This document shows, piece by piece, positions 1-64,000 of a stretch of 64,000 nt of DNA. Positions within the stretch are counted from its first letter, which is position 1, and every line of letters begins with the position of its first letter. Made by a program: the position numbers and the translations under genes. The DNA lies in contig NZ_FOIT01000008.1 of NCBI RefSeq assembly GCF_900110815.1, positions 1 through 64,000 of the forward strand. Reading direction: 5' to 3'. A model generated the notes under the pieces. The model was not told the DNA's origin. It made no database searches and saw only the letters and a program-made list of their open reading frames with translations. This DNA is from Aliicoccus persicus (lineage in GTDB: Bacteria > Bacillota > Bacilli > Staphylococcales > Salinicoccaceae).

Positions 1-157
1 TGTGGACGGGATAAGTGCTGAAAGCATCTAAGCATGAAGCCCCCCTCAAGATGAGATTTCCCAATAGATCCCTCAGAGATGATGAGGTAGATAGGTTCGG
101 CATGTAAGTCTAGCGATAGATGTAGTGGACGAATACTAATGGATCAAATGACTTATT
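1..157 (+). rRNA. 23S rRNA, 3' end (partial)
   Basis: The first ~157 bases match the 3'-terminal part of Firmicute 23S rRNA, including the GACGAATACTAAT block near 129-140. The gene begins before the window. The exact 3' end is estimated by similarity to remembered staphylococcal/Bacillus ends. A spacer of about 100 nt with a small hairpin (GAATGG/CCATTC near 233-248) separates it from 5S. Confidence 0.9.
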
Positions 158-260
158 CAATAAAATAAGATATGATGACACGTTTGTTAAAATGTGTTTT
201 ACGCTTTAATTTCTTTTGTCTTCTATTTAGTTTTGAATGGACATCCATTCAGAGTAATTG

Positions 261-375
261 TCCGGTGACGATTGCGGAGAGGCCACACCTGTTCCCATGC
301 CGAACACAGTCGTTAAGCTCTCCAGCGCCGATGGTAGTTGGATGTACGTCCCGTGAGAGTAGGACGTCGCCGGGC
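261..375 (+). rRNA. 5S rRNA
   Basis: About 115 nt with the hallmark 5S core CCCATGCCGAACACAG at 295-310. The terminal helix is formed by TCCGGTGACG at the start and CGTCGCCGGGC at the end. It lies directly downstream of 23S, the usual order of a bacterial rrn operon. The ends may be off by 1-2 nt. Confidence 0.95.
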
Positions 376-454
376 AAGCTGATTTTATATTTTACTTAAA
401 AAAGTGTTTATTTAAAATTAGATTAATGTATAATAATGATTACAAATAAAAAAT

Positions 455-530
455 GGAGAATTAGCTCAGCTGGGAGAGCATCTGCCTTACAAGCAGAGGG
501 TCGGCGGTTCGATCCCGTCATTCTCCACCA
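455..530 (+). tRNA. tRNA-Val (TAC)
   Basis: 76-nt cloverleaf; acceptor GGAGAAT pairs with ATTCTCC; anticodon loop reads TAC; 3' CCA is encoded. First tRNA of the 21-gene cluster following 5S. A TATAAT hexamer at 429-434, 20 nt upstream, could be an internal promoter, but its -35 is poor. Confidence 0.97.
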
Positions 531-534
531 TTTT

Positions 535-610
<76 letters not shown>

Positions 611-613
611 TTC

Positions 614-686
614 GAGCCATTAGCTCAGTTGGTAGAGCATTTGACTTTTAATCAAAGGGTCAGAGGTTCGAATCCTCTATGGCTCA
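614..686 (+). tRNA. tRNA-Lys (TTT)
   Basis: 73 nt; acceptor GAGCCAT/ATGGCTC, anticodon TTT, discriminator A. CCA is not encoded. Confidence 0.96.
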
Positions 687-694
687 TTTGATAA

Positions 695-776
695 GCGGGT
701 GTGGCGGAATTGGCAGACGCACTAGACTTAGGATCTAGCGCCTTCAGGCGTGGGGGTTCGACTCCCTTCACCCGCA
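695..776 (+). tRNA. tRNA-Leu (TAG)
   Basis: 82-nt class II tRNA with a long variable arm (GCCTTCAGGC) and anticodon TAG. No encoded CCA. Confidence 0.96.
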
Positions 777-805
777 TCAAACTTTTATACTTAGTACAAT
801 CATAC

Positions 806-880
806 GCGGAAGTAGTTCAGTGGTAGAACACCACCTTGCCAAGGTGGGGGTCGCGGGTTCGAATCCCGTCTTCCGCTCCA
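806..880 (+). tRNA. tRNA-Gly (GCC)
   Basis: 75 nt; acceptor GCGGAAG/CTTCCGC, anticodon GCC in the loop between CACCT and AGGTG, CCA encoded. Confidence 0.96.
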
Positions 881-885
881 TGATT

Positions 886-974
886 GCCGGGGTGGCGGAA
901 CTGGCAGACGCACAGGACTTAAAATCCTGCGATAAGTGATTATCGTACCGGTTCGATTCCGGTCCTCGGCACCA
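886..974 (+). tRNA. tRNA-Leu (TAA)
   Basis: 89-nt class II tRNA, long variable arm (GATAAGTGATTATC), anticodon TAA, CCA encoded. Confidence 0.96.
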
Positions 975-990
975 TTTAAAATTGCATTAT

Positions 991-1064
991 GCGCCCGTAG
1001 CTCAATTGGATAGAGCGTTTGACTACGGATCAAAAGGTTAGGGGTTCGACTCCTCTCGGGCGCG
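991..1064 (+). tRNA. tRNA-Arg (ACG)
   Basis: 74 nt; acceptor GCGCCCG/CGGGCGC, anticodon ACG (A34 is normally deaminated to inosine by TadA), discriminator G, CCA not encoded. Confidence 0.96.
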
Positions 1065-1084
1065 CTTGATTTAATAGTCTTTTA

Positions 1085-1158
1085 CGGGAAGTAGCTCAGC
1101 TTGGTAGAGCACTTGGTTTGGGACCAAGGGGTCGCAGGTTCGAATCCTGTCTTCCCGA
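1085..1158 (+). tRNA. tRNA-Pro (TGG)
   Basis: 74 nt; acceptor CGGGAAG/CTTCCCG, anticodon TGG, no encoded CCA. Confidence 0.96.
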
Positions 1159-1175
1159 TTTATAACATAATTAAT

Positions 1176-1251
1176 GGGGGCTTAGCTCAGCTGGGAGAGC
1201 GCTTGCTTTGCACGCAAGAGGTCAGCGGTTCGATCCCGCTAGTCTCCACCA
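1176..1251 (+). tRNA. tRNA-Ala (TGC)
   Basis: 76 nt; acceptor GGGGGCT/AGTCTCC with one G-U pair, anticodon TGC, CCA encoded. Confidence 0.96.
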
Positions 1252-1261
1252 TTTATTTTAG

Positions 1262-1335
1262 GGCGGCGTAGCTCAGCTGGCTAGAGCGTACGGTTCATAC
1301 CCGTGAGGTCGGGGGTTCGATCCCCTCTGCCGCCA
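1262..1335 (+). tRNA. tRNA-Met (CAT), elongator
   Basis: 74 nt with anticodon CAT. The body closely resembles the B. subtilis elongator tRNA-Met as I remember it (stem GTACGGTTCATACCCGTG). Acceptor GGCGGCG is fully paired, unlike the initiator. No encoded CCA. Confidence 0.93.
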
Positions 1336-1340
1336 CTTGA

Positions 1341-1414
1341 GGACCTTTAGCTCAGTTGGTTAGAGCAAACGGCTCATAACCGTTGGGTCGCAGGTTCGAG
1401 TCCTGCAAGGTCCA
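1341..1414 (+). tRNA. tRNA-Ile2 (CAT, lysidine-modified)
   Basis: 74 nt with anticodon CAT. The body (acceptor GGACCTT/AAGGTCC, anticodon stem AACGGCTCATAACCGTT) matches the Firmicute tRNA-Ile2 type, whose C34 is converted to lysidine by TilS so that it reads AUA. Assigned by resemblance, not by a computed model. No encoded CCA. Confidence 0.88.
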
Positions 1415-1446
1415 CTTTGATATGTTATAATCATATATACTATAAT

Positions 1447-1539
1447 GGAGGAATACCCAAGTCCGGCTGAAGGGATCGGTCTTGAAAACCGACAGGGGCT
1501 TAACGGCTCGCGGGGGTTCGAATCCCTCTTCCTCCGCCA
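1447..1539 (+). tRNA. tRNA-Ser (TGA)
   Basis: 93-nt class II tRNA with a long variable arm, anticodon TGA, acceptor GGAGGAA/TTCCTCC, CCA encoded. Confidence 0.96.
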
Positions 1540-1565
1540 TTATTTTTGCAGCACTATATTGTTAT

Positions 1566-1639
<74 letters not shown>

Positions 1640-1647
1640 TATTTGAA

Positions 1648-1723
1648 GGTCCCGTGGTGTAGCGGTTAACATGCCTGCCTGTCACGCAGGAGATCGCGGG
1701 TTCGATTCCCGTCGGGACCGCCA
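1648..1723 (+). tRNA. tRNA-Asp (GTC)
   Basis: 76 nt; acceptor GGTCCCG/CGGGACC, anticodon GTC, CCA encoded. Confidence 0.96.
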
Positions 1724-1747
1724 TTTTTTATAATAGAATACTCGTGT

Positions 1748-1823
1748 GGTTCTGTAGCTCAGTCGGTAGAGCAAAGGATTGAAAATCCTTGTGTCGGCGG
1801 TTCGATTCCGTCCAGAACCACCA
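1748..1823 (+). tRNA. tRNA-Phe (GAA)
   Basis: 76 nt; acceptor GGTTCTG/CAGAACC, anticodon GAA, CCA encoded. Confidence 0.96.
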
Positions 1824-1835
1824 TTTATAATGTGT

Positions 1836-1911
<76 letters not shown>

Positions 1912-1938
1912 TTTTTCATATAAATTATATATATTTAC

Positions 1939-2019
1939 GGAAGGGTAGCGAAGTGGCTAAACGCGGCGGACTGTAAATCCGCTCCTTCGGGTTCGGCAGT
2001 TCGAATCTGCCCCCTTCCA
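1939..2019 (+). tRNA. tRNA-Tyr (GTA)
   Basis: 81-nt class II tRNA with anticodon GTA, acceptor GGAAGGG/CCCTTCC, CCA not encoded. Its GTA anticodon is a queuosine target, relevant to queG at 19849. Confidence 0.96.
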
Positions 2020-2027
2020 TTTTTTTA

Positions 2028-2101
2028 AGGGGTATAGTTCAATGGTAGAATAGAGGTCTCCAAAACCTTTGATGTGGGTTCGATTCCTACTACCCCTGCC
2101 A
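2028..2101 (+). tRNA. tRNA-Trp (CCA)
   Basis: 74 nt; acceptor AGGGGTA/TACCCCT, anticodon CCA, 3' CCA encoded. Confidence 0.96.
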
Positions 2102-2105
2102 TCGT

Positions 2106-2182
2106 GGCGGTTGTGGCGAAGTGGTTAACGCATCGGATTGTGGCTCCGACACTCGTGGGTTCGATTCCCATCAATCGCCCCA
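2106..2182 (+). tRNA. tRNA-His (GTG)
   Basis: 77 nt with anticodon GTG and the His-specific extra G(-1) at 2106, which pairs with discriminator C73 (2179). CCA encoded. Confidence 0.95.
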
Positions 2183-2188
2183 TTTTAT

Positions 2189-2260
2189 TGGGCTATCGCC
2201 AAGCGGTAAGGCAACGGTTTTTGGTACCGTCATTCCTAGGTTCGAATCCTAGTAGCCCAG
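2189..2260 (+). tRNA. tRNA-Gln (TTG)
   Basis: 72 nt; acceptor TGGGCTA/TAGCCCA, anticodon TTG, CCA not encoded. Confidence 0.95.
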
Positions 2261-2269
2261 TTTTTTTAT

Positions 2270-2340
<71 letters not shown>

Positions 2341-2400
2341 CTTAATGATCACTCAGGCTATTATTCTAAGCGTTTAAAATTTATGATGAACATATATATA

Positions 2401-2436
2401 AAAGAGTAACCAAATTTTTGGTTACTCTTTTTTTTA
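2401..2436. terminator. Bidirectional rho-independent terminator
   Basis: 13-bp stem AAGAGTAACCAAA / TTTGGTTACTCTT with a 2-nt minimal loop and T-runs on both sides. It closes the rRNA-tRNA operon and the convergent ABM-domain gene. Confidence 0.9.
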
Positions 2437-2739
2437 TCTACCAATTAGCTTTCCACCAATAACATTTACTGTGGGGAAGTTATCCATCCCTGCGATAATC
2501 GGTTTCGCTTTTTCAATTAAATCTCTAAATACGTCTAACTGTAAAGAAGCCTCATGTGCCGTTTTATCTTCCCAAATTTCTACGATATACACACTGTTCG
2601 GATCATCTTCATTTTCTCCAACTAAGTAGCAATAGCAATTCTCAACGTCATTCATGTGCTCTGAAGCATCGAGCAAGTATCCCTTCAACTCTTCGACTTT
2701 ACCATCAACTGCAGTCAAACTACCATTTACAGCGTACAT
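2434..2739 (-). CDS. Antibiotic biosynthesis monooxygenase (ABM)-domain protein
   Basis: A ~101-residue protein of the dimeric alpha/beta-barrel (ABM/YgiN-like) type: beta-alpha-beta pattern with a central VYIVEIWEDKTAHEAS segment typical of quinol-monooxygenase-like proteins. Relatives act on quinones, heme or small aromatics; none can be assigned from sequence alone. The start chosen is the ATG at 2739, seven bases after the Shine-Dalgarno GAGG. A GTG two codons earlier would overlap that site. It stands alone, converging on the tRNA operon terminator. Confidence 0.75.
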   Translation of the reverse strand: MYAVNGSLTAVDGKVEELKGYLLDASEHMNDVENCYCYLVGENEDDPNSVYIVEIWEDKTAHEASLQLDVFRDLIEKAKPIIAGMDNFPTVNVIGGKLIGR

Positions 2740-3095
2740 TGACACACCTCACTATTGTATTTTTACTTCTTTAATTTAGCAGTTCATTCAAAATTATGCA
2801 ATCTATATTATATGTATGTGTTTTAAGAGATGTGTAAATATGTTATGATTAAACTACTTAAGAACATTCGGGGGGTGTGAATATTATGTCAAATCTAACT
2901 ATAAACATTGTAATTGTAAATATTCACGCCCAGGAGTTTGTTTAAAACGATCTGTTTAAGGTATCCTTAAACCCTTTTTAAATATATATCACTCTTTTTT
3001 GGGGGCGTGTATACTTCGTATGCGTCTTTTTTGGTGCGTGAATATTCTAGTTATATCACTTTTGCCTAGCGTTTTACAAAGAGAGGAATATTATA
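2740..3095 (+). promoter_or_regulatory. Structured leader upstream of the RsgA-like GTPase
   Basis: A 356-bp gap without a convincing gene but full of inverted repeats. A 13-bp stem pairs 2873-2885 with 2919-2931. A hairpin GTTTAAGG/CCTTAAAC (2954-2972) is followed by CCTTTTT. A second hairpin (3007-3025) is followed by TTTTTT. A third copy of GCGTGAATATT (3036-3046) can pair with 2919-2929, competing with the first stem. A possible -10 (TATGATT near 2844) precedes it. I read this as an attenuator- or riboswitch-like leader; the ligand, if any, is unknown. Confidence 0.5.
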
Positions 3096-4106
3096 ATGAA
3101 AAATTTTAATGATTACGGAATAAGTCGTTATGAAGATGAATTCGGTTTAGAAAATGTTGGCCGAATTATAGAGAAAAGACATTATTACTATGACGTATTT
3201 TATAATGGAAGAGTTTTAAGGAATATTGAGAAGGTCCGGAAGTTATATGAAACATCGATTGTCGTTGGTGATTTTGTCTCGCTAGCTAATTATGAAGGTG
3301 TGACATACATCGATGCTTTAAATGAGCGAAAATCTAAAGTGTCAAAGCAATCGAGTCATGCGTCTAAAAGTTTTAATGAAAATCATGATGAACAGTTGCT
3401 TGCTGCGAACGTGGATCAAGTGTTTATATTGATTGCTGCAGATCAGCGTTTTACTTTATCAAAATTTGAACGATATTATGCAGTGTTTAATCAACCGAAT
3501 ATTGATTTACATGTACTGATATCAAAAGCAGATTATGTTGAGAATATGATTACAATTATTGATGAAATTTCATCAGTGTATCCGAATATAATGATTACAC
3601 CAATCAGTATGAATCAAGAAGAGACGATTGAGTCAGTTAAAGCACTTATTGAGAAATATTCGACTTCGATGTTTATCGGTGCTTCCGGTGTTGGAAAATC
3701 AACGCTTGTGAATGCACTGAGCGGTGTCGGTGAATTGACGAATGATGTGAGAAGTGATGGTAAAGGAAAACATACGACGACACATACGAAACTTATACCA
3801 CTTGAAGAAACGAGTTCTTATTTAATTGACACTCCTGGATTTAAAACGATTAGTACAACAGCCGAGATTGGACTTGAGGCTCTGTTTCAACCGATTTATG
3901 ACAAGATGAATGAGTGTAAGTTTAATGATTGTTCACATAAACATGAACCGGGATGTGCAGTGATTGCTGCGGTAGAAAGTGGAGATATATCAGAGGTATT
4001 ATACGAAAGGTATTTGGTTAACGAGAAGAAATTCGAAGGTCAGTTGAAGCATGAAAATAATAAGGAATCGAAGAAAGCGCGTGAGCTCAAGAAAAAGTTA
4101 AGCTAA
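3096..4106 (+). CDS. rsgA: RsgA-family circularly permuted ribosome-assembly GTPase
   Basis: 336 residues with the permuted G-motif order of RsgA/YjeQ/YloQ: a G4-like ISKAD at 142-146, then P-loop GASGVGKS at 195-202, then DTPG at 245-248. A C-terminal zinc site has C274, C279, H281 and C287. RsgA proteins check 30S subunit maturation and use GTP to release. The N-terminal part (about 90 residues, OB-fold region) is longer than in the ~290-residue housekeeping RsgA, so this may be a paralogue. That is an inference from length and from standing alone outside the usual prkC/rpe context. G4 has Ser instead of Asn/Thr. Start ATG follows GAGAGGA. Expression is probably governed by the leader at 2871-3047. 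Confidence 0.85.
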   Translation: MKNFNDYGISRYEDEFGLENVGRIIEKRHYYYDVFYNGRVLRNIEKVRKLYETSIVVGDFVSLANYEGVTYIDALNERKSKVSKQSSHASKSFNENHDEQLLAANVDQVFILIAADQRFTLSKFERYYAVFNQPNIDLHVLISKADYVENMITIIDEISSVYPNIMITPISMNQEETIESVKALIEKYSTSMFIGASGVGKSTLVNALSGVGELTNDVRSDGKGKHTTTHTKLIPLEETSSYLIDTPGFKTISTTAEIGLEALFQPIYDKMNECKFNDCSHKHEPGCAVIAAVESGDISEVLYERYLVNEKKFEGQLKHENNKESKKARELKKKLS

Positions 4107-4113
4107 AAATTAG

Positions 4114-4146
4114 GGTCCGATGATAATATTCATCGGACCGTTTTTT
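4114..4146. terminator. Rho-independent terminator after the RsgA-like gene
   Basis: Stem GGTCCGATGA / TCATCGGACC, loop TAATAT, followed by TTTTTT. It overlaps the last codons of the convergent esterase-like gene and may serve both. Confidence 0.88.
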
Positions 4147-5338
4147 ATTTTTCGATATAATCCATATAGATGAAAGCATCGAAATGATCATTTGGAATGA
4201 ATTCGACTGGCCATTCTTCGTGACCAAAATCATACATGAGTAATTTTTCGTCTGCCCAATCTAGACTATTCAATGGAACAAAGAACTGGTCCTTCTTAAA
4301 TTCACCTAATAAATATTCTACTGACCTTTTATCTTGTTTACGACCATAATCATTACTTTCGTCACCTTGAAAAGCTTCATATTCATTGGAAGCTTCATTA
4401 AAAATTGTAGCAACAATGAGTACATTTAAATCAGATGCCTCAAGAAAGTGACCCAGGCTGTATGTCAATTCGTCTTGTCGAAAGTCATCGACATAATTAA
4501 TTGGAGAGAGTGATTTTGAAGCATGCATATTATGAACATAGACGATAATTTTTTCATCTTCAGCTACCAGCTCTTCTATATTTTCAAGCATCCCTTTACC
4601 GCGACGGGCATAATAATCTTCACTGTCATTCGAAATATCGAGATCCTCAACGAAATCTTCATGCATAGGACCCTCAAGCACATTTACACGTTCTTTTATA
4701 TATGCTTTGCTTTCGGGAGATAACGAGTCAAAGTAATCACTATTAATGATTGTGTTATAGATATCTAATGTTTCATTTGCCAATGCAAAATCCATTGTGT
4801 TTTTAGTTAATAGATCATATGTGAAATTTCTCATTCGATATTCAGCTGTTTTAAAATCTGCTGTATCCCAAAATTGTTCAATATCTTCCGTGATATACAA
4901 TTCTTCGAATGTTGAGTTAGTAGGTTGACCTGAAGGTCGACTCATCCAATTCATGCCTGTGACATGCAGACTTTCGGTCTCTAGGAGCTCAGGTAACATT
5001 GGATTAATTGAAAGTATGTGTGGGTCGATGATATTAGTTAGAACATCTTCAACACTGTGACTATCTTTGTATTGATTAATGAAAGTCCAATAATCTTTTG
5101 ACTGCTCAAAAGCCACTGTGGAGAAATTATGATGTTCGTTTAAGTAGAGTGCGAGCTCTGCATGAAGCGTTGTCATATCACGTGAGTTGTGTGTACTTTC
5201 AGCTAATACAATCACATCATACTCTTCGAAGTAATTGCCAAGTTCTGACCAATCCTTATTTAAATCATAAATATGTTCAGTATCTTCGTTTGAGAATCCA
5301 ACGAGGAATAAAGTGAGCAGTAGTGCGAGACGTTTCAT
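4145..5338 (-). CDS. Erythromycin-esterase-like exported protein
   Basis: 397 residues starting with a short hydrophobic signal (MKRLALLLTLFLVGF) and no lipobox. Motifs recall the erythromycin esterase/EreA-like fold: VIVLAESTHNS (E47, H50), an acidic FEQS (E78), and YVHNMHASK near 268-275 with His-Asn/His pairs. In that fold a His/Glu pair activates water for ester hydrolysis. Real substrates of most family members are unknown, so macrolide resistance should not be assumed. The start is the ATG at 5338, preceded by GGAGGTT; an upstream in-frame extension lacks a ribosome site. Divergent from a membrane protein, with tRNA-Leu between them. Confidence 0.6.
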   Translation of the reverse strand: MKRLALLLTLFLVGFSNEDTEHIYDLNKDWSELGNYFEEYDVIVLAESTHNSRDMTTLHAELALYLNEHHNFSTVAFEQSKDYWTFINQYKDSHSVEDVLTNIIDPHILSINPMLPELLETESLHVTGMNWMSRPSGQPTNSTFEELYITEDIEQFWDTADFKTAEYRMRNFTYDLLTKNTMDFALANETLDIYNTIINSDYFDSLSPESKAYIKERVNVLEGPMHEDFVEDLDISNDSEDYYARRGKGMLENIEELVAEDEKIIVYVHNMHASKSLSPINYVDDFRQDELTYSLGHFLEASDLNVLIVATIFNEASNEYEAFQGDESNDYGRKQDKRSVEYLLGEFKKDQFFVPLNSLDWADEKLLMYDFGHEEWPVEFIPNDHFDAFIYMDYIEK

Positions 5339-5525
5339 AGTAACCTCCGAATAGATTGATGTATTAATAATAACATGATGTAAGGTGTCATTTTGGGGAT
5401 ATTCAAGTTGAAAATCACAGTTTCTTTTATTCGTGTTGTTAGCGGTTCTCAAATCAGCCTTTTCGTAACAGTTATAATCACAAACAAAAACCTCTACCAC
5501 CATTATGATGAGAGGTTTTAATCGA

Positions 5526-5607
5526 TACCGCCGGTCGGGATCGAACCGACACTCCGTTAAGAACTGGATTTTGAGTCCAGCGCGTCTGCCAATTCCGCCA
5601 CGGCGGC
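5526..5607 (-). tRNA. tRNA-Leu (CAA)
   Basis: 82-nt class II tRNA on the minus strand: acceptor GCCGCCG pairs with CGGCGGT (G1-U72 wobble), long variable arm, anticodon CAA, CCA not encoded. Isolated from the main tRNA cluster. Confidence 0.94.
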
Positions 5608-5751
5608 ATAAAAATCGACAAGTATTATTTTAATATAAAATGAAAAGATACGCAATGTTTTTATCGTTAATAATGAATTCAGTCGGTTAAATAGTGTAAA
5701 ATGAATAATAGTTATTTATGATTTACTTGAGCCTTTGAAAGTAGGATGCAG

Positions 5752-6348
5752 ATGGTTGAACAAAAGGTGCCGTGGTTAAAGTACTATAAACTAAAAATTT
5801 TATTAGTACCGATTATTATATTTCTCTTTATAGAGATGACGGATATGCTAAATGGTAAATTTGATGTCAGTTTAACATTGCTCATTGCATTGATTGTGAG
5901 TGCATGTGTTATTCCAATGATGATGATCAAGTGGACCGAGAGATTGATTGTGGAACACTATGATAGTGATGAGAAGAACTTAACAAATCAAGGCTTTACT
6001 TATTTTTTTGGTGGCGCAGTTTTGAGTATTGTGATCGTAATTGCTCTGACATTTTTTTCACGGTGGTTTCCACTTGTCACATTTTTTGAGCTTGCACCAT
6101 CCACTGCACGAAGTATAGGTGTTGTTGTTTTTATCTTCATCGTGATTGTGACGATCATACTGAATTTTTGGCCATTAACTATTTTGATTACAATTATAGG
6201 TGGTCAGCATTTAATCTTTTTATTTAGTGAGAATGGTGAGGCAATCAGCTACACGACAATTGTTATGGGGACACTGCTTGTCCTGTTCGTTGTCGGTATT
6301 ATAATAATGAGTATTTTAATACATAGAGATAAGGATGAACTGGAATAA
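5752..6348 (+). CDS. Unrecognised polytopic membrane protein
   Basis: About 198 residues with roughly five hydrophobic segments: about 14-28, 38-58, 84-104, 119-145 and 168-190. The C-terminus is short and charged (HRDKDELE). I do not recognise a family. Two ATGs lie close together (5746, 5752). The purine-rich AAAGTAGG directly abuts the first, so the second has better spacing and is used here. It is 36 bp upstream of the ATP-grasp gene and may be co-transcribed with it. The cytoplasmic face near 60-80 is charged (HYDSDEK). Confidence 0.6.
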   Translation: MVEQKVPWLKYYKLKILLVPIIIFLFIEMTDMLNGKFDVSLTLLIALIVSACVIPMMMIKWTERLIVEHYDSDEKNLTNQGFTYFFGGAVLSIVIVIALTFFSRWFPLVTFFELAPSTARSIGVVVFIFIVIVTIILNFWPLTILITIIGGQHLIFLFSENGEAISYTTIVMGTLLVLFVVGIIIMSILIHRDKDELE

Positions 6349-6384
6349 ATTTCATTCTTTTAAATTAGAAAGGTCGGATTTTTA

Positions 6385-7593
6385 ATGAATCAAAATAATA
6401 GAAAATTTGTACCGGTAACGATTGGTGCGAATTTAGGTGCGTATAGCCTTGCTCGCGCATTTCATGAGCAATATGGTGTAAACACGGAGCTATTATGTGG
6501 CGTCGTTATTTTCCCTGTTAAAGACTCAAAATTGTTTAATATTACAGTAGATAGAAATTTACATTATGAGCCGAGGGAGAGTTTAAAAAAATACATCGAA
6601 GCAATAGAAAATAAGTATCCGGGCTATGAAAAAATAATAGTCCCTTCTGAAGATTTTTCAGTGAACTATGTCCTTTCAAATATAGATCTGTTTGGTGACG
6701 ATTGGCATATTCCATTCTCTGGTAAAGAACTTGTAGATGAAGTGGCGAATAAGCAAGACTTCTATAATATTTGTGAAACCGTTGGGCTGAAGTATCCAAA
6801 AACATGGACCTTCGGTGCGGATGATGAATTTCCAGCTGATGCCAAAGGTAAACTTGTCATTAAACATTTGGAATCAAGACACTTTGAAGCAGCTGTAAAA
6901 AGTGGTATTAAAAAGATTTATGTGAACGACAATGAAGTTCAAGCCGAAGCGGCGTTGAAGCAAATACGTGAAGATGGATTTTTAGAACGCTTGGTGTTGC
7001 AAGAGTATATCGAATCAGATGATACGGATATTGCTGTTGTGACAAGTTACCGTTCGCCGGTCGATAAGGAAGTGAAACTGGTTTCATTCGGTCGTGTGCT
7101 CGTTGAAGATCGTTCTGAAATGAAAGGTGGAAATCACTTAACAATTTTAACTGAAGAAGTCCCAGTTGAAGTTAAAGAAGGGATTACGCGTCTGTTGGAA
7201 AAGAAGGATTACGTCGGATTTGCGAACTTCGATATCATTTATGATAACAGCAGAGGCGAATGGAACTTTTTAGAACTCAATCCACGTTTAGGATATTCGA
7301 ACTATCAATTAACTGCTCAAGGTTATAATGTTGCAAAAATACTTGTGGATGACTTACTTTATCAGTTAGATATGAGTGACTTTAATGAATCTCATATTGT
7401 GTATACAGTAATCGATAATGGATTGAATAATAAATATATTACCGATGATTATAAAGATACATTTAACAATCTTAAACAATCTCATAATGTGTATAGTCCT
7501 TATGATTATAAAGGAGATTCGAGCTTAAAGCGTAAGCTGGAAATGCTGAAGTATCATCGACGTGCACGCATGGAGATTGTAGAAGGAAGGTAG
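6385..7593 (+). CDS. ATP-grasp carboxylate-amine ligase (candidate D-aspartate ligase)
   Basis: 402 residues of ATP-grasp type. The N-terminal PVTIGANLGAYSLARAFHE pattern resembles the opening of enterococcal D-aspartate ligases as I remember them. KLVIKHLESRH lies around 154-164, and the metal/ATP-binding end reads NFLELNPRLGYSNYQ near 293-307. Such ligases join an amino acid to a carboxylate with ATP. A predicted Asp/Glu racemase starts 1 nt after this stop codon, so the pair could make D-Asp and attach it to the peptidoglycan stem peptide or another acceptor. The family is clear; the substrate is inference. Confidence 0.72.
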   Translation: MNQNNRKFVPVTIGANLGAYSLARAFHEQYGVNTELLCGVVIFPVKDSKLFNITVDRNLHYEPRESLKKYIEAIENKYPGYEKIIVPSEDFSVNYVLSNIDLFGDDWHIPFSGKELVDEVANKQDFYNICETVGLKYPKTWTFGADDEFPADAKGKLVIKHLESRHFEAAVKSGIKKIYVNDNEVQAEAALKQIREDGFLERLVLQEYIESDDTDIAVVTSYRSPVDKEVKLVSFGRVLVEDRSEMKGGNHLTILTEEVPVEVKEGITRLLEKKDYVGFANFDIIYDNSRGEWNFLELNPRLGYSNYQLTAQGYNVAKILVDDLLYQLDMSDFNESHIVYTVIDNGLNNKYITDDYKDTFNNLKQSHNVYSPYDYKGDSSLKRKLEMLKYHRRARMEIVEGR

Positions 7594-7594
7594 C

Positions 7595-8296
7595 ATGAGT
7601 AAATTCTTTGGAATTATAGGTGGAATGGGCACGCTTGCTTCTACTCAGTTCATCACAGATATGAATCGTTACTATCGCCCAGACAAGGATCAGAAATATT
7701 TGAATTATGTCCTATATAATTATGCAGATATTCCAGATCGTACAGCATACATTTTGGATCAATCGAATGAAAATCCGGCACCATATTTGATCGATGCAGC
7801 GAAAAAAGTAGAGTTGCTTGGTGTTGAATTTGTCGTCATTGCATGTAATACGGCACACTACTATTTGAAAGAAATTAAAGCGTCTACGAACGTGCCAATA
7901 TTAAACATGTTGGATATTGTGAAAGAGAGACTGGTAGAATTAAAACCGAAAAAAGTAGGAATCATGGCAACATCAGGTACGCTTGAAAGTAAACTCTACC
8001 ATGATGTTATTAAAGACAGCGGCAATCAAGTTATCGAAACGACTGAGGCATTGCAAGAGCGAATGATGTCATTGATCTATGATGATGTGAAACAAAACAA
8101 CTTTATTAATGTAGACGTGTTCCAGTCATTAATTGAAGAATATAAATCACTTGGTGCAGAAGTCATTATTCTAGGTTGTACTGAATTATCCCTTTTGAAT
8201 TCACATTTAGAAATTTCAGACGATGAACTCATTGACGCACAGAAGCTAACGATTTTAGAGACGATTAACCGTGCGCGGGTTACCCAGAATAAATAA
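7595..8296 (+). CDS. Aspartate/glutamate racemase family protein
   Basis: 233 residues of the cofactor-independent Asp/Glu racemase superfamily. The N-terminal GIIGGMGTLAS is typical of aspartate racemases. The two catalytic cysteines sit in VIACNTAHYY (about residue 88) and ILGCTELSLL (about residue 196). These enzymes invert the alpha-carbon by a two-cysteine proton shuttle. RBS GAAGGAAGG and an ATG 1 nt after the ligase stop argue for translational coupling. Aspartate is the most likely substrate given the GGMGT start; a broad-specificity racemase is possible. Confidence 0.85.
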   Translation: MSKFFGIIGGMGTLASTQFITDMNRYYRPDKDQKYLNYVLYNYADIPDRTAYILDQSNENPAPYLIDAAKKVELLGVEFVVIACNTAHYYLKEIKASTNVPILNMLDIVKERLVELKPKKVGIMATSGTLESKLYHDVIKDSGNQVIETTEALQERMMSLIYDDVKQNNFINVDVFQSLIEEYKSLGAEVIILGCTELSLLNSHLEISDDELIDAQKLTILETINRARVTQNK

Positions 8297-8315
8297 TATT
8301 AAATGAGGTAGTACA

Positions 8316-9761
8316 ATGAAAAAATTATTATTATCCATATCACTCTTAATGCTGCTTGCAGCATGTTCCGATGCCGATACGAATGATGACTCTGAAGTTG
8401 AAGATGTCGAAGAAGTTTCATCAGAAGAAGTAGAAGCGGACGAAGAAACAGAAGATACGTCTGAAGATACTGAGGAAGAAGTCGAAGAAGAATCTACTGA
8501 AGAAACAGAGTCTGAAGAAGAAACAGATGAAGAGTCAGTAGACACTGAAGAAGAATCAGAAGATACTGATGAAGAAACATCAGATGAAGAATCAGATGAA
8601 GATACTGCTATAGACGATGAAAGTGAAGAAGAGGAAGAAGTGGATTATTTAGCAGACAGAGCACCTTCTAATGAAACATTTATGTCATTTGAAGAGACTG
8701 TAACTGAAGGTCCGGCAACACCAAAATCGATCGTTTCGAATGGTGAAGGGTTGCTTATTGCGAATAACATGTTGTATCAACACAGTGTGACACTTTATGA
8801 TTCTGAAACGAATGAACTCGTGAAGAGTTTGAGTGATGCAGTTGATTTACATTCATATGGTTTCACAGAGTATCCTGAAGACACGCTCATCAACGGTTCA
8901 CCTGTTGAAGCGGTGTGGACGTCTGACGGTGATTATGCATATGTATCAAACTATTTAGTTGCTGATTATGGTGGCTATGCAGATGATGCATGTACGAGTG
9001 GTAGCGCAATTACACCTGGTTTCATTTATCGTTTGAATGCGGAAACACTAGAGTGGGATGATGTCATCCAAGCGGGTAGAATTCCGAAATATGTCGCTTT
9101 AACGAGTGATGAAAGCACATTGTTAGTGTCAAACTGGTGTGACCACGATATGTCAATCATCGATGTTGAGTCTGGTGAGACATTGCATAGAGTACCACTG
9201 AACACAAATCCACGTGGTATTGTCATTCTTCCAGACGATAAAACAGCATACGTTACTGCACAGTGGGCACATGAACTTTATCGTGTGGACATTGAAAATG
9301 GAACGTCTGAAAAAGTAATGGACACGGGTATTATGCCACGTCACTTAGTGATCAGTCCTGAAGGCGACATCATTTACTTAACGCTTTCACGTGAGAATAT
9401 GATCTTGAAGATGGATGCGGAGACGGCAGAAGTAATCGATAGTACGTATACAGGTCTTGAGCCAAGAACGACTGATATTTCACCAGACGGCACAGCTTTA
9501 TATGTTGTAAACTACGATGAAGCAACCGTTTCGAAGTTTGATGCAAATACACTCGAAGAAATTCAAAGAGAACCTGTTGGTTATTCTCCGATCGGTGTCA
9601 CATATGATGAGAAAACAGGTAAGGTATGGGTGGCAAACTACGGTGGGACATTCACAGTATTTAATGATTTAAATGATGAATTACCTATCGATGAAGTAGC
9701 AGTTGAAGGCGAAGAGACTTTTGAAGGTGAACAGACAGAAGAATCAAGTGATGTTGAATAA
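8316..9761 (+). CDS. Lipoprotein with acidic linker and YVTN-type beta-propeller
   Basis: 481 residues. Signal peptide with lipobox LLAAC (C17), then about 90 residues almost entirely Glu/Asp/Ser/Thr (about 18-108). A seven-bladed-type beta-propeller follows, shown by repeats such as LTSDESTLLVSNW, VILPDDKTAYVTA, VISPEGDIIYLT and DISPDGTALYVVN. Such YncE/YVTN proteins are surface-anchored and bind ligands or partners; the function is unknown. It is 20 nt downstream of the racemase and ends at a strong terminator, so it could be the last gene of the ligase-racemase unit. The acidic linker probably holds the propeller away from the membrane. Confidence 0.8.
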   Translation: MKKLLLSISLLMLLAACSDADTNDDSEVEDVEEVSSEEVEADEETEDTSEDTEEEVEEESTEETESEEETDEESVDTEEESEDTDEETSDEESDEDTAIDDESEEEEEVDYLADRAPSNETFMSFEETVTEGPATPKSIVSNGEGLLIANNMLYQHSVTLYDSETNELVKSLSDAVDLHSYGFTEYPEDTLINGSPVEAVWTSDGDYAYVSNYLVADYGGYADDACTSGSAITPGFIYRLNAETLEWDDVIQAGRIPKYVALTSDESTLLVSNWCDHDMSIIDVESGETLHRVPLNTNPRGIVILPDDKTAYVTAQWAHELYRVDIENGTSEKVMDTGIMPRHLVISPEGDIIYLTLSRENMILKMDAETAEVIDSTYTGLEPRTTDISPDGTALYVVNYDEATVSKFDANTLEEIQREPVGYSPIGVTYDEKTGKVWVANYGGTFTVFNDLNDELPIDEVAVEGEETFEGEQTEESSDVE

Positions 9762-9768
9762 TTAAAAT

Positions 9769-9816
9769 AACCGTACGTAACGAGCGAATCATCGCTTGTT
9801 ACGTACGGTTTTATAT
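9769..9816. terminator. Strong bidirectional terminator
   Basis: 18-bp stem AACCGTACGTAACGAGCG / CGCTTGTTACGTACGGTT (one G-U pair), 6-nt loop, then TTTTAT. It separates the convergent propeller lipoprotein and aldehyde dehydrogenase. Confidence 0.92.
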
Positions 9817-9826
9817 TTGTCTTGAT

Positions 9827-11254
9827 TTACTCAGTGAAATAACCTGGAATAGACTTCACTTCAAGATATTCTTCGATACCGAAGTCTCCCCATTCTCTTC
9901 CGATACCTGAGCTCTTATATCCCCCAAACGGTAAATCATTCGTGCGAACACCATCATTTAATGAGACGACACCAGACTCGATATTACGTGCTAACTTACG
10001 AATGACTTCTTTGTCATTACCGATAATATATCCCGCTAAGCCAAATTCAACGTCGTTCGCAATTTCAATTGCTTCATCCAGATCTTTATATGTCAGAATC
10101 GTCATTACAGGTCCGAAAATTTCTTCTTGTGCTATCGTCATATTATTTTTAACATCTGTGAATACTGTTGGTTTAACGAAATAACCTTTGCCTAAACCTT
10201 CAGGTTTGCCAAGCCCACCTGCAATTAATTTTGCTTCATCTTGTCCTTTTAAAATATATCCTTGAACCGTATCAAACTGTTCTTTAGATACTAATGGACC
10301 AACGCGAATCCCTTCTTCTCGTGGATTACCAACAGTAAATTCTGGTAACTTTTTCAAAATTGCAGCTTCGAATTCTTCTTTTAAATGTTCGGGGATGAGT
10401 GTACGTGATGCAGCTGTACATACTTGACCAGAATTGTTCATGATTTTAGTCAGCGCTGCTTCTGCTGCTTCTTCAATATCAACATCATCTAAAATAATAA
10501 GTGGCGACTTACCACCGAGTTCTAGTGAAATTTTCTTAAAACTATCTGCAGCATTTTTCATGATTAATTTACCAGCTGCACCTGAACCAGTGAATGACAC
10601 TTTACGAATTTTAGGATGTGAACTGATTGCGTCACCGACGACACTACCACTACCTGTGACTAAGTTGAAGTAACCTTTTGGTACACCAGCTGCTTCAAAA
10701 ATCTCTGCTAATATAATTGCAGCAAACGGTGTTTCACTTGAAGGTTTTAATACAACAGGACAACCCGCTGCAAATGCTGCTGCTAATTTAATACACGTTT
10801 GATTCGTCGGGAAGTTCCACGGTGTAATCAATCCAGAAACGCCGACAGCTTCTTTAACAACAAGTGCTTCACCACGACGTTCTTCGAAAACGACTTTTTC
10901 GATACCATCGATTGCACCTTCAAAATGGTTGATACCCGCTTGATAATGTGTTTTTTCTGAAAGCTGAAGCGGCGCACCGAGCTCTGCTGTCATTGCATCG
11001 ATTAAATCATCTTTACGCTTTTTATATTCTTCAAGAATTTTTTGGAGCAGTTCTTTTCTGTATTCTACTGAAGTATTTCTAAACTCAAGATAAACAGCAT
11101 GTGCTGCTTCTACAGCTTTGTCCACATCTTCTCGTGTACCTTTAGCAATTTTTCCTAAAACCTCTTCGGTTGCGGGATTGATCACTTCAACAGATTCATT
11201 ACTTGTTGAGTTTACCCACTCACCATTGATATACTGTTTTGCTCTGTTAAACAT
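9827..11254 (-). CDS. NAD(P)-dependent aldehyde dehydrogenase
   Basis: 475 residues, the normal length for the ALDH superfamily. It has the oxyanion/cofactor motif WNFPTNQ (N ~143), VLKPSSETP with the cofactor lysine, FTGSGAAGK (Rossmann loop), the general-base glutamate in LELGGKSP and the catalytic cysteine in [11 protein letters not shown]. It oxidises an aldehyde to the acid using NAD(P)+; the substrate cannot be read from sequence. RBS AGGAGGATAA in front of ATG. A cre-like palindrome lies in the upstream region (11282-11295), suggesting CcpA control. Divergent from aspA. Confidence 0.93.
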
Positions 11255-11281
11255 ATATTTATCCTCCTGAGTATGATATTA

Positions 11282-11295
11282 TAATAGCGTTTACA
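11282..11295 (-). promoter_or_regulatory. Candidate cre (CcpA) operator
   Basis: Read on the minus strand the 14-mer is TGTAAACGCTATTA, one base off the cre consensus TGNAANCGNTNNCA. It lies 28 bp before the aldehyde dehydrogenase start, in the divergent aldehyde dehydrogenase/aspA intergenic region. Placement in a promoter supports it; a single short motif is weak proof. Confidence 0.45.
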
Positions 11296-11392
11296 CATAT
11301 AATATTGTGATACAAAAAAGCTAAAATGTACAACATTTAATTTTACTTATGATCACAATTTATTTTAATTTTAATAGTAGGGGAGAAATAAC

Positions 11393-12820
11393 ATGTTAGA
11401 AACGCGCACTGAATATGATTTTTTAGGCGAAAAAGAGATTGATATCGATGCACTTTACGGTATTCAAACTGTAAGAGCAACAGAGAATTTCCCGATAACT
11501 GGATATCGTATTTCTACTGATTTAATTCGAGCATTCGGTATGGTCAAGCGAGCGAGTGCAATTGCGAATTTTGAAATTGGCCGCTTAAATGAAACGTATA
11601 AAAACGCCATCGTACAAGCATCACAAGAGGTGATTGATGGTGAGCATCACGAGAACTTCATCGTTGACCCAATTCAAGGTGGTGCTGGTACTTCTATTAA
11701 TATGAATGCGAATGAAGTAATCGCAAACAGAGCGTTAGAAATTTTAGGCAAAGATAAAGGAGACTATTCATTCTTATCACCAAACAATCATGTGAATATG
11801 TCTCAATCAACGAATGATGCATTCCCTACAGCAATACATATTGCAGTAATCACCCGTGCTGAAAAATTATTAGAGACGATGCAAGAGATGCTCCACGTCT
11901 TTAAAGAAAAAGCTTCTGAATTTGATCATGTCATTAAAATGGGGCGTACACACTTACAAGATGCAGTACCGATAAGACTCGGGCAAGAATATGGTGCATA
12001 TGCGAAAGTGATTGAGCGTGATATCAGACGTATCACAAACTCAATCGAGCATCTCTATGAAGTGAACATCGGTGCAACAGCTGTCGGAACAGGTTTGAAC
12101 GCTGATGAACATTATATTGATGTTGCAGTCAGAGAACTCGCTGCAGTGTCTGGTTATCCTATGGTGCGTGCTGAAAATTTAGTCGATGCAACTCAAAATA
12201 CAGATGCATATACTGAAGTATCCAGTCAGTTGAAAGTATGTATGATCAACATGTCGAAAATCGCCAATGATTTACGATTAACATCATCTGGACCACGAAC
12301 TGGATTAAATGAAATCAATCTACCACCGAGACAACCTGGCTCATCTATCATGCCTGGTAAAGTAAACCCTGTAATGGCTGAGATGATTAACCAAATTGCA
12401 TTCCAAGTCATCGGAAATGATACGACGATTTCTATGGCTTCAGAAGCGGGACAGTTAGAGTTAAACGTCATGGAACCTGTGCTCGTGTTTAACTTGTTAC
12501 AGTCAATCGATATTATGAGAAATGGCTTCAACGTATTCAGCAAGTACTGTGTTAAAAATATTAGTGCGAATACTGCTGTTATGAAAGAAGCAGTAGAACG
12601 CAGTGTTGGTACAATCACAGCATTGACACCACATATCGGTTATGACCGTGCATCGAAAATTGCGCGTCAAGCCATCGTAACGGGTGAATCGGTACGTGAC
12701 CTATGTGAAAAAGAAAATATTTTAACAGCAGAAGAACTGAACCATGTGTTCGATGCATATGAAATGACGAATATCGGTGTATCTACGCTTCCGGCAACAG
12801 AAGATACAATTAAATATTAA
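11393..12820 (+). CDS. aspA: Aspartate ammonia-lyase (aspartase)
   Basis: 475 residues of the fumarase/aspartase superfamily. It converts L-aspartate to fumarate plus ammonia. The flexible catalytic loop [11 protein letters not shown] is at 316-326, with the active-site serine in SS and the lysine/asparagine of KVNP. Substrate-pocket blocks QSTNDAFPT (about 138-146) and [11 protein letters not shown] (about 183-193) are present. The ending VSTLPATEDT differs from the FumC paralogue at 24285. RBS GGGGAGAA. Monocistronic, with its own terminator. It supplies fumarate to FumC. Confidence 0.95.
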   Translation: MLETRTEYDFLGEKEIDIDALYGIQTVRATENFPITGYRISTDLIRAFGMVKRASAIANFEIGRLNETYKNAIVQASQEVIDGEHHENFIVDPIQGGAGTSINMNANEVIANRALEILGKDKGDYSFLSPNNHVNMSQSTNDAFPTAIHIAVITRAEKLLETMQEMLHVFKEKASEFDHVIKMGRTHLQDAVPIRLGQEYGAYAKVIERDIRRITNSIEHLYEVNIGATAVGTGLNADEHYIDVAVRELAAVSGYPMVRAENLVDATQNTDAYTEVSSQLKVCMINMSKIANDLRLTSSGPRTGLNEINLPPRQPGSSIMPGKVNPVMAEMINQIAFQVIGNDTTISMASEAGQLELNVMEPVLVFNLLQSIDIMRNGFNVFSKYCVKNISANTAVMKEAVERSVGTITALTPHIGYDRASKIARQAIVTGESVRDLCEKENILTAEELNHVFDAYEMTNIGVSTLPATEDTIKY

Positions 12821-12829
12821 TCAAAAACG

Positions 12830-12869
12830 ATAACCGCTCTTTTACAGAGCGGTTATTAATTTTTTATGA
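12830..12869 (+). terminator. Rho-independent terminator of aspA
   Basis: 11-bp stem ATAACCGCTCT / AGAGCGGTTAT, loop TTTAC, followed by TAATTTTTT. Confidence 0.92.
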
Positions 12870-12957
12870 ATAAAGAATGAAATTTTATTAAAAATAAGAT
12901 GCAAAAATTGGAATTATCTGATAATATATTTTTATAACGTTTAAGGAGGATATATGC

Positions 12958-14631
12958 ATGAAAAGAATCAAAGGTTATGCTTTATCGGCGTTATCACTAG
13001 GCTTACTTGGTGTAGCAGCATTCGGGCTAACATCAAATGAAGTACAAGCTCAAGATGATGGTGATGAGAATAGAGGAGATTTAGTCATGGCGATGATGAG
13101 TGATGTCGTTACACTAGACCCTCACGGAAGTAATGACACATCTTCAGCGCAAGTAAGAATCAATCTTTACGAACGTCTCACGATGACTGATGCAGATATG
13201 AACCTCGTTCCTGGTTTAGCAACTGAGTGGGAAGCGGTTGATGATACGACATGGAATTTCCAATTAAGAGAAGGTACAACATTCCACAGCGGTGCGGACT
13301 TCACTGGTGAAGATGTTAAAGCAACACTTGACCGTGTGCTCGATCCGGCAGTCGGATCTGAAGTCGCATTTTTATTCGATGTCATTGAAGAAGTAGAAGT
13401 TGTAGGTGACTATGAAGTGAACCTTCATTTAGAATATCCGTTTGCGCCATTACCAAGTCACTTGGCACATAATACAGCGGGCATCATGAGCAAAGAGTTA
13501 ATCGATGCAGATTATCAAAATGCTTTAGATGAAGCTGGCGTAGAATTAACAGTTGAAGAATATTATGAACTTCGTGAAGAAGGCGGCGAGGAATTTGAAG
13601 ACGTTGCGGCTCAAATCGGAGAATTCATAGGTAACGTTGTTGCAGTTGAACCAGATGGAACAAACCATATCCAATTTGTTTCACGTTCAGCAGGTAACGA
13701 GGTTGTCACAGAGTATTTCGAGGACTTCCAAGGTGGAGATCGAAACTTTGACACAGTAACATTCCGAGTAATTCCAGAGTCTGGTTCACGTATTGCTGAA
13801 CTAGAAACTGGTGGAGTACAGGTCGTTAAAGAATTAGATGCAACGAACTATGACCGTGTTGCGAATGCAGATAACATGGCTATCGTAGAAGAAGCATCAC
13901 TACGTACTGACTACTTAGGATTCAACGTTGAGAAAGAACCATTCGACGATATTAATGTGCGTCGTGCAATTTCTCACGCAATTGACCCACAGTTAATCGT
14001 TGATGGTATCTTTGAAGGAATCGGTACCGTTGCAAATGGTCCAATCGCTTCAGGTGTATTCGGTTATGATGAAGAACAAGCGACTCAAGTATATGACTTA
14101 GAGTTAGCACAAGAATTCATGGCTGAGAGTTCAGTGCCTGATGGATTTAGCACAACACTTTGGGTGCGTAACGAAGAACAGTTCGTTAACATCGCACTTG
14201 TTATTCAAGAAAACTTAGCAGAGTTAGGCATCGATGTTGAAATTGAGCAGATGGAGTGGGGTACATATTTAGACCGCACAGCAAACGGTGAGCAAGAAAT
14301 GTACATCTTAGGATGGACGACTGTAACTGCTGATGCTGACTATGGTTTATACGCACTTTATCATTCGAATAACTTCGGTGCGCCGGGTAACCGCTCATTC
14401 CACTCTACACCAGAGTTAGATGATGCGTTAGAGCGTGGTCGTACAGAAGCAGATGAAGATGCACGTCTTGAAGCATACAGTGAGGCACAAGCAATCATCG
14501 TTGAAGAAGCGCCGACTGTAAACTTAATTCACCAGAACTTTGTTGCAGGATATAATACAGATCAAGTTTCTGGTATTTATGTCGATGCAATTGGTGACGT
14601 ACGCTTTGAGAATGTAGAATTTAACGAGTAA
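12958..14631 (+). CDS. Secreted oligopeptide-type ABC substrate-binding protein (SBP family 5), paralogue 1
   Basis: 557 residues of the DppA/OppA-type family. Signal peptide with a type I cleavage site (VQA-QDD about 30-34) and no cysteine at all near it, so it is not a lipoprotein, unlike most Gram-positive SBPs. The core starts LVMAMMSDVVTLDPHGSND; the VRRAISHAID and YILGWTTVTADADY blocks are family signatures. It would bind peptides or other solutes outside the membrane. No permease or ATPase genes are adjacent. RBS AAGGAGG. A weak CodY-like sequence (12912-12926, 3 mismatches) lies upstream. It is very similar along its whole length to the next gene, so a tandem duplication. Confidence 0.9.
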   Translation: MKRIKGYALSALSLGLLGVAAFGLTSNEVQAQDDGDENRGDLVMAMMSDVVTLDPHGSNDTSSAQVRINLYERLTMTDADMNLVPGLATEWEAVDDTTWNFQLREGTTFHSGADFTGEDVKATLDRVLDPAVGSEVAFLFDVIEEVEVVGDYEVNLHLEYPFAPLPSHLAHNTAGIMSKELIDADYQNALDEAGVELTVEEYYELREEGGEEFEDVAAQIGEFIGNVVAVEPDGTNHIQFVSRSAGNEVVTEYFEDFQGGDRNFDTVTFRVIPESGSRIAELETGGVQVVKELDATNYDRVANADNMAIVEEASLRTDYLGFNVEKEPFDDINVRRAISHAIDPQLIVDGIFEGIGTVANGPIASGVFGYDEEQATQVYDLELAQEFMAESSVPDGFSTTLWVRNEEQFVNIALVIQENLAELGIDVEIEQMEWGTYLDRTANGEQEMYILGWTTVTADADYGLYALYHSNNFGAPGNRSFHSTPELDDALERGRTEADEDARLEAYSEAQAIIVEEAPTVNLIHQNFVAGYNTDQVSGIYVDAIGDVRFENVEFNE

Positions 14632-14650
14632 ACAAAAGATTGTGTTCGAC

Positions 14651-14688
14651 ATGGAAACATGATGACATTTATCATGTTTCCATTTTTT
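14651..14688 (+). terminator. Terminator between the two SBP genes
   Basis: 13-bp stem ATGGAAACATGAT / ATCATGTTTCCAT, 7-nt loop, followed by TTTTTT. It implies that paralogue 2 is at least partly expressed independently. Confidence 0.9.
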
Positions 14689-14720
14689 GACTTTATTACA
14701 ATTCGGGAGATGACATAAAG

Positions 14721-16385
14721 ATGAAACATAAAATGAAGTATTCGTTAGTCGGTTTAGGTCTATTGGCAACTGTTGGACTTTCATTAGCATCAACAGATGT
14801 ACATGCACAGGAAGACGACAATCGCGGTGATTTAGTTATGGCAATGATGAGTGATGTTGTTACGCTAGATCCACATGATAGTAACGATGCATCCTCTGGA
14901 CAAGTTCGAATCAATATATATGAGCGATTGATTCATACAGATGTTGATATGAATTTAGAACCTGGTCTTGCGACTGAGTGGGAAGCAATTGACGAAACGA
15001 CTTGGAACTTTACATTGAGAGAAGGCACGACATTCCATAGCGGTGCGGAATTTACGGGTGAAGATGTTAAAGCAACGTTTGATCGTGTTTTAGACCCAGC
15101 AGTTGGTTCAGTCGTAAGCTTCTTATATGAAATGATTGAAGAAGTTGAAGTTGTAGATGATTACGAAGTTAACTTACATTTAGAGTATCCGTTTGCGCCG
15201 TTAATCAGTCACCTTGCACATAACACAGCGGGTATTATGAGCAAAGATCTTATCGATAGAGACTACCAAAATGCAATTGATGAAGCGGGTCTTGATATCA
15301 CATTAGATGAATATTATGAACTGCGTGAAGAAGGCGGCGAAGAGTTTGAAGAAGTTGCTGCTGAAATGGGAGAGTTTTTAGGTCAAATCATTGCAGCTGA
15401 ACCAGATGGAACAAACCATTTGAAATTTGCTAGTCGTTCTGCAGGTAGCGAAGTTGTATTCGATTTATTCGAAGATTTCCAAGGTGGAGAACGCAACTTT
15501 GATAGCGTAACATTTAGAGTGATACCAGAATCAGGTTCACGTATGGCAGAGCTTGAAACAGGAGGTATTGACATCGTTAAAGAATTGGATGCGACAAACT
15601 ATGAACGCGTTGTAAATAATGAAGCGACAGATGTCGTTGAAGCTGAATCATTACGTACAGAATATCTTGGAATGAATACGCAAAACGAGCCGTTTGATGA
15701 TCAAAATGTTCGCTTAGCAATCGCGCATGCAATTGATCGTGACATGATTGTAGAAGGTGTATTAAACGGTATAGGTAACGTGGCAAACGGACCACTTGCT
15801 TCAGGTGTATTCGGATACGATGAAGAAGTTTCTACACAAGTCTATGATGTAGAACTCGCGAGAGAATACTTAGCTGAAAGTTCAGTACCAGATGGATTTG
15901 ATACGACAATTTGGGTGCGTAATGAAGAGCAATATGTAAATATCGCATTGTACATCCAAGAGAGTTTAGCAGAGATTGGTATCAATGCTGAAATCGAACA
16001 GATGGAGTGGGGTGCGTACCTAGACCGTTTAGCTAATGGTGAGCATGATATGTATATCCTTGGTTGGACGACAGTAACTGCTGATGCAGACTACGGTTTG
16101 TATGTGCTCAATCACTCAGAAACATATGGTGCTGCCGGTAACCGTGCATTCTTCTCTACACCAGAACTTGATGAACTGCTCGATGCGGGTAGAAGCAATC
16201 CTGATCCAGATGAGCGTTTAGATATTTATAGAGATGCTCAAGAAATCATTGTTGAAGAATCACCAGTCGTTTATTTAATGCACCAGAACTTCATCGCTGG
16301 GTACAATACAGATAATATAACAGGTATTACAATTACACCTGTTGGAGATGTAAGATTTGAAGATGTTGAGTTCGTAAATGAATAA
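14721..16385 (+). CDS. Secreted oligopeptide-type ABC substrate-binding protein (SBP family 5), paralogue 2
   Basis: 554 residues, co-linear with paralogue 1 and sharing long identical blocks (for example GDLVMAMMSDVVTLDPH, FHSGA, EDVKAT, AHNTAGIMSK, LGWTTVTADADYGLY). Signal peptide ends VHA-QED with no lipobox cysteine. Divergence is concentrated around residues 215-235 and 285-300. The start ATG at 14721 sits 10 bp after GGGAGA, a loose ribosome site. Without a lipid anchor the protein should be shed or held by partners. The substrate is unknown. Confidence 0.9.
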   Translation: MKHKMKYSLVGLGLLATVGLSLASTDVHAQEDDNRGDLVMAMMSDVVTLDPHDSNDASSGQVRINIYERLIHTDVDMNLEPGLATEWEAIDETTWNFTLREGTTFHSGAEFTGEDVKATFDRVLDPAVGSVVSFLYEMIEEVEVVDDYEVNLHLEYPFAPLISHLAHNTAGIMSKDLIDRDYQNAIDEAGLDITLDEYYELREEGGEEFEEVAAEMGEFLGQIIAAEPDGTNHLKFASRSAGSEVVFDLFEDFQGGERNFDSVTFRVIPESGSRMAELETGGIDIVKELDATNYERVVNNEATDVVEAESLRTEYLGMNTQNEPFDDQNVRLAIAHAIDRDMIVEGVLNGIGNVANGPLASGVFGYDEEVSTQVYDVELAREYLAESSVPDGFDTTIWVRNEEQYVNIALYIQESLAEIGINAEIEQMEWGAYLDRLANGEHDMYILGWTTVTADADYGLYVLNHSETYGAAGNRAFFSTPELDELLDAGRSNPDPDERLDIYRDAQEIIVEESPVVYLMHQNFIAGYNTDNITGITITPVGDVRFEDVEFVNE

Positions 16386-16415
16386 AATTGGTATAAAAAT
16401 CTTAGAATAATGTGC

Positions 16416-16446
16416 AAAAGACAGTCGTTTTTGGCTGTCTTTTTTA
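16416..16446 (+). terminator. Terminator after SBP paralogue 2
   Basis: Stem AAAAGACAG / CTGTCTTTT with a 10-nt loop, running into T-rich sequence. Confidence 0.85.
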
Positions 16447-16578
16447 ATTTTTAAAGAATTACTATAGTATTCTAATTATATTTTAATGATAAATATACCT
16501 TTTATTGTATATTATATAACTATCAGCTGATTCGAATTATCGAAACAGCAATATGCAGTAAAATAGGAGATGTAAATT

Positions 16579-16728
16579 ATGAAACTTTCAAAATGGATGT
16601 TAGCTTTAGGATTAACTTCAGTATTTGCTCTAGCAGCTTGTACAGATGACAGTGAAGTTGATGATAATTTAGAACCTGATGAGTCTGTTGAAGAAGTAGA
16701 AGATCTCGAGCCTGCTGACGAACAGTAA
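16579..16728 (+). CDS. 49-residue acidic lipoprotein
   Basis: A short gene with a good ribosome site (TAGGAGA, 8 nt before ATG). The protein has a typical lipoprotein signal (hydrophobic 6-18) ending in LAAC with C21. The remaining 28 residues are almost all Asp/Glu/Val/Pro, ending in ADEQ. After removal of the signal it would be a lipid-anchored acidic tail with no domain. The frame stays open for about 50 codons after the TAA stop, so it may be the front half of a longer gene cut by a stop. Function unknown. Confidence 0.65.
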   Translation: MKLSKWMLALGLTSVFALAACTDDSEVDDNLEPDESVEEVEDLEPADEQ

Positions 16729-16822
16729 GCACTAGAACTAGCACTGAATTGGACAGCAGTTGCTAACGTAAAAGAAATGGAACAAATAGGTATATGTAGA
16801 ATTTATTCTACTAATTATTGGA

Positions 16823-16857
16823 GAGCTGAAGTTGAGTATAACTTCAGCTCTTTTTTT
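16823..16857 (+). terminator. Terminator after the small lipoprotein
   Basis: 11-bp stem GAGCTGAAGTT / AACTTCAGCTC, 6-nt loop, then TTTTTTT. Confidence 0.92.
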
Positions 16858-17051
16858 GAATCAAACAAACCTGTCACATCTTTGTAAGATTAATTTAAGT
16901 TCCTAACAGGTATTTATTATTTGTAGGTAGCGTTATTCCTACAAACTCTTAAAGGCTTTCAATCACATTTTAATTTTAAAATGTGTTAGTCTTTGGGTGG
17001 ATATGCTACATCTTAGATTGTGTGAGCAATCAAAAAATGGAGGAATAGAGA
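16858..17051 (+). promoter_or_regulatory. Leader with three hairpins before the PepSY gene
   Basis: No gene seen. Three inverted repeats lie in a row: ACCTGT/ACAGGT (16869-16911), TTTGTAGG/CCTACAAA (16920-16945) and CACATTTT/AAAATGTG (16964-16985). None is followed by a clear T-run, so they look like 5'-UTR structure rather than terminators. Confidence 0.35.
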
Positions 17052-17777
17052 ATGAAGAAAAGAAACTTATTGACAGCTGGCCTTTCAGTAATGTTGTTAC
17101 TTGGTGCTGCTAATGTAGCATCTGCACAAGACGATACGACGGAAGCAACACCATTAGACTTTGAGTTCGCTGTTGTTACAGGTGATTACGCTGAGTTTGT
17201 TGACATTCTTGAAGTGATTGAAGTTGCACGTGGTGAATTTGAAGGTGTTGTCACACAAGTCGATTTAGATCGATATAGAGACGGCCACTATTACGATATA
17301 GAAATGGAATCTGATACAGAAGATTTCGAGATTAAAATTGATGCAACGACCCTTGAAATCCTTGAATCTGAGACTGAAAGTGATAACGACTTAGATGAAG
17401 AAGAACTTGCTAAGTTTAATGGCGAAATTGCTTCAATTGAAGAATTAGTCGAGTCAACGCGAGAATACTTTGATGGAATCATCGAAGACATTGATTTAGA
17501 TGAAGATGATGGCGTTATTATTTACGAAGTAGATATCACAGATGATCATCTTGATATTGAATTAGAAATCAATGCAGAAGACTTATCAATCATTGAGTTT
17601 GAAATCGAAACAAGAGATGGCGATTCAGACGAACATCGTGATGCAATTCGTGCTAAAATTGAAGCGTTTGATCCAAGCGCAGTAGGTGGATCAGATGACG
17701 ATGACGACGACTTTGACGATGATAATGATGACGACGATGACGACTTTGATGATGACGACGACAACGACGATGATTAA
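17052..17777 (+). CDS. Secreted PepSY-domain protein with poly-Asp tail
   Basis: 241 residues. Signal peptide ending ASA-QDD (about 25-28). Two PepSY-like repeats follow, at about 50-105 (DILEVIEVARGEFEGVVTQV then YYDIEMES) and 115-195 (EIASIEELVESTREYFDGII then IIYEVDIT). From about 210 it is a run of Asp with a few Phe/Asn. PepSY domains often inhibit proteases or sense the environment at the cell surface. The poly-Asp tail could bind Ca2+ or other cations (inference). RBS GGAGGAATAG. It ends in a terminator. Confidence 0.8.
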   Translation: MKKRNLLTAGLSVMLLLGAANVASAQDDTTEATPLDFEFAVVTGDYAEFVDILEVIEVARGEFEGVVTQVDLDRYRDGHYYDIEMESDTEDFEIKIDATTLEILESETESDNDLDEEELAKFNGEIASIEELVESTREYFDGIIEDIDLDEDDGVIIYEVDITDDHLDIELEINAEDLSIIEFEIETRDGDSDEHRDAIRAKIEAFDPSAVGGSDDDDDDFDDDNDDDDDDFDDDDDNDDD

Positions 17778-17797
17778 TAAATATTGAGAAACACATG

Positions 17798-17836
17798 AAT
17801 CACATGGACTTACAACAGTCCATGTGATTTTTTTGA
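17798..17836 (+). terminator. Terminator of the PepSY gene
   Basis: 13-bp stem AATCACATGGACT / AGTCCATGTGATT, followed by TTTTTTT. Confidence 0.93.
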
Positions 17837-18096
17837 TTTTAACGGATATATTTTAATGCATTAACTCCATCAACAATTTGAATGATTGGTGTGGTATACT
17901 GTTGGTGATTTGGAACTTTGTCGAACGCCGGTAAATCGGCATGACATGGGGAATTTGAGCATAAAATTAATTTTAATAAATTCCGCACATGACCTTTAAT
18001 TTCTAAGGTAATACTGATAAACTAACTCTTACAGTATTTATGAAGGTTTACATATAAACACTTTACATTGTCAGAGAGAAATATGGAGGCAAAAAC
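17837..18096 (+). promoter_or_regulatory. Promoter and ~195-nt structured leader of the DUF6176-dsdA unit
   Basis: An extended -10 (TGGTATACT, 17892-17900) is visible with a poor -35. The transcript would have a leader of about 190 nt containing GCCG/CGGC (17927-17940), CATG..GGAATTT / AAATTCC..CATG (about 17940-17992) and AATACTG/CAGTATT (18009-18037). No known riboswitch class is recognised. No gene seen in the gap. Confidence 0.35.
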
Positions 18097-18453
18097 ATGA
18101 ATGTTGAGTTGACTAAAGTACGTATTAAAGATGGTAAGAGCGAACGTGTTGATGATTGGTTTGAATACATCAATGAGACGCGTGAGGATGTTGCGTTAAC
18201 ATTTGCTGGTGATAGGGTTTTTGTCGAGTCTATGTTTAGAGTCTCTGAAGAAGAGAGTGAATTCATCTACTGGTACACACTTGCTGCAGAGGAGGAAGAT
18301 GAAACTGTGACTGATGAAAACAATGTCGATAGAATTCATTTAGATTTTTGGAACGAATGTATCGATAAAAGGTATAGACCTAGAAACTACAATGCGAATG
18401 TGTCACTTTATTCGCATGCAATTTATAAGTATTTACAAAAAGACAATAAGTAA
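18097..18453 (+). CDS. DUF6176-like small protein
   Basis: 118 residues, cytoplasmic (no signal or membrane segment). The opening NVELTKVRIKDGKSERVDDW, the central SMFRVSEEESEFIYWYTLAA and the HLDFWNECID motif resemble DUF6176 proteins, which have no known function. RBS ATGGAGG. It is 28 bp upstream of dsdA on the same strand with no terminator between, so probably co-transcribed and possibly linked to D-amino acid metabolism (inference from context only). Confidence 0.6.
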   Translation: MNVELTKVRIKDGKSERVDDWFEYINETREDVALTFAGDRVFVESMFRVSEEESEFIYWYTLAAEEEDETVTDENNVDRIHLDFWNECIDKRYRPRNYNANVSLYSHAIYKYLQKDNK

Positions 18454-18481
18454 GCAGTCGTAGAAGCAAGGAGAATGTGCT

Positions 18482-19774
18482 ATGGATATTGAACAAATCA
18501 TATTTGATTTTCCAGCAGTAAGTAAACTAATAGACCAGGTACCTTCCTTTTTTGAGAATCCAACTTATACTGATTTTGAACTAGAAAAGGATGATATGGG
18601 ATTCTCTCTTAAAGATATTAAAAGTGCTGAAGCAAGAATGAAACGATTTCAGCCTTATTTTATGGAAGTCTTTAAAGAAACCATTCAAACAAAGGCGATT
18701 ATAGAATCTCCTATTGTTCGTATGCCAACGATGAAAGAATCACTCGAATCAATCTACGACGTGAAAATCAATAATAATGTATATTTGAAGTTGGACAATT
18801 TACTGCCAATTGCTGGATCTGTTAAAGCACGTGGTGGTATATATAATGTTTTGAAATTTGCAGAGCATCTTGCTCGAGATGAGATGGTCTACGAAGATGA
18901 CTCAGACTACACACAATTCCTCGAGGACCATTGTAAGGATGTTTTTTCTTCGTATCGTTTGATCTGTGGTTCAACTGGAAACTTAGGGATGGCCGTCGGT
19001 TTAATTGGTAGTAAACTCGGTTTTCAAACTGAAATTCACATGTCTAAAGAAGCGCAACAATGGAAAAAAGATAAACTCCGGAATATTGGTGTTCAAGTTA
19101 TAGAACATGACACAGATTTTAACGGTGCTGTTAAACGTGCGCGTCTTGAAGCTTTAAAGTCAAAGCGTGCACATTTCGTTGATGATGAGAATTCTAAATC
19201 ATTATTTATAGGCTATGCAGTTGCTGCATTACGATTAAAAGAACAGCTCGATCATGCACATATTGAAGTCAGTGAATCGCGTCCATTGTTTGTTTACATT
19301 CCTTGTGGTGTCGGTGGTGCTCCAGGTGGTATTTCATTTGGGCTTAAACAGATGTATGGTGATGCTGTACATCCGATTTTTATGGAACCGGTCGCTTCAC
19401 CATCATTTACACTTGGTGCACTGACAAAGATGCATAATGAAATTTCAATTAAAGATATCGGTTTATCTGGTGAGACGCTTGCGGACGGACTTGCAGTGAG
19501 CCGACCGTCTAAGTTTGTCGGAAAATTGATGGCAAGCCAAATCTATGGCTACATGACAGTTGAAGACAAAGAAATGTTTAGATTACTGAAAGAGTTAAGG
19601 GATACAGAAGGATTTAAAGTGGAACCATCAGCAGCTGCTGCACTCATCGGTCCAGCGATGCTAAGTAAAAATAAAGATGTAAACCCTAACGCAACACATC
19701 TTGTATGGCTAACTGGTGGCAGTGATGTTCCATCTGAAATTTATAGTGGCTATTATGATATGGGTGATTTTTAA
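18482..19774 (+). CDS. dsdA: D-serine dehydratase (D-serine ammonia-lyase)
   Basis: 430 residues, close to the ~440 of bacterial DsdA. This PLP enzyme converts D-serine to pyruvate and ammonia. The PLP lysine is K115 in GSVKARGG. The phosphate-cradle block CGSTGNLGMAVG lies near 162-173 and YIPCGVGGAPGG near 277-288. A long N-terminal region before the catalytic core is typical of DsdA and not of threonine dehydratases. RBS AAGGAG. Last gene before a terminator. Confidence 0.93.
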   Translation: MDIEQIIFDFPAVSKLIDQVPSFFENPTYTDFELEKDDMGFSLKDIKSAEARMKRFQPYFMEVFKETIQTKAIIESPIVRMPTMKESLESIYDVKINNNVYLKLDNLLPIAGSVKARGGIYNVLKFAEHLARDEMVYEDDSDYTQFLEDHCKDVFSSYRLICGSTGNLGMAVGLIGSKLGFQTEIHMSKEAQQWKKDKLRNIGVQVIEHDTDFNGAVKRARLEALKSKRAHFVDDENSKSLFIGYAVAALRLKEQLDHAHIEVSESRPLFVYIPCGVGGAPGGISFGLKQMYGDAVHPIFMEPVASPSFTLGALTKMHNEISIKDIGLSGETLADGLAVSRPSKFVGKLMASQIYGYMTVEDKEMFRLLKELRDTEGFKVEPSAAAALIGPAMLSKNKDVNPNATHLVWLTGGSDVPSEIYSGYYDMGDF

Positions 19775-19788
19775 ATAATTTATTTCGT

Positions 19789-19814
19789 CGGACCATTTTG
19801 GTCCGCTTTTTTTA
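19789..19814 (+). terminator. Terminator after dsdA
   Basis: 7-bp stem CGGACCA / TGGTCCG, TTT loop, followed by CTTTTTTT. Confidence 0.88.
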
Positions 19815-19848
19815 TTTGGTATAATCTCTCTAAGAAAGTGGGTGTCGT

Positions 19849-20973
19849 ATGGATAGATATCAGTTTAAAAGTGAAGTCATTCAATATGCCAAAACGATTG
19901 GAATCGATGCAATTGGATTCACACATGCAGAACCGTTTTCAGATTTTAAACTAAAATTGATTGAACACTATAAACACGGTAGACAGTCAGGTTTTGAAAC
20001 TGGAACTATTGAAGAGCGCTCTGAACCGAAACGTAGTTTACCGAGTGCAAAGAGTATCATTTCAATCGCTGTTGGATACCCAAATAAGTTGCCAAATGCA
20101 CCGAAGAGCAAATCTGGTGAACGGCGTGGAATGTTTGCGCGCGCATCATGGGGAATGGATTATCATAAATTACTACGTACAAGACTGGAAAAGCTCGAAG
20201 AATTTATAAAATCACGCCTGCCTGAAGTCGAGATGAAATCGATGGTCGATACGGGTGTGCTCAGTGATCGTGAAGTCGCAAGACGCAGCGGCTTAGGATA
20301 TATGGGAAAAAACTGTTTTGTCATTAACCCTGACTTGGGTACATTCCATTACATCGGCGAAATGTTGACATCGTTCCCATTTCCTCCGGATGAAGAACTG
20401 ATTGACTCTTGTGGAGATTGTAATATTTGTGTGGATCGTTGCCCGACTTCAGCATTGCTTGGAGATGGCAATATTGACGCGACGCGCTGTTTATCGTTTG
20501 TATCTCAAACGAAAGGCTTTTTATCGGAAGAATTTAAAAAGAAACTCGGTAATAGGCTATATGGATGTGATACATGTCAACAAGTATGCCCACGAAATAA
20601 GGGGATAAACATCACGCACCATGATGATATCGTTCTCGAGCCTGAAATATTAAAGCCAGAGCTGACGAGTCTATTAGAAATATCAAACCGTGAGTTCAAA
20701 GATACATATGGACATCTTTCAGGTGTATGGCGCGGTAAAAAACCGATTCAAAGAAATGCAATTATTGCACTTGCACACTTTAAGGAACGCGGTGCAATTG
20801 ATATACTAAAACGCGTAGCCGAAAATGATCCAAGACCAGTGATTAAAGGCACGGCTTATTATGCAATTGGTCAAATTTTAGGCGATGAGAGCTTTGAATA
20901 CATTCGTGAACGTTTCGAATTTGAGACGGATGCAGATGTACGACGTGAAATGTTGCAAGGAATTCAAGAGTAG
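19849..20973 (+). CDS. queG: Epoxyqueuosine reductase QueG
   Basis: 374 residues. It catalyses the last step of queuosine synthesis, reduction of epoxyqueuosine in GUN-anticodon tRNAs, with a cobalamin and two [4Fe-4S] clusters. The cluster cysteines are C188, C191, C194, C198 and C214, C240, C243, C247. The catalytic aspartate is probably D140 (GVLSDREVARRSGLGYMGKN). C-terminal HEAT-like repeats span about 300-370. This is the full-length form. Its targets include the Tyr, His and Asp tRNAs encoded at the window start. RBS is weak (GTGGGTG). trmL follows after 14 bp. Confidence 0.95.
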   Translation: MDRYQFKSEVIQYAKTIGIDAIGFTHAEPFSDFKLKLIEHYKHGRQSGFETGTIEERSEPKRSLPSAKSIISIAVGYPNKLPNAPKSKSGERRGMFARASWGMDYHKLLRTRLEKLEEFIKSRLPEVEMKSMVDTGVLSDREVARRSGLGYMGKNCFVINPDLGTFHYIGEMLTSFPFPPDEELIDSCGDCNICVDRCPTSALLGDGNIDATRCLSFVSQTKGFLSEEFKKKLGNRLYGCDTCQQVCPRNKGINITHHDDIVLEPEILKPELTSLLEISNREFKDTYGHLSGVWRGKKPIQRNAIIALAHFKERGAIDILKRVAENDPRPVIKGTAYYAIGQILGDESFEYIRERFEFETDADVRREMLQGIQE

Positions 20974-20987
20974 AAAGAGGAACTTAT

Positions 20988-21464
20988 ATGCCAAACCATA
21001 TCGTATTATATCAACCTGAGATTCCATGGAATACTGGAAACATTGGAAGGAGTTGCCTTGCTGCAGGTGCCACATTACACCTGATTCATCCACTCGGTTT
21101 TGATATCGATGAAAAATCAGTCAGACGCGCTGGGCTTGACTATTGGCAACATGTGCATGTTGTAGAACATGACAATGTAGATGCATTTTTCACTGCCACA
21201 AAAGGGACGGGACACTATTACTTGCTGACTCGTTTTGGTCAGAAAAACTACAGTACGCTTGACTACAGTGATGATTCGCAAGATCATTACTTTATATTTG
21301 GTAATGAAACGAGCGGTCTACCGGACTGTATTAAAGAAAAATATAAGGATACGGCATTGCGTATTCCAATGCATGAAAGTGTACGTAGTTTAAACTTAGC
21401 TAATACTGCAATCTTGTTATTGTACGAAGCGTTGCGTCAACAAGGATATCCAAACATTAAGTAG
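20988..21464 (+). CDS. trmL: tRNA (cytidine/uridine-34-2'-O)-methyltransferase TrmL
   Basis: 158 residues, a minimal SPOUT methyltransferase. It methylates the wobble ribose in tRNA-Leu CAA/UAA, both of which are encoded in this window. The N-terminal LYQPEIPWNTGNIGR and the knot motifs FGNETSGLP (about 105-113) and IPMHESVRSLNLANTAIL (about 124-141) are diagnostic. RBS AAAGAGGAA. Probably an operon with queG, both acting on wobble positions. Confidence 0.95.
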   Translation: MPNHIVLYQPEIPWNTGNIGRSCLAAGATLHLIHPLGFDIDEKSVRRAGLDYWQHVHVVEHDNVDAFFTATKGTGHYYLLTRFGQKNYSTLDYSDDSQDHYFIFGNETSGLPDCIKEKYKDTALRIPMHESVRSLNLANTAILLLYEALRQQGYPNIK

Positions 21465-21492
21465 TCATAACTATCGGGGGAGAACTTAGAGT

Positions 21493-22236
21493 ATGAATGA
21501 AGTTATACAGTTATTAAATAATCATAGGTCAATTAGAAGTTTTACAGAGAAAAAATTAAGTGATGAAACGATACACGCTTTAGTTAAAGCGGCACAATCT
21601 GCTTCGACGTCGAGCTATGTTCAAGCATATTCTATCATCGGAGTTACAAATGATAATCTGAAAGCAGAACTTAGAAAAGTATCTGGCCAATCGTATGTCG
21701 AACATAACGGTCACTTATTCGTGTTTGTTATCGATTACAATCGTCATGTGAAGTTAAGTCATTTAAAGGATAATGAAGTGAAATTTGAAAACACTGAACA
21801 ACTTATCGTAGGCACTGTCGATGCAACTCTTGCTGCACAAAACTTAGCAATTGCTGCAGAGAGCATGGGTCTTGGGATTTGTTACATCGGTTCACTGCGA
21901 AACAACGTATCGCGTGTTATTGAACTATTGAAATTACCATCTGGTGTGTTTCCACTGTTCGGCATGGTCGTCGGCGAACCAGCAAACAAAGGTAGTCAGA
22001 AAGAGAGATTACCTTTTGAAACTGTATATTTTGAAAATGCCTATAAGTCAGTTGATGATGCGGATGTCCTCGCTGAAGTTGAGGCATATGATTCGCGTGT
22101 GAGCGAGTACTACAAAGATAGAACCAATGGTGAAAGAAATGATACATGGACTGATCAAGTCACGACAATGTTGAGTCGAAAAACGCGTCTTGATGTTCAC
22201 GATGTACTAAAATCACAAGGGTTTTTACAACAATAA
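21493..22236 (+). CDS. NADPH-dependent flavin nitroreductase (NfrA/FRP type)
   Basis: 247 residues of the NfsA/FRP group. Short N-terminal HRSIRSFTEKKL with the FMN-phosphate-binding HRSIR, a QSASTSSYVQAYS segment, and AESMGLGICYIGSLRNN, typical of NADPH flavin reductases. The C-terminal extension of about 45 residues matches FRP-type enzymes. It reduces flavins, quinones or nitro-compounds. RBS GGGGGAGAA. It ends in a terminator. Confidence 0.87.
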   Translation: MNEVIQLLNNHRSIRSFTEKKLSDETIHALVKAAQSASTSSYVQAYSIIGVTNDNLKAELRKVSGQSYVEHNGHLFVFVIDYNRHVKLSHLKDNEVKFENTEQLIVGTVDATLAAQNLAIAAESMGLGICYIGSLRNNVSRVIELLKLPSGVFPLFGMVVGEPANKGSQKERLPFETVYFENAYKSVDDADVLAEVEAYDSRVSEYYKDRTNGERNDTWTDQVTTMLSRKTRLDVHDVLKSQGFLQQ

Positions 22237-22244
22237 TTCAATCT

Positions 22245-22289
22245 AAAGTCTGAAATATAAACGGTATCGTTTATGTTTCAGACTTTTTA
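22245..22289 (+). terminator. Terminator after the nitroreductase
   Basis: Long hairpin: AAAGTCTGAAA / TTTCAGACTTT with an inner ATAAACG / CGTTTAT, followed by TT-rich sequence. Confidence 0.88.
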
Positions 22290-22372
22290 ATCTCCTTAAT
22301 TAAGAACAGTTCTCATTTAATGTATATTAATAAGTAAAGCATAATACTTTAAAATTAGGAGCTAAAATATAT

Positions 22373-23077
22373 ATGCAGATTTATTGGACGAAGATTAAAG
22401 AAGTAGTCACTGAGACTGACGATACGAAAACATATTACTTAGAATGTCCGGAAGGGTTTGTTTGGAAGGAAGGTGCACATACACACCTTGCACTTGAAGG
22501 ATTTAATTCGGGCGATAAGCCAAATAGAAGTTTGGTACGTCACATGTCGATCTGTACGATGCCAGATGAAGAAACAATAGGGATTACGACACGTGTACGA
22601 GAGGTACGATCAGAATTTAAAACAATTCTCGATAAATTGCCGATTGGCAGTGAAGTGGCACTGTTTAAGACACATTCAAATGTACCGCTCAGAAGAGAAG
22701 ATAAGACTGTCTTTTTATTATCATCCGGTGTTGGTATTGCAACATTCAGACCACTCGTTAGAGAATATTTAAACAACGCTGACAAAGTGGATGGATTGCA
22801 TTCTTTAAATGTGGATTCATCAAAGAATTATTTATATCCAGAGTTGTTTGTAACTGATGAAGAAGGAAGATTTACAGCTGAGTTTGTAGATAATAGAGTA
22901 GAATATTATAACAAAGTTAAAGAACTTGCGAATAATACCGATGCATTATTTTACGTCGTCGGTAGCGACGGATTCTTAGCAGAAAATATTGGTTTGTTAA
23001 GAAAGTCAGATGTTCAACCAGAAAATATCATGTTAGATAAACACCCAGGCAGAAAAGAAGAAATGCTTAACGGATAA
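22373..23077 (+). CDS. Flavodoxin/ferredoxin-reductase-like FAD oxidoreductase
   Basis: 234 residues of the FNR fold. FAD-binding RHMSICTMP (about 58-66, equivalent to RxYS), GITTRVRE, and the NAD(P) part with LLSSGVGIATFRPL (about 119-132) and VVGSDGFL near the C-terminus. It likely shuttles electrons from NAD(P)H through FAD; no partner domain (iron-sulfur, heme or FMN) is fused. RBS TAGGAGC. Monocistronic. Confidence 0.8.
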   Translation: MQIYWTKIKEVVTETDDTKTYYLECPEGFVWKEGAHTHLALEGFNSGDKPNRSLVRHMSICTMPDEETIGITTRVREVRSEFKTILDKLPIGSEVALFKTHSNVPLRREDKTVFLLSSGVGIATFRPLVREYLNNADKVDGLHSLNVDSSKNYLYPELFVTDEEGRFTAEFVDNRVEYYNKVKELANNTDALFYVVGSDGFLAENIGLLRKSDVQPENIMLDKHPGRKEEMLNG

Positions 23078-23080
23078 ATA

Positions 23081-23117
23081 AAATCCACGTATACACTTGT
23101 ATACGTGGATTTTTATA
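23081..23117. terminator. Bidirectional terminator
   Basis: 14-bp stem AAATCCACGTATAC / GTATACGTGGATTT with a 4-nt loop. Serves the oxidoreductase and the convergent small membrane peptide. Confidence 0.92.
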
Positions 23118-23121
23118 TGAC

Positions 23122-23244
23122 TTATTTTTTTGAATCTTCCTCTGTTGCACCTGTGTCTCTATAACCCCAAGTTGATTCGCGACCTGCAGTTAATATAGAA
23201 GTAAGGAATGCAGCAGCGACCATAAAAATTAGAAATGCATTCAT
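23122..23244 (-). CDS. 40-residue membrane peptide
   Basis: A small gene with a clear ribosome site (GGGGGA, 7 nt before ATG) ending next to a shared terminator. The peptide begins MNAFLIFMVAAAFLTSIL (one transmembrane segment, residues 3-19), then a polar tail with RESTWGYRDTGATEEDSKK. Topology suggests membrane insertion with a short soluble C-terminus. No named family recognised. Ribosome site, terminator and composition all support a real gene. The shadow frames here make no sense. Confidence 0.65.
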   Translation of the reverse strand: MNAFLIFMVAAAFLTSILTAGRESTWGYRDTGATEEDSKK

Positions 23245-23402
23245 GGCAATTCCCCCATGTCAAATTAGATATTTATAGTATATATCATTTTGAACAAAGA
23301 ATAAAGAGCTATTAAATAAGATGTTCAGGATTGTCGTGTGTACAAGTCTAACAAATAGGGTAAAATATGATTAATGAAACTACCGTTTTGGAGGATATGA
23401 CT

Positions 23403-24008
23403 ATGGCATTGAATTTTAAAATTTTTGAAGAGAGTAACAAAGTCGCGGATTACACAGCAGATTTAATTCGAAAACAAGTACATAACAATCCTGAAAGTGT
23501 CTTGTTATTAGAGTCTGCAACGTCGTTAGACGCAGTTTATAGTGAAGTCGTTGAAGAAGTAAAAAAACATCCGGCGAACTTTACGCAAATCAACTTGGTC
23601 ATGGCGAACAATAGAGGGAGCCTAGAGTCAGTAGAGGCATTGAATGTGCCGAAGGATAACTTCTATAAATCTGGTAAACAAAGTGATTTAGATACCATTT
23701 TTGAATCTATAGAGAAAAAGCGCAAGCGCATGATTAATCTTTCAGTACTTGAAATGAAAGAGGATCATTTACTCGGATTTGAAAATGGAGACAATGATCA
23801 TATTTATAATGGTAAGGAAATCGTACTCGTTGCAATCGGCAAAGAGAAAGCAAAGGCTGTTGAGGCACTTTATCAATCACAAGATAATAGTGACAAAAAC
23901 TTTGCAAAACTTAAAGATCATGCGATGGTCACGCTCGTTATGGACAAAGATGCAGCAAGTGAACTTGATTCAGATATTGTTGATTACTATACCTATAAGT
24001 TTGCTTAG
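23403..24008 (+). CDS. NagB/6-phosphogluconolactonase-like fold protein
   Basis: 201 residues with the alternating pattern of the glucosamine-6-phosphate isomerase/6PGL/RpiA superfamily: VADYTADLIRKQVHNNPESVLLLES at the N-terminus, a central INLVMANNRGSLES and GKEIVLVAIGKEKAKAVEALYQ near the end. The usual catalytic Asp-His cluster is not obvious, so it may not be an active isomerase. The start is the ATG at 23403, eight bases after GGAGG; an ATG at 23397 is too close. I recall similar genes near fumC in staphylococci. Next gene 10 bp downstream. Confidence 0.6.
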   Translation: MALNFKIFEESNKVADYTADLIRKQVHNNPESVLLLESATSLDAVYSEVVEEVKKHPANFTQINLVMANNRGSLESVEALNVPKDNFYKSGKQSDLDTIFESIEKKRKRMINLSVLEMKEDHLLGFENGDNDHIYNGKEIVLVAIGKEKAKAVEALYQSQDNSDKNFAKLKDHAMVTLVMDKDAASELDSDIVDYYTYKFA

Positions 24009-24018
24009 GAGTGAGACG

Positions 24019-24192
24019 ATGAAGAACGATAAGAAGTACGAACAAAAAATTGCAGATGTTCAAGAGAATTCGATGGTACAAAATATGGAAGATGTTGAAG
24101 AACTGGGAAAAGAGATGGAACAGCTCTCTCAAAATAAAGATGTTCCAATTGACCACGATGATTCAATTGAAGATGACAAAAAAGAAAAATGA
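24019..24192 (+). CDS. Small charged hypothetical protein
   Basis: 57 residues, highly charged, predicted helical (MEDVEELGKEMEQL about 23-36), ending DDSIEDDKKEK. RBS AGGAGTGAG. It is coupled to the upstream gene and precedes fumC. I do not recognise a function. Confidence 0.6.
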   Translation: MKNDKKYEQKIADVQENSMVQNMEDVEELGKEMEQLSQNKDVPIDHDDSIEDDKKEK

Positions 24193-24284
24193 TGCTTTGA
24201 TTTATAGCTATAAATAATGAAAACCCTTTGAAATTAGTATAAGATTAAGTGGATAGCTTATACAAATCTCAGGGGGTTTTTTTA

Positions 24285-25673
24285 ATGTCTTACAGAATTG
24301 AAAAAGATACAATTGGTGAAATTCAAGTGCCAAGTGAAAAATACTGGGCAGCTCAAACACAGAGAAGTTTAGAAAACTTCCCAGTTGGTAAAGAGAAAAT
24401 GCCAATTGAAGTCATCGTTGCATTTGCTCAATTAAAAAAAGCAGCAGCAATTGCAAACAATGATTTAGGTAAACTAAGCGATAATAAAAAAGAAGCAATC
24501 GTGCACGCATGTGATCGTGTGATTAATCGTGAACTGGATGAGCATTTCCCACTTGTCGTATGGCAGACGGGTAGTGGTACGCAAAGTAACATGAACGTCA
24601 ATGAAGTTGTTGCCTATGTTGCCAATGCGTACTTAAAAGAAAAAGGAATTGATGAACACGTCCATCCAAATGATGACGTCAATAAATCACAGAGTTCAAA
24701 CGATACGTATCCAACAGCAATGCACGTTGCACTTTACGTAGAAGTAGAAGAGAAGTTAATGCCAGCGATTAATAATCTGCGCAATACATTAAAATCTAAG
24801 GAAGAAGAATTCCAAGATATTATTAAAATTGGGCGTACACACTTACAAGACGCAACACCAATTACACTCGGCCAAGAAATCAGTGGTTGGAGATTTATGT
24901 TAGATAAGTGTGAAGGTATGTTGAATGAATCGAAAGTTCAATTAGCATCCCTTGCAATCGGTGGTACTGCGGTTGGTACAGGAATTAATGCACATCCTGA
25001 GTTTGGTGATCGTGTCGCTGTAGAATTATCTAAACAGACGTCATATACATTCAAATCTTCAGAGAATAAATTCCATGCACTGACTGCACATGATGATGTA
25101 ACTTACTTCCATGGCGCATTAAAAGCACTTGCTGCTGACTTAATGAAAATTGCGAACGATGTACGTTGGTTGGCATCGGGTCCTCGTGCTGGTATTGCTG
25201 AAATTGAAATTCCAGCAAACGAGCCAGGTTCATCAATTATGCCAGGTAAAGTAAACCCAACTCAGTCAGAAATGTTGACGATGGTTGCAGCACAAGTATT
25301 CGGTAACGATACTGTCGTTGGATTCTCTGCATCTCAAGGTAACTTTGAGTTAAACGTGTTTAAGCCAGTAATTTTGTATAATACTCTACAATCAATCTAC
25401 TTACTGGCTGATGGTATGAACACATTCAACGACAAATGTGCTATCGGTATCAAACCAATTCATGAAAACATCGATCGATTCTTAAATAACTCATTGATGT
25501 TAGTCACTGCGCTTAACCCACATATCGGTTATGAGAATGCAGCTAAAATTGCTAAAAATGCACATGAAAAAGGATTGACACTAAAAGAATCAGCAATCGA
25601 ATCAGGTTTGCTTACAGAAGCGCAGTTTGACGAATGGATACGTCCAGAGGATATGATCTCTACGAAGGAGTAA
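24285..25673 (+). CDS. fumC: Fumarate hydratase class II
   Basis: 462 residues. It hydrates fumarate to L-malate in the TCA cycle as a homotetramer without iron-sulfur. Signatures: [14 protein letters not shown] (about 135-148), [11 protein letters not shown] and the mobile loop [13 protein letters not shown]. The region [15 protein letters not shown] near 97-111 is diagnostic of FumC versus aspartase. The start is the ATG after AGGGGG; an upstream TTG lacks a ribosome site. It ends 3 bp before ppx. Confidence 0.97.
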
Positions 25674-25676
25674 TTT

Positions 25677-27215
25677 ATGAAACAATTTGGTTTAATCGAT
25701 ATAGGCTCAAACACGATTCGTCTTGTGATATTTCATTATCACAGCGACACGGGCTTAAAGGAAATTCGCAATATTAAAGCACCAGCGAGACTCGCGCAAT
25801 ATGTAGATGATGATTCTTACATGAGTCAAGAAGGTATTGATCATCTGGTTGAAATACTGACAAGCTACGATAAGGTTGCACGAGATGCAGGGGTTACAGA
25901 TATGTATCCGATTGCGACAGCAGCAATCCGCAGTTCTAAAAATCTGGATGACATTATCATGCAAGTAAAGACAGCACTCGATATGGATATTGTAGTCATC
26001 ACTGGTGAAGAAGAAGCGTACTATGGGTATAACGCAGTCGCGCATACAATTAGTAATGTTGACGCTGTAACTGTCGATATTGGTGGTTCAAGTTGTGAAA
26101 TTACACTATTCGAAAATAAAGAACTCATCAACTCGATTAGCTTGCCTTTTGGTGTCGTGACCTTACAAGAGATGTTTTTCAAAGATAAAGACCATAATGA
26201 CAAATCAGCAATTAAAACATGTACAGCATATATTAAAGAAAAGATACACAGCGTCCGCTGGATTGCAAAGCAAGGCATTCCGGTTATTGCGATTGGTGGT
26301 AGTGCACGAAACATCGCAAGAATTCATCAATCAATGACGAATTATCCGATCGCTGGTGTCCATGGATATACACTGACAAAAGATAATCTCGTGGATGTCA
26401 TAGAATTGCTCATGAAAACTGACGATGATGAACTCGATAATATTGATGGATTAAGTAAAGAGCGCACGGATATCATTCTACCTAGTGCACTTGTATTCAA
26501 AACGCTTTATGAATTCGTTGATGCCGAGATGTTCAAATTTAGCCGTCAAGGTCTCCGTGAAGGTTATGCAATCAACATCATTAAGAAGGATTACCCACAA
26601 GCGTTTAAGCGCTTCAATATTTTTGATGATACATTGCATCAAGTTGCGAATGATTTCAAAATTAAAGCATCTGAAGGATTGAAACGACGTGAGCTCGCCA
26701 GCAAGGTATATCAGGAGCTTTACATTCAAGGTGTATTAAACGTCACGAAACAAGATAAGCGACTGATGAAGAATGCTGCATATCTTTTTAACCTAGGTGA
26801 ATTTATCGACAAAGATGCAGCGAGTCAACATACGTACTATATACTTTCAAATAGCAACATCAATGGTTTAACACATAAAGACAGAGTGCGTCTTGCACTG
26901 CTAGCAAGCTATAAGAATAAATCATTGCTCAAGTTCTTTGCAGATGAAACAGGTTGGTTTACAGACGATGAACTCGATGTTATTTTGCCTTTGGGAAGTA
27001 TATTAAAATTTGCGAATGCGTTAGATATTTCCAATACAGGCATCGTAAAAGACTTGAGACTAGAAGTTGATGGAGATGATGCGGTACTCACTGTTTTTCA
27101 TGACGGAGATCCCGTGTCAGAAGCATATCAAACAAATCGCCAGAAAAAACATATCGAACGAATTTTAGATAAAGACATTGAGATTGTTTTTGAGGATATT
27201 TCTACACAGTTATAA
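25677..27215 (+). CDS. ppx: Exopolyphosphatase (Ppx/GppA family)
   Basis: 512 residues. N-terminal actin-like ASKHA domain with GLIDIGSNTIRLVIF (4-18) and the second phosphate loop VDIGGSSCEITLF (about 136-148). From about 310 it has an HD-like C-terminal domain. It hydrolyses terminal phosphates of polyphosphate, or of pppGpp in some members. The start ATG follows GAAGGAG and is 3 bp after fumC. The next gene is ppk, so the two probably balance polyphosphate together. Confidence 0.92.
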   Translation: MKQFGLIDIGSNTIRLVIFHYHSDTGLKEIRNIKAPARLAQYVDDDSYMSQEGIDHLVEILTSYDKVARDAGVTDMYPIATAAIRSSKNLDDIIMQVKTALDMDIVVITGEEEAYYGYNAVAHTISNVDAVTVDIGGSSCEITLFENKELINSISLPFGVVTLQEMFFKDKDHNDKSAIKTCTAYIKEKIHSVRWIAKQGIPVIAIGGSARNIARIHQSMTNYPIAGVHGYTLTKDNLVDVIELLMKTDDDELDNIDGLSKERTDIILPSALVFKTLYEFVDAEMFKFSRQGLREGYAINIIKKDYPQAFKRFNIFDDTLHQVANDFKIKASEGLKRRELASKVYQELYIQGVLNVTKQDKRLMKNAAYLFNLGEFIDKDAASQHTYYILSNSNINGLTHKDRVRLALLASYKNKSLLKFFADETGWFTDDELDVILPLGSILKFANALDISNTGIVKDLRLEVDGDDAVLTVFHDGDPVSEAYQTNRQKKHIERILDKDIEIVFEDISTQL

Positions 27216-27235
27216 ATCAATAAGGGGCGTTGGCA

Positions 27236-29362
27236 ATGAACAATTATAAACTAGACAATCCAGAGTATTATAATAATCGTGAGTTAAGTTGGCTAGATTT
27301 TAACTATCGTGTCATTGAAGAATCATTGGATGATAGTAACCCATTGCTAGAAAAATTAAAGTTCTTAGCAATAACAAGTTCAAATTTGGATGAGTTTTTC
27401 ATGGTACGTGTTGCAGGATTGAAAGACCAAGTGAAGATGAATTTCTTTGAGCCTGATTCAAAAACACAGCTGACGCCGACAGAACAACTCGAAGGTATCA
27501 GTCAATTGAATCGCCGCAATAGCCAACTTCAATATGATCAATATAACAAACTGATAAAAGAACTTGAAGGTCATAATGTCTTTATTCGAAAACCTCATGA
27601 ATTGCCAGAACACTTGCAAGAACGCCTTGAAGAAATATTTGATGAAGAAATTTTTGCGACATTAACGCCGTTAGGTATCGATGCTTATCGTCCGTTTCCT
27701 AAGTTAATGAACAAGAAAATCAACATATTTGTCGACTTGTATGATGATCACGGACCACAGACTGCAATCGTGCAGCTACCAACGATTATCGAGCGTATAT
27801 ACAGACTGAAAGATGGAGAAAGATCTTATGTTGTTTTATCTGAAGATGTCATTGTAGAACACATTGAAAAACTGTTTAAAGGTTACAGTGTGAAACGTAC
27901 ATTTGCATTTAGAATTACGAGAAATGCAGACTTGATGATACATGAAGAAGGCGCAAGTGACCTTCTCATAGAAATTGAAAATTTCTTGAGAGAAAGAAAA
28001 AAAGGTGCTGCTGTGCGTCTAGAAATAGATGTGAGTGAATATCCAGACTTAAATGGTACGTTCTTAATGAATGAACTGAGTTTGACAGACCAAGATGTCT
28101 ATCGTTTCGATGGACCGCTTGATCTGACATTTCTATTCGAGTTAACTGGCAAACTATCTGAAAAGATGCCTGGTGAAGTGTACGAAAATTTCACACCGCA
28201 AGCACCGAAGTTTTTGAACAATCAAAATGTATTTGAAAAAGCGATGAAGGAAGATATATTTTTCCATCATCCGTTTGAAAGCTTTCAACCAATCGTTGAT
28301 TTCATTACAGAAGCTTCTGAAGATCCATCTGTGCTTGCGATTAAGCAAACACTTTACAGAGTTTCTAGTGATTCACCGATCATAAAAGCATTGAAGTCCG
28401 CAGCTGAAAACGGTAAACAAGTGACAGTACTTGTCGAATTGAAAGCGCGTTTTGATGAAGAAAACAACGTACACTGGGCACGTGAACTAGAGGATGCAGG
28501 TTGTCATGTGATCTACGGGATGAACCATTTAAAAACGCATAGTAAAATCACGCTCGTTGTGAAAAAAATGAATGGTAAGCTTGTTCGATTTGTGCACTTA
28601 GGAACTGGTAACTATAATGATTCAACAGCAAAAATCTATACGGATATGGGGATCATTACAACTGATGAAGCGATTGGTGATGATGCGATTAACTTCTTCA
28701 ATTACTTGAGTGGTTATTCACTCAAACCCGATTACGAGACGCTTCATGTTGCACCGTTTGAGATTCGAGATCTGTTTAGTGATTACATTGAAAAAGAAAT
28801 CGAGTTCCACAAACAACATGGCAATGGCTACATCTTTGCTAAAATGAATTCTCTCACAGATAAGACGATTATCAACAGCTTGTTAAAGGCATCTCAAGAA
28901 GGCGTTAAAATCGATCTGATTATACGTGGCATATGTTGTTTACGACCAGGGATTGAAGGGGTTAGTGATAACATACGAGTCATCAGTATTGTGGGACGAT
29001 TTTTAGAACATACACGCATTTATTATTTTAATCATAATGGTGCCAAAAAACTGTACTTGTCATCTGCAGATATGATGACGCGAAACATGATTAAACGTGT
29101 AGAAATTCTATTCCCAGTCAATGATCCTGCAATTAAAGAAGAGCTCATTGAAATCAACGATATTTATCTTTCGGATAATACGAAGGCAAGATATCAAAAG
29201 TCAGATGGATCATGGGCATATGTTAAAAACGATAAGCCACCAGTCAATGCACAGTTAGAAATGATGAAGCGGGCAATTGACTTTACACGTGAGAGTCAGC
29301 AGCAAAAGGACAATCAGCTCCTCGATAAAGTCCGCTCACGATTCAAAAGAAAACGCTCGTAA
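27236..29362 (+). CDS. ppk: Polyphosphate kinase 1
   Basis: 708 residues, normal for PPK1. The N-terminal domain opens with [13 protein letters not shown]. The core includes [17 protein letters not shown] (about 378) and the autophosphorylated histidine region [13 protein letters not shown] (about 430). [12 protein letters not shown] and the second PLD-like site with HTRIYYF follow. It polymerises the gamma-phosphate of ATP into polyphosphate. The start is the ATG at 27236, eight bases after AAGGGG; a TTG two codons upstream is too near the ribosome site. A terminator follows. Confidence 0.95.
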
Positions 29363-29367
29363 TTAGT

Positions 29368-29407
29368 AAACCCCTAAAGATGGAATATTCCAACTTTAGG
29401 GGATTTT
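29368..29407. terminator. Bidirectional terminator between ppk and the pseudouridine synthase
   Basis: 9-bp stem CCCCTAAAG / CTTTAGGGG with an inner TGGA/TCCA, T-runs on both sides. Confidence 0.87.
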
Positions 29408-29412
29408 AGATG

Positions 29413-30240
29413 CTACAAACTCTCTTTATCTAATTCTACAAGAATTTCTTTTTGCAAAATTGGGTGAATGAATTGAATGCGATAGCTGAATAACTGTAAA
29501 TCTCTTAATACGGCATCGCCATATAATGTATCACCAATAACTGGGTAACCGATATGCGCTAGGTGGACACGAATTTGGTGTGTGCGACCTGTCTCAAGTT
29601 CGATTTCTAGTTCACAATATTCAGGACCAACATGCGCGCTTATAATATGTGTAACAGCATCTTTCCCACGCTCTGAAACACTATACTTGTTGCGCTCTGA
29701 ACGCATCTTTTCAATCGGTAAATCAATGGTCTGTGGCTCAATCAGTTGTTTCGTATCGACCCTTGCGATGTACACGCGTTTAATGTCACGTTCTGCAAGC
29801 ATATGATCGAGCAGCTTCTTAACGAGTGGGTGTTTCGCAACTAAAATAACACCTTTTGTCTCTTGGTCAAGTCGATGCACCGGCTCTAAATAATCGGCCT
29901 CGAGCGTATAAATTGCATGATTCATCAATGTGTTCGTCTCATGTAACTCATTCGGGTGTGTTTTCACACCACGCGGTTTAAACAGCACTGCTAAATAGCG
30001 GTCTTCATACAGCACGTCACATGTTCGATAGCTCGGTTTATACTGACTGAACTCTTCACTTTTGGGAAGTTCAACCGTATCGCCTGCAGTTAAAACAGTG
30101 CGCAAATTGGCAGATACATCATTGATAACAATATCTTTAGACATCCGCAGTAAATGCAAATCTTTTTTTGGTACATTCAACTGTTTAAACATCGCTTCTA
30201 GCGTGTGTTGATCGAAATTTTCATGGACAGTAAATTTCAT
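29413..30240 (-). CDS. RluA-family pseudouridine synthase
   Basis: 275 residues. The catalytic block PVHRLDQETKGVILVAK carries the conserved aspartate (HRLDxxTxG). GRTHQIRVHLAHIGYPVIGDTLYG is the RluA/RluD signature. The N-terminal ~60 residues resemble an S4-type RNA-binding start. The exact target (23S rRNA or tRNA) cannot be told. Its ATG overlaps the stop of the upstream thioredoxin-like gene (TAATG), implying translational coupling, which is unusual company for an RNA-modifying enzyme. Confidence 0.9.
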   Translation of the reverse strand: MKFTVHENFDQHTLEAMFKQLNVPKKDLHLLRMSKDIVINDVSANLRTVLTAGDTVELPKSEEFSQYKPSYRTCDVLYEDRYLAVLFKPRGVKTHPNELHETNTLMNHAIYTLEADYLEPVHRLDQETKGVILVAKHPLVKKLLDHMLAERDIKRVYIARVDTKQLIEPQTIDLPIEKMRSERNKYSVSERGKDAVTHIISAHVGPEYCELEIELETGRTHQIRVHLAHIGYPVIGDTLYGDAVLRDLQLFSYRIQFIHPILQKEILVELDKESL

Positions 30241-30851
30241 TATTCGTCCTCGTTTTCTGTATCTTCTTCCACTTCTTCGTTTTCTTCATCTGTTGCATCT
30301 TCAATGTCTGTTGACTCTTCAACATTCTCTTCTGTCACAAATGTTTCTCCATCAATCATTGCTTGCATGAATTCAGCAAACACTTCCGAGTTGCCTGGAT
30401 CTCCTTCAAGTCTTTCAACTTCTTGACCATTTTCGTAGTAAACCAATGTTGGTGTAGAAGCAATCATGAACACCTGTGGTGCCATTTGGTATTCAAGTAA
30501 GTTTAATTGAACAAGATTTGCATCGACCTGATCTTTCGCTTCGATCAAATTCGGTGTTGCATTTAAACAAAACTGACATACAGGTGACCAGTGATAAACA
30601 AATACACCATCCGTCTCATTTTGAACCGTTTCAACAACTTCTTCTAATGTCTGATTGAAGTGGTAGTTTTCATTATCTAGTAAATCTACAGTCGGCCCAT
30701 TTAAATCTTCAGCAGCGATATCTGTATACGGGTAATACCCAGATTCACTCAAGTTATCAGGATTGCTCTGATAATCTCTAATTAGAAAAAATGCTGCAAC
30801 AAAGCCAACGATAATTAAACCGACAATAACATAGAAAAATTTATTTCCCAT
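30240..30851 (-). CDS. Membrane-anchored thioredoxin-fold protein with CxxC
   Basis: 203 residues. N-terminal membrane anchor (6-25), then an extracytoplasmic thioredoxin-like domain with the redox motif SPVCQFC (C92, C95) and the following cis-Pro STPTLVYY near 136. The C-terminal 35 residues are nearly all Asp/Glu/Thr/Asn. It probably oxidises or isomerises thiols of exported proteins, with the DsbB-like protein encoded just upstream (11-bp overlap) as its re-oxidant. The order is DsbB-like, thioredoxin-like, pseudouridine synthase, all overlapping. Confidence 0.82.
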   Translation of the reverse strand: MGNKFFYVIVGLIIVGFVAAFFLIRDYQSNPDNLSESGYYPYTDIAAEDLNGPTVDLLDNENYHFNQTLEEVVETVQNETDGVFVYHWSPVCQFCLNATPNLIEAKDQVDANLVQLNLLEYQMAPQVFMIASTPTLVYYENGQEVERLEGDPGNSEVFAEFMQAMIDGETFVTEENVEESTDIEDATDEENEEVEEDTENEDE

Positions 30852-31275
30852 TTGTAATTCTCCCTTTTTTTAAGTTCTTAATGATAATAATTGAACATAC
30901 AAAGATAATAATGTTCGCGATTAAAGCTAAAAATGGAATGGTGATGAAACCGAACCAATTTATGTATTGTACCGTACATGACACACCTGTGCACATATTT
31001 AGGTCTGAGAAAACTGATAATTTTTGTAAAGCATAATGATAGATTGCAGCGACAATACCAATGCTACTAAAGACGAGTAGATAGTATGCAATGTTCATTT
31101 CTTTACGAATTACCGAGATAAGACTCATCAACGCCATCGGATACATGATGATGCGCTGATACCAACACATTTCACATGGTGCGTAGGCACGGATCTCACT
31201 AAAATATAGTGAACCGAGTGTTGCAACAAGTGCCACTAATACAATGACTTGCATTAAAAGATGATTTGATTTCAT
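30841..31275 (-). CDS. DsbB/BdbC-like disulfide-bond formation protein
   Basis: 144 residues with four transmembrane segments. First periplasmic-type loop PCEMCWYQRI (C34, C37) is the quinone-proximal CxxC of DsbB. A second pair in the other loop is C95 and C100 (NMCTGVSC). DsbB family members pass electrons from a thioredoxin-like partner to quinone. The start is the ATG at 31275, six bases after AAGGAG; an ATG further upstream lies before that site. As far as I recall S. aureus has DsbA but no DsbB, so this pair is worth noting. Confidence 0.87.
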   Translation of the reverse strand: MKSNHLLMQVIVLVALVATLGSLYFSEIRAYAPCEMCWYQRIIMYPMALMSLISVIRKEMNIAYYLLVFSSIGIVAAIYHYALQKLSVFSDLNMCTGVSCTVQYINWFGFITIPFLALIANIIIFVCSIIIIKNLKKGRITNGK

Positions 31276-31391
31276 GGACCGCTCCTTCTTAATCATTAAC
31301 TAATTCACCTGTTATCCATTATAATAAATTACAAGAGTATTGATAAGTGTAAGAGGTTACAAATTATTGAATATATGAAAGGCTGAGTCAT

Positions 31392-32492
31392 ATGACAGAT
31401 AAACTGCGCGTGTTAAAAGAAATTGCAGAGTTCTTAAACGCAGAGACTGATAAGTTTGAAATGATTCAAGGTGTCATTAATTTACTTATAGATAATACGA
31501 ACTATGATACGGCGTGGGTGATTTTTATCAATGAGCAAGGCAAGCACGAACTCATCGGTCACTATCAATTGCCAGAACGCTTGGCGGCAAACAACTATGA
31601 TTACTTAAAAAATGGCACGTGTTGGTGTGTTCAGAAATTTAATAATAATGAATTACATAAAGCTTCGAATATTATTGCGTGCTCGCGTTTAGAGAAGGCG
31701 AATCGCAATCAAGTGATTACAGAAGATACAATTACACACCATGCAACTGTACCGCTTTTAAGTGGTGATGAGCGTTATGGTATTTTAAACGTCGGTGCAA
31801 AAAATAAGAAAGTGTATGAAGAAGATGAGCTCAATTTACTCGAGTCTATCGGATTCCAAATCGGATCGACGATACGTAGAATTGAACTGAATAATCAAGA
31901 AAAGGAGACATTGATTGTCAGAGAGCGTCAGCGTCTCGCACGTGAATTGCATGACTCAGTCAATCAGATGTTATTCTCCATTTCAATTACCGCGAATGCT
32001 GCACAGACTTTAAAATCTCAAGAAAAAATGCAGAATACATTTCAGCACGTTGAGACCGTTTCAAGACATGCAATGCAAGAGATGAAGGCATTGATTTGGC
32101 AGCTAAAGCCGATCGGCTTAGAGAATGGATTAATCAATGCAGTCGAACATTATGCAGAATTGATCCAACTACATGTGAATATGTCGATCGATGGTTTTTA
32201 CAAAGTGCCTGATATGATAGAAGCTCAACTGTATCGCATTATTCAAGAGGCGCTGAACAACGTAAGAAAACATGCAGAAACAAATGAAGCAAACATCCAC
32301 ATAAAATTTGAAGGCGATCAAGTCCAAGTGATTATCGATGATGACGGTGTTGGATTTGATACCCATGAAATTAAGCCTGAGAATCAAGGGTTGAAAAACA
32401 TGAAAGAACGTACAGAAAAAATTGGTGGACAGTTCAACATCACATCAGATAAAAATTCTGGAACGATGATTCATATCAGCTTTAATATATAG
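31392..32492 (+). CDS. airS: Oxygen/redox-responsive histidine kinase AirS (YhcS) type
   Basis: 366 residues, cytoplasmic. GAF-type sensor domain (about 10-165) followed by a HisKA_3 dimerisation domain with phospho-acceptor H187 in RELHDSVNQ and a HATPase domain with NVRKHAE, DDDGVGFD and GLKNMKERTEKIGG. In S. aureus AirS an iron-sulfur cluster in the GAF domain senses oxygen. Here three cysteines are visible in the matching loop: C77, C79 and C97. RBS GAAAGGCTGAG; the regulator starts 11 bp after the stop. Confidence 0.88.
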   Translation: MTDKLRVLKEIAEFLNAETDKFEMIQGVINLLIDNTNYDTAWVIFINEQGKHELIGHYQLPERLAANNYDYLKNGTCWCVQKFNNNELHKASNIIACSRLEKANRNQVITEDTITHHATVPLLSGDERYGILNVGAKNKKVYEEDELNLLESIGFQIGSTIRRIELNNQEKETLIVRERQRLARELHDSVNQMLFSISITANAAQTLKSQEKMQNTFQHVETVSRHAMQEMKALIWQLKPIGLENGLINAVEHYAELIQLHVNMSIDGFYKVPDMIEAQLYRIIQEALNNVRKHAETNEANIHIKFEGDQVQVIIDDDGVGFDTHEIKPENQGLKNMKERTEKIGGQFNITSDKNSGTMIHISFNI

Positions 32493-32503
32493 GAGGGTAA
32501 GCA

Positions 32504-33136
32504 ATGGTAAATATTATTTTAACGGACGACCATCATATCGTAAGAGAAGGGATGAAATTTTTCTTATCGACGACTGATAATATCAATGTCGTTGAGGAAT
32601 TCAGCAATGGACCAGATACGCTCGCGTATTTAAAAGAGAATCATGAAGATATTGACTTGGTCCTGCTAGACTTAGTCATGCCAGAAATGAATGGCATAGA
32701 AGTGACGCGTTTAATTAAAAAAGACTTTCCATCGGTCAAAGTGTTGATATTATCGAGTTACACATCTGAAGAATATATTAGACCAGCTTATCAAGCGAAA
32801 GCGGACGGTTACATTATAAAAGAAATGGAAGCACATGATTTAATTCAAGCCATCAATGATTGTTTAGACGGAAAACCGGTCATACACAAAGATATTTTAT
32901 CGACCATTGATTCAGAAAAAGAATTACCACATGAGAAAAATCCACTCAGTGGACGTGAGATGGAAGTGTTAAAAGAAATTGTTAAAGGAAAATCCAATAA
33001 AGAGATTGGTGAAGCACTATTTGTCAGTGAGAAAACGGTTAAGACACATGTTAGTCATATACTTAGCAAATTAGAAGTGAGCGATCGGACGAAAGTCGTC
33101 ATATATGCGCTAAAGCACAATATGCTTGGTGTGTAG
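32504..33136 (+). CDS. airR: Response regulator AirR (YhcR) type, NarL/LuxR family
   Basis: 210 residues. Receiver domain with acidic pair D8/D9, phospho-acceptor D56 in LVLLDLVMP, and the conserved lysine in YIIKE. LuxR-type helix-turn-helix at about 145-205 (LSGREMEVLKEIVKGKSNKEIG, then EKTVKTHVSHILSKL). It binds DNA when phosphorylated by the adjacent kinase. S. aureus AirR controls respiration, nitrate and cell-wall genes (established for that species; transfer to this one is inference). RBS GGAGGG. Confidence 0.9.
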   Translation: MVNIILTDDHHIVREGMKFFLSTTDNINVVEEFSNGPDTLAYLKENHEDIDLVLLDLVMPEMNGIEVTRLIKKDFPSVKVLILSSYTSEEYIRPAYQAKADGYIIKEMEAHDLIQAINDCLDGKPVIHKDILSTIDSEKELPHEKNPLSGREMEVLKEIVKGKSNKEIGEALFVSEKTVKTHVSHILSKLEVSDRTKVVIYALKHNMLGV

Positions 33137-33270
33137 AAGATAAGAATGTGAAAAATGACAAAAAATCATGCAAATAACTTTTAAATTTATTAATCATGTA
33201 TTATATTTATAAGGACGAAAAAATAACTTCACGTATGAAATTAATTTCAAAATAAGGAGTATATGAGTAC

Positions 33271-33708
33271 ATGGATAAGAAAGCGTTCGTTAAAGTTCTT
33301 CAAGAAAAAATGAAGATGGTAAGAACTGAAGCGGGCTACACTCAAGATACGATGAGTGATACGATTGGTTTGTCTAAAAAAACATTGGTTCAAATAGAAA
33401 AAGAGAGAATCTTACCGAATTGGACAACTTGTCTGGCAATTAGTGCTTTATTTAGAGACTCACAAGTGTTGATCAATACTTTTGGGGGCGATCCTTTGGA
33501 AATTGCACAACAACTCTCTCGCGGTGTCAGTGCATATCCTGATCGAGAATTTGAGGGGATCTATTGGGAGACACTTGAAACGAAGGATAATCTCCTTCTT
33601 GAGTTTAATAAGAAAAATTCATTGTATAGAGTGTGTGGACAACAACCGAGACCGTATTTCACATCGATTATTGAAAGGGAAGCTTGGTCATTCTTTAAAA
33701 ATTACTAG
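33271..33708 (+). CDS. XRE-family DNA-binding regulator (SA1665-like position)
   Basis: 145 residues. N-terminal HTH (about 13-65: MKMVRTEAGYTQDTMSDTIG, then SKKTLVQIEKERILP). The C-terminal ~75 residues are unassigned and contain WETLETKDNLLLEFN. Its location next to airSR matches the S. aureus regulator SA1665, reported to bind the mecA region. Orthology is inferred from position and HTH type only. Good RBS AAGGAGT. Terminator follows. Confidence 0.8.
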   Translation: MDKKAFVKVLQEKMKMVRTEAGYTQDTMSDTIGLSKKTLVQIEKERILPNWTTCLAISALFRDSQVLINTFGGDPLEIAQQLSRGVSAYPDREFEGIYWETLETKDNLLLEFNKKNSLYRVCGQQPRPYFTSIIEREAWSFFKNY

Positions 33709-33734
33709 TTTTCCGGTTTTTATAATCTTCTGAT

Positions 33735-33768
33735 AAAATAGCACTAAGTGCTATTTTATTTTTTTTGG
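33735..33768 (+). terminator. Terminator after the XRE regulator
   Basis: 10-bp stem AAAATAGCAC / GTGCTATTTT, loop TAA, followed by ATTTTTTTT. The next gene's ribosome site begins just after. Confidence 0.88.
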
Positions 33769-33780
33769 TGGTGAAACGTA

Positions 33781-34911
33781 ATGGAAACAGTCATGATGAT
33801 TTTAATTATGGCAATTATAGGATCGCTAATCGGTGGTTTGACAAACAAATTAGCGATTACAATGTTGTTTAAACCGTATGAAAAAAAATATTTGTTTGGT
33901 TATGCTTTGCCTTTTACACCGGGCTTGATACCGAGAAGACGAGAGGAAGCCTCGACAAAACTTGGTGAAATCATCATGGGGCATTTACTCACACCCGAAG
34001 TATTTGTGGAAAAACTAAACAGTGAGAATACACGAAATTTTCTAGTGTTATTTATCGATCAACAGCTTGACACGATGGAGAGGGAAGAATGGTCGACATC
34101 GTATGTATTGAATCGAATCCATCCGACGCTAAGTGAAAAGATACTACAGGGATTAAATGACGAGATTTACAAAAATGTTGAAAAGTATGGCAATGATATA
34201 TACGAAAAGAATATCGATGAACTCATACCATCAGAATCCAGACTTAAACTCGATCAGTATATGTTTGAGACACATAAAATGATTCTCGGAAAAGCACGAG
34301 AGTATATTCGTTCTGAGCGCGGCTATCATGATATTTATACGATGATCGATGAGTTTATAGAAAATCGTGGTCGCCTGGCAAGCAGTCTAAAAGTATTCTT
34401 CTCAAAGGATAGTCTGACGCTTCGTGTGCAAAGTGAGTTTTTAAAACTGCTCAATCAAGAAAAGATGAATAATATTTTACAGACATTCATCATACAAGAA
34501 TACGATGAGTTAAGAGCACGAGACGTCGCATCGTTCATATCAGAGTCAGATAAAGGAAAAATGTTGTCTAATGTTTCAACATTTTTACAACAACAAATTG
34601 ATATTGAAGAAAAGTTAAATATTCCACTATATAAACTAAATCCAGAGCTGTTTAAATCATTTCAAGAGAAAGGGAAATATCAGCTGGTTGAGAATATCAT
34701 CCAATATCTAGGTAAAAACTTCGAAAAAATTTTAGATAAATTACAGCTCGCACAGTTGATAAAATATCAAATTGATAACTTTGAACTCTCAAAAATCGAG
34801 TCTCTCGTTATGGAAGTTTCTTCCAAAGAATTGCGTATGATTACCATGCTTGGATTCTTACTTGGAGGCATCATTGGTGTCGTTCAGGGCATAATAGTTT
34901 CCATTTTCTAA
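33781..34911 (+). CDS. DUF445 family membrane protein (YheB-like)
   Basis: 376 residues. Membrane segments at each end (about 2-22 and 352-374) bracket a large helical region. The N-terminal GGLTNKLAITMLFKPYEKKY and PFTPGLIPRRREE motif is the DUF445/YheB signature. Function unknown. In Bacillus the gene pairs with yheA (YlbF family), as it does here with the next gene. RBS GGTGGTG. Confidence 0.88.
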   Translation: METVMMILIMAIIGSLIGGLTNKLAITMLFKPYEKKYLFGYALPFTPGLIPRRREEASTKLGEIIMGHLLTPEVFVEKLNSENTRNFLVLFIDQQLDTMEREEWSTSYVLNRIHPTLSEKILQGLNDEIYKNVEKYGNDIYEKNIDELIPSESRLKLDQYMFETHKMILGKAREYIRSERGYHDIYTMIDEFIENRGRLASSLKVFFSKDSLTLRVQSEFLKLLNQEKMNNILQTFIIQEYDELRARDVASFISESDKGKMLSNVSTFLQQQIDIEEKLNIPLYKLNPELFKSFQEKGKYQLVENIIQYLGKNFEKILDKLQLAQLIKYQIDNFELSKIESLVMEVSSKELRMITMLGFLLGGIIGVVQGIIVSIF

Positions 34912-34965
34912 TTGATTACATGTATGTTAAAATAGGAACATCAATTCACTAAGAGGAGTTTTATA

Positions 34966-35316
34966 ATGGTAAACGTTTATGACCAAGCAAATGCACTGGA
35001 AAGTGCTTTAAGAAAATCTGATGAGTTTAACAACATGAAGGACCTTTACAATAAGGTTAATGAAAACCCTGAATCAAAACAATTATTTGATGAATTTAGA
35101 AATGTACAAGTTGAATTACAACAAAAACAAATGATGGGCGAAGAAGTTCTAGAAGAAGATATTGAACGTGCTCAAACTTCAGCTGAAGCGATTGAGAAAG
35201 ATGATAATATTAAATCGTTGATGGAAGCTGAACAGAAAATGAGTGAACTCATTCAAGACTTAAACCGTGTCATCATGAAGCCAATTGAAGAACTATATGG
35301 TATCAACAATAAATAA
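34966..35316 (+). CDS. YlbF/YheA-family protein
   Basis: 116 residues, all-helical, of the YlbF/YmcA/YheA family (KLYNKVNENPESKQLFDEFRN type motif at about 23-45, with a helical C-terminus). YlbF and YmcA in B. subtilis form a complex affecting RNase Y; this member is closer to the YheA group by position next to DUF445. RBS GAGGAG. Confidence 0.85.
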   Translation: MVNVYDQANALESALRKSDEFNNMKDLYNKVNENPESKQLFDEFRNVQVELQQKQMMGEEVLEEDIERAQTSAEAIEKDDNIKSLMEAEQKMSELIQDLNRVIMKPIEELYGINNK

Positions 35317-35329
35317 TTGATTGAATTGT

Positions 35330-35364
35330 AAAGAGGTCGTAATCATGGGCCTCTTTATTTTTGG
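35330..35364 (+). terminator. Terminator after the ylbF-like gene
   Basis: 9-bp stem AAAGAGGTC / GGCCTCTTT (one G-U pair), followed by ATTTTT. Confidence 0.8.
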
Positions 35365-35403
35365 TATAATATAGCTAACTTAAAACAGTAAAAAGGTGAT
35401 TAG

Positions 35404-36588
35404 ATGGTTAAATTTATTCACTGTGCAGACTTGCATCTGGACAGTCCGTTTCGTGCAAGACAGAACATGCCACGAAATATAATAGAAGACCTCATGGACA
35501 GCACATATAAAAGCGTTACTCGAATGATTGATTTTGCAATCGGAAAGAATGTTGATTTTATTTTGATCGTCGGCGATGTGTTCGATAATCAAAACAGAAC
35601 CTTAAAGTCTGAAGTGTTCTTAAAAAATCAATTCAAACGCTTAGAAGAAAAAGGGATTTTCGTCTTCATGTCACATGGGAATCATGACCCATTAAGTTCA
35701 GGTTTTAACACGAGCTGGCCACAAAATGTCAACGTATTTTTAGACGAAGTGGAGACATTTGAATTGACGAGCAGCAGTAAGGAACAAGTGTTTATACATG
35801 GCTTTAGTTACTATATGGACGACAGTTATGAAAATAAGCTCGATTATTTCCCGAAGAGTAGCAAAAACCAAGATATTCACATTGGTATGCTACACGGCAC
35901 ATACTCTAAGAGTAATTACGCAGAAAAGCGTTACACAGAGTTTACGCTCGAATCACTAAACGAAAAACTGTATAACTACTGGGCACTTGGACATATTCAC
36001 AAACGTCATGAAATCAGTGATTTGCCACCGGTTGTCTATCCGGGTAATATGCAAGGACGTCATAAGAACGAGAGCGGAGAAAAGGGTTTTATCTTCGTTG
36101 AAGGTAATGAAGTTGAATTAAAACGCACGTTTGTGCCGACTCAAGAGATTACATTTGTCGAGTATGAAGTGGATACATCGACAGTGAATAAACAAGAGCT
36201 TTACACGATGCTCAATGAATTTAAAAATAGTATTAGAGATGAAGGTAGCCAAATCGTCAAATTGACGGTACAAGTAAAAGGCGAAGATGAACTCAATCAA
36301 GCGGACTATTTAGAAATCATGGATTTGCTCAAAGAAGATGAGACGGATGTTGAGACGTTTATTTGGATTGATGAGATTGATATTCGCTATTCACATAACG
36401 ACTCCATCGCATTGTTGCGTGATATTAGGCAAACATCAGGCGGTGACGAATCGCTCTTTAAAGAGGCATTAAATAGCATCTATATGGATCCAAAAGTCAA
36501 TCGATTTTTAGATCCAATGGACTCGATTGATAAGGAATCACTTATCAGACTTGGTGAAGAACGCTTGAAAATGTTAATGAGGAAGTAG
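35404..36588 (+). CDS. yhaO: SbcD/Mre11-like metallophosphoesterase (YhaO)
   Basis: 394 residues. Calcineurin-like nuclease domain with DLHLDSPF (D10, H12 region), VGDVFD (about 58-63), SHGNHDP (about 97-103), LHGTYS and ALGHIHKR. It should be the nuclease subunit paired with the SMC-like ATPase encoded 5 bp downstream, as SbcD is with SbcC. The C-terminal part (about 250-394) is for partner binding. RBS AAAAAGGTG. Confidence 0.9.
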   Translation: MVKFIHCADLHLDSPFRARQNMPRNIIEDLMDSTYKSVTRMIDFAIGKNVDFILIVGDVFDNQNRTLKSEVFLKNQFKRLEEKGIFVFMSHGNHDPLSSGFNTSWPQNVNVFLDEVETFELTSSSKEQVFIHGFSYYMDDSYENKLDYFPKSSKNQDIHIGMLHGTYSKSNYAEKRYTEFTLESLNEKLYNYWALGHIHKRHEISDLPPVVYPGNMQGRHKNESGEKGFIFVEGNEVELKRTFVPTQEITFVEYEVDTSTVNKQELYTMLNEFKNSIRDEGSQIVKLTVQVKGEDELNQADYLEIMDLLKEDETDVETFIWIDEIDIRYSHNDSIALLRDIRQTSGGDESLFKEALNSIYMDPKVNRFLDPMDSIDKESLIRLGEERLKMLMRK

Positions 36589-36593
36589 ATTAT

Positions 36594-39521
36594 ATGAAAA
36601 TATTATCATTACACGTATACGGCTACGGTAAAATTGTCGATAAGGTAATCGACACAAATATGAAGTTCATTCAAATATATGGAGAGAATGAAGCGGGGAA
36701 ATCGACGACGATGTCATTTATTCACTCTATATTATTTGGATTTCCTAAACGAACTGATGCGGAACCGAGACGCGAGCCACGCATGCATAATATGTATGGT
36801 GGAAAACTCGTCGTCAAGTTTGATGATGAAAAATATCCGGTTGAAATTGAGCGTGTTAAAGGAAAAGTACAAGGTGATTTAAAAGTCTATTTTAAAGATG
36901 GCACCGTTAAAGGCGAGCAATGGTTGACAAAAAGACTCAACCACATCGATAAGAAGACGTACCGTTCTATTTTCAGCTTTGATGTGTTAGGTTTACAGGA
37001 CATCCATACGAATATGACTGAAGATCGCTTACAAGAGTACTTACTGCGTGCTGGTGCACTTGGGTCTCATGAATACGATGAAATGTTGACAGCAATCGAT
37101 AAAGAACTTGCAACAATCTACAAGAAAAACGGTTCGGTACCGACGTTAAACCAAGAAGTAGATGCGATTAAAGAAATTGCTGGACGCGTTAAAAATATAG
37201 AAGCGAATGAAGCAAGATATACATCACTTATGAATGATCGATTGTCGATTGAAGAAAGCTTGGCACATAAACGCGATTCGGTTAATCAGTTGACGTTAAT
37301 TCATAAGCAGAAGATGAAAGAGATGATGTATCATCCTGAAATTATCGAATGGAAAAATCTCGAAGGTAAAATGACTGAAGCACCTGTCATCTTCCCTGAA
37401 AAAGGGATTGAACGATACATTGCTCTTAAAAATAAAATCGCTCAGACAGCACAGGATATCGGCTTAAGAAACGAAAAGGTAAAATCAATTGAAGCGGATT
37501 TAGCGAAGATTAAAATCCCTAAAGATGACGATATAAAAGCACTTGAAGGTGTGTTGAAAAAACAGCCTGAATTTCTACAAAAGAGCAAGGAGCTCGAGCA
37601 GTTAAAAGCAGAATCGACGGCGCTGAAAAAAGAAATCCAATCCATCCGCAATGATATCGGATGGAAAGAAGACCATCTCGATGTCGATGACTCTAATATC
37701 GTCCGAGATCAAGTGCAGTCACTGTTATCACAGCTCGATGAAGTCAATTTAGAAGAGCAATATTTAATGCGTGAAATCGAATCTGTTCAAGCAGAGCTTA
37801 AAACGATTGAGCAAGAAATAGAAATGCTCACCGAAGAGCAAGTGAGTGATGATCGCCTGAATTTGAAGAAAGAACTTGTGGATAAGGAATTTGAGCTCCA
37901 AGAAAAAGAGCGCATGTATAAAGTCATTCGTACTGAGTACGATAAGGAAACACGTGAGCGCAACAAATCACGTCGAATTTTATCCTATGCAATCATCGCA
38001 ATTAGTGCAGTACTGCTGCTCGGTGGCATATTCTACATGATTAATGATGTGATGTTGCTAGGTATCATCTTAACGGTGCTGGGTGTCATTGGTGGGGCGT
38101 TTTACTTCGTCGCGAATCGACCGACTGAAGATACGGTTAAGGTAGATTATGATAGTGATGTAGAAGAATTGAGAACATCCATTGAGGAGATGAAACAGGC
38201 GAATGATTTAAATTTCAGCCTGTCTGATGCGCGTGACACGAAGGCTTGGTTAAAGAGTCAGAAACAAAAGAAAGTGAATGTCACAGTTAAGCTTGACGAG
38301 ATGAAGCGTTCACTTGGTGAAAAAGAAGCGTCAAAAGATCGATTTAATGATGATCTACACAAAATAAAAGAAGACTTAAAAATCAATACAAACATAGAGA
38401 ACAAATTTACGGTTGATGCGATCAATAGCATCCGCTTAATTAAAGAAAAGTATGCGAGAATTGATGAGATTAATACATCAATCGACGAAATTAATGCATA
38501 TAAAGATGAGTTTAAATCATCTGCTCTGCCACTTCTAGAAGCATTTGGAACAGATTACAACGAGACGAATGTCTTCTATGAAGTCGATAATTTAGTAACA
38601 ACGATGAAGGAAGACAGAACAAAGCATGTGCATTTAAAAGACCAGTTGGATTTACTCGTCAATGAAGTCGACGTCTTGAATGAACAAAATGCGAGCTCTC
38701 GTATTGAAATTCGCGATTTGTTTGAAGTTGTCGATGCGGATGATGAGGAAGAGTTCTATTATCATGCGAGACAGTATGATGAATACTCTATTAACAAAAA
38801 TCGTTTTGAAGAATTAACGGATAAATTAAATCAAGAGAAGTTTACACACGATGTAAGAACGTACTTATCAAGTCTTATCATGTCTGACTTAAAGAGTGAA
38901 GAAGAAGAAGTGAGCGAACAAATCGATTCGTTCGAGACACAGATTCAAAATGAAGTTGCACAACTCGCAGATATAAACGCTGAGATTAAAGCAATGGAAA
39001 ATGATGGCGCGTTAAGTGAACTTAACCATTTATATGCAATCCGTAAAAATGACATTCAAAGATTGTCGGAAGATTATATGTCACTCATGTACATCAAAGT
39101 CTTGATAGAATCACACATTAAAGCAGTTAAAGACGAGCGATTACCTGTTGTCGTTGAAGAAGCTCGAAATATTTTTGAATACCTAACACGTGGTCGATAT
39201 AATAATGTTTCTTATGACGAAAAAGGTGGATTAAGAATACGCCATTCAAATGGACAAATATTCCAACCCTCTGAGCTGAGTCAGTCAACGAAAGAAATGC
39301 TCTACATCAGCTTGAGATTTAGTCTTATTAAAGCGTTGAAAGGATACTACAACTTACCGATTATCATCGATGATGCATTTGTTCACTTCGATAAAGATCG
39401 TAAGAAAGTCATTGTCGAGTATTTAAGAAGTCAAGTTCAAGATCAGGCACTTTACTTTACATGTAACTTAGATAGCCAAATCCCATCTTCGCAAACGATT
39501 AAGTTAAAGGAGAAAGTATAG
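36594..39521 (+). CDS. yhaN: SbcC/Rad50-like ATPase with membrane hairpin (YhaN)
   Basis: 975 residues. N-terminal Walker A GENEAGKSTT (about 30-39), long coiled coils (about 170-440 and 520-870) and a C-terminal ATPase half with SELSQSTKEMLYISLRFSLI (signature) and IIIDDAFVHFD (Walker B). Between the coils at about 460-505 are two hydrophobic segments (YAIIAISAVLLLGGIFYM and MLLGIILTVLGVIGGAFYF), so the coil apex is probably in the membrane instead of carrying a zinc hook. Partner of YhaO; operon continues to yhaM 3 bp later. Confidence 0.9.
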   Translation: MKILSLHVYGYGKIVDKVIDTNMKFIQIYGENEAGKSTTMSFIHSILFGFPKRTDAEPRREPRMHNMYGGKLVVKFDDEKYPVEIERVKGKVQGDLKVYFKDGTVKGEQWLTKRLNHIDKKTYRSIFSFDVLGLQDIHTNMTEDRLQEYLLRAGALGSHEYDEMLTAIDKELATIYKKNGSVPTLNQEVDAIKEIAGRVKNIEANEARYTSLMNDRLSIEESLAHKRDSVNQLTLIHKQKMKEMMYHPEIIEWKNLEGKMTEAPVIFPEKGIERYIALKNKIAQTAQDIGLRNEKVKSIEADLAKIKIPKDDDIKALEGVLKKQPEFLQKSKELEQLKAESTALKKEIQSIRNDIGWKEDHLDVDDSNIVRDQVQSLLSQLDEVNLEEQYLMREIESVQAELKTIEQEIEMLTEEQVSDDRLNLKKELVDKEFELQEKERMYKVIRTEYDKETRERNKSRRILSYAIIAISAVLLLGGIFYMINDVMLLGIILTVLGVIGGAFYFVANRPTEDTVKVDYDSDVEELRTSIEEMKQANDLNFSLSDARDTKAWLKSQKQKKVNVTVKLDEMKRSLGEKEASKDRFNDDLHKIKEDLKINTNIENKFTVDAINSIRLIKEKYARIDEINTSIDEINAYKDEFKSSALPLLEAFGTDYNETNVFYEVDNLVTTMKEDRTKHVHLKDQLDLLVNEVDVLNEQNASSRIEIRDLFEVVDADDEEEFYYHARQYDEYSINKNRFEELTDKLNQEKFTHDVRTYLSSLIMSDLKSEEEEVSEQIDSFETQIQNEVAQLADINAEIKAMENDGALSELNHLYAIRKNDIQRLSEDYMSLMYIKVLIESHIKAVKDERLPVVVEEARNIFEYLTRGRYNNVSYDEKGGLRIRHSNGQIFQPSELSQSTKEMLYISLRFSLIKALKGYYNLPIIIDDAFVHFDKDRKKVIVEYLRSQVQDQALYFTCNLDSQIPSSQTIKLKEKV

Positions 39522-39524
39522 ACG

Positions 39525-40484
39525 ATGAACACGATTGCTAACTTAAAACCCGGTGATTCGGTAAACAATTTTTTTCTCATTAAGGATAGTAAGCAAGGTG
39601 TAACTACGCAAGGTAAGCCGTATATGTCGATGATGCTTCAAGATAAATCGGGTGAAATCGATACCAAGTATTGGACGGTAACGAAAGAAGATGCCCCGAA
39701 GTTAATAGCTGGCGTCGTAATCAAAGTACAAGGAGATGTCATTGACTATCGCGGAAAGAAACAATTAAAAATACTAAACTGTCGCGTTGCTGAATCAACA
39801 GATAATGTAAGAGCAAGTGAATTCGTAGAAAATGCGCCGATATCAGAACAAGAGCTGTTCGATACGGTGATGGACTATGTCATTCAAATTGATGATGTCG
39901 ATTTAAGTCGAATCGTCAGACACTTAGTAACGAAATATAAAGAAGAATTTTTATCGTTTCCGGCAGCGAAAGTTAATCATCATGACTTCCATTCCGGTCT
40001 AGCATATCATGTCACTTGCATGCTTCGACAAGGTGAGGCGCTAGTCGATATATATCCGCAGGTGAATCGCGCACTTTTATATAGCGGCATCATATTGCAT
40101 GATATCGGAAAGGTAAAAGAGCTGAGTGGGTCAATCGGTGTGCAGTATACGAGAGAAGGTAACTTGCTCGGACACATCGTCATAGCAAGTGAAGAAGTAA
40201 ATGATGCAGCGACTGAACTTGGTATAGATCGAAATAGTGAATCTGTGTTGTTGTTGAAACATTTGATATTGTCACATCATGGAAAATTGGAATATGGATC
40301 TCCGAAAGTACCGATGATTTTAGAAGCGGAATTGCTGCATTTCATCGACAATATTGATGCACGCATTATGATGTTCGATAAAAACTTAAAGAATGTCGCA
40401 CCAGGTGAATTTTCAGATCGTGTGTTCCCACTGGAGAGTAGACAACTGTATCAACCGATTGTTGATGATTACAAAATGGAATAA
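39525..40484 (+). CDS. yhaM: 3'-5' exoribonuclease YhaM
   Basis: 319 residues. N-terminal OB-fold (about 10-95: PYMSMMLQDKSGEIDTKYW) and a C-terminal HD domain with HHDFHSGLAYHVTC (about 152-165), LHDIGKVKE (about 189-197) and LSHHGKLEYGSP. YhaM degrades RNA and single-stranded DNA 3' to 5' using Mn2+. Last gene of the yhaO-yhaN-yhaM operon. RBS AAAGGAG inside the end of yhaN. Confidence 0.95.
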   Translation: MNTIANLKPGDSVNNFFLIKDSKQGVTTQGKPYMSMMLQDKSGEIDTKYWTVTKEDAPKLIAGVVIKVQGDVIDYRGKKQLKILNCRVAESTDNVRASEFVENAPISEQELFDTVMDYVIQIDDVDLSRIVRHLVTKYKEEFLSFPAAKVNHHDFHSGLAYHVTCMLRQGEALVDIYPQVNRALLYSGIILHDIGKVKELSGSIGVQYTREGNLLGHIVIASEEVNDAATELGIDRNSESVLLLKHLILSHHGKLEYGSPKVPMILEAELLHFIDNIDARIMMFDKNLKNVAPGEFSDRVFPLESRQLYQPIVDDYKME

Positions 40485-40494
40485 TTAACGCAAT

Positions 40495-40538
40495 AAAAAA
40501 CTCCCACTAACTGATTTACTTAGTGGGAGTTTTTTTAT
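40495..40538. terminator. Bidirectional terminator between yhaM and prsA
   Basis: Stem AAAAAACTCCCACTAA / TTAGTGGGAGTTTTTT, about 16 bp, 9-nt loop. Confidence 0.93.
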
Positions 40539-40540
40539 GA

Positions 40541-40730
40541 TTATTCTTCGTCTTCAGTAGCTTCTTCGTCCTCAGTAGCTTCTTCATCTTCAGCGGCTTC
40601 TTCGCCTTCAGTAGCTTCTTCGTCTTCAGTAGCTTCTTCGTCTTCAGTAGCTTCTTCGTCTTCAGTAGCTTCTTCGTCTTCAGTAGCTTCTTCGTCCTCA
40701 GTCGCTTCTTCGTCCTCAGTCGCTTCTTCA
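40541..40730 (+). repeat. 18-bp minisatellite encoding the PrsA tail
   Basis: About ten tandem copies of an 18-bp unit containing CAGTAGCTTCTTCGTCTT (plus-strand reading), with single-base variants (C for T, one GCGGC, one GCC). Copies stay in frame because the unit is a multiple of three, so slippage changes tail length without a frameshift. Confidence 0.9.
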
Positions 40731-41743
40731 CGGCTTAAGAAATTTTCTTCTACATATTCACGAATATCTTCGTCAACAAACTCTACATTGTATTCTTCAA
40801 GTAAGTCAACATATGCTTGGAATACGTCATCTGGTCGTGATTGTGCTTCACGGTTGATGATTTGTGCACGTACTTGACCAAGTTCTGATGCATCCGGTTG
40901 TTCATTTCTTTGAATGATATGGTAACCGAAGTCTGAAAGGACTGGCTCTTCAGAGATTGAATCCTCATCCATGTTGAATAATGCTTCCTCAAATGGAGCG
41001 ACCATTTGGCCCTTCGTCACGATGCCTAAGTCTCCACCTCTAGCGCCACTGCCTGGATCTTCAGAATGTTCTTCGGCAAGTTCAGCAAAGTCAGCACCAT
41101 CATTTAATTCATCAATTAAAGATTCTGCTTTTTCTAATGCTTCTTCTTGTGTCAATGCAGTTTCTGTTTCTTCATCAGTTTCTTCATCTTCAGATTCTTC
41201 GTCTGTTTCTTCATCAGTCTCTTCTTCTGACTCTTCTTCTGACTCTTCAGGTTCTTCTTCGAAACCGATTAATATATGTGCACCTTGTGCGACTTCTTCA
41301 AGGACCATGTCATCCGTGATATCGAACTCTTCAGCAAAGAATAAATTGCTGTACTCATTCATCACCATCGTTTCACGGTATTGATCTACCGACATGTTGT
41401 TACCTTGTTGTGCAAGCACTTGTTCGAATGCTTCTTCGCCACCCATGTTTTCAATCAATTGGTCGACTTGTTCATTGATTTCATCAGTATCGACTTCTCC
41501 TGAGTATTTATCTTCTAAAATCATATCAAGTGTCATCTGAAATGCCATGCTACCGATTTGGTTCATGCCAATCTCATCAAGTATATTATCCATGGTAATG
41601 TCACCAGCATCAGACTCTACTATTACATCACCTGTTTCGGCATCCACTTCATCGTTTGCACTTGTTGAATTTTCTCCGTTGTCACAACCGACGAGTGCTA
41701 ATACTCCCAAACTCATTAATACGGGCGCTAATTTTTTCTTCAT
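40541..41743 (-). CDS. prsA: PrsA foldase lipoprotein with acidic insert and repeat tail
   Basis: 400 residues. Lipoprotein signal with LALVGC (C20). Helical chaperone part (about 45-150) and one parvulin PPIase domain (begins AHILIGF, continues DFAELAEEHSEDPGSGARGGDLG, ends FGYHIIQRNE). PrsA helps exported proteins fold outside the membrane. Two oddities. A stretch of about 37 acidic residues is inserted just after the first parvulin strand. The last ~63 residues are ten copies of a six-residue unit (EEATED, two variants), encoded by 18-bp repeats. The start is the ATG at 41743 after AAGGAG; an earlier in-frame ATG lacks a ribosome site. Confidence 0.93.
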   Translation of the reverse strand: MKKKLAPVLMSLGVLALVGCDNGENSTSANDEVDAETGDVIVESDAGDITMDNILDEIGMNQIGSMAFQMTLDMILEDKYSGEVDTDEINEQVDQLIENMGGEEAFEQVLAQQGNNMSVDQYRETMVMNEYSNLFFAEEFDITDDMVLEEVAQGAHILIGFEEEPEESEEESEEETDEETDEESEDEETDEETETALTQEEALEKAESLIDELNDGADFAELAEEHSEDPGSGARGGDLGIVTKGQMVAPFEEALFNMDEDSISEEPVLSDFGYHIIQRNEQPDASELGQVRAQIINREAQSRPDDVFQAYVDLLEEYNVEFVDEDIREYVEENFLSREEATEDEEATEDEEATEDEEATEDEEATEDEEATEDEEATEGEEAAEDEEATEDEEATEDEE

Positions 41744-41842
41744 CAAAAATTTCTCCTTTGTGTCCACTTCTAATATCTAACCTAACCTCGATGGTATCTT
41801 ATTCATTGTATGTTGTAAATTAAAAACCATTGCTAGGTGTTT

Positions 41843-42205
41843 CTATTTACTACTAAACTTAAACGGATTATTTACCGGATTTTCTTCTAAATGTTTAGAA
41901 ATACTTTCTCCGCGATTTGATAAATTATCGACATTATCTTTTATGTTGTCGATGTTTGGTGTAATGTCCGATTGGAAGTTTGTAATTAAATCTTTGACTT
42001 CCTCTGTTAATGTTTTAAATGTTTCTGGTGTATTTTTTGTTGTGCGCATCAAATTGTTTTTTGCATTATTTATCTCAGCTTTAATTTCTTTGATGACATT
42101 GTCTTCACCTGTCACACGCTCATCATTACGATTATTAAGTAAGGCAATGCCGATGCCACTGACCACACCGACAGCAACTCCAAGTGCAATATTTCTAAAC
42201 TTCAT
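41843..42205 (-). CDS. YtxH-like small membrane-anchored protein
   Basis: 120 residues. One glycine-rich membrane segment at the N-terminus (NIALGVAVGVVSGIGIALL, about 4-22), then a long helical soluble part with heptad-like spacing (about 30-105). YtxH/DUF948-type proteins are stress-related in Firmicutes, with no enzymatic role known. The start is the ATG at 42205, eight bases after AGGAG; the GTG three codons earlier sits inside the ribosome site. Located between hit and prsA. Confidence 0.7.
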   Translation of the reverse strand: MKFRNIALGVAVGVVSGIGIALLNNRNDERVTGEDNVIKEIKAEINNAKNNLMRTTKNTPETFKTLTEEVKDLITNFQSDITPNIDNIKDNVDNLSNRGESISKHLEENPVNNPFKFSSK

Positions 42206-42229
42206 ATCATTCACTCCTCTTTAAATTGT

Positions 42230-42652
42230 TTACAGTTTTTCTTGTATAGATTTTACGATATCTGATTTCTCATCTTCACTATATTTATGTGGATCAGTTT
42301 TCCAACCAAGTGTTAGACCATCATGTCTATCCTCATAACGTGGGATGATATGGAAATGAATATGAAAAACAGATTGAGATGCGAAAGCACCATTATTTTG
42401 TAAAATATTCATCCCTTTTGGTTCAAATGCTGCATTAACTGCAGTTGCAACAGATTGAATTTTCGTCATTAACTTTTGGCCAGTTTCAGCATCAAGTTCA
42501 AAAATATTTTCAATTGGTTTTTTTGGCACGACGAGGGTATGTCCCTTAGAGATTGGAAATGCATCTAGAAACGCAATCACATCGTCGTCTTCATATACGA
42601 TACTAGCTGGAATCTCTCGATCAATGATTTGTTCAAAAATTGTTTTACTCAT
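42230..42652 (-). CDS. hit: HIT-family nucleotide hydrolase
   Basis: 140 residues. Histidine-triad motif VFHIHFHIIPRY (about 95-106), with FLDAFPISKGHTLVVPK at the front and GMNILQNNG in the middle. Hint-type enzymes hydrolyse AMP-linked compounds. RBS GGAGGC. Divergent from ecsA, as in Bacillus and staphylococci. Confidence 0.93.
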   Translation of the reverse strand: MSKTIFEQIIDREIPASIVYEDDDVIAFLDAFPISKGHTLVVPKKPIENIFELDAETGQKLMTKIQSVATAVNAAFEPKGMNILQNNGAFASQSVFHIHFHIIPRYEDRHDGLTLGWKTDPHKYSEDEKSDIVKSIQEKL

Positions 42653-42736
42653 CTTGTGCCTCCGTAATTTATATATGATATATTTGATAATATTAAGTAT
42701 ACATAAAAAATATTAATTCATAAAGGAACTATAATT

Positions 42737-43474
42737 ATGGTATTGAAGCTAAACAATGTAACTGGCGGCTATTCGAAGACGCCGATTATCCACGATGTCA
42801 CATTTGAAGTTAAAAGAAGCCAGATTACTGGTTTGGTCGGTTTAAATGGTGCAGGAAAGAGCACGACAATCAAACATATACTCGGATTGCTTACGCCACA
42901 CAGCGGTGAGATTGAAGTGAGCGATCGCAAGATACAGGAAGATGTAGAACTTTATCGTAAAAATATTGCGTATATTCCGGAAACGCCGATTTTATATGAG
43001 GAACTCACATTGAAGGAACATATATTTATGACGGCAATGGCATATGGTATTACAGAAGGTGAGGCGCTTAATCGTGCTAAGCCATTGCTTAAGACATTCC
43101 GGTTAGACGGAAAACTAGATATGTTCCCAACACATTTCTCTAAAGGGATGAAACAAAAAGTCATGCTCATCTGTGCGTTTATGGTTGAGCCGGATTTGTA
43201 TATTATCGATGAACCGTTCTTAGGCTTGGATCCACTCGGAATTGAATCTCTGATTCAATTGTTGATCAAGGAGCGCAATGCTGGACGTTCTGTATTGATG
43301 AGTACGCATATACTTGCAACAGCGGAACGTTATTGTGATAAGTATACGATTATCCATGAAGGAAAGATTGTCGGAGATGGTACGCTTGAAGATTTGCGCA
43401 AGCAACTCAACATGCCAGATGCGACATTAGATGAATTATATATTGAAATCACTGGAAGTCATCAGTATGAATAG
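42737..43474 (+). CDS. ecsA: ABC transporter ATPase EcsA
   Basis: 245 residues, a full ABC ATPase. Walker A GLNGAGKST (about 36-44), Q-loop IAYIPETPILYEEL, signature HFSKGMKQK, Walker B LYIIDEPFLGLD and switch STHILATAERYCD. EcsAB is a conserved Firmicute transporter of uncertain substrate that affects secretion and regulated proteolysis. It overlaps ecsB by 8 bp. Confidence 0.94.
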   Translation: MVLKLNNVTGGYSKTPIIHDVTFEVKRSQITGLVGLNGAGKSTTIKHILGLLTPHSGEIEVSDRKIQEDVELYRKNIAYIPETPILYEELTLKEHIFMTAMAYGITEGEALNRAKPLLKTFRLDGKLDMFPTHFSKGMKQKVMLICAFMVEPDLYIIDEPFLGLDPLGIESLIQLLIKERNAGRSVLMSTHILATAERYCDKYTIIHEGKIVGDGTLEDLRKQLNMPDATLDELYIEITGSHQYE

Positions 43475-44672
43475 CAAGCAACTGTTTAATACGCGTCTAA
43501 AGGAAGATATAGGACTTCGTGCCTATTACAGCAAGTATATTTTTAACAGTCACTTCCTACTGTTTTTAACAATTACGATCGGTGTGTTTATCTATTCACT
43601 CGTCGGATTCATCCAAGATGCTGAGCCATCAATCTGGTATTTACTTATCGGTAGTATCGTGCTGTCATTATCTGTTATGCCAAGCTATCGCTCATTGCTA
43701 AAAGAAGCAGATGGTCTGTTCTTATTACCGTATGAGTCGCATATGAAAACGTACTTCCAAGGTACACTGAGATATTCATTGGCACTCAATGTTGTTCTTA
43801 TGGTACTCGGCGTTGCATTAAGTGCATTACTGATTTCCATCAATCTAAGTCTGTCACATATTATCATCGTGGTCTTAGCAGCACTTGTGATATATGTGTT
43901 TCATCTTATTATTTATCGCGTTGCGATCAATTCAAAATGGAATCATTGGTCAGTCATTGGATTGCTGTTCGTGACAAGTGTAGTGACACTATTTTTAACG
44001 ATGATGTTTCCATGGCTCGCGCCCTTAATACCCGTTGCGCTCATCGGGTTATATATCTTTTTCTCTAAACAAGTGCATACGAACTTAAATTGGTTCCGAT
44101 ATATCAACCATGAAAAGGATGCAAGAAATCGATATTTCCGTGTCGTGTCGATGTTTGCAAATGTTGCCCATATGGATGGTCAATATAAACGACGCAGATA
44201 TTTAGATAAACTGCTACCAAACTTTAAGAAAGATAAATTCAATAAAGAAAACATGTACGAATATTTGTTTTACAGATCGTTTATGCGTGATAATGATCTC
44301 CCGATGATTATACTCAGACTCATTATCATCGCAGCAATCATTATGATATGGTTGAATATTTGGTGGGTGTCAATTGTTATCGGTGTGTTTGTTATCTATT
44401 TAATCGTGTTGCAGATGAATCAAATTTACTCACAACAAGCATACTTACTGTGGCCAAAAATTTGGCCGGTGAAACGCTCATATATTCAAGAGAGTTACAT
44501 CAGATATTCAAACAAACTTGTCGTCGTGTTATCACTTATCATTGCGGTGGTATTCATTCTTGTTCATCTCGAACAATTCTATATGGCTGCCATACTACCG
44601 ATTTGGGGTTACTTAATAAATAGAGTGTTGTCCAAAGGGATATATAAGAAAGAAAGTATGTTGAGTGATTAG
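43467..44672 (+). CDS. ecsB: ABC transporter membrane subunit EcsB
   Basis: 401 residues, hydrophobic. Segments at about 30-50, 57-77, 102-132, 136-155, 166-195, 290-330 and 362-395 separated by a cytoplasmic loop rich in basic residues (about 200-265, with WFRYINHEKDARNRYFR). Matches EcsB by length, pattern and position after ecsA. The start is the ATG inside the end of ecsA with GGAAG ahead. A terminator follows. Confidence 0.92.
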   Translation: MNSKQLFNTRLKEDIGLRAYYSKYIFNSHFLLFLTITIGVFIYSLVGFIQDAEPSIWYLLIGSIVLSLSVMPSYRSLLKEADGLFLLPYESHMKTYFQGTLRYSLALNVVLMVLGVALSALLISINLSLSHIIIVVLAALVIYVFHLIIYRVAINSKWNHWSVIGLLFVTSVVTLFLTMMFPWLAPLIPVALIGLYIFFSKQVHTNLNWFRYINHEKDARNRYFRVVSMFANVAHMDGQYKRRRYLDKLLPNFKKDKFNKENMYEYLFYRSFMRDNDLPMIILRLIIIAAIIMIWLNIWWVSIVIGVFVIYLIVLQMNQIYSQQAYLLWPKIWPVKRSYIQESYIRYSNKLVVVLSLIIAVVFILVHLEQFYMAAILPIWGYLINRVLSKGIYKKESMLSD

Positions 44673-44692
44673 AGAATAGTTAGCTTTAATTC

Positions 44693-44743
44693 AAAAAACG
44701 GATTTGGAACCTTAATATTAAGGTTCCAAATCCGTTTTTTAAT
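44693..44743. terminator. Bidirectional terminator between ecsB and traP-like gene
   Basis: Very long stem, about 22 bp: AAAAAACGGATTTGGAACC / GGTTCCAAATCCGTTTTTT with a TTAATATTAA centre. Confidence 0.95.
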
Positions 44744-44764
44744 TTGCTAAAAATAAAATATCAA

Positions 44765-45298
44765 TTAAAAACTATCTTCTAAGTCTTCTTCATCTAAATC
44801 TTTAATCGGAACATAATAAGATCTTGAATTCGCATTTGAGAACATTGATTCTTCGTCTCTTAAAGATTTTAATGCATCATTACTGACAGTTGATTCATAT
44901 AAATCTGAGTTGCTAAATGCTTTGTAGGCATCTGAATTAACAAATTGTACAACAATCACAAATGAGTATTTATCCTGCATTTTTCCTACTCTGTATGCTT
45001 GAACGCCATTTGTCGTCTCTAGACCATCGATTAAGTCATTCATTTTTGTTCGTGCCGCTGCTCTTTTTTGAGCTGAAGTGTTGATGTGAATGACAAGCAT
45101 CGTATTTTCTTCAGATAGGTCGCCATGTGTGTGTGAAATCTCAAATTCTTCACCTGTATTAAACAATCCTTGAGATGCTTCGGCTTCATAGTAAGCAATG
45201 CCGCGTTCACCATTTCCGCTTAATAGGAAATTACCATCGTCTTTCTTTGCATTTAGGAAATAGTTAATCGTACCTGTCGTTAAGTATAAATTCATCAT
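44765..45298 (-). CDS. TRAP-like ABM-domain heme-related protein
   Basis: 177 residues. The C-terminal half (about 65-165) is an ABM-type fold (IHINTSAQKRAAARTKMNDLI, then YSFVIVVQFVNSDAYKAF). Length and position between ecsB and hemE match staphylococcal TraP, called the target of RNAIII-activating protein (its proposed quorum role is disputed), and Bacillus HmoB, a heme-degrading relative. Two ATGs (45298, 45295) both fit GGAGG. The C-terminus ends in acidic residues. Divergent from hemE. Confidence 0.75.
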   Translation of the reverse strand: MMNLYLTTGTINYFLNAKKDDGNFLLSGNGERGIAYYEAEASQGLFNTGEEFEISHTHGDLSEENTMLVIHINTSAQKRAAARTKMNDLIDGLETTNGVQAYRVGKMQDKYSFVIVVQFVNSDAYKAFSNSDLYESTVSNDALKSLRDEESMFSNANSRSYYVPIKDLDEEDLEDSF

Positions 45299-45466
45299 GT
45301 TACCTCCTCAGATAGTTATTTAATACCTCAATTCTACCCATTTTATACATGATTAACAATCGAATCTTATATTTAATCGAATTGTTTATAAATCTGACAA
45401 GAATTGAACAATTGATAATAATTCTAAAGTGATAAGATTAATTTACATGTAAATAGGAGGAAAGCA

Positions 45467-46492
45467 ATGTTTAACGATACGATTATTAAAGCAGCACGAG
45501 GCGAGACGACTGCATACACACCGGTATGGTTTATGCGCCAAGTGGGTCGCTCTCAAAAAGAATACAACAAAGTAAAAGAAAAATATTCTTTGATTGAAAT
45601 CACGAAGCAACCGGAGCTCACGGCATATTTAACGACTACACCAGTAGAGAATTATAATGTAGATGCCGCAGTGCTTTACAAAGATATCATTTCACCACTT
45701 GCTCCAATTGGTATCGATGTTGAAATAAAAGCGGGTGTCGGTCCTGTCATTTATAATCCGATTCGCACTTTATCTGATGTGGAAAAGTTAGGTGAACTCG
45801 ATCCATACAAAGATTTGGACTACATTTATGAAACGATTAGAATTTTAACAAAAGAAAAATTGAATGTGCCTTTGATTGGTTTTTGTGGTGCACCATTTAC
45901 TGTTGCAAGCTACATGATCGAAGGCGGACCTTCTAAAAACTACCATAAGACAAAAGCGATGATGTATAACCAACCGGACGTTTGGTTTAAACTCATGGAT
46001 AAGTTATCAGAGATGAGCATCGTCTATTTAAAAGCACAAATTGAATCTGGTGCATCGCTCATCCAAATTTTCGATTCTTGGGGTGGGGCATTAAATAAAC
46101 AAGATTATGAGTTCTATCTTGCACCGTCAATGAAGCGCATTATGGAAGCTGTGCAAAGTACAGGCACACCTGTCATTGTCTTCGGTATCGGTGCATCTCA
46201 CTTAATCCCTGTTTGGAATGAATTACCTTCTAGTGTCATCGGTCTCGATTGGAGAACATCAATTGATGAAGCGCGAAAATTAGGTGTAAAAAAAGCATTA
46301 CAAGGTAACTTGGACCCAGCATTATTACTGTCAGATTGGGAAGTTATCGAAAGTAAAACTAAAGAAATTTTAGATCAAGGTAAAAACGAAGGACACATCT
46401 TTAACTTAGGACATGGTGTGTTCCCAGAAGTAAATCCAGACACACTCAAACGTTTAACAGCGTTTGTTCATGAATATTCTAAAAATAGATAA
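45467..46492 (+). CDS. hemE: Uroporphyrinogen decarboxylase
   Basis: 341 residues. [12 protein letters not shown] (about 20-31) is the substrate-binding signature with the conserved Arg/Gln. [17 protein letters not shown] (about 140-156) and the catalytic-pocket aspartate region IQIFDSWGG follow. It makes coproporphyrinogen III, entering the Gram-positive coproporphyrin branch of heme synthesis. RBS TAGGAGG. First gene of hemE-hemH-hemY. Confidence 0.97.
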
Positions 46493-46504
46493 GGAGAATT
46501 TTTA

Positions 46505-47419
46505 ATGACTAAAAAAGCATTACTCGTTATGGCTTATGGTACACCATATAAAGAAGAGGATATTTTACCGTATTACACACACATCAGACATGGTCGTCCG
46601 CCAAGTGATGAAGCATTGCAAGATTTAACAGAGCGTTATGAAGCAATCGGTGGTATTTCACCGCTTGCTAAGACGACAGAAAACCAAGCACAAGCAGTAC
46701 TTGATATGTTAAACGAACAAGATAAAGAGAACGAATACGAACTATTTATCGGATTAAAACACATCACGCCGTTCATTGAAGAAGCGGTACAGTCAATTAA
46801 TGAAGCGGGCATTAAAGAAGTTGTGACAGTCGTACTTGCACCACATTATTCAGAGTTCTCAGTCGGTTCATATAATAAGCGTGCAAGAGAAGAAGCAGAA
46901 AAATTTGGCATCAATGTAAAATCAGTTGATGATTTTTATCGTCAAGAACCATTCCTTGATTTTTGGGTAGATGCAGTACAAGGAGCATTTAAAGAAATTC
47001 CTGCAGAAGAACATGATGCGACTGCAGTCATTGTCAGTGCACATTCATTACCAGAAAAAATTAAAGAACATAACGACCCATATCCATCACAGTTAGAAGA
47101 AACTGCTGAGCTGTTAAAATCACGTGTAAACTTAAAAAATGTTCATGTTGGCTGGCAATCTGAAGGGAATACACCAGATCCGTGGTTAGGTCCTGATGTT
47201 CAAGATTTAACACGTGATTTGGATGGTACGTTTAAATACAAGCATTACATCTACTTACCGTTAGGGTTTGTTTGTGAGCATTTAGAAGTTTTATATGATA
47301 ACGATTATGAGTGTAAAGTAGTCACGGATGAAATCGGTGCAGGTTATCATCGACCAACTATGCCAAATACAGACTCAAGATTCATTCAAGCAATGGTGAA
47401 TGAACTCTTAGCGTTATAA
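46505..47419 (+). CDS. hemH: Coproporphyrin III ferrochelatase (CpfC/HemH)
   Basis: 304 residues. LLVMAYGTPYKEEDILPYY at the start, the metal-ligand His in SAHSLPEKI (about 179-187), YHVGWQSEGNTPDPWLGP block and EHLEVLYDND with the conserved Glu. In Firmicutes this enzyme inserts iron into coproporphyrin III. 12 bp after hemE, 13 bp before hemY. Confidence 0.97.
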   Translation: MTKKALLVMAYGTPYKEEDILPYYTHIRHGRPPSDEALQDLTERYEAIGGISPLAKTTENQAQAVLDMLNEQDKENEYELFIGLKHITPFIEEAVQSINEAGIKEVVTVVLAPHYSEFSVGSYNKRAREEAEKFGINVKSVDDFYRQEPFLDFWVDAVQGAFKEIPAEEHDATAVIVSAHSLPEKIKEHNDPYPSQLEETAELLKSRVNLKNVHVGWQSEGNTPDPWLGPDVQDLTRDLDGTFKYKHYIYLPLGFVCEHLEVLYDNDYECKVVTDEIGAGYHRPTMPNTDSRFIQAMVNELLAL

Positions 47420-47432
47420 AGCGGGTTACTAT

Positions 47433-48794
47433 ATGAAAAAAGTAGCGATTATCGGTGCCGGTATTACAGGATTATCTACAGCTTATTATTTAAAAGATCA
47501 TGACGCTAACATCGATATATATGAACAGACTGATCGAGTCGGTGGAAAAGTAAACACGTATCGACAAGATGGTTATACGTTAGAGTTAGGACCCGAGTCA
47601 TATTTAAGTCGAAAAACAATCATGACTGAACTCGCTGTTGATATCGGAATGGAATCTGAACTCGTTCGCAATGAGGTTGGGTTATCGTTTATTTATGTGA
47701 ACAATAAATTGTCACCATTACCAAAAGGAACGATGCTTGGTGTCCCAACAGAATTATGGCCTTTCTTAAAAACAGATATTGTTTCTCCAGTTGGAAAATT
47801 GAGAGCAGGACTTGATCTATTTAAGCCCGTTTTAAAAATTGATAAAGATATTACAGCTGGTGATTTCTTCCGTCGGCGCTTAGGAGATGAAGTGCTTGAA
47901 AATCTGATTGAACCACTGCTCAGTGGAGTCTATGGCACAGATATAGATAAACTTAGTTTGATGAGTACCTTTCCTAATTTCAAGCAGCAGGAAGAGCAAC
48001 ATGGCGGTTTGATTAAAGGGATGATAAAGTCTAAAAAGAGTGCGCCGAAAAAGACAAGTAAACAAGGTATGTTCTTTCAGTTTAAAAATGGATTACAGTC
48101 GTTTATCGATCGTCTGAACGATGCTGTCATTGAAAATGGTGCGCATGTTCATCTAAATCATACGTTGGAATCAGTAAAGAAACTTGATGAGGGCTATGAA
48201 CTGACGATTAATGGCGAGACAAATATTTATGACGAAGTAATCATCACAACACCGCATTTCAGTTATAAAAAATGGTTTACAGATGCGAAGCTGGATTACT
48301 TTAAGACGATGCCAGCAACGAGTGTCGCAACAGTAGTCTTCGGGTTTAATGAAGGTGACGTTGTGAATGAGAAAGAAGGTACTGGTTTTGTTGTGAGTCG
48401 TAATCAAGATACGGCAATTACAGCATGTACGTGGACATCGAAAAAGTGGCCACACTCAACACCTGATGGAAAAGTAGTGTTGCGTGCGTATGTGGGTCGA
48501 CCAGGAGATAACATCGTTAAAGAAAAATCTGAGGAAGACTTAGCAAAAGCAGCAATGCATGATTTGCGACAGATTATGACGATTAAAAAAGAGCCTGAGT
48601 TTACTATTGTCACACCAATGGTAGATTCGATGCCGAACTATCATTTGGGGCATAAAGACCATGTAACAGAACTAGAATCTTATATGGAACAAGAATATCC
48701 AGGATTGTATTTAATCGGTGCTTCACATTACGCAGTCGGATTGCCAGACTGTGTGAAACTTGCGAAGTTAACTGCAGAAAAAATAATGAATTAA
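47433..48794 (+). CDS. hemY: Coproporphyrinogen III oxidase (CgoX/HemY)
   Basis: 453 residues, FAD enzyme. Dinucleotide motif AIIGAGITGLSTAYYL (about 4-19), GGKVNTYRQDGYTLELGPESYL, and the C-terminal FAD-binding HYAVGLPDCVKLAKL. It oxidises coproporphyrinogen III to coproporphyrin III in Gram-positives. Last gene of the heme operon, with a terminator. A degenerate copy of its last ~20 codons lies 740 bp downstream (see 49539-49600). Terminal HemQ is not in this window. Confidence 0.96.
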   Translation: MKKVAIIGAGITGLSTAYYLKDHDANIDIYEQTDRVGGKVNTYRQDGYTLELGPESYLSRKTIMTELAVDIGMESELVRNEVGLSFIYVNNKLSPLPKGTMLGVPTELWPFLKTDIVSPVGKLRAGLDLFKPVLKIDKDITAGDFFRRRLGDEVLENLIEPLLSGVYGTDIDKLSLMSTFPNFKQQEEQHGGLIKGMIKSKKSAPKKTSKQGMFFQFKNGLQSFIDRLNDAVIENGAHVHLNHTLESVKKLDEGYELTINGETNIYDEVIITTPHFSYKKWFTDAKLDYFKTMPATSVATVVFGFNEGDVVNEKEGTGFVVSRNQDTAITACTWTSKKWPHSTPDGKVVLRAYVGRPGDNIVKEKSEEDLAKAAMHDLRQIMTIKKEPEFTIVTPMVDSMPNYHLGHKDHVTELESYMEQEYPGLYLIGASHYAVGLPDCVKLAKLTAEKIMN

Positions 48795-48800
48795 TTAGGT

Positions 48801-48836
48801 GACCCTAGCACGCGAAAACGTGTTGGGTCTTTTTTG
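48801..48836 (+). terminator. Terminator of the heme operon
   Basis: Interrupted stem GACCC..GCACG / CGTGT..GGGTC with CGAAAA loop, followed by TTTTTTG. Confidence 0.85.
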
Positions 48837-48853
48837 TTTGTGGAATTGTCTAA

Positions 48854-49489
48854 GAATTTTCATCATCTATAGCCATGTTAGAAACAGGTCAAGTTGATTT
48901 TATATATTCAATACCAAGTGAACATTTTGAAAGATTGGAAGATTTAGGATATGAATATGATTTAGATGCAAGTAGAGAAATAATTGAAGCCAATGATTTT
49001 GGTGATGAAGAAGTAAAAATTTTGGTTCCTACCCAAGATCAATATCCTATTATGGGCGAGTACATTCATTCGAAAATGGATGAAGCTGGTTTTAACGTGA
49101 GTATAGAGCGAGTTGAATGGGGTACATATCTAGAACTAACTGCGGAAGCTAACTATGACGTCACACTTGTAGGTTGGTCTAACTTAACAGCTGATGGTAG
49201 TGAGTTATTTTATCCCACTTTACATTCTGATAACATAGGTGCATCGAATAGAGCTCAATTTAACAACAGTGAGTTCGATCATTTAGTAGAAGATTCAAGA
49301 GTGACTATTGATGAAGATGAAAGAATGCAATTACTTGCGGAAGCGAATGAGTTAGTAATTAATGAAGCTGTATGGATTCCACTACATCACTCAAGTAATA
49401 CGATTGCATATAAAGATCATGTAGAAAATCTAAGTATAGATCCGAGCGGAACTATTTGGTTGTACGAAGTTTCCATAACTGACAATTGA
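48854..49489 (+). pseudogene. SBP family 5 fragment (decayed peptide-binding protein)
   Basis: Apparent ATG at 48875, but homology to the SBP genes at 12958/14721 starts earlier: codons from 48854 read EFSSSIAMLETG, matching ESGSRIAELETG, and run up against a stop at 48851. The whole N-terminal half is missing. A further ~85 residues are deleted internally: after HFERLED the sequence jumps to LGYEYDLDASREIIEAND, which matches FGYDEE..VYDLELAQEFMAES. The C-terminal lobe (VEWGTYLEL, TLVGWSNLTADGS) is intact. No ribosome site or signal peptide. Confidence 0.85.
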
Positions 49490-49680
49490 TTATAAGTAAA
49501 GCATAGTTTGCTGCCCGAGTCATACGACTCGGGTATTTGCAGTCGGATTGCAGGACTGTGTGAAATTTGAAAAACAAACACAGAAAAAATAGGTGAATAG
49601 GCAGAAGCGGTGCCGGTGAGGTGATTTTTATCTCGCTGTGCACTCTTTTATTGTTTTGAGGGGTTAGATGGTGAATTGTA
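49490..49680. other. Decayed spacer with hairpin and hemY 3' remnant
   Basis: Holds a perfect 8-bp hairpin CCCGAGTC/GACTCGGG (49514-49533), then a degenerate copy of the end of hemY (49539-49600; 24 of the first 26 bases identical to 48732-48757, later CAGAAAAAATA shared). The remnant frame reads AVGLQDCVK before drifting to a stop. No working gene is seen. Confidence 0.7.
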
Positions 49681-50061
49681 TAAACTTGAGCGCCCAAAGC
49701 TTTATGAAAAGTGCGATTGCGTAAACTTGTGGGCCCACAGCTTTATGAGAGAGCCGTTTGCATAAACTTGAGGAGTCACAGCTTTATGAGAGATGCGTTT
49801 GCGTAAACTTGAGGAGTCACAGCTTTATGAGAGAGGCGATTGCATAAACTTGAGGGACCACAGCTTTATGAGAGAGGCGATTGCATAAACTTGAGGAGTC
49901 ACAGCTTTATGAGAGAGGCGATTGCATAAACTTGAGAGCCCACAGCTTTATGAGAGAGGCGATTGCATAATCTTGAGGAGTCACAGCTTTATGAGAGAGC
50001 CGTTTGCATAAACTTGAGCGCTCACAGGTTTATGAGAGAGGCGTTTGCATAAACTTGAGAC
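49681..50061 (+). repeat. 41-bp tandem repeat array (nine full units plus partial)
   Basis: Units begin at 49681, 49722, 49763, 49804, 49845, 49886, 49927, 49968 and 50009, each exactly 41 bp, with a partial tenth at 50050. Conserved parts are TAAACTTGAG, CACAGCTTTATGAGAGA and GCGATTGCA. Six central bases vary (GGAGTC four times; CGCCCA-, GGGACC-, AGCCC- and CGCTC-like otherwise). Each unit has CATAAA and TTTATG as an inverted pair. Longer than CRISPR repeats, with no spacers. Located 114 bp before lplA. Confidence 0.92.
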
Positions 50062-50174
50062 AAAGAGAGAGTGATGTAAGAAGCGCAACTATACTTTACG
50101 AACCTCAAGATAGAACTCATCCCGGTAAAAGTGATACAATTTATAAAAACAAAACACAGAAAAAGGAGAAAATT

Positions 50175-51161
50175 ATGAAATTCATTTCTAACAACAACAT
50201 TACAGATCCAATGATTAACTTAGCGATGGAAGAATATGTGTTACGTGAGATTCCTACAGATGATTCTTACTTCTTATTCTATGTAAACGCGCCATCAATT
50301 ATCATTGGGAAAAACCAAAATACAATTGAAGAAGTTAACCAGGAATATATCGAAGAAAACAACATTAAAGTTGTTCGTCGTGTATCTGGTGGTGGTGCAG
50401 TTTATCATGATGAAGGGAACTTAAACTTCTCATTCATCACTGAAGATGATGGTGATAGCTTCCATAACTTTAAACGATTCACACAACCGATCGTGGAAGT
50501 GCTTCAAGATATGGGATTAAATGCTGCATTGTCAGGTCGAAATGACCTTGAAATTGATGGGAAAAAGGTATCAGGTAACGCGATGTTTACACAGAAAGGT
50601 CGCATGTTCTCGCACGGTACATTAATGCTTGAGAGTGATATTTCAGAAGTTCAAAATGCATTAAAAGTAAATCCTAAAAAGATTGAATCGAAAGGTGTTA
50701 AATCTGTGCGTGGTCGCGTGGGTAACATCAATGATTTCCTAGATGAAAAAATGGATATTGAAACATTCAAACAGAGAATTCTTGAGTATATTTTCGGTGG
50801 TAAAGAGAACATCGAAGAGTATGTTTTAACTGATGAAGATTGGGCGAAAATAAATAAATTGTCTGTAGAAAAATATCAAACTTGGGATTGGAACTATGGT
50901 AAGAATCCTAAGTACAACGTTGAATCTTCAGAAAAATTCCCTGCAGGTTTAGTCGACTTACGTTTAGAAGTAGTAAAAGGTAAAATCGAAAAGGCGAAAA
51001 TTTTCGGTGACTTCTTCGGTGTAGGGGAAATTGTCGATGTAGAAAACGTGCTCGTCGGTGTTGAGCATAATAGAGAAGCAGTTTCGAAAGCGTTAGATCA
51101 ACTTAATGTTGCACACTACTTAGGTCGTGTAACAAAAGAAGAATTTTTAAGTTTAATTTAA
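50175..51161 (+). CDS. lplA: Lipoate-protein ligase A
   Basis: 328 residues. It attaches lipoate to E2/H proteins via lipoyl-AMP. NAPSIIIGKNQNTIEEVN (about 38-55), RRVSGGGAVYHDEGNLNFSF (about 70-89) and SGNAMF with the adenylate lysine loop (KVSGNAM) are diagnostic. The C-terminal ~85 residues form the accessory domain. The start is the ATG at 50175 behind AAAAGGAGAA. The frame extends upstream into the repeat array but has no ribosome site there. Confidence 0.95.
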   Translation: MKFISNNNITDPMINLAMEEYVLREIPTDDSYFLFYVNAPSIIIGKNQNTIEEVNQEYIEENNIKVVRRVSGGGAVYHDEGNLNFSFITEDDGDSFHNFKRFTQPIVEVLQDMGLNAALSGRNDLEIDGKKVSGNAMFTQKGRMFSHGTLMLESDISEVQNALKVNPKKIESKGVKSVRGRVGNINDFLDEKMDIETFKQRILEYIFGGKENIEEYVLTDEDWAKINKLSVEKYQTWDWNYGKNPKYNVESSEKFPAGLVDLRLEVVKGKIEKAKIFGDFFGVGEIVDVENVLVGVEHNREAVSKALDQLNVAHYLGRVTKEEFLSLI

Positions 51162-51168
51162 GTGATAT

Positions 51169-51203
51169 AACTGACAATCAATGTATGGTTGTCAGTTTTT
51201 TAT
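51169..51203 (+). terminator. Terminator of lplA
   Basis: Stem AACTGACAATC / GGTTGTCAGTT (one G-U), followed by TTTTTA. Confidence 0.87.
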
Positions 51204-51260
51204 GTAAACAAGTAGATTTTCTAGTATTATAAAACATATAAATAAAAAGGAGTGTACTTT

Positions 51261-51977
51261 ATGAAAATAGAAGAGGTTTCTGAAGATACAATGACGATTA
51301 CCTTTGATTACGCTGTATCTGAAGAAAACTGCAAGAGACTCATCACTTTTCTAGAATCACTCCGACCACTGAAATTTGAAGGTATCACTGATTATTCAGT
51401 GTCATACACGAAGCTTATGATTTACTATGATCCGATGATTATAGAATCAAGTGATATTGAAGAAGCAATAAGAAAAATCAATGCTGATGAATATCAAACG
51501 CCATTAAAAAAGAAAAGAATAATAGAAATTCCTGTGTGTTATGACGATGAATTTGGTCTGGATTTAAATCGTTATTATGAAGAAGGACTTACGATAGAAC
51601 AAATCCAAACGTTACATACTGAGAGAGAGTACTATGTTTATATGATCGGTTTTCTTCCTGGATTTCCATATTTAAATGGTGTGAATGACAAACTAAAAAT
51701 GCCACGTAAAGAGACACCCCGAACACGGATACCAAAAGGATCAGTAGGAATAGCTGGAAGTCAGACGGGGTTTTATCCGACTTCGTCTCCTGGTGGCTGG
51801 AACATCATCGGACGTACACCGCTCAATATAGGGATAGAAGATAATACTTTAAATGTTCCGTATAGAGCAGGCGATTACATAAAATTTAAACCAATAAATA
51901 GCGCCACATTTGATGAGATTGAGAAACAAGTTAATCAAGGTACATTCAATATAAACATCGAAGAAAGAGGTGTTTAA
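51261..51977 (+). CDS. pxpB: 5-oxoprolinase subunit PxpB (KipI family)
   Basis: 238 residues. YMIGFLPGFPYLNGV (about 130-144), PRTRIPKGSVGIAGSQTG and SPGGWNIIGRTP are KipI/PxpB signatures. With PxpA and PxpC it hydrolyses 5-oxoproline (pyroglutamate) to glutamate with ATP. The start is the ATG at 51261, eight bases after AAGGAG. First gene of pxpBCA. The PxpC ATG directly follows this stop. Confidence 0.92.
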   Translation: MKIEEVSEDTMTITFDYAVSEENCKRLITFLESLRPLKFEGITDYSVSYTKLMIYYDPMIIESSDIEEAIRKINADEYQTPLKKKRIIEIPVCYDDEFGLDLNRYYEEGLTIEQIQTLHTEREYYVYMIGFLPGFPYLNGVNDKLKMPRKETPRTRIPKGSVGIAGSQTGFYPTSSPGGWNIIGRTPLNIGIEDNTLNVPYRAGDYIKFKPINSATFDEIEKQVNQGTFNINIEERGV

Positions 51978-52949
51978 ATGACAATAATCGTAAATGATGG
52001 TGGGCTGTATTCAACCATACAAGATTTAGGAAGATATGGTTACTTCGAGCAAGGGATACCGACTTCCGGAGCTCTGGATTTCAAGAGTCATATATTGGTG
52101 AATACAATACTCAGAAATGACCCGAATTGTGCAACGCTTGAAATGACATACATCGGTGGTAAATTCACTATGAAATCATCAAACTATATTAGTGTTGTCG
52201 GTGCTGATATGGGTTTTTCTATCAACGGTATTGATATGCCTATCGGTAAAGTTATTAAATGTACAACAGGTGACGAAATTTCATTTGGTAAGGCTAAAGA
52301 AGGCATGCGGGCTTACCTCGGCATTGCAGGTGGATTCCAAACTCCGTCATTCTTAAATAGTCGCTCAACACATGAAAAAATAGGTGTTGGAAAACCTTTA
52401 AAGTCTGGTGACGAAATTTACTCTGAATGTACACATAAACCAAAAGAAAATATTCACTTGAAACATATTGAAGAAGATAAAATTATTCGAATCATTAAAG
52501 GAGAGCAATTCGACTACTTTAATCAAGATGAAATTGAAAAACTACTAATTCAATCATTTAAAATCAGTACAGAGTCAGACAGAATGGGATTTAGGCTAGA
52601 AGATATTTCTATAAAATCAGAAAAAGGTTACGATATTTTAAGTGAACCAACGATACTCGGCAGTATTCAAGTACCTGCGAATGGAAAGCCGATTGTACTA
52701 ATGAATGAAAGACAAACGGTCGGTGGTTATCCAAAAATTGGCACTGTCATAAAAGCAGATATTCCGAAACTTGTTCAACTCCAACCAGGTGAACCATTCA
52801 CATTTCTACTTATAGAATTGGAAGAAGCGCAGCATCATTACAAAACACTTATGCATCAACTGAAGAATGATGAGCTCATTGAAAACGTGAAGTTAGCAAA
52901 ACATATAGATACAGATCGAATAAATAGACATCTTGAAAAAAATAGATAA
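51978..52949 (+). CDS. pxpC: 5-oxoprolinase subunit PxpC (KipA family)
   Basis: 323 residues. IQDLGRYGYFEQGIPTSGALD (about 13-33), CATLEMTYIGG, YLGIAGGF and IGSIQVPANGKPIVLMNERQTVGGYPK (about 231-257, diagnostic of the biotin-dependent carboxylase-like/KipA family). Partner of PxpB. RBS AGAGGTG. Confidence 0.92.
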   Translation: MTIIVNDGGLYSTIQDLGRYGYFEQGIPTSGALDFKSHILVNTILRNDPNCATLEMTYIGGKFTMKSSNYISVVGADMGFSINGIDMPIGKVIKCTTGDEISFGKAKEGMRAYLGIAGGFQTPSFLNSRSTHEKIGVGKPLKSGDEIYSECTHKPKENIHLKHIEEDKIIRIIKGEQFDYFNQDEIEKLLIQSFKISTESDRMGFRLEDISIKSEKGYDILSEPTILGSIQVPANGKPIVLMNERQTVGGYPKIGTVIKADIPKLVQLQPGEPFTFLLIELEEAQHHYKTLMHQLKNDELIENVKLAKHIDTDRINRHLEKNR

Positions 52950-52975
52950 ATCTACAACATAAAGGAGTGGCTAAT

Positions 52976-53737
52976 GTGTACACAGTAGATTTAAATGTAG
53001 ACCTTGGTGAAAGTTATGGAAACTATATTCTCGGTAATGATGATAAAATAATTCCTTTAATCAGCTCTGTAAATGTCGCATGTGGGTTTCATGCTGGAGA
53101 TCCATTGGTCATAAATAAGACGCTCGATCTGATTAAAGACAATGAACATGTCTCACTTGGAGCGCATCCAGGCTACCGTGACATTGAGGGATTTGGACGA
53201 AGACATATTCCTATGACAGATAAAGAACTAGAAGCGAATATTATATATCAGTTAAGTGCACTTGAAGGCATGGCACGTACAAAAGGATTACAACTGAATC
53301 ATGTGAAACCACACGGTGCGATGTATAATGCAGCATCAAAAGATTATGAAATGGCAAAAATAATTGCACGAGCAGTTCAGAAATTTAATTCATCTTTAAA
53401 ACTGATGGGTTTAAGTGGGAGCAGCCTAATACAAGCTGGTGAAGAAGTGGGCTTATCTGTAATTCACGAAGTGTTTGCAGATAGAGAATATATGGATGAT
53501 GGCAGTTTGATGCCGCGCAGTCATCCGAATGCTGTTATTCATGACACGTCAAAAGTTATAGAACGTACAGTCAAGATGGTGATTGATCAGAAAGTGACAT
53601 CTGTTAATGGTAAAATACTTGATTTAATAGTAGACAGCATTTGTATCCATGGGGATTCACCAGGTGCAGTAGAGTTTGTGCAAGGCGTCGTTCAAGCTTT
53701 TAAAGAGAAGGGTATATCTATAGCATCTAAGTATTAA
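52976..53737 (+). CDS. pxpA: 5-oxoprolinase subunit PxpA (LamB/YcsF family)
   Basis: 253 residues, normal for PxpA. DLNVDLGESYGNY (about 4-16), NVACGFHAGDP (about 33-43) and HVKPHGAMYN (about 104-113) are the family signatures. The start is the GTG at 52976, eight bases after AAAGGAG; the GTG at 52967 overlaps that site. Last gene of the operon, followed by a terminator. Confidence 0.93.
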   Translation: MYTVDLNVDLGESYGNYILGNDDKIIPLISSVNVACGFHAGDPLVINKTLDLIKDNEHVSLGAHPGYRDIEGFGRRHIPMTDKELEANIIYQLSALEGMARTKGLQLNHVKPHGAMYNAASKDYEMAKIIARAVQKFNSSLKLMGLSGSSLIQAGEEVGLSVIHEVFADREYMDDGSLMPRSHPNAVIHDTSKVIERTVKMVIDQKVTSVNGKILDLIVDSICIHGDSPGAVEFVQGVVQAFKEKGISIASKY

Positions 53738-53740
53738 AAT

Positions 53741-53778
53741 AAGCTGACATTTATTTTGAATAAGTGTCAGCTTTTTTA
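53741..53778. terminator. Terminator after pxpA
   Basis: Stem AAGCTGACATT / AGTGTCAGCTT (one G-U), followed by TTTTTT. Also lies at the end of the convergent IDEAL gene. Confidence 0.87.
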
Positions 53779-53791
53779 TGTGTGTATTTTG

Positions 53792-54001
53792 TTATTCATT
53801 GTTGTCTAGATCCTTTAATAGTGTCGTGTATTTTTCGAATTTTTCTTTGTCGCGTTCTACTAAAGATTCTTCAATATACTGTTCATATAAACGGCGGTTG
53901 TGCGTTGTGATCGCTTCAGTACAAATCAAATCTGCAGAGAGATTGTTGATCGTGTTAATGAAGGTTCTCAGTTGGTTCACTGTTCTAACATTGTGCCTCA
54001 T
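53792..54001 (-). CDS. IDEAL-domain small protein
   Basis: 69 residues. The C-terminal segment YIEESLVERDKEKFEKYTTLL matches the IDEAL-domain pattern (about 39-60), a short Firmicute helical domain of unknown function. N-terminal part basic/neutral (MRHNVRTVNQ). The start is the ATG at 54001, six bases after GGGGGAA; upstream frame extension lacks a ribosome site. Confidence 0.7.
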   Translation of the reverse strand: MRHNVRTVNQLRTFINTINNLSADLICTEAITTHNRRLYEQYIEESLVERDKEKFEKYTTLLKDLDNNE

Positions 54002-54341
54002 ATGTATTCCCCCTAATGTATTGTTCTTGCAATTATATACCACTTTTTGCATAATGGCAAACTATTTTCAGAAAATTAAATCAATTCGGACGTTTATGAA
54101 ATTCTACCATAGTTAACATATAATTATGGTTATTATTTACAAGTTAAAATGATGTGTTTAACGAGCTTTTCGAACTCTCATCGTCACATCTTTGGTAATC
54201 ACTTTGATCATTTTCTTTGTAAATTCCTAAGTGGTGTTGGCTTTAATATACATCGGTATGGACCATAGTTAGAATTATGACACAAAATCTGTTGTCTTAA
54301 TAATTAACATTTCTTTTTTGAAGCGTTATTGAAGAAGAATA
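54002..54341. other. Left border of the accessory island, no gene seen
   Basis: 340 bp. Contains the left copy (54217-54231) of a 15-bp direct repeat also found at 62124-62138. A 17-codon minus-strand frame (54158-54211) has no ribosome site and is not called. Base composition becomes AT-rich from here. Confidence 0.5.
54217..54231 (+). repeat. Direct repeat flanking the defence island, left copy
   Basis: TTGTAAATTCCTAAG; matches TTGTTAATTCCTAAG at 62124-62138 in 14 of 15 bases. Confidence 0.5.
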
Positions 54342-56930
54342 TTAGTCAATTTTCCATAAGTTGTATATTTGTGTTCTTTTATTGAATGCTTCTTGTCCAC
54401 CTTCCATTATATCAACTATTTTATTTTGAATATCTTTATCATCAATACTGCCAATTTTTGTACTGATCTGTTCCTCATCATAAGAAACAGCAATCACTTG
54501 TTCTGAGTCACCCAAAACGGGGATATTTGCATTGTGTGTTGCAAATATAAACTGAACCTCGGGTTTTCTTTCTTTTATTTTTGTAATTATTTCATTATAA
54601 ATCACTTGATTATCTAAGTCGTCTTCAGGTTGATCAATCATTATTAAATTATTATCCCTCTGAGACAGAATAAACAGAACTAATGCAGATGCTCTTTGGC
54701 CGATAGAATGCTTAGTTATAGGTTTCCCATGATATTTTATATCAATTTTGTTAGGAGTTCTAAATGATAGATACTCTTTGTAATTATTTTCAATCATCTC
54801 TTTTAGCTTTAGAAGTTGAGCATCAGAAACTAGAGAAGAGATTTCTTTAGAATCTTCCAGTAAAACATCAACTAAGAAAGCTAAAAAGTCAGAATAGGTA
54901 TTACTCATGGATTGGTAAGTACTGTATTTTATATTTGAACCTTTAAATGATTGTATTAATTTATCTTGAAAAACTTCTTTATTTCCTTTAAAATCTATGC
55001 TTAATTCTAATGAATTTTGATCTGTATTGATTTTTTCTATCTCATCTTTATAAACATTGAACTCTTGGAGTAGGAGTCTATTTCTTTCATCAAGGGTGGA
55101 TCGTATTTTAGATTTAATATCACCTTTTGTTTCTTCTTGTATAGAGACTTGATCAATTTCTATTTTTAACTTATCTTCTTTGGTTTTGAGTATAGGGAAA
55201 TCATCTGGGTTTAAATTTGGAATATTTATCTCCCTCTTTATACTAGCAAAATTTTCCTCATGTGAACTTATTAATTCTTGAATATCTTTTAAATACTTCT
55301 TAGTTTGCTTGGAACTTGATTCAACTTTCACCATTATTTCTTGGATTTCCCTTTTTACAGCATTTACCCTAGATACTTCCACTAATAAATTATCAAATAA
55401 CTCTGGTGTTTCTAAAGATTCTAGGTCTTGTAGTTTGTTAAGTTCTTTAAGATTAGGTGAGTCTAGTAACTTCTCAATCTCTTTCTTAAATTGATAAATA
55501 TGATTATGGACATTTTCAATGTTCCTTTCGTCCGATTGGAAGTTTAATTGTCTAGTAAGCTTGTTAGTTATCCCATTTTTTTCAAATATTTTTATTTTAT
55601 GCTTTACATCTGCTAAATCTTTACTAAGTTGAGGCAGATTTTCAATCTTATCATTTAAACTAAATAGTTGAGTAAACTGATCCTCTAATTCTTCATGTAT
55701 GTCTTTTAAGTCTGATTCAAAATGATTTATTTTTTCTCCAACTAGTTTATCTAATAAATCTAGTTCAAACCCATTTTTCATATATGATAAGTCTTTTTGT
55801 CCAAAATATAATGGAGTATGTAGAATTGAATTTACATTAACTCCAAGATCCTCATCGTTTTCATTAAGCACATGTAGAGGTTTCCCTAGTATCCTTTTAA
55901 TTTTATAATTATTGTTGTGATTATCTTGAAGTTCAATAATCACTTGCCCCCCCGCATGAAGAAGGTTTTTAACTACTTCTGTTTTGTATTCTTCATCAAC
56001 TGTAGACGGCTGTAAATCTAAACTGTATCTGATAGCCTCAATTATACTTGACTTACCACTACCTCTAGTTCCAATTAAGCTATTTAACTCTGGTGATAAA
56101 TTCACTTTTTGATTATCCATTTTACCACCAATAAATTCTATAGACTTTATGTGTCCATGATGATATTCTTTTTCGGAAAGAGAAACTCTGTTTTCATAAT
56201 CCATTAATGCAAGTAAGACAGAATCAAAATTTCCATTGCCAATCTTGATAAACGATTTTTCACCTTTGCCTATTTGATCAATATTTTTACAATCAGAACC
56301 TTCAATATAAGCTAATTTGTAACCCATCCATTCTTCAAGTTGCTCCATCTTGTCCCTAGTTCGACCCTTTTGAAAACCAAGAACTTTTTCCTTAAACCAG
56401 CTATTACTACTAAGAGATCTAATTAAACCCCCGTTACATTCTTTTAAAAAGCCATTTTTATCTTCAATATGAGCCATTAAGATAAAATAGTTCTTATTGT
56501 AGGAATCCAAGACTTTAACTGTTCCATCAAGGTCTTCGTTACAACGTGTATTTTCGTTTCCCCTATTTTTAATACCTTTAAAAACTTCATCTAGAAATTT
56601 GTTTATATCCTCACTGTTTCCATCAATCCATTCTTCTTCTTTAAATACTATTAAACAATGGAGAGCATTGGCTCCTTCTTTAACAGATAGCTCCACTCCA
56701 GGTAATATAGTAATGTTCTCTCTCTTTGCTCTTTTTTTTAGACCCTTAAATTCATTTAAATCAAACTTGTTATGATTTGTAATAACTCCTATTCCGATAT
56801 TTTCTTTTTTAAGCTTATGAACGTAATCGCTTACGAACCGATCCTGTTCGCCATCATAGGCAAATTCCTTATCTGCTTTAGTATGAAGATGAAAATCTGC
56901 TCTTACCCACTTTGTACCAGATATGAACAT
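54342..56930 (-). CDS. PHP-domain plus SMC-like ATPase (TrlF-like defence protein)
   Basis: 862 residues. N-terminal PHP phosphoesterase/nuclease motifs: DFHLHT (12-17), ITNHNKFD (50-57), PGVELS (E80), MAHIEDKN (H154) and EGSDC (about 210-214). Then an SMC/RecN-like ATPase: Walker A GTRGSGKS (287-294), coiled coil (about 395-690), signature-like SIGQRASALVLF, Walker B NLIMIDQPEDDLDNQ and ATHN. Proteins of this architecture (TrlF-like) are found in bacterial defence islands; their exact target is not established to my knowledge. Good RBS GGAGGGT. Divergent from the type III R-M pair. Confidence 0.8.
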   Translation of the reverse strand: MFISGTKWVRADFHLHTKADKEFAYDGEQDRFVSDYVHKLKKENIGIGVITNHNKFDLNEFKGLKKRAKRENITILPGVELSVKEGANALHCLIVFKEEEWIDGNSEDINKFLDEVFKGIKNRGNENTRCNEDLDGTVKVLDSYNKNYFILMAHIEDKNGFLKECNGGLIRSLSSNSWFKEKVLGFQKGRTRDKMEQLEEWMGYKLAYIEGSDCKNIDQIGKGEKSFIKIGNGNFDSVLLALMDYENRVSLSEKEYHHGHIKSIEFIGGKMDNQKVNLSPELNSLIGTRGSGKSSIIEAIRYSLDLQPSTVDEEYKTEVVKNLLHAGGQVIIELQDNHNNNYKIKRILGKPLHVLNENDEDLGVNVNSILHTPLYFGQKDLSYMKNGFELDLLDKLVGEKINHFESDLKDIHEELEDQFTQLFSLNDKIENLPQLSKDLADVKHKIKIFEKNGITNKLTRQLNFQSDERNIENVHNHIYQFKKEIEKLLDSPNLKELNKLQDLESLETPELFDNLLVEVSRVNAVKREIQEIMVKVESSSKQTKKYLKDIQELISSHEENFASIKREINIPNLNPDDFPILKTKEDKLKIEIDQVSIQEETKGDIKSKIRSTLDERNRLLLQEFNVYKDEIEKINTDQNSLELSIDFKGNKEVFQDKLIQSFKGSNIKYSTYQSMSNTYSDFLAFLVDVLLEDSKEISSLVSDAQLLKLKEMIENNYKEYLSFRTPNKIDIKYHGKPITKHSIGQRASALVLFILSQRDNNLIMIDQPEDDLDNQVIYNEIITKIKERKPEVQFIFATHNANIPVLGDSEQVIAVSYDEEQISTKIGSIDDKDIQNKIVDIMEGGQEAFNKRTQIYNLWKID

Positions 56931-57531
56931 GGGACCCTCCTATTTTTTAGAAATTAATTTATTATAATCCATATATTATCTCTATATTAGCATATGTAAA
57001 ATCTTAGGAGTTACAGATTCGTATTTCTAAAGTATAATTTTACTTATTGAAAAATACACCAAATAAAGAATAGACTAATAGAATGGGAGTTGTAGTTAGA
57101 AGTTGATTACCAATTACTTGAATGATAATTATAGAATAGAATACGTGCAACACTTATAAACTAATATATTCTGAAAATGAAGCAACTGAAAAATATTTAT
57201 TCTTTGATTAATTTAATAGTTCAGAACTCTAATAGACAAAGTTGGGTACATATAAATTCCTAGTAATTAAGTAGTGTACACATGAAAAGATATTTTTAAA
57301 AATTTATTTGTTATGTAAAAGAAATCTTATTTTACCACTAAATTAAATCTACTGAATAATATAATGAAATTAACTAATTGGACTATCGTAAAATCAGAAT
57401 TTACATAAATAGTTATAGAAGTTACAGATATGAATACCAATGATACTATTGGAGTGACAACGCATTTAAAAGTAAAATTGATCACATAGTTAACAGTTAG
57501 ACTAAAGAAAAGATTGGAGAGGAATAATTTT
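56931..57531. promoter_or_regulatory. Divergent intergenic region of the defence island, no gene seen
   Basis: 600 bp, extremely AT-rich, many stop codons in all frames. It must carry the two divergent promoters. A loose repeat (AGGAGTTACAGATTCGTAT at 57007 and AGAAGTTACAGATATGAAT at 57416) is visible, of unknown meaning. No riboswitch or small gene could be supported. Confidence 0.5.
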
Positions 57532-59421
57532 ATGGAAACAAAGCTCCAGAAAGAGATAATAAATGTATTAAAAGCATTTCCTGAGTATTGGCACGAAGAC
57601 ACTTTAATTAAAAGTAAACTAATTGAAGATATACGTTTGTATAATAAAAAGGTAATAGAAGCACTCATATCTAACGAGTTGATAAAAGATACATACTCAT
57701 TAGAACTTTCATCGGGATTAGTTTTTAAAGTAGAAGATTTTGTGAGTATGTTACGATTCAAAAACTATTTAGACAATAACTACACTAAGTATACAAATGA
57801 AATTGGGTTGACTAGTGAGAGTAAGTATCTTAAATACAATTCGGATGTCGTTCTTGATTTTCCACACAAAGATGGTGTGTTGGAAGGAGGAATGACGGTA
57901 GAAGATACAGGGAAATCCGAAGTTTATTATCATAATACTTTAGCTAAAGAAGAAATAGATACACTTTTATCACCTAAAATCTTTACTAATTCAAAGAAAT
58001 ATAATAAAGATGGTGAAAATGAAGTTATAAGTATTAAAGATTCAGACAACTTAATTATAAAAGGAAACAATTTAATTGCATTACATTCCTTAAAGAAAAG
58101 ATATAGTGGAAAAGTTAAGATGATTTACATAGATCCCCCATATAATACAAGAGGTGATAGTTTTAAGTATAATGATAGATTTAACCATTCTACATGGTTA
58201 ACTTTTATGAAAAATCGTTTAGAAATAGCAAAGGATTTACTTTCAGAAGATGGTTCAATATGGATTACACTAGATGATGTTGAACTACATTACTTGAAAG
58301 TTATTTGTGATGAAATTTTCGGCCGAAAATGCTTTTTGAATACTATTGCTTGGAAGCATTCGGACAACAGTAACAATAATGCATTAACCTTCTCTGAGGA
58401 TCATAACTTCATTTTAGTATACTCAAAGAGACCGGGTTGGAGACCAAAGTTTTTAAACGATCCTCAAAAAAGAAAACATTTTAAAAATCCTGATAATGAC
58501 CCAAACGGCCCATGGTTTGATGGCAACCCAGTCAATAATCCTGGATTGAGAACAAATTTGCAGTTTGAAATTACTACTCCAAACGGAAATATTATAAAAC
58601 ATCCACCTAACGGTTGGAGGTGGTCGAAAGAAACCATGGATAAAAAGTTCGAAACTGGTGAATTACGTTTTTCAGAAGATGAGACAAGGATAATCAGACG
58701 AACATATCTAAAAGATATGGAAGGTTTGCCTCCTTCTACCTTATGGACTTCTATGGAAACTACGGGTCACACAAGAAGAGCTAAATATGAGCTTAAAAAA
58801 TTATTCCCTGATACTCCAGTAACTAGTTTATTTTCGACACCTAAACCAGAATCACTTATCAATCACATACTTGACTTAACAACTGACGAAGGAGACTTGA
58901 TATTAGATTTTTTCATGGGGTCTGCCACAACTCAAGCAGTTGCTCATAAAAAAAAGAGGCAATATATAGGGATTGAACAAATGGATTACGTTGGAGATAT
59001 TTCAGTTTCTCGTTTAAAAAAAGTTATTAGTGGAGAACAAGGTGGCGTTTCATCAGAATTAAAATGGGAAGGTGGGGGTGACTTTATTTATACTGAATTA
59101 TATAGTTTGAATAAAAAGTTCGTTGATAAGATTCAAAACAAAAAAAATTTTAAAGAGTTAGGAAATGTTCTAAATGAAATAAAAGACAGCGCCTATTTGA
59201 ACTTCAAAGTTGATTTAGAAAAAATGACTTTTGATAACAATGACTTTCAGAGATTATCTTTAAAAGAACAAAAAGATGTGCTTATTCAAGTGCTGGAGAT
59301 GAACCAACTTTATTTGAATTATTCAGAAATCGAGGACAGTCAGTATGATATTTCTGATTCTATAAAAGCCTTTAATTACTCTTTCTATCAAGATCAAGAG
59401 GAAGGTGACTCGAATGAGTAA
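57532..59421 (+). CDS. mod: Type III restriction-modification: Mod methyltransferase
   Basis: 629 residues. DNA adenine/cytosine-N-methyltransferase of beta-type order: motif IV DPPYN (201-205) precedes motif I DFFMGSATT (about 460-468). The segment between 250 and 420 is the target-recognition part. Mod gives the sequence specificity of type III systems and methylates one strand. The start is the ATG at 57532 after GGAGAGGA. res starts 8 bp before its stop. Confidence 0.93.
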   Translation: METKLQKEIINVLKAFPEYWHEDTLIKSKLIEDIRLYNKKVIEALISNELIKDTYSLELSSGLVFKVEDFVSMLRFKNYLDNNYTKYTNEIGLTSESKYLKYNSDVVLDFPHKDGVLEGGMTVEDTGKSEVYYHNTLAKEEIDTLLSPKIFTNSKKYNKDGENEVISIKDSDNLIIKGNNLIALHSLKKRYSGKVKMIYIDPPYNTRGDSFKYNDRFNHSTWLTFMKNRLEIAKDLLSEDGSIWITLDDVELHYLKVICDEIFGRKCFLNTIAWKHSDNSNNNALTFSEDHNFILVYSKRPGWRPKFLNDPQKRKHFKNPDNDPNGPWFDGNPVNNPGLRTNLQFEITTPNGNIIKHPPNGWRWSKETMDKKFETGELRFSEDETRIIRRTYLKDMEGLPPSTLWTSMETTGHTRRAKYELKKLFPDTPVTSLFSTPKPESLINHILDLTTDEGDLILDFFMGSATTQAVAHKKKRQYIGIEQMDYVGDISVSRLKKVISGEQGGVSSELKWEGGGDFIYTELYSLNKKFVDKIQNKKNFKELGNVLNEIKDSAYLNFKVDLEKMTFDNNDFQRLSLKEQKDVLIQVLEMNQLYLNYSEIEDSQYDISDSIKAFNYSFYQDQEEGDSNE

Positions 59422-61990
59422 TGAAATACTTCACAAAAGAATTGAAGAACAATTTAATTCTCTATTCGTAACACTACCTGATGTGCCAGATTATGTTCAG
59501 GATAACCTGAGTCACCCGTTGCGGGAATATCAGGCACAGGCATTGAAACAACTAATCTACACACAGGAGTTGGATAACGCAAATCTTTCTTACAATCATT
59601 TGTTATTTCACATGGCGACAGGATCTGGGAAAACTTTGGTCTTGGCATCAACTATTCTTTATCTTTTTAAGGAGAAAAATCAACAGAACTTTATTTTCTT
59701 TGTGAACAGTGATGCAATTATAAAAAAAACATATGATAATCTTACGAATGAAAGTTCAAGTAAATATTTATTCAGAAAAGAAGGCATTGTGTTAGACGGA
59801 CAGCGCATTCTTATTCAAGTTGTTGATGTATTTCCCACATTTCCAGATGGTAATACAATCTACCTGAAATTAACCACTATCCAAAAGCTTCATGCGGATC
59901 TTACAGCACCAAAAGAAAATGCATTGACCTATGAATCGTTGAAAAATATGCGTTTAGTCCTGCTGGCTGATGAAGCGCACCATATTAACGCATGGACACG
60001 GCGAGACAAACGTAAACTTAACAATAAGGAGTATGAAGAAAGAACGTGGGAGAATACCGTTAATACCTTGCTCAAGCTTAACCCAGATAATCGCCTATTG
60101 GAGTATACAGCTACTATTAATTTGAATCAAGATGTTTTATTTGAAAAATATAAAGACAAAATTGTCTATCAATATGATTTAAGAAGATTCATGAATGACG
60201 GCTATTCAAAGAATGTTGTGTTGTTACGTTCTGATGAAGACGATGAAAGCAAGATGTTGAACGCTATTCTATTAAGTCAATATCGTAAATACATTGCACA
60301 AGATAATGATTTAGCCCTAAAACCAATTATTTTGTTTAAGTCTAACAAGATTGCAACGTCACTATCTGCCAATGAGCGCTTACTTAACATTGTTCAGAGA
60401 CTTAGTGTGGAAAACCTGTCACATATCATCAATATTGGCCATGCGACCTACAAACATGAGAACAGCATCTGGAGCAGGATGTACGAGTATTATACTTATA
60501 AGCCCTTACATGAAATCATTCGTGATCTGCAGTGGGATTTCACAGAGGAGACAATTCTAAATGCCAATGATAAAGCCTTCCTTTCAGAAGATAATGCCTT
60601 GCTTTTGAATACATTGGAGGAAGACAACAACCCGATTCGAGCCATCTTTGCAGTTGCAAAACTAAATGAAGGATGGGATGTATTGAATTTGTTTGACATA
60701 GTGAGAATTAGTGAGGGAGCAACTTCAACGAAAACCACGACAAACAGTGAAGCCCAATTAATAGGTCGGGGGGCACGGTATTATCCATTTAAATACAACG
60801 AACATCACTTATATACAAGGCGCTTTGATTTGGTACAAACTGACCTCAAGATAATAGAAACTTTGCATTATCATACGATTAACGAAAATGCTTATATAAA
60901 AAATCTTGAAAAATCACTCGAGTCTGCAAGGATTCAAGTGAAAAAGGATGAATATGATCGACTCGAAGCGAAACTTAAGTCTTCCTTTAAAAAGAGTCCA
61001 GTATTTAAGAACGGTAAGATTTATATAAATAAATTGGTGCATACCACTGCAGATGATTATCGTACACTCTCACACTACAATGTGACCACCGACTATGATG
61101 TACCATATGAACTTACAATTGAGCAGCATTATGGAAGAAGAGTAGGAGAGATGATTGGTGGACAAAGACATGAAGTAACTTGGCCTGTTGAGAAAATCTA
61201 TATACAAAAAGCTCTACAAAGAAATCCTTTCTTTCGCTTTAATCACTTCAAAGACTATATACCTGCTTTAACAAGTATGAAAGAGTTCACGGAAAGTCCT
61301 GATTTTCTTGGAAATTTAATATTCTATGTGACACTTCCTTTGGAATTGGAATTACATGATTTAAGTCCGATAGTTAAACTAAAAATGGTAGAAAAGTATC
61401 TAGATTATGTAGAGAAAAAGATAAAGATAAACTATATGAAGGAGAGAGGAACGCCAGTATTTGAAGGGATGTCTATTTCCGAAATGATTGATGATTATTA
61501 TATTGAGTTGAATAAGGTAAATACAAAAATATCATCTTTAAGTGAAACGTTGCAGAAGCGAAGTATGAGGGATAATCATTGGTATGTTTACGATAGAGCT
61601 ATCGTAAACGGCTTGGAGAGCACTTTTATTGATTTCATCAACAACTATATCGAACAACTTAAAGAAAAATACCAAGAGGTCTACCTTATCCGAAATGAAC
61701 GAAAAGTGAAAGTTGTTGAGATAAATGGTACGAGGGGGTTCATGCCTGACTTTTTGCTATACCTTCAGGATCAAGATTATACTTACCAGGTTTTTCTTGA
61801 ACCAAAAGGCAGTCATTTGCTAATTAATGATCAATGGAAGGAAAAGTTTTTAATGTCATTAAACGAGAATAGTAATTTAGAAGTACTTTCTGAGAATGAA
61901 AATGTCAGGTTATTAGGAATTAAATTTTTCTCAAATGAAAAAGGAAAAAGAGAAGAATTTCGTAAAGATTTCAAAGAAAAACTCCTTTAA
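59414..61990 (+). CDS. res: Type III restriction-modification: Res endonuclease/helicase
   Basis: 858 residues. Superfamily 2 helicase: YQAQALKQL (Q-tip), HMATGSGKTLVLA (about 67-78), LLADEAHH (about 182-189) and SEAQLIGRGARYYP (motif VI). C-terminal PD-ExK nuclease: MPDFLLYL, then FLEPKGSHLL (D/ExK about 778-800). Cleaves DNA when bound to Mod and two head-to-head sites. The start is the ATG at 59414 after GAGGAAGG, overlapping mod. All motifs intact, so likely functional. Confidence 0.93.
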   Translation: MSNEILHKRIEEQFNSLFVTLPDVPDYVQDNLSHPLREYQAQALKQLIYTQELDNANLSYNHLLFHMATGSGKTLVLASTILYLFKEKNQQNFIFFVNSDAIIKKTYDNLTNESSSKYLFRKEGIVLDGQRILIQVVDVFPTFPDGNTIYLKLTTIQKLHADLTAPKENALTYESLKNMRLVLLADEAHHINAWTRRDKRKLNNKEYEERTWENTVNTLLKLNPDNRLLEYTATINLNQDVLFEKYKDKIVYQYDLRRFMNDGYSKNVVLLRSDEDDESKMLNAILLSQYRKYIAQDNDLALKPIILFKSNKIATSLSANERLLNIVQRLSVENLSHIINIGHATYKHENSIWSRMYEYYTYKPLHEIIRDLQWDFTEETILNANDKAFLSEDNALLLNTLEEDNNPIRAIFAVAKLNEGWDVLNLFDIVRISEGATSTKTTTNSEAQLIGRGARYYPFKYNEHHLYTRRFDLVQTDLKIIETLHYHTINENAYIKNLEKSLESARIQVKKDEYDRLEAKLKSSFKKSPVFKNGKIYINKLVHTTADDYRTLSHYNVTTDYDVPYELTIEQHYGRRVGEMIGGQRHEVTWPVEKIYIQKALQRNPFFRFNHFKDYIPALTSMKEFTESPDFLGNLIFYVTLPLELELHDLSPIVKLKMVEKYLDYVEKKIKINYMKERGTPVFEGMSISEMIDDYYIELNKVNTKISSLSETLQKRSMRDNHWYVYDRAIVNGLESTFIDFINNYIEQLKEKYQEVYLIRNERKVKVVEINGTRGFMPDFLLYLQDQDYTYQVFLEPKGSHLLINDQWKEKFLMSLNENSNLEVLSENENVRLLGIKFFSNEKGKREEFRKDFKEKLL

Positions 61991-62037
61991 ATTGACCTGA
62001 TGTCACTTAAGTTTACAGTTGAATAAAATAAATTTTC

Positions 62038-62073
62038 CTGAGATTCGAGTGCATACGAATCTCAGTTTTTTTA
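62038..62073 (+). terminator. Terminator after res
   Basis: 10-bp stem CTGAGATTCG / CGAATCTCAG, loop AGTGCATA, followed by TTTTTTT. Confidence 0.93.
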
Positions 62074-62123
62074 TAATGCGATGTTGCGTAATTCAAACGG
62101 TGTTAATCCACTTAACACAATTC

Positions 62124-62138
62124 TTGTTAATTCCTAAG
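62124..62138 (+). repeat. Direct repeat flanking the defence island, right copy
   Basis: TTGTTAATTCCTAAG; 14/15 identical to 54217-54231. It forms the start of an inverted repeat AATTCCTAAGATAA / TTATCTTAGGAAATT. Confidence 0.5.
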
Positions 62139-62240
62139 ATAATAGATATGAGAATTATTCTGTTATCTTAGGAAATTTATTTTGGGACAAAGTAATAATT
62201 TGAGTTGAAGATACAGAGAAATATTAATAAAAATAAATTT

Positions 62241-62255
62241 CATTATCTGAAAATT
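62241..62255 (+). promoter_or_regulatory. Candidate CodY operator
   Basis: CATTATCTGAAAATT matches the CodY consensus AATTTTCNGAAAATT with two mismatches. A second, poorer match (TTTTTCGGAAA) overlaps just downstream (62259-62273). It lies about 75 bp before an amidohydrolase-SBP operon, the class of gene CodY usually represses when branched-chain amino acids and GTP are high. Confidence 0.5.
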
Positions 62256-62331
62256 AAAAATTTTTCGGAAATGGTGTAGACCAAAATTAATTTTTATGTA
62301 TAATTGTAAGTAATAATGAAAGGGGATGATG

Positions 62332-63537
62332 ATGATTTTCGACAGTTTGGCTGAAGCTAGAGCGTTAGAAAATGAGTTAATCCAATGGCGAAGGCATTTA
62401 CATATGAATCCAGAGCTATCGTTTCAAGAGGTTAAAACTTCTCAATTTGTTGCAAGTAAATTGAGAGAATTTGGTTATGAAGTACAAGAAGGCATTGCTA
62501 AGACAGGTGTCGTAGCAATAAAAAAAGGTAATACAGACGGTCCTACAATAGGGATAAGAGCAGATATGGATGCCTTGCCTATTCAGGACCAAAAAAATGC
62601 AGAATATTCTTCTACAGTGGAAAATGTAGCTCATTTATGTGGGCATGATGCCCACACCTCGATACTCCTTGGTGTAGCAAAAATACTTAAAAATTACGAT
62701 TTAGAAAAAGGAATTATTAAATTTATTTTTCAACCAGCGGAAGAAGGCTTTGCTGGTGCAAAACATATGGTTGAAGAGGGAGTTTTAACAAACCCTGCAG
62801 TCGACGGGATTATTGCATTACATGTAAATCCAAAAGTTGAATCGGGTATTATTTCTCATTGCGAAGGCCCAGCAACAGCATATTCAGACAAATTTGATTT
62901 AAGAATAATAGGAGATGGTGGTCATGCTGCACATCCTCATTTATCCATAGATTCAATTACGATCGCAACTACTGTAGTCAACACGATGCAACAAATAGTA
63001 AGTCGAACTATAGAGCCACTAGAGCCAGTGGTTTTAACTTTCGGGAAAATTGAAGGCGGTTTCAATCATAATATTATTGCTCCGGAAGTTAAATTAAGTG
63101 GTACAGTCAGAACACTAAATCCGGAAGTAAAAGAAATTGTAAAAGATAAAATGAAATCGTATTTAAAACATATTTGTGAAGGTATGGGAGCAAAATACGA
63201 ATTTGATTATCGAGATGGTTACCCAGCGGTTTATAACGACCCAGAATTAACACCATTAATAACAGATACTATTACAACTTTGCTCGGAGAAGATTATTTA
63301 GTTTACTCTAAACCAACTATGGGTGGCGAAGACTTTTCTTTCTTTACGAATGAAGTTCCAGGCGTCATTTTTAAAATTGGAACAGGTAATAGTGAGGAAA
63401 CACAGTATCCATTACACCATCCTATGTTTGATTTAGATGAAAACGTACTTCCAGTAGGGGTTGCAAGCCTCGCTGAATTATCAATAAATTACATCAAAAT
63501 GTTAGAGGAGAGAGGTAACAATGAAATTAAACTTTAA
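62332..63537 (+). CDS. M20-family amidohydrolase/aminoacylase
   Basis: 401 residues. Metal-binding blocks: RHLHMNPELSFQE (about 21-33), GIRADMDALPI (D about 82), CGHDAHTSILLG (about 102-113), QPAEEGFAGA (E/E about 137) and GEDFSFF (about 344). It hydrolyses N-acyl amino acids, hippurate-like or indole-conjugate substrates. It could also act on peptides captured by the overlapping SBP gene. Three ATGs follow AAAGGGG; the third (62332) has the best spacing. Confidence 0.88.
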   Translation: MIFDSLAEARALENELIQWRRHLHMNPELSFQEVKTSQFVASKLREFGYEVQEGIAKTGVVAIKKGNTDGPTIGIRADMDALPIQDQKNAEYSSTVENVAHLCGHDAHTSILLGVAKILKNYDLEKGIIKFIFQPAEEGFAGAKHMVEEGVLTNPAVDGIIALHVNPKVESGIISHCEGPATAYSDKFDLRIIGDGGHAAHPHLSIDSITIATTVVNTMQQIVSRTIEPLEPVVLTFGKIEGGFNHNIIAPEVKLSGTVRTLNPEVKEIVKDKMKSYLKHICEGMGAKYEFDYRDGYPAVYNDPELTPLITDTITTLLGEDYLVYSKPTMGGEDFSFFTNEVPGVIFKIGTGNSEETQYPLHHPMFDLDENVLPVGVASLAELSINYIKMLEERGNNEIKL

Positions 63538-64000
63538 GAAAGTATTAGGAGTATCACTAATGTCAGTATTTGCATTAGGTGCTGTACATAGTTTGGCAGA
63601 TGTTGAGAACGTATCTGCACAGGATGATGATACACTTACGATTGCTCTTGGAACAGATATGGTGACATTTGACATTCATAATCATGTTAATACATCTACT
63701 GAAGCTATTCACATCAACATGTTTAACTACCTATTTAAACGTAATGTTGAAACTGGTGAAATTGAAATGGATCTAGCTGAAAGTTACGAGATTATTGATG
63801 ACACTAGTTGGGAAGTAACGTTAAAAGAAGGTATACCATTTCATAATGGTGAAATCTTGGACTCAGAAGACGTTAAATATACACTAGAACGAGTTTCTAG
63901 TGATTCAACATTACTTGAGCATTCTAACTATGCAGTAATTGATGAAATCGAAGTTATTGATGATCTCACATTCATTATTCATACCGAAACTCCAGATCCA
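63521..64000 (+). CDS. Secreted SBP family 5 substrate-binding protein (partial, runs off window)
   Basis: First 160 residues only. Signal peptide without lipobox (ends VSA-QDD about 31-35), then LTIALGTDMVTFDIHNHVN, SYEIIDDTSWEVTLKEGIPFHNGE and EDVKYTLERV, as in the two SBPs at 12958 and 14721. The ATG overlaps the end of the amidohydrolase by 17 bp, with GGAGAGGT ahead, so the two are translated as a unit. Fourth member of the family in this window, counting the pseudogene. Confidence 0.92.
   Translation, partial: MKLNFKKVLGVSLMSVFALGAVHSLADVENVSAQDDDTLTIALGTDMVTFDIHNHVNTSTEAIHINMFNYLFKRNVETGEIEMDLAESYEIIDDTSWEVTLKEGIPFHNGEILDSEDVKYTLERVSSDSTLLEHSNYAVIDEIEVIDDLTFIIHTETPDP

Follow-up and report, generated by a model that had tools for sequence, protein, structure and literature searches.

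A probable ribosome-mediated transcription attenuator upstream of a second RsgA-type GTPase gene in Aliicoccus persicus

RsgA is a checkpoint of late 30S assembly. In the 64,000 nucleotides of Aliicoccus persicus DNA analyzed here (the window, meaning this whole stretch), a gene for an RsgA-type GTPase is preceded by a leader RNA in which one segment is forced to choose between partners. The initial annotation considered this leader an attenuator or a riboswitch. The questions are which pairing is decisive, and what could make the choice. Our analysis supports the attenuator. A ribosome-mediated transcription attenuator probably controls this gene, whose product is a second, non-housekeeping RsgA-type GTPase comparable to HflXr; its inducer and the benefit of the protein we infer. 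The features are listed in Table 1.

Table 1. Positions of the leader elements and of the GTPase gene in the window
Feature	Position	Strand	Basis
Extended -10 promoter element (TGTTATGAT), probable	2841..2849	+	Read from sequence; putative start site ~2855-2857
Shine-Dalgarno-like sequence of the leader ORF (GGGGGGUG)	2870..2877	+	Sequence; 4-nt anti-SD match in scoring
Segment 1 (GGGTGTGAATATT), ribosome-binding part of the leader and partner of segment 2	2873..2885	+	13-bp helix
Leader peptide ORF (MSNLTINIVIVNIHAQEFV), 19 codons	2886..2945	+	Sequence; leader ORFs of relatives at the same place
Segment 2 (AATATTCACGCCC), leader codons 12-16; partners are segment 1 or the terminator 5' arm	2919..2931	+	
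Hairpin A (GTTTAAGG-TAT-CCTTAAAC), then CCTTTTT	2954..2979	+	Terminator scan (hairpin 2954-2972)
Segment 3 (GGGGGCGTGTATAC), 5' arm of terminator B and alternative partner of segment 2 (antiterminator)	3001..3014	+	
Terminator B, hairpin 3001-3029 whose 3' end extends into the six-T run 3027-3032	3001..3032	+	12-bp helix 3001-3012/3018-3029; -10.1 kcal/mol
Second perfect complement of segment 2, 3' of terminator B	3036..3046	+	11-bp helix with 2919-2929
Ribosome site of the GTPase gene (AGAGAGGA)	3080..3087	+	Sequence
RsgA-paralog GTPase, 336 aa, subfamily A	3096..4106	+	PF03193 2.5e-38; TIGR00157 4.2e-43; tree

The protein is a member of the RsgA GTPase family. It has the circularly permuted GTPase domain (G4-G1-G3 order), the G motifs and the C-terminal Cys/His zinc motif. 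The motifs ISKAD, GASGVGKST, DTPGF and C-x4-C-x-H-x5-C are intact, and they are invariant or nearly so in the alignment. A canonical RsgA is also encoded elsewhere in the genome of Aliicoccus persicus, with 34% identity to the paralog. Relatives were collected by a search of genome contigs with a five-protein profile. In a tree of 53 proteins, the paralogs are grouped in a clade of their own, separate from canonical RsgA (support 100/100), and the window protein is not among the canonical proteins. Subfamily A includes the window protein and those of Jeotgalicoccus, Phocicoccus, Ornithinibacillus, Sporosarcina, Facklamia, Helcococcus, and Streptococcus, and subfamily B includes those of Fictibacillus, Terribacillus, Arthrobacter, and others. 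Nothing points to a mobile resistance gene, because the search of plasmids returned only distant RsgA-like matches (~33% identity).

An ABM-domain protein (PF03992) is encoded at 2434-2745 on the - strand, divergent from the leader. An erythromycin-esterase family protein (PF05139, 1.3e-10) is encoded at 4145-5503 on the - strand, in convergent orientation to the GTPase gene; membership of this family is no proof of drug hydrolysis. A DinB/mycothiol-transferase-like gene (PF04978) lies 3' of the GTPase gene in Ornithinibacillus (L119, 3609-4136), and a similar protein is encoded at the corresponding place in Sporosarcina (L120, 3631-4161).

The leader has the layout of a textbook attenuator. 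The 1:2 and 2:3 pairings are mutually exclusive, and 3:4 is a predicted terminator of moderate strength. A mechanical scan of 2871-3047 for helices of at least 11 pairs finds exactly three: 2873-2885/2919-2931, 2919-2929/3036-3046, and 3001-3012/3018-3029. The first two are the helices described in the initial annotation, and both are present where it had placed them. The duplex of segments 1 and 2 (-20.3 versus a shuffle mean of -11.1) has p=0.005, and that of segments 2 and 3 has p=0.010, also against shuffles. Only 4 of 2000 dinucleotide shuffles contain a segment that takes part in two helices of such lengths (13 bp or more and 11 bp or more).

Two hairpins with T-runs had been noted between these partners. 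One of them, at 2954-2972, is confirmed by the terminator scan, while the other is better placed at 3001-3029 with the T-run 3027-3032. Hairpin A is AU-rich and weak (-6.2 kcal/mol). Being a palindrome with T-tails on both strands, it could also end leftward transcripts. Terminator B is GU-rich with only moderate stability, and it is absent from the consensus terminator scan, which does report hairpin A. The -10 element is not among the reports of the consensus scan.

As is usual for leader-peptide attenuators, a short ORF with a ribosome site (GGGGGGUG) is located 5' of the gene. This 19-codon frame had been recognized, and its presence holds, although the side role once given to it does not. 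The leader peptide ORF is likely the sensor, and the ribosome site inside the first stem, previously regarded as an obstacle, would be what makes the device work.

The effect of a ribosome on the leader ORF was examined by constrained folding, in which the P site was set codon by codon with four footprint sizes at 37 °C and 25 °C. With no ribosome, the 1:2 pairing (0.98) coexists with terminator B (0.68). A P site on codon 1, 2, or 3 lowers terminator B to 0.15, 0.00, or 0.15, respectively, at 37 °C (0-0.28 at 25 °C), and segment 2 then pairs with segment 3 instead. Once the P site has reached codon 4, terminator B recovers to ~0.6-0.7 and stays there, except that it drops in part, to 0.45, at the stop codon. 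The effect of codons 1-2 is seen with all four footprints and also at 25 °C, and that of codon 3 is seen with three of the four and is weaker at 25 °C. Only one of 200 shuffles of the leader codons gives a drop of equal size. In these computations, the fold is set by where the ribosome stands on the ORF, and release occurs at codons 1-3.

The following mechanism can be proposed. By default, the 1:2 fold would join the leader ribosome site with codons 12-16 and terminator 3:4 would form. A ribosome moving on through codon 4 and beyond would likewise leave the terminator free. A ribosome held on the first leader codons, its initiation or early elongation being blocked, would cover segment 1. Segment 2 could then pair with segment 3, and RNA polymerase would read into the GTPase gene. 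The leader ORF is presumably translated, and hairpin B presumably terminates transcription. The trigger may be an antibiotic that targets the ribosome or a comparable stress on it, and the GTPase may restore or protect 30S subunits. What the analysis shows is that the segments are complementary, more so than chance would give, that folding computations confine the switch to a window of codons, and that relatives repeat the layout.

Several points stand against the model, among them the moderate stability of terminator B. Hairpin A is formed at ~0.9-1.0 under early stalls and is insensitive to early ribosome positions; if it is an efficient terminator, it would act whatever the early stalls, and the model would need revision. 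The Shine-Dalgarno sequence of the leader is only a moderate match.

The upstream regions of 93 paralogs of the class Bacilli were compared with those of 24 canonical rsgA genes. Leader ORFs with strong Shine-Dalgarno sequences precede 76 of the 93 paralogs and 7 of the 24 canonical genes (Fisher p=2e-6), where the canonical controls come mainly from the family and order of Aliicoccus itself. Duplex strength was tested against shuffles for 75 leaders with mutually dissimilar peptides. The 1:2 duplex reaches p<=0.05 in 37 and the 2:3 duplex in 29 of the 75 (~4 expected each; KS 8e-23 and 4e-15), a test in which L047 was scored with a wrong ORF. The leader ORFs of L119, L007, and L047 were assigned by hand. 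The excess of complementarity is a covariation of the layout, while the sequences themselves are unrelated. Even the closest orthologs, with ~50% protein identity, have leaders that cannot be aligned with the window leader, and the comparison at the level of the layout is strongly positive. Examples are L036 with MAKFNLVNATSYFVMDITR (terminator -16 kcal/mol), Fictibacillus with MRQLKGLTSESVLFLVQPIGTMKNSR, Jeotgalicoccus with M[TS]YLKHNEKFIVP, and the leaders of L119 and L120 (Ornithinibacillus and Sporosarcina). Outside Bacilli, the Arthrobacter-type loci of Actinomycetota (L182, L183, L188, and L192) also have a strong-SD leader ORF, with the similar peptide MTATVRCALRANISQ..IPAPAIST.

Most relatives of the terminator type allow antitermination while a ribosome is on approximately the first 1-6 codons, and no longer when it is further along. 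Folding gives early-codon release also in L006, L033, L036, L040, L043, L047, L053, L101, and L110, and co-transcriptional early-codon release is seen in L066, L075, L079, L119, L129, and L172. The statistic on truncated transcripts was restricted to pairing with the leader ORF; counting every pairing of the terminator arm with upstream sequence gives too much noise. The dependence on early codons arises partly because segment 1 overlaps the ORF start, and the aggregate excess over shuffled leaders is modest, as 18 of 45 loci exceed 0.3 where 10.6 are expected. In around one third of the loci (e.g., L053 and L158), the truncated RNA folds into the antiterminator by default, with no ribosome on it.

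Two groups of leaders are usually without a terminator: the Brevibacillus-like group (L042, L049, L050, L054, L055, and L060) and the Exiguobacterium-like group (L037-L039, L044, L045, L051, L056, L057, and L062). Their leaders contain CCTCC in the last codons, which can pair with the ribosome site of the gene itself. From inspection, these lineages appear to use translational, not transcriptional, attenuation. Phocicoccus and some Facklamia are leaderless, and their gene sits behind an ABC exporter. In L121, L125, L126, L130, and L132, the gene for a subfamily-A GTPase is directly behind an ABC-exporter gene with no attenuator (PF00664 and PF00005 were confirmed in L121). A LanC-like protein (PF05147) is encoded further upstream in Facklamia miroungae (L126). 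It is possible that the arrangement of exporter and GTPase represents a self-protection operon of a peptide cluster.

The leader could instead contain two ordinary intergenic hairpins, which end upstream transcripts for example, with complementarity by chance and no regulation. The global folding energy of the leader is unremarkable (z of only -1.63); this value is uninformative, and it is at least compatible with such hairpins. The T-tails of hairpin A on both strands would fit as well, and the neighboring genes could need a terminator. The rarity of the arrangement among the shuffles and its recurrence in independent lineages speak against this explanation, and we consider it unlikely.

A ligand-binding riboswitch or a protein-responsive leader (for GTP, ppGpp, or a ribosomal protein), containing the ORF by chance, would have the same mutually exclusive stems with a terminator. 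That no known class fits the leader had been noted from the start, and a covariance-model scan of the window leader and the leaders of 15 related loci agrees, as no Rfam riboswitch, T-box, or leader family is found. The relatives share the layout with no sequence core, unlike an aptamer, and most paralogs have the strong-SD ORF at the same place. The proposal of a ligand-binding riboswitch is left without support, and explanations of this type are very improbable.

What is read on the leader ORF can be approached from the peptides. Stall motifs of the macrolide type (RLR/IFVI) are absent from the window leader peptide, which sets it apart from macrolide-type resistance leaders. In a set of 71 dissimilar leaders, only L115 contains R-[LIVF]-R, and IFV/[IV]F[VI]I occurs in none. 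Attenuators of the trp/his type, which respond to amino-acid starvation, follow the identical 1:2/2:3/3:4 logic. Runs of a single amino acid are absent from the controlling codons of the window leader, and no trend to them is seen among the 71 dissimilar leaders. Besides, the target gene is not biosynthetic, so that starvation control has very little to recommend it and the leader is not classified as an amino-acid biosynthesis attenuator.

Within a genus, the leader peptides differ mostly by non-synonymous changes with the frame kept, and Fictibacillus leaders have a codon-sized gap in the loop that preserves the frame. Synonymous and non-synonymous counting reveals no purifying selection on the leader peptide, and peptide-specific stalling was not adopted for this reason. 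Because the peptides change freely, translation of the leader is backed by the position, the Shine-Dalgarno sequence, and the frame, not by the conservation of the peptide. The variability may be taken to speak against a peptide-specific stall and in favor of a leader that senses ribosomes unable to move away from the start region.

Another candidate is the copy at 3036-3046, which the initial annotation treated as the decisive partner and which might act on RNA stability or GTPase translation: it is a perfect 11-bp complement and captures segment 2 once the RNA is extended to 3047 with a ribosome stalled on segment 1, but it is present only in RNA already past termination, leaves the GTPase ribosome site uncovered, and has scarcely any likelihood as the functional partner. 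It cannot decide termination at 3032, because it is transcribed only after the T-run and hairpin B still forms alongside its pairing. The decisive partner is the terminator's own 5' arm at 3001-3014, which had been overlooked. The copy is the third GCGTGAATATT-like sequence, located behind the terminator, and is perhaps an RNA-stability or reset element.

The ribosome-mediated attenuator belongs to a well-known class of mechanism. The novelty lies in the target gene with its breadth and in the sensing close to the start. Searches of the open-access literature returned no account of an attenuator upstream of rsgA, and a record may exist in published term-seq data or supplementary tables. A second RsgA held behind an attenuator in lineage after lineage, with dissimilar leaders, suggests that it is needed only when translation is obstructed. 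The natural trigger is probably a ribosome-targeting antibiotic, because of the analogies to hflXr, the uORFC-6-1 motif of hflX, and the WblC-activated paralog of Streptomyces. The recurrent layout before sister genes across many Gram-positive bacteria hints at an as yet unstudied response to ribosome trouble, probably to antibiotics. It can be speculated, as a tentative idea that we hold with less than even confidence, that RsgA paralogs are widespread and unrecognized inducible GTPases for 30S ribosome protection or rescue, the 30S counterpart of HflXr, turned on by a sensor that responds in general to ribosomes stuck near the start and not by a drug-specific stalling peptide. Attenuators of such kind could be found by their layout where sequence and Rfam signals are absent.

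ermC has an antibiotic-inducible attenuator in which a ribosome is held on the leader ORF. In the attenuators of vmlR, ermC, and msrD, a ribosome held in this way turns 1:2/3:4 into 2:3, as is proposed here. Transcriptional and apparently SD-sequestering versions occur in that type and also among the leaders of rsgA paralogs. The targets of vmlR-, ermC-, and msrD-type attenuators are ABC-F factors or rRNA methylases and their stalling is peptide-specific, whereas the paralog leaders are without IFVI/RLR.

A pair of RsgA/EngC paralogs in Streptomyces coelicolor is reported to be activated by WblC, with tetracycline (PMC7157823). There the WblC/WhiB7-induced paralog is controlled via a transcription factor, unlike the cis-attenuator proposed at the gene here. 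E. coli without RsgA shows a 2- to 4-fold lower MIC of gentamicin (PMC10295648), which is consistent with a role in ribosome stress but concerns the housekeeping copy. The uORFC-6-1 motif upstream of hflX in Bacillales likewise combines a uORF with a structured leader and was proposed to be an antibiotic-stall attenuator (PMC8632094); its RNA structure and RLR peptide are conserved, whereas no conserved RNA core is seen here.

A close resemblance is also seen to hflXr (lmo0762) of Listeria monocytogenes, where rli80, an attenuator with a leader peptide, precedes a paralog of a ribosome-associated GTPase (PMC6310831). In both cases, a transcription attenuator with a leader peptide, a probable one in the window, stands before the GTPase paralog and the housekeeping copy is elsewhere. 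They differ in that HflX acts on the 50S/70S (splitting) and RsgA on the 30S, that the hflXr leader has the RLR macrolide motif, while R-[LIVF]-R is in only one of the 71 leaders here, and that the predicted release here is at the first codons. If the model is true, inducible ribosome defense of the HflXr and ABC-F type would gain a 30S-directed GTPase.
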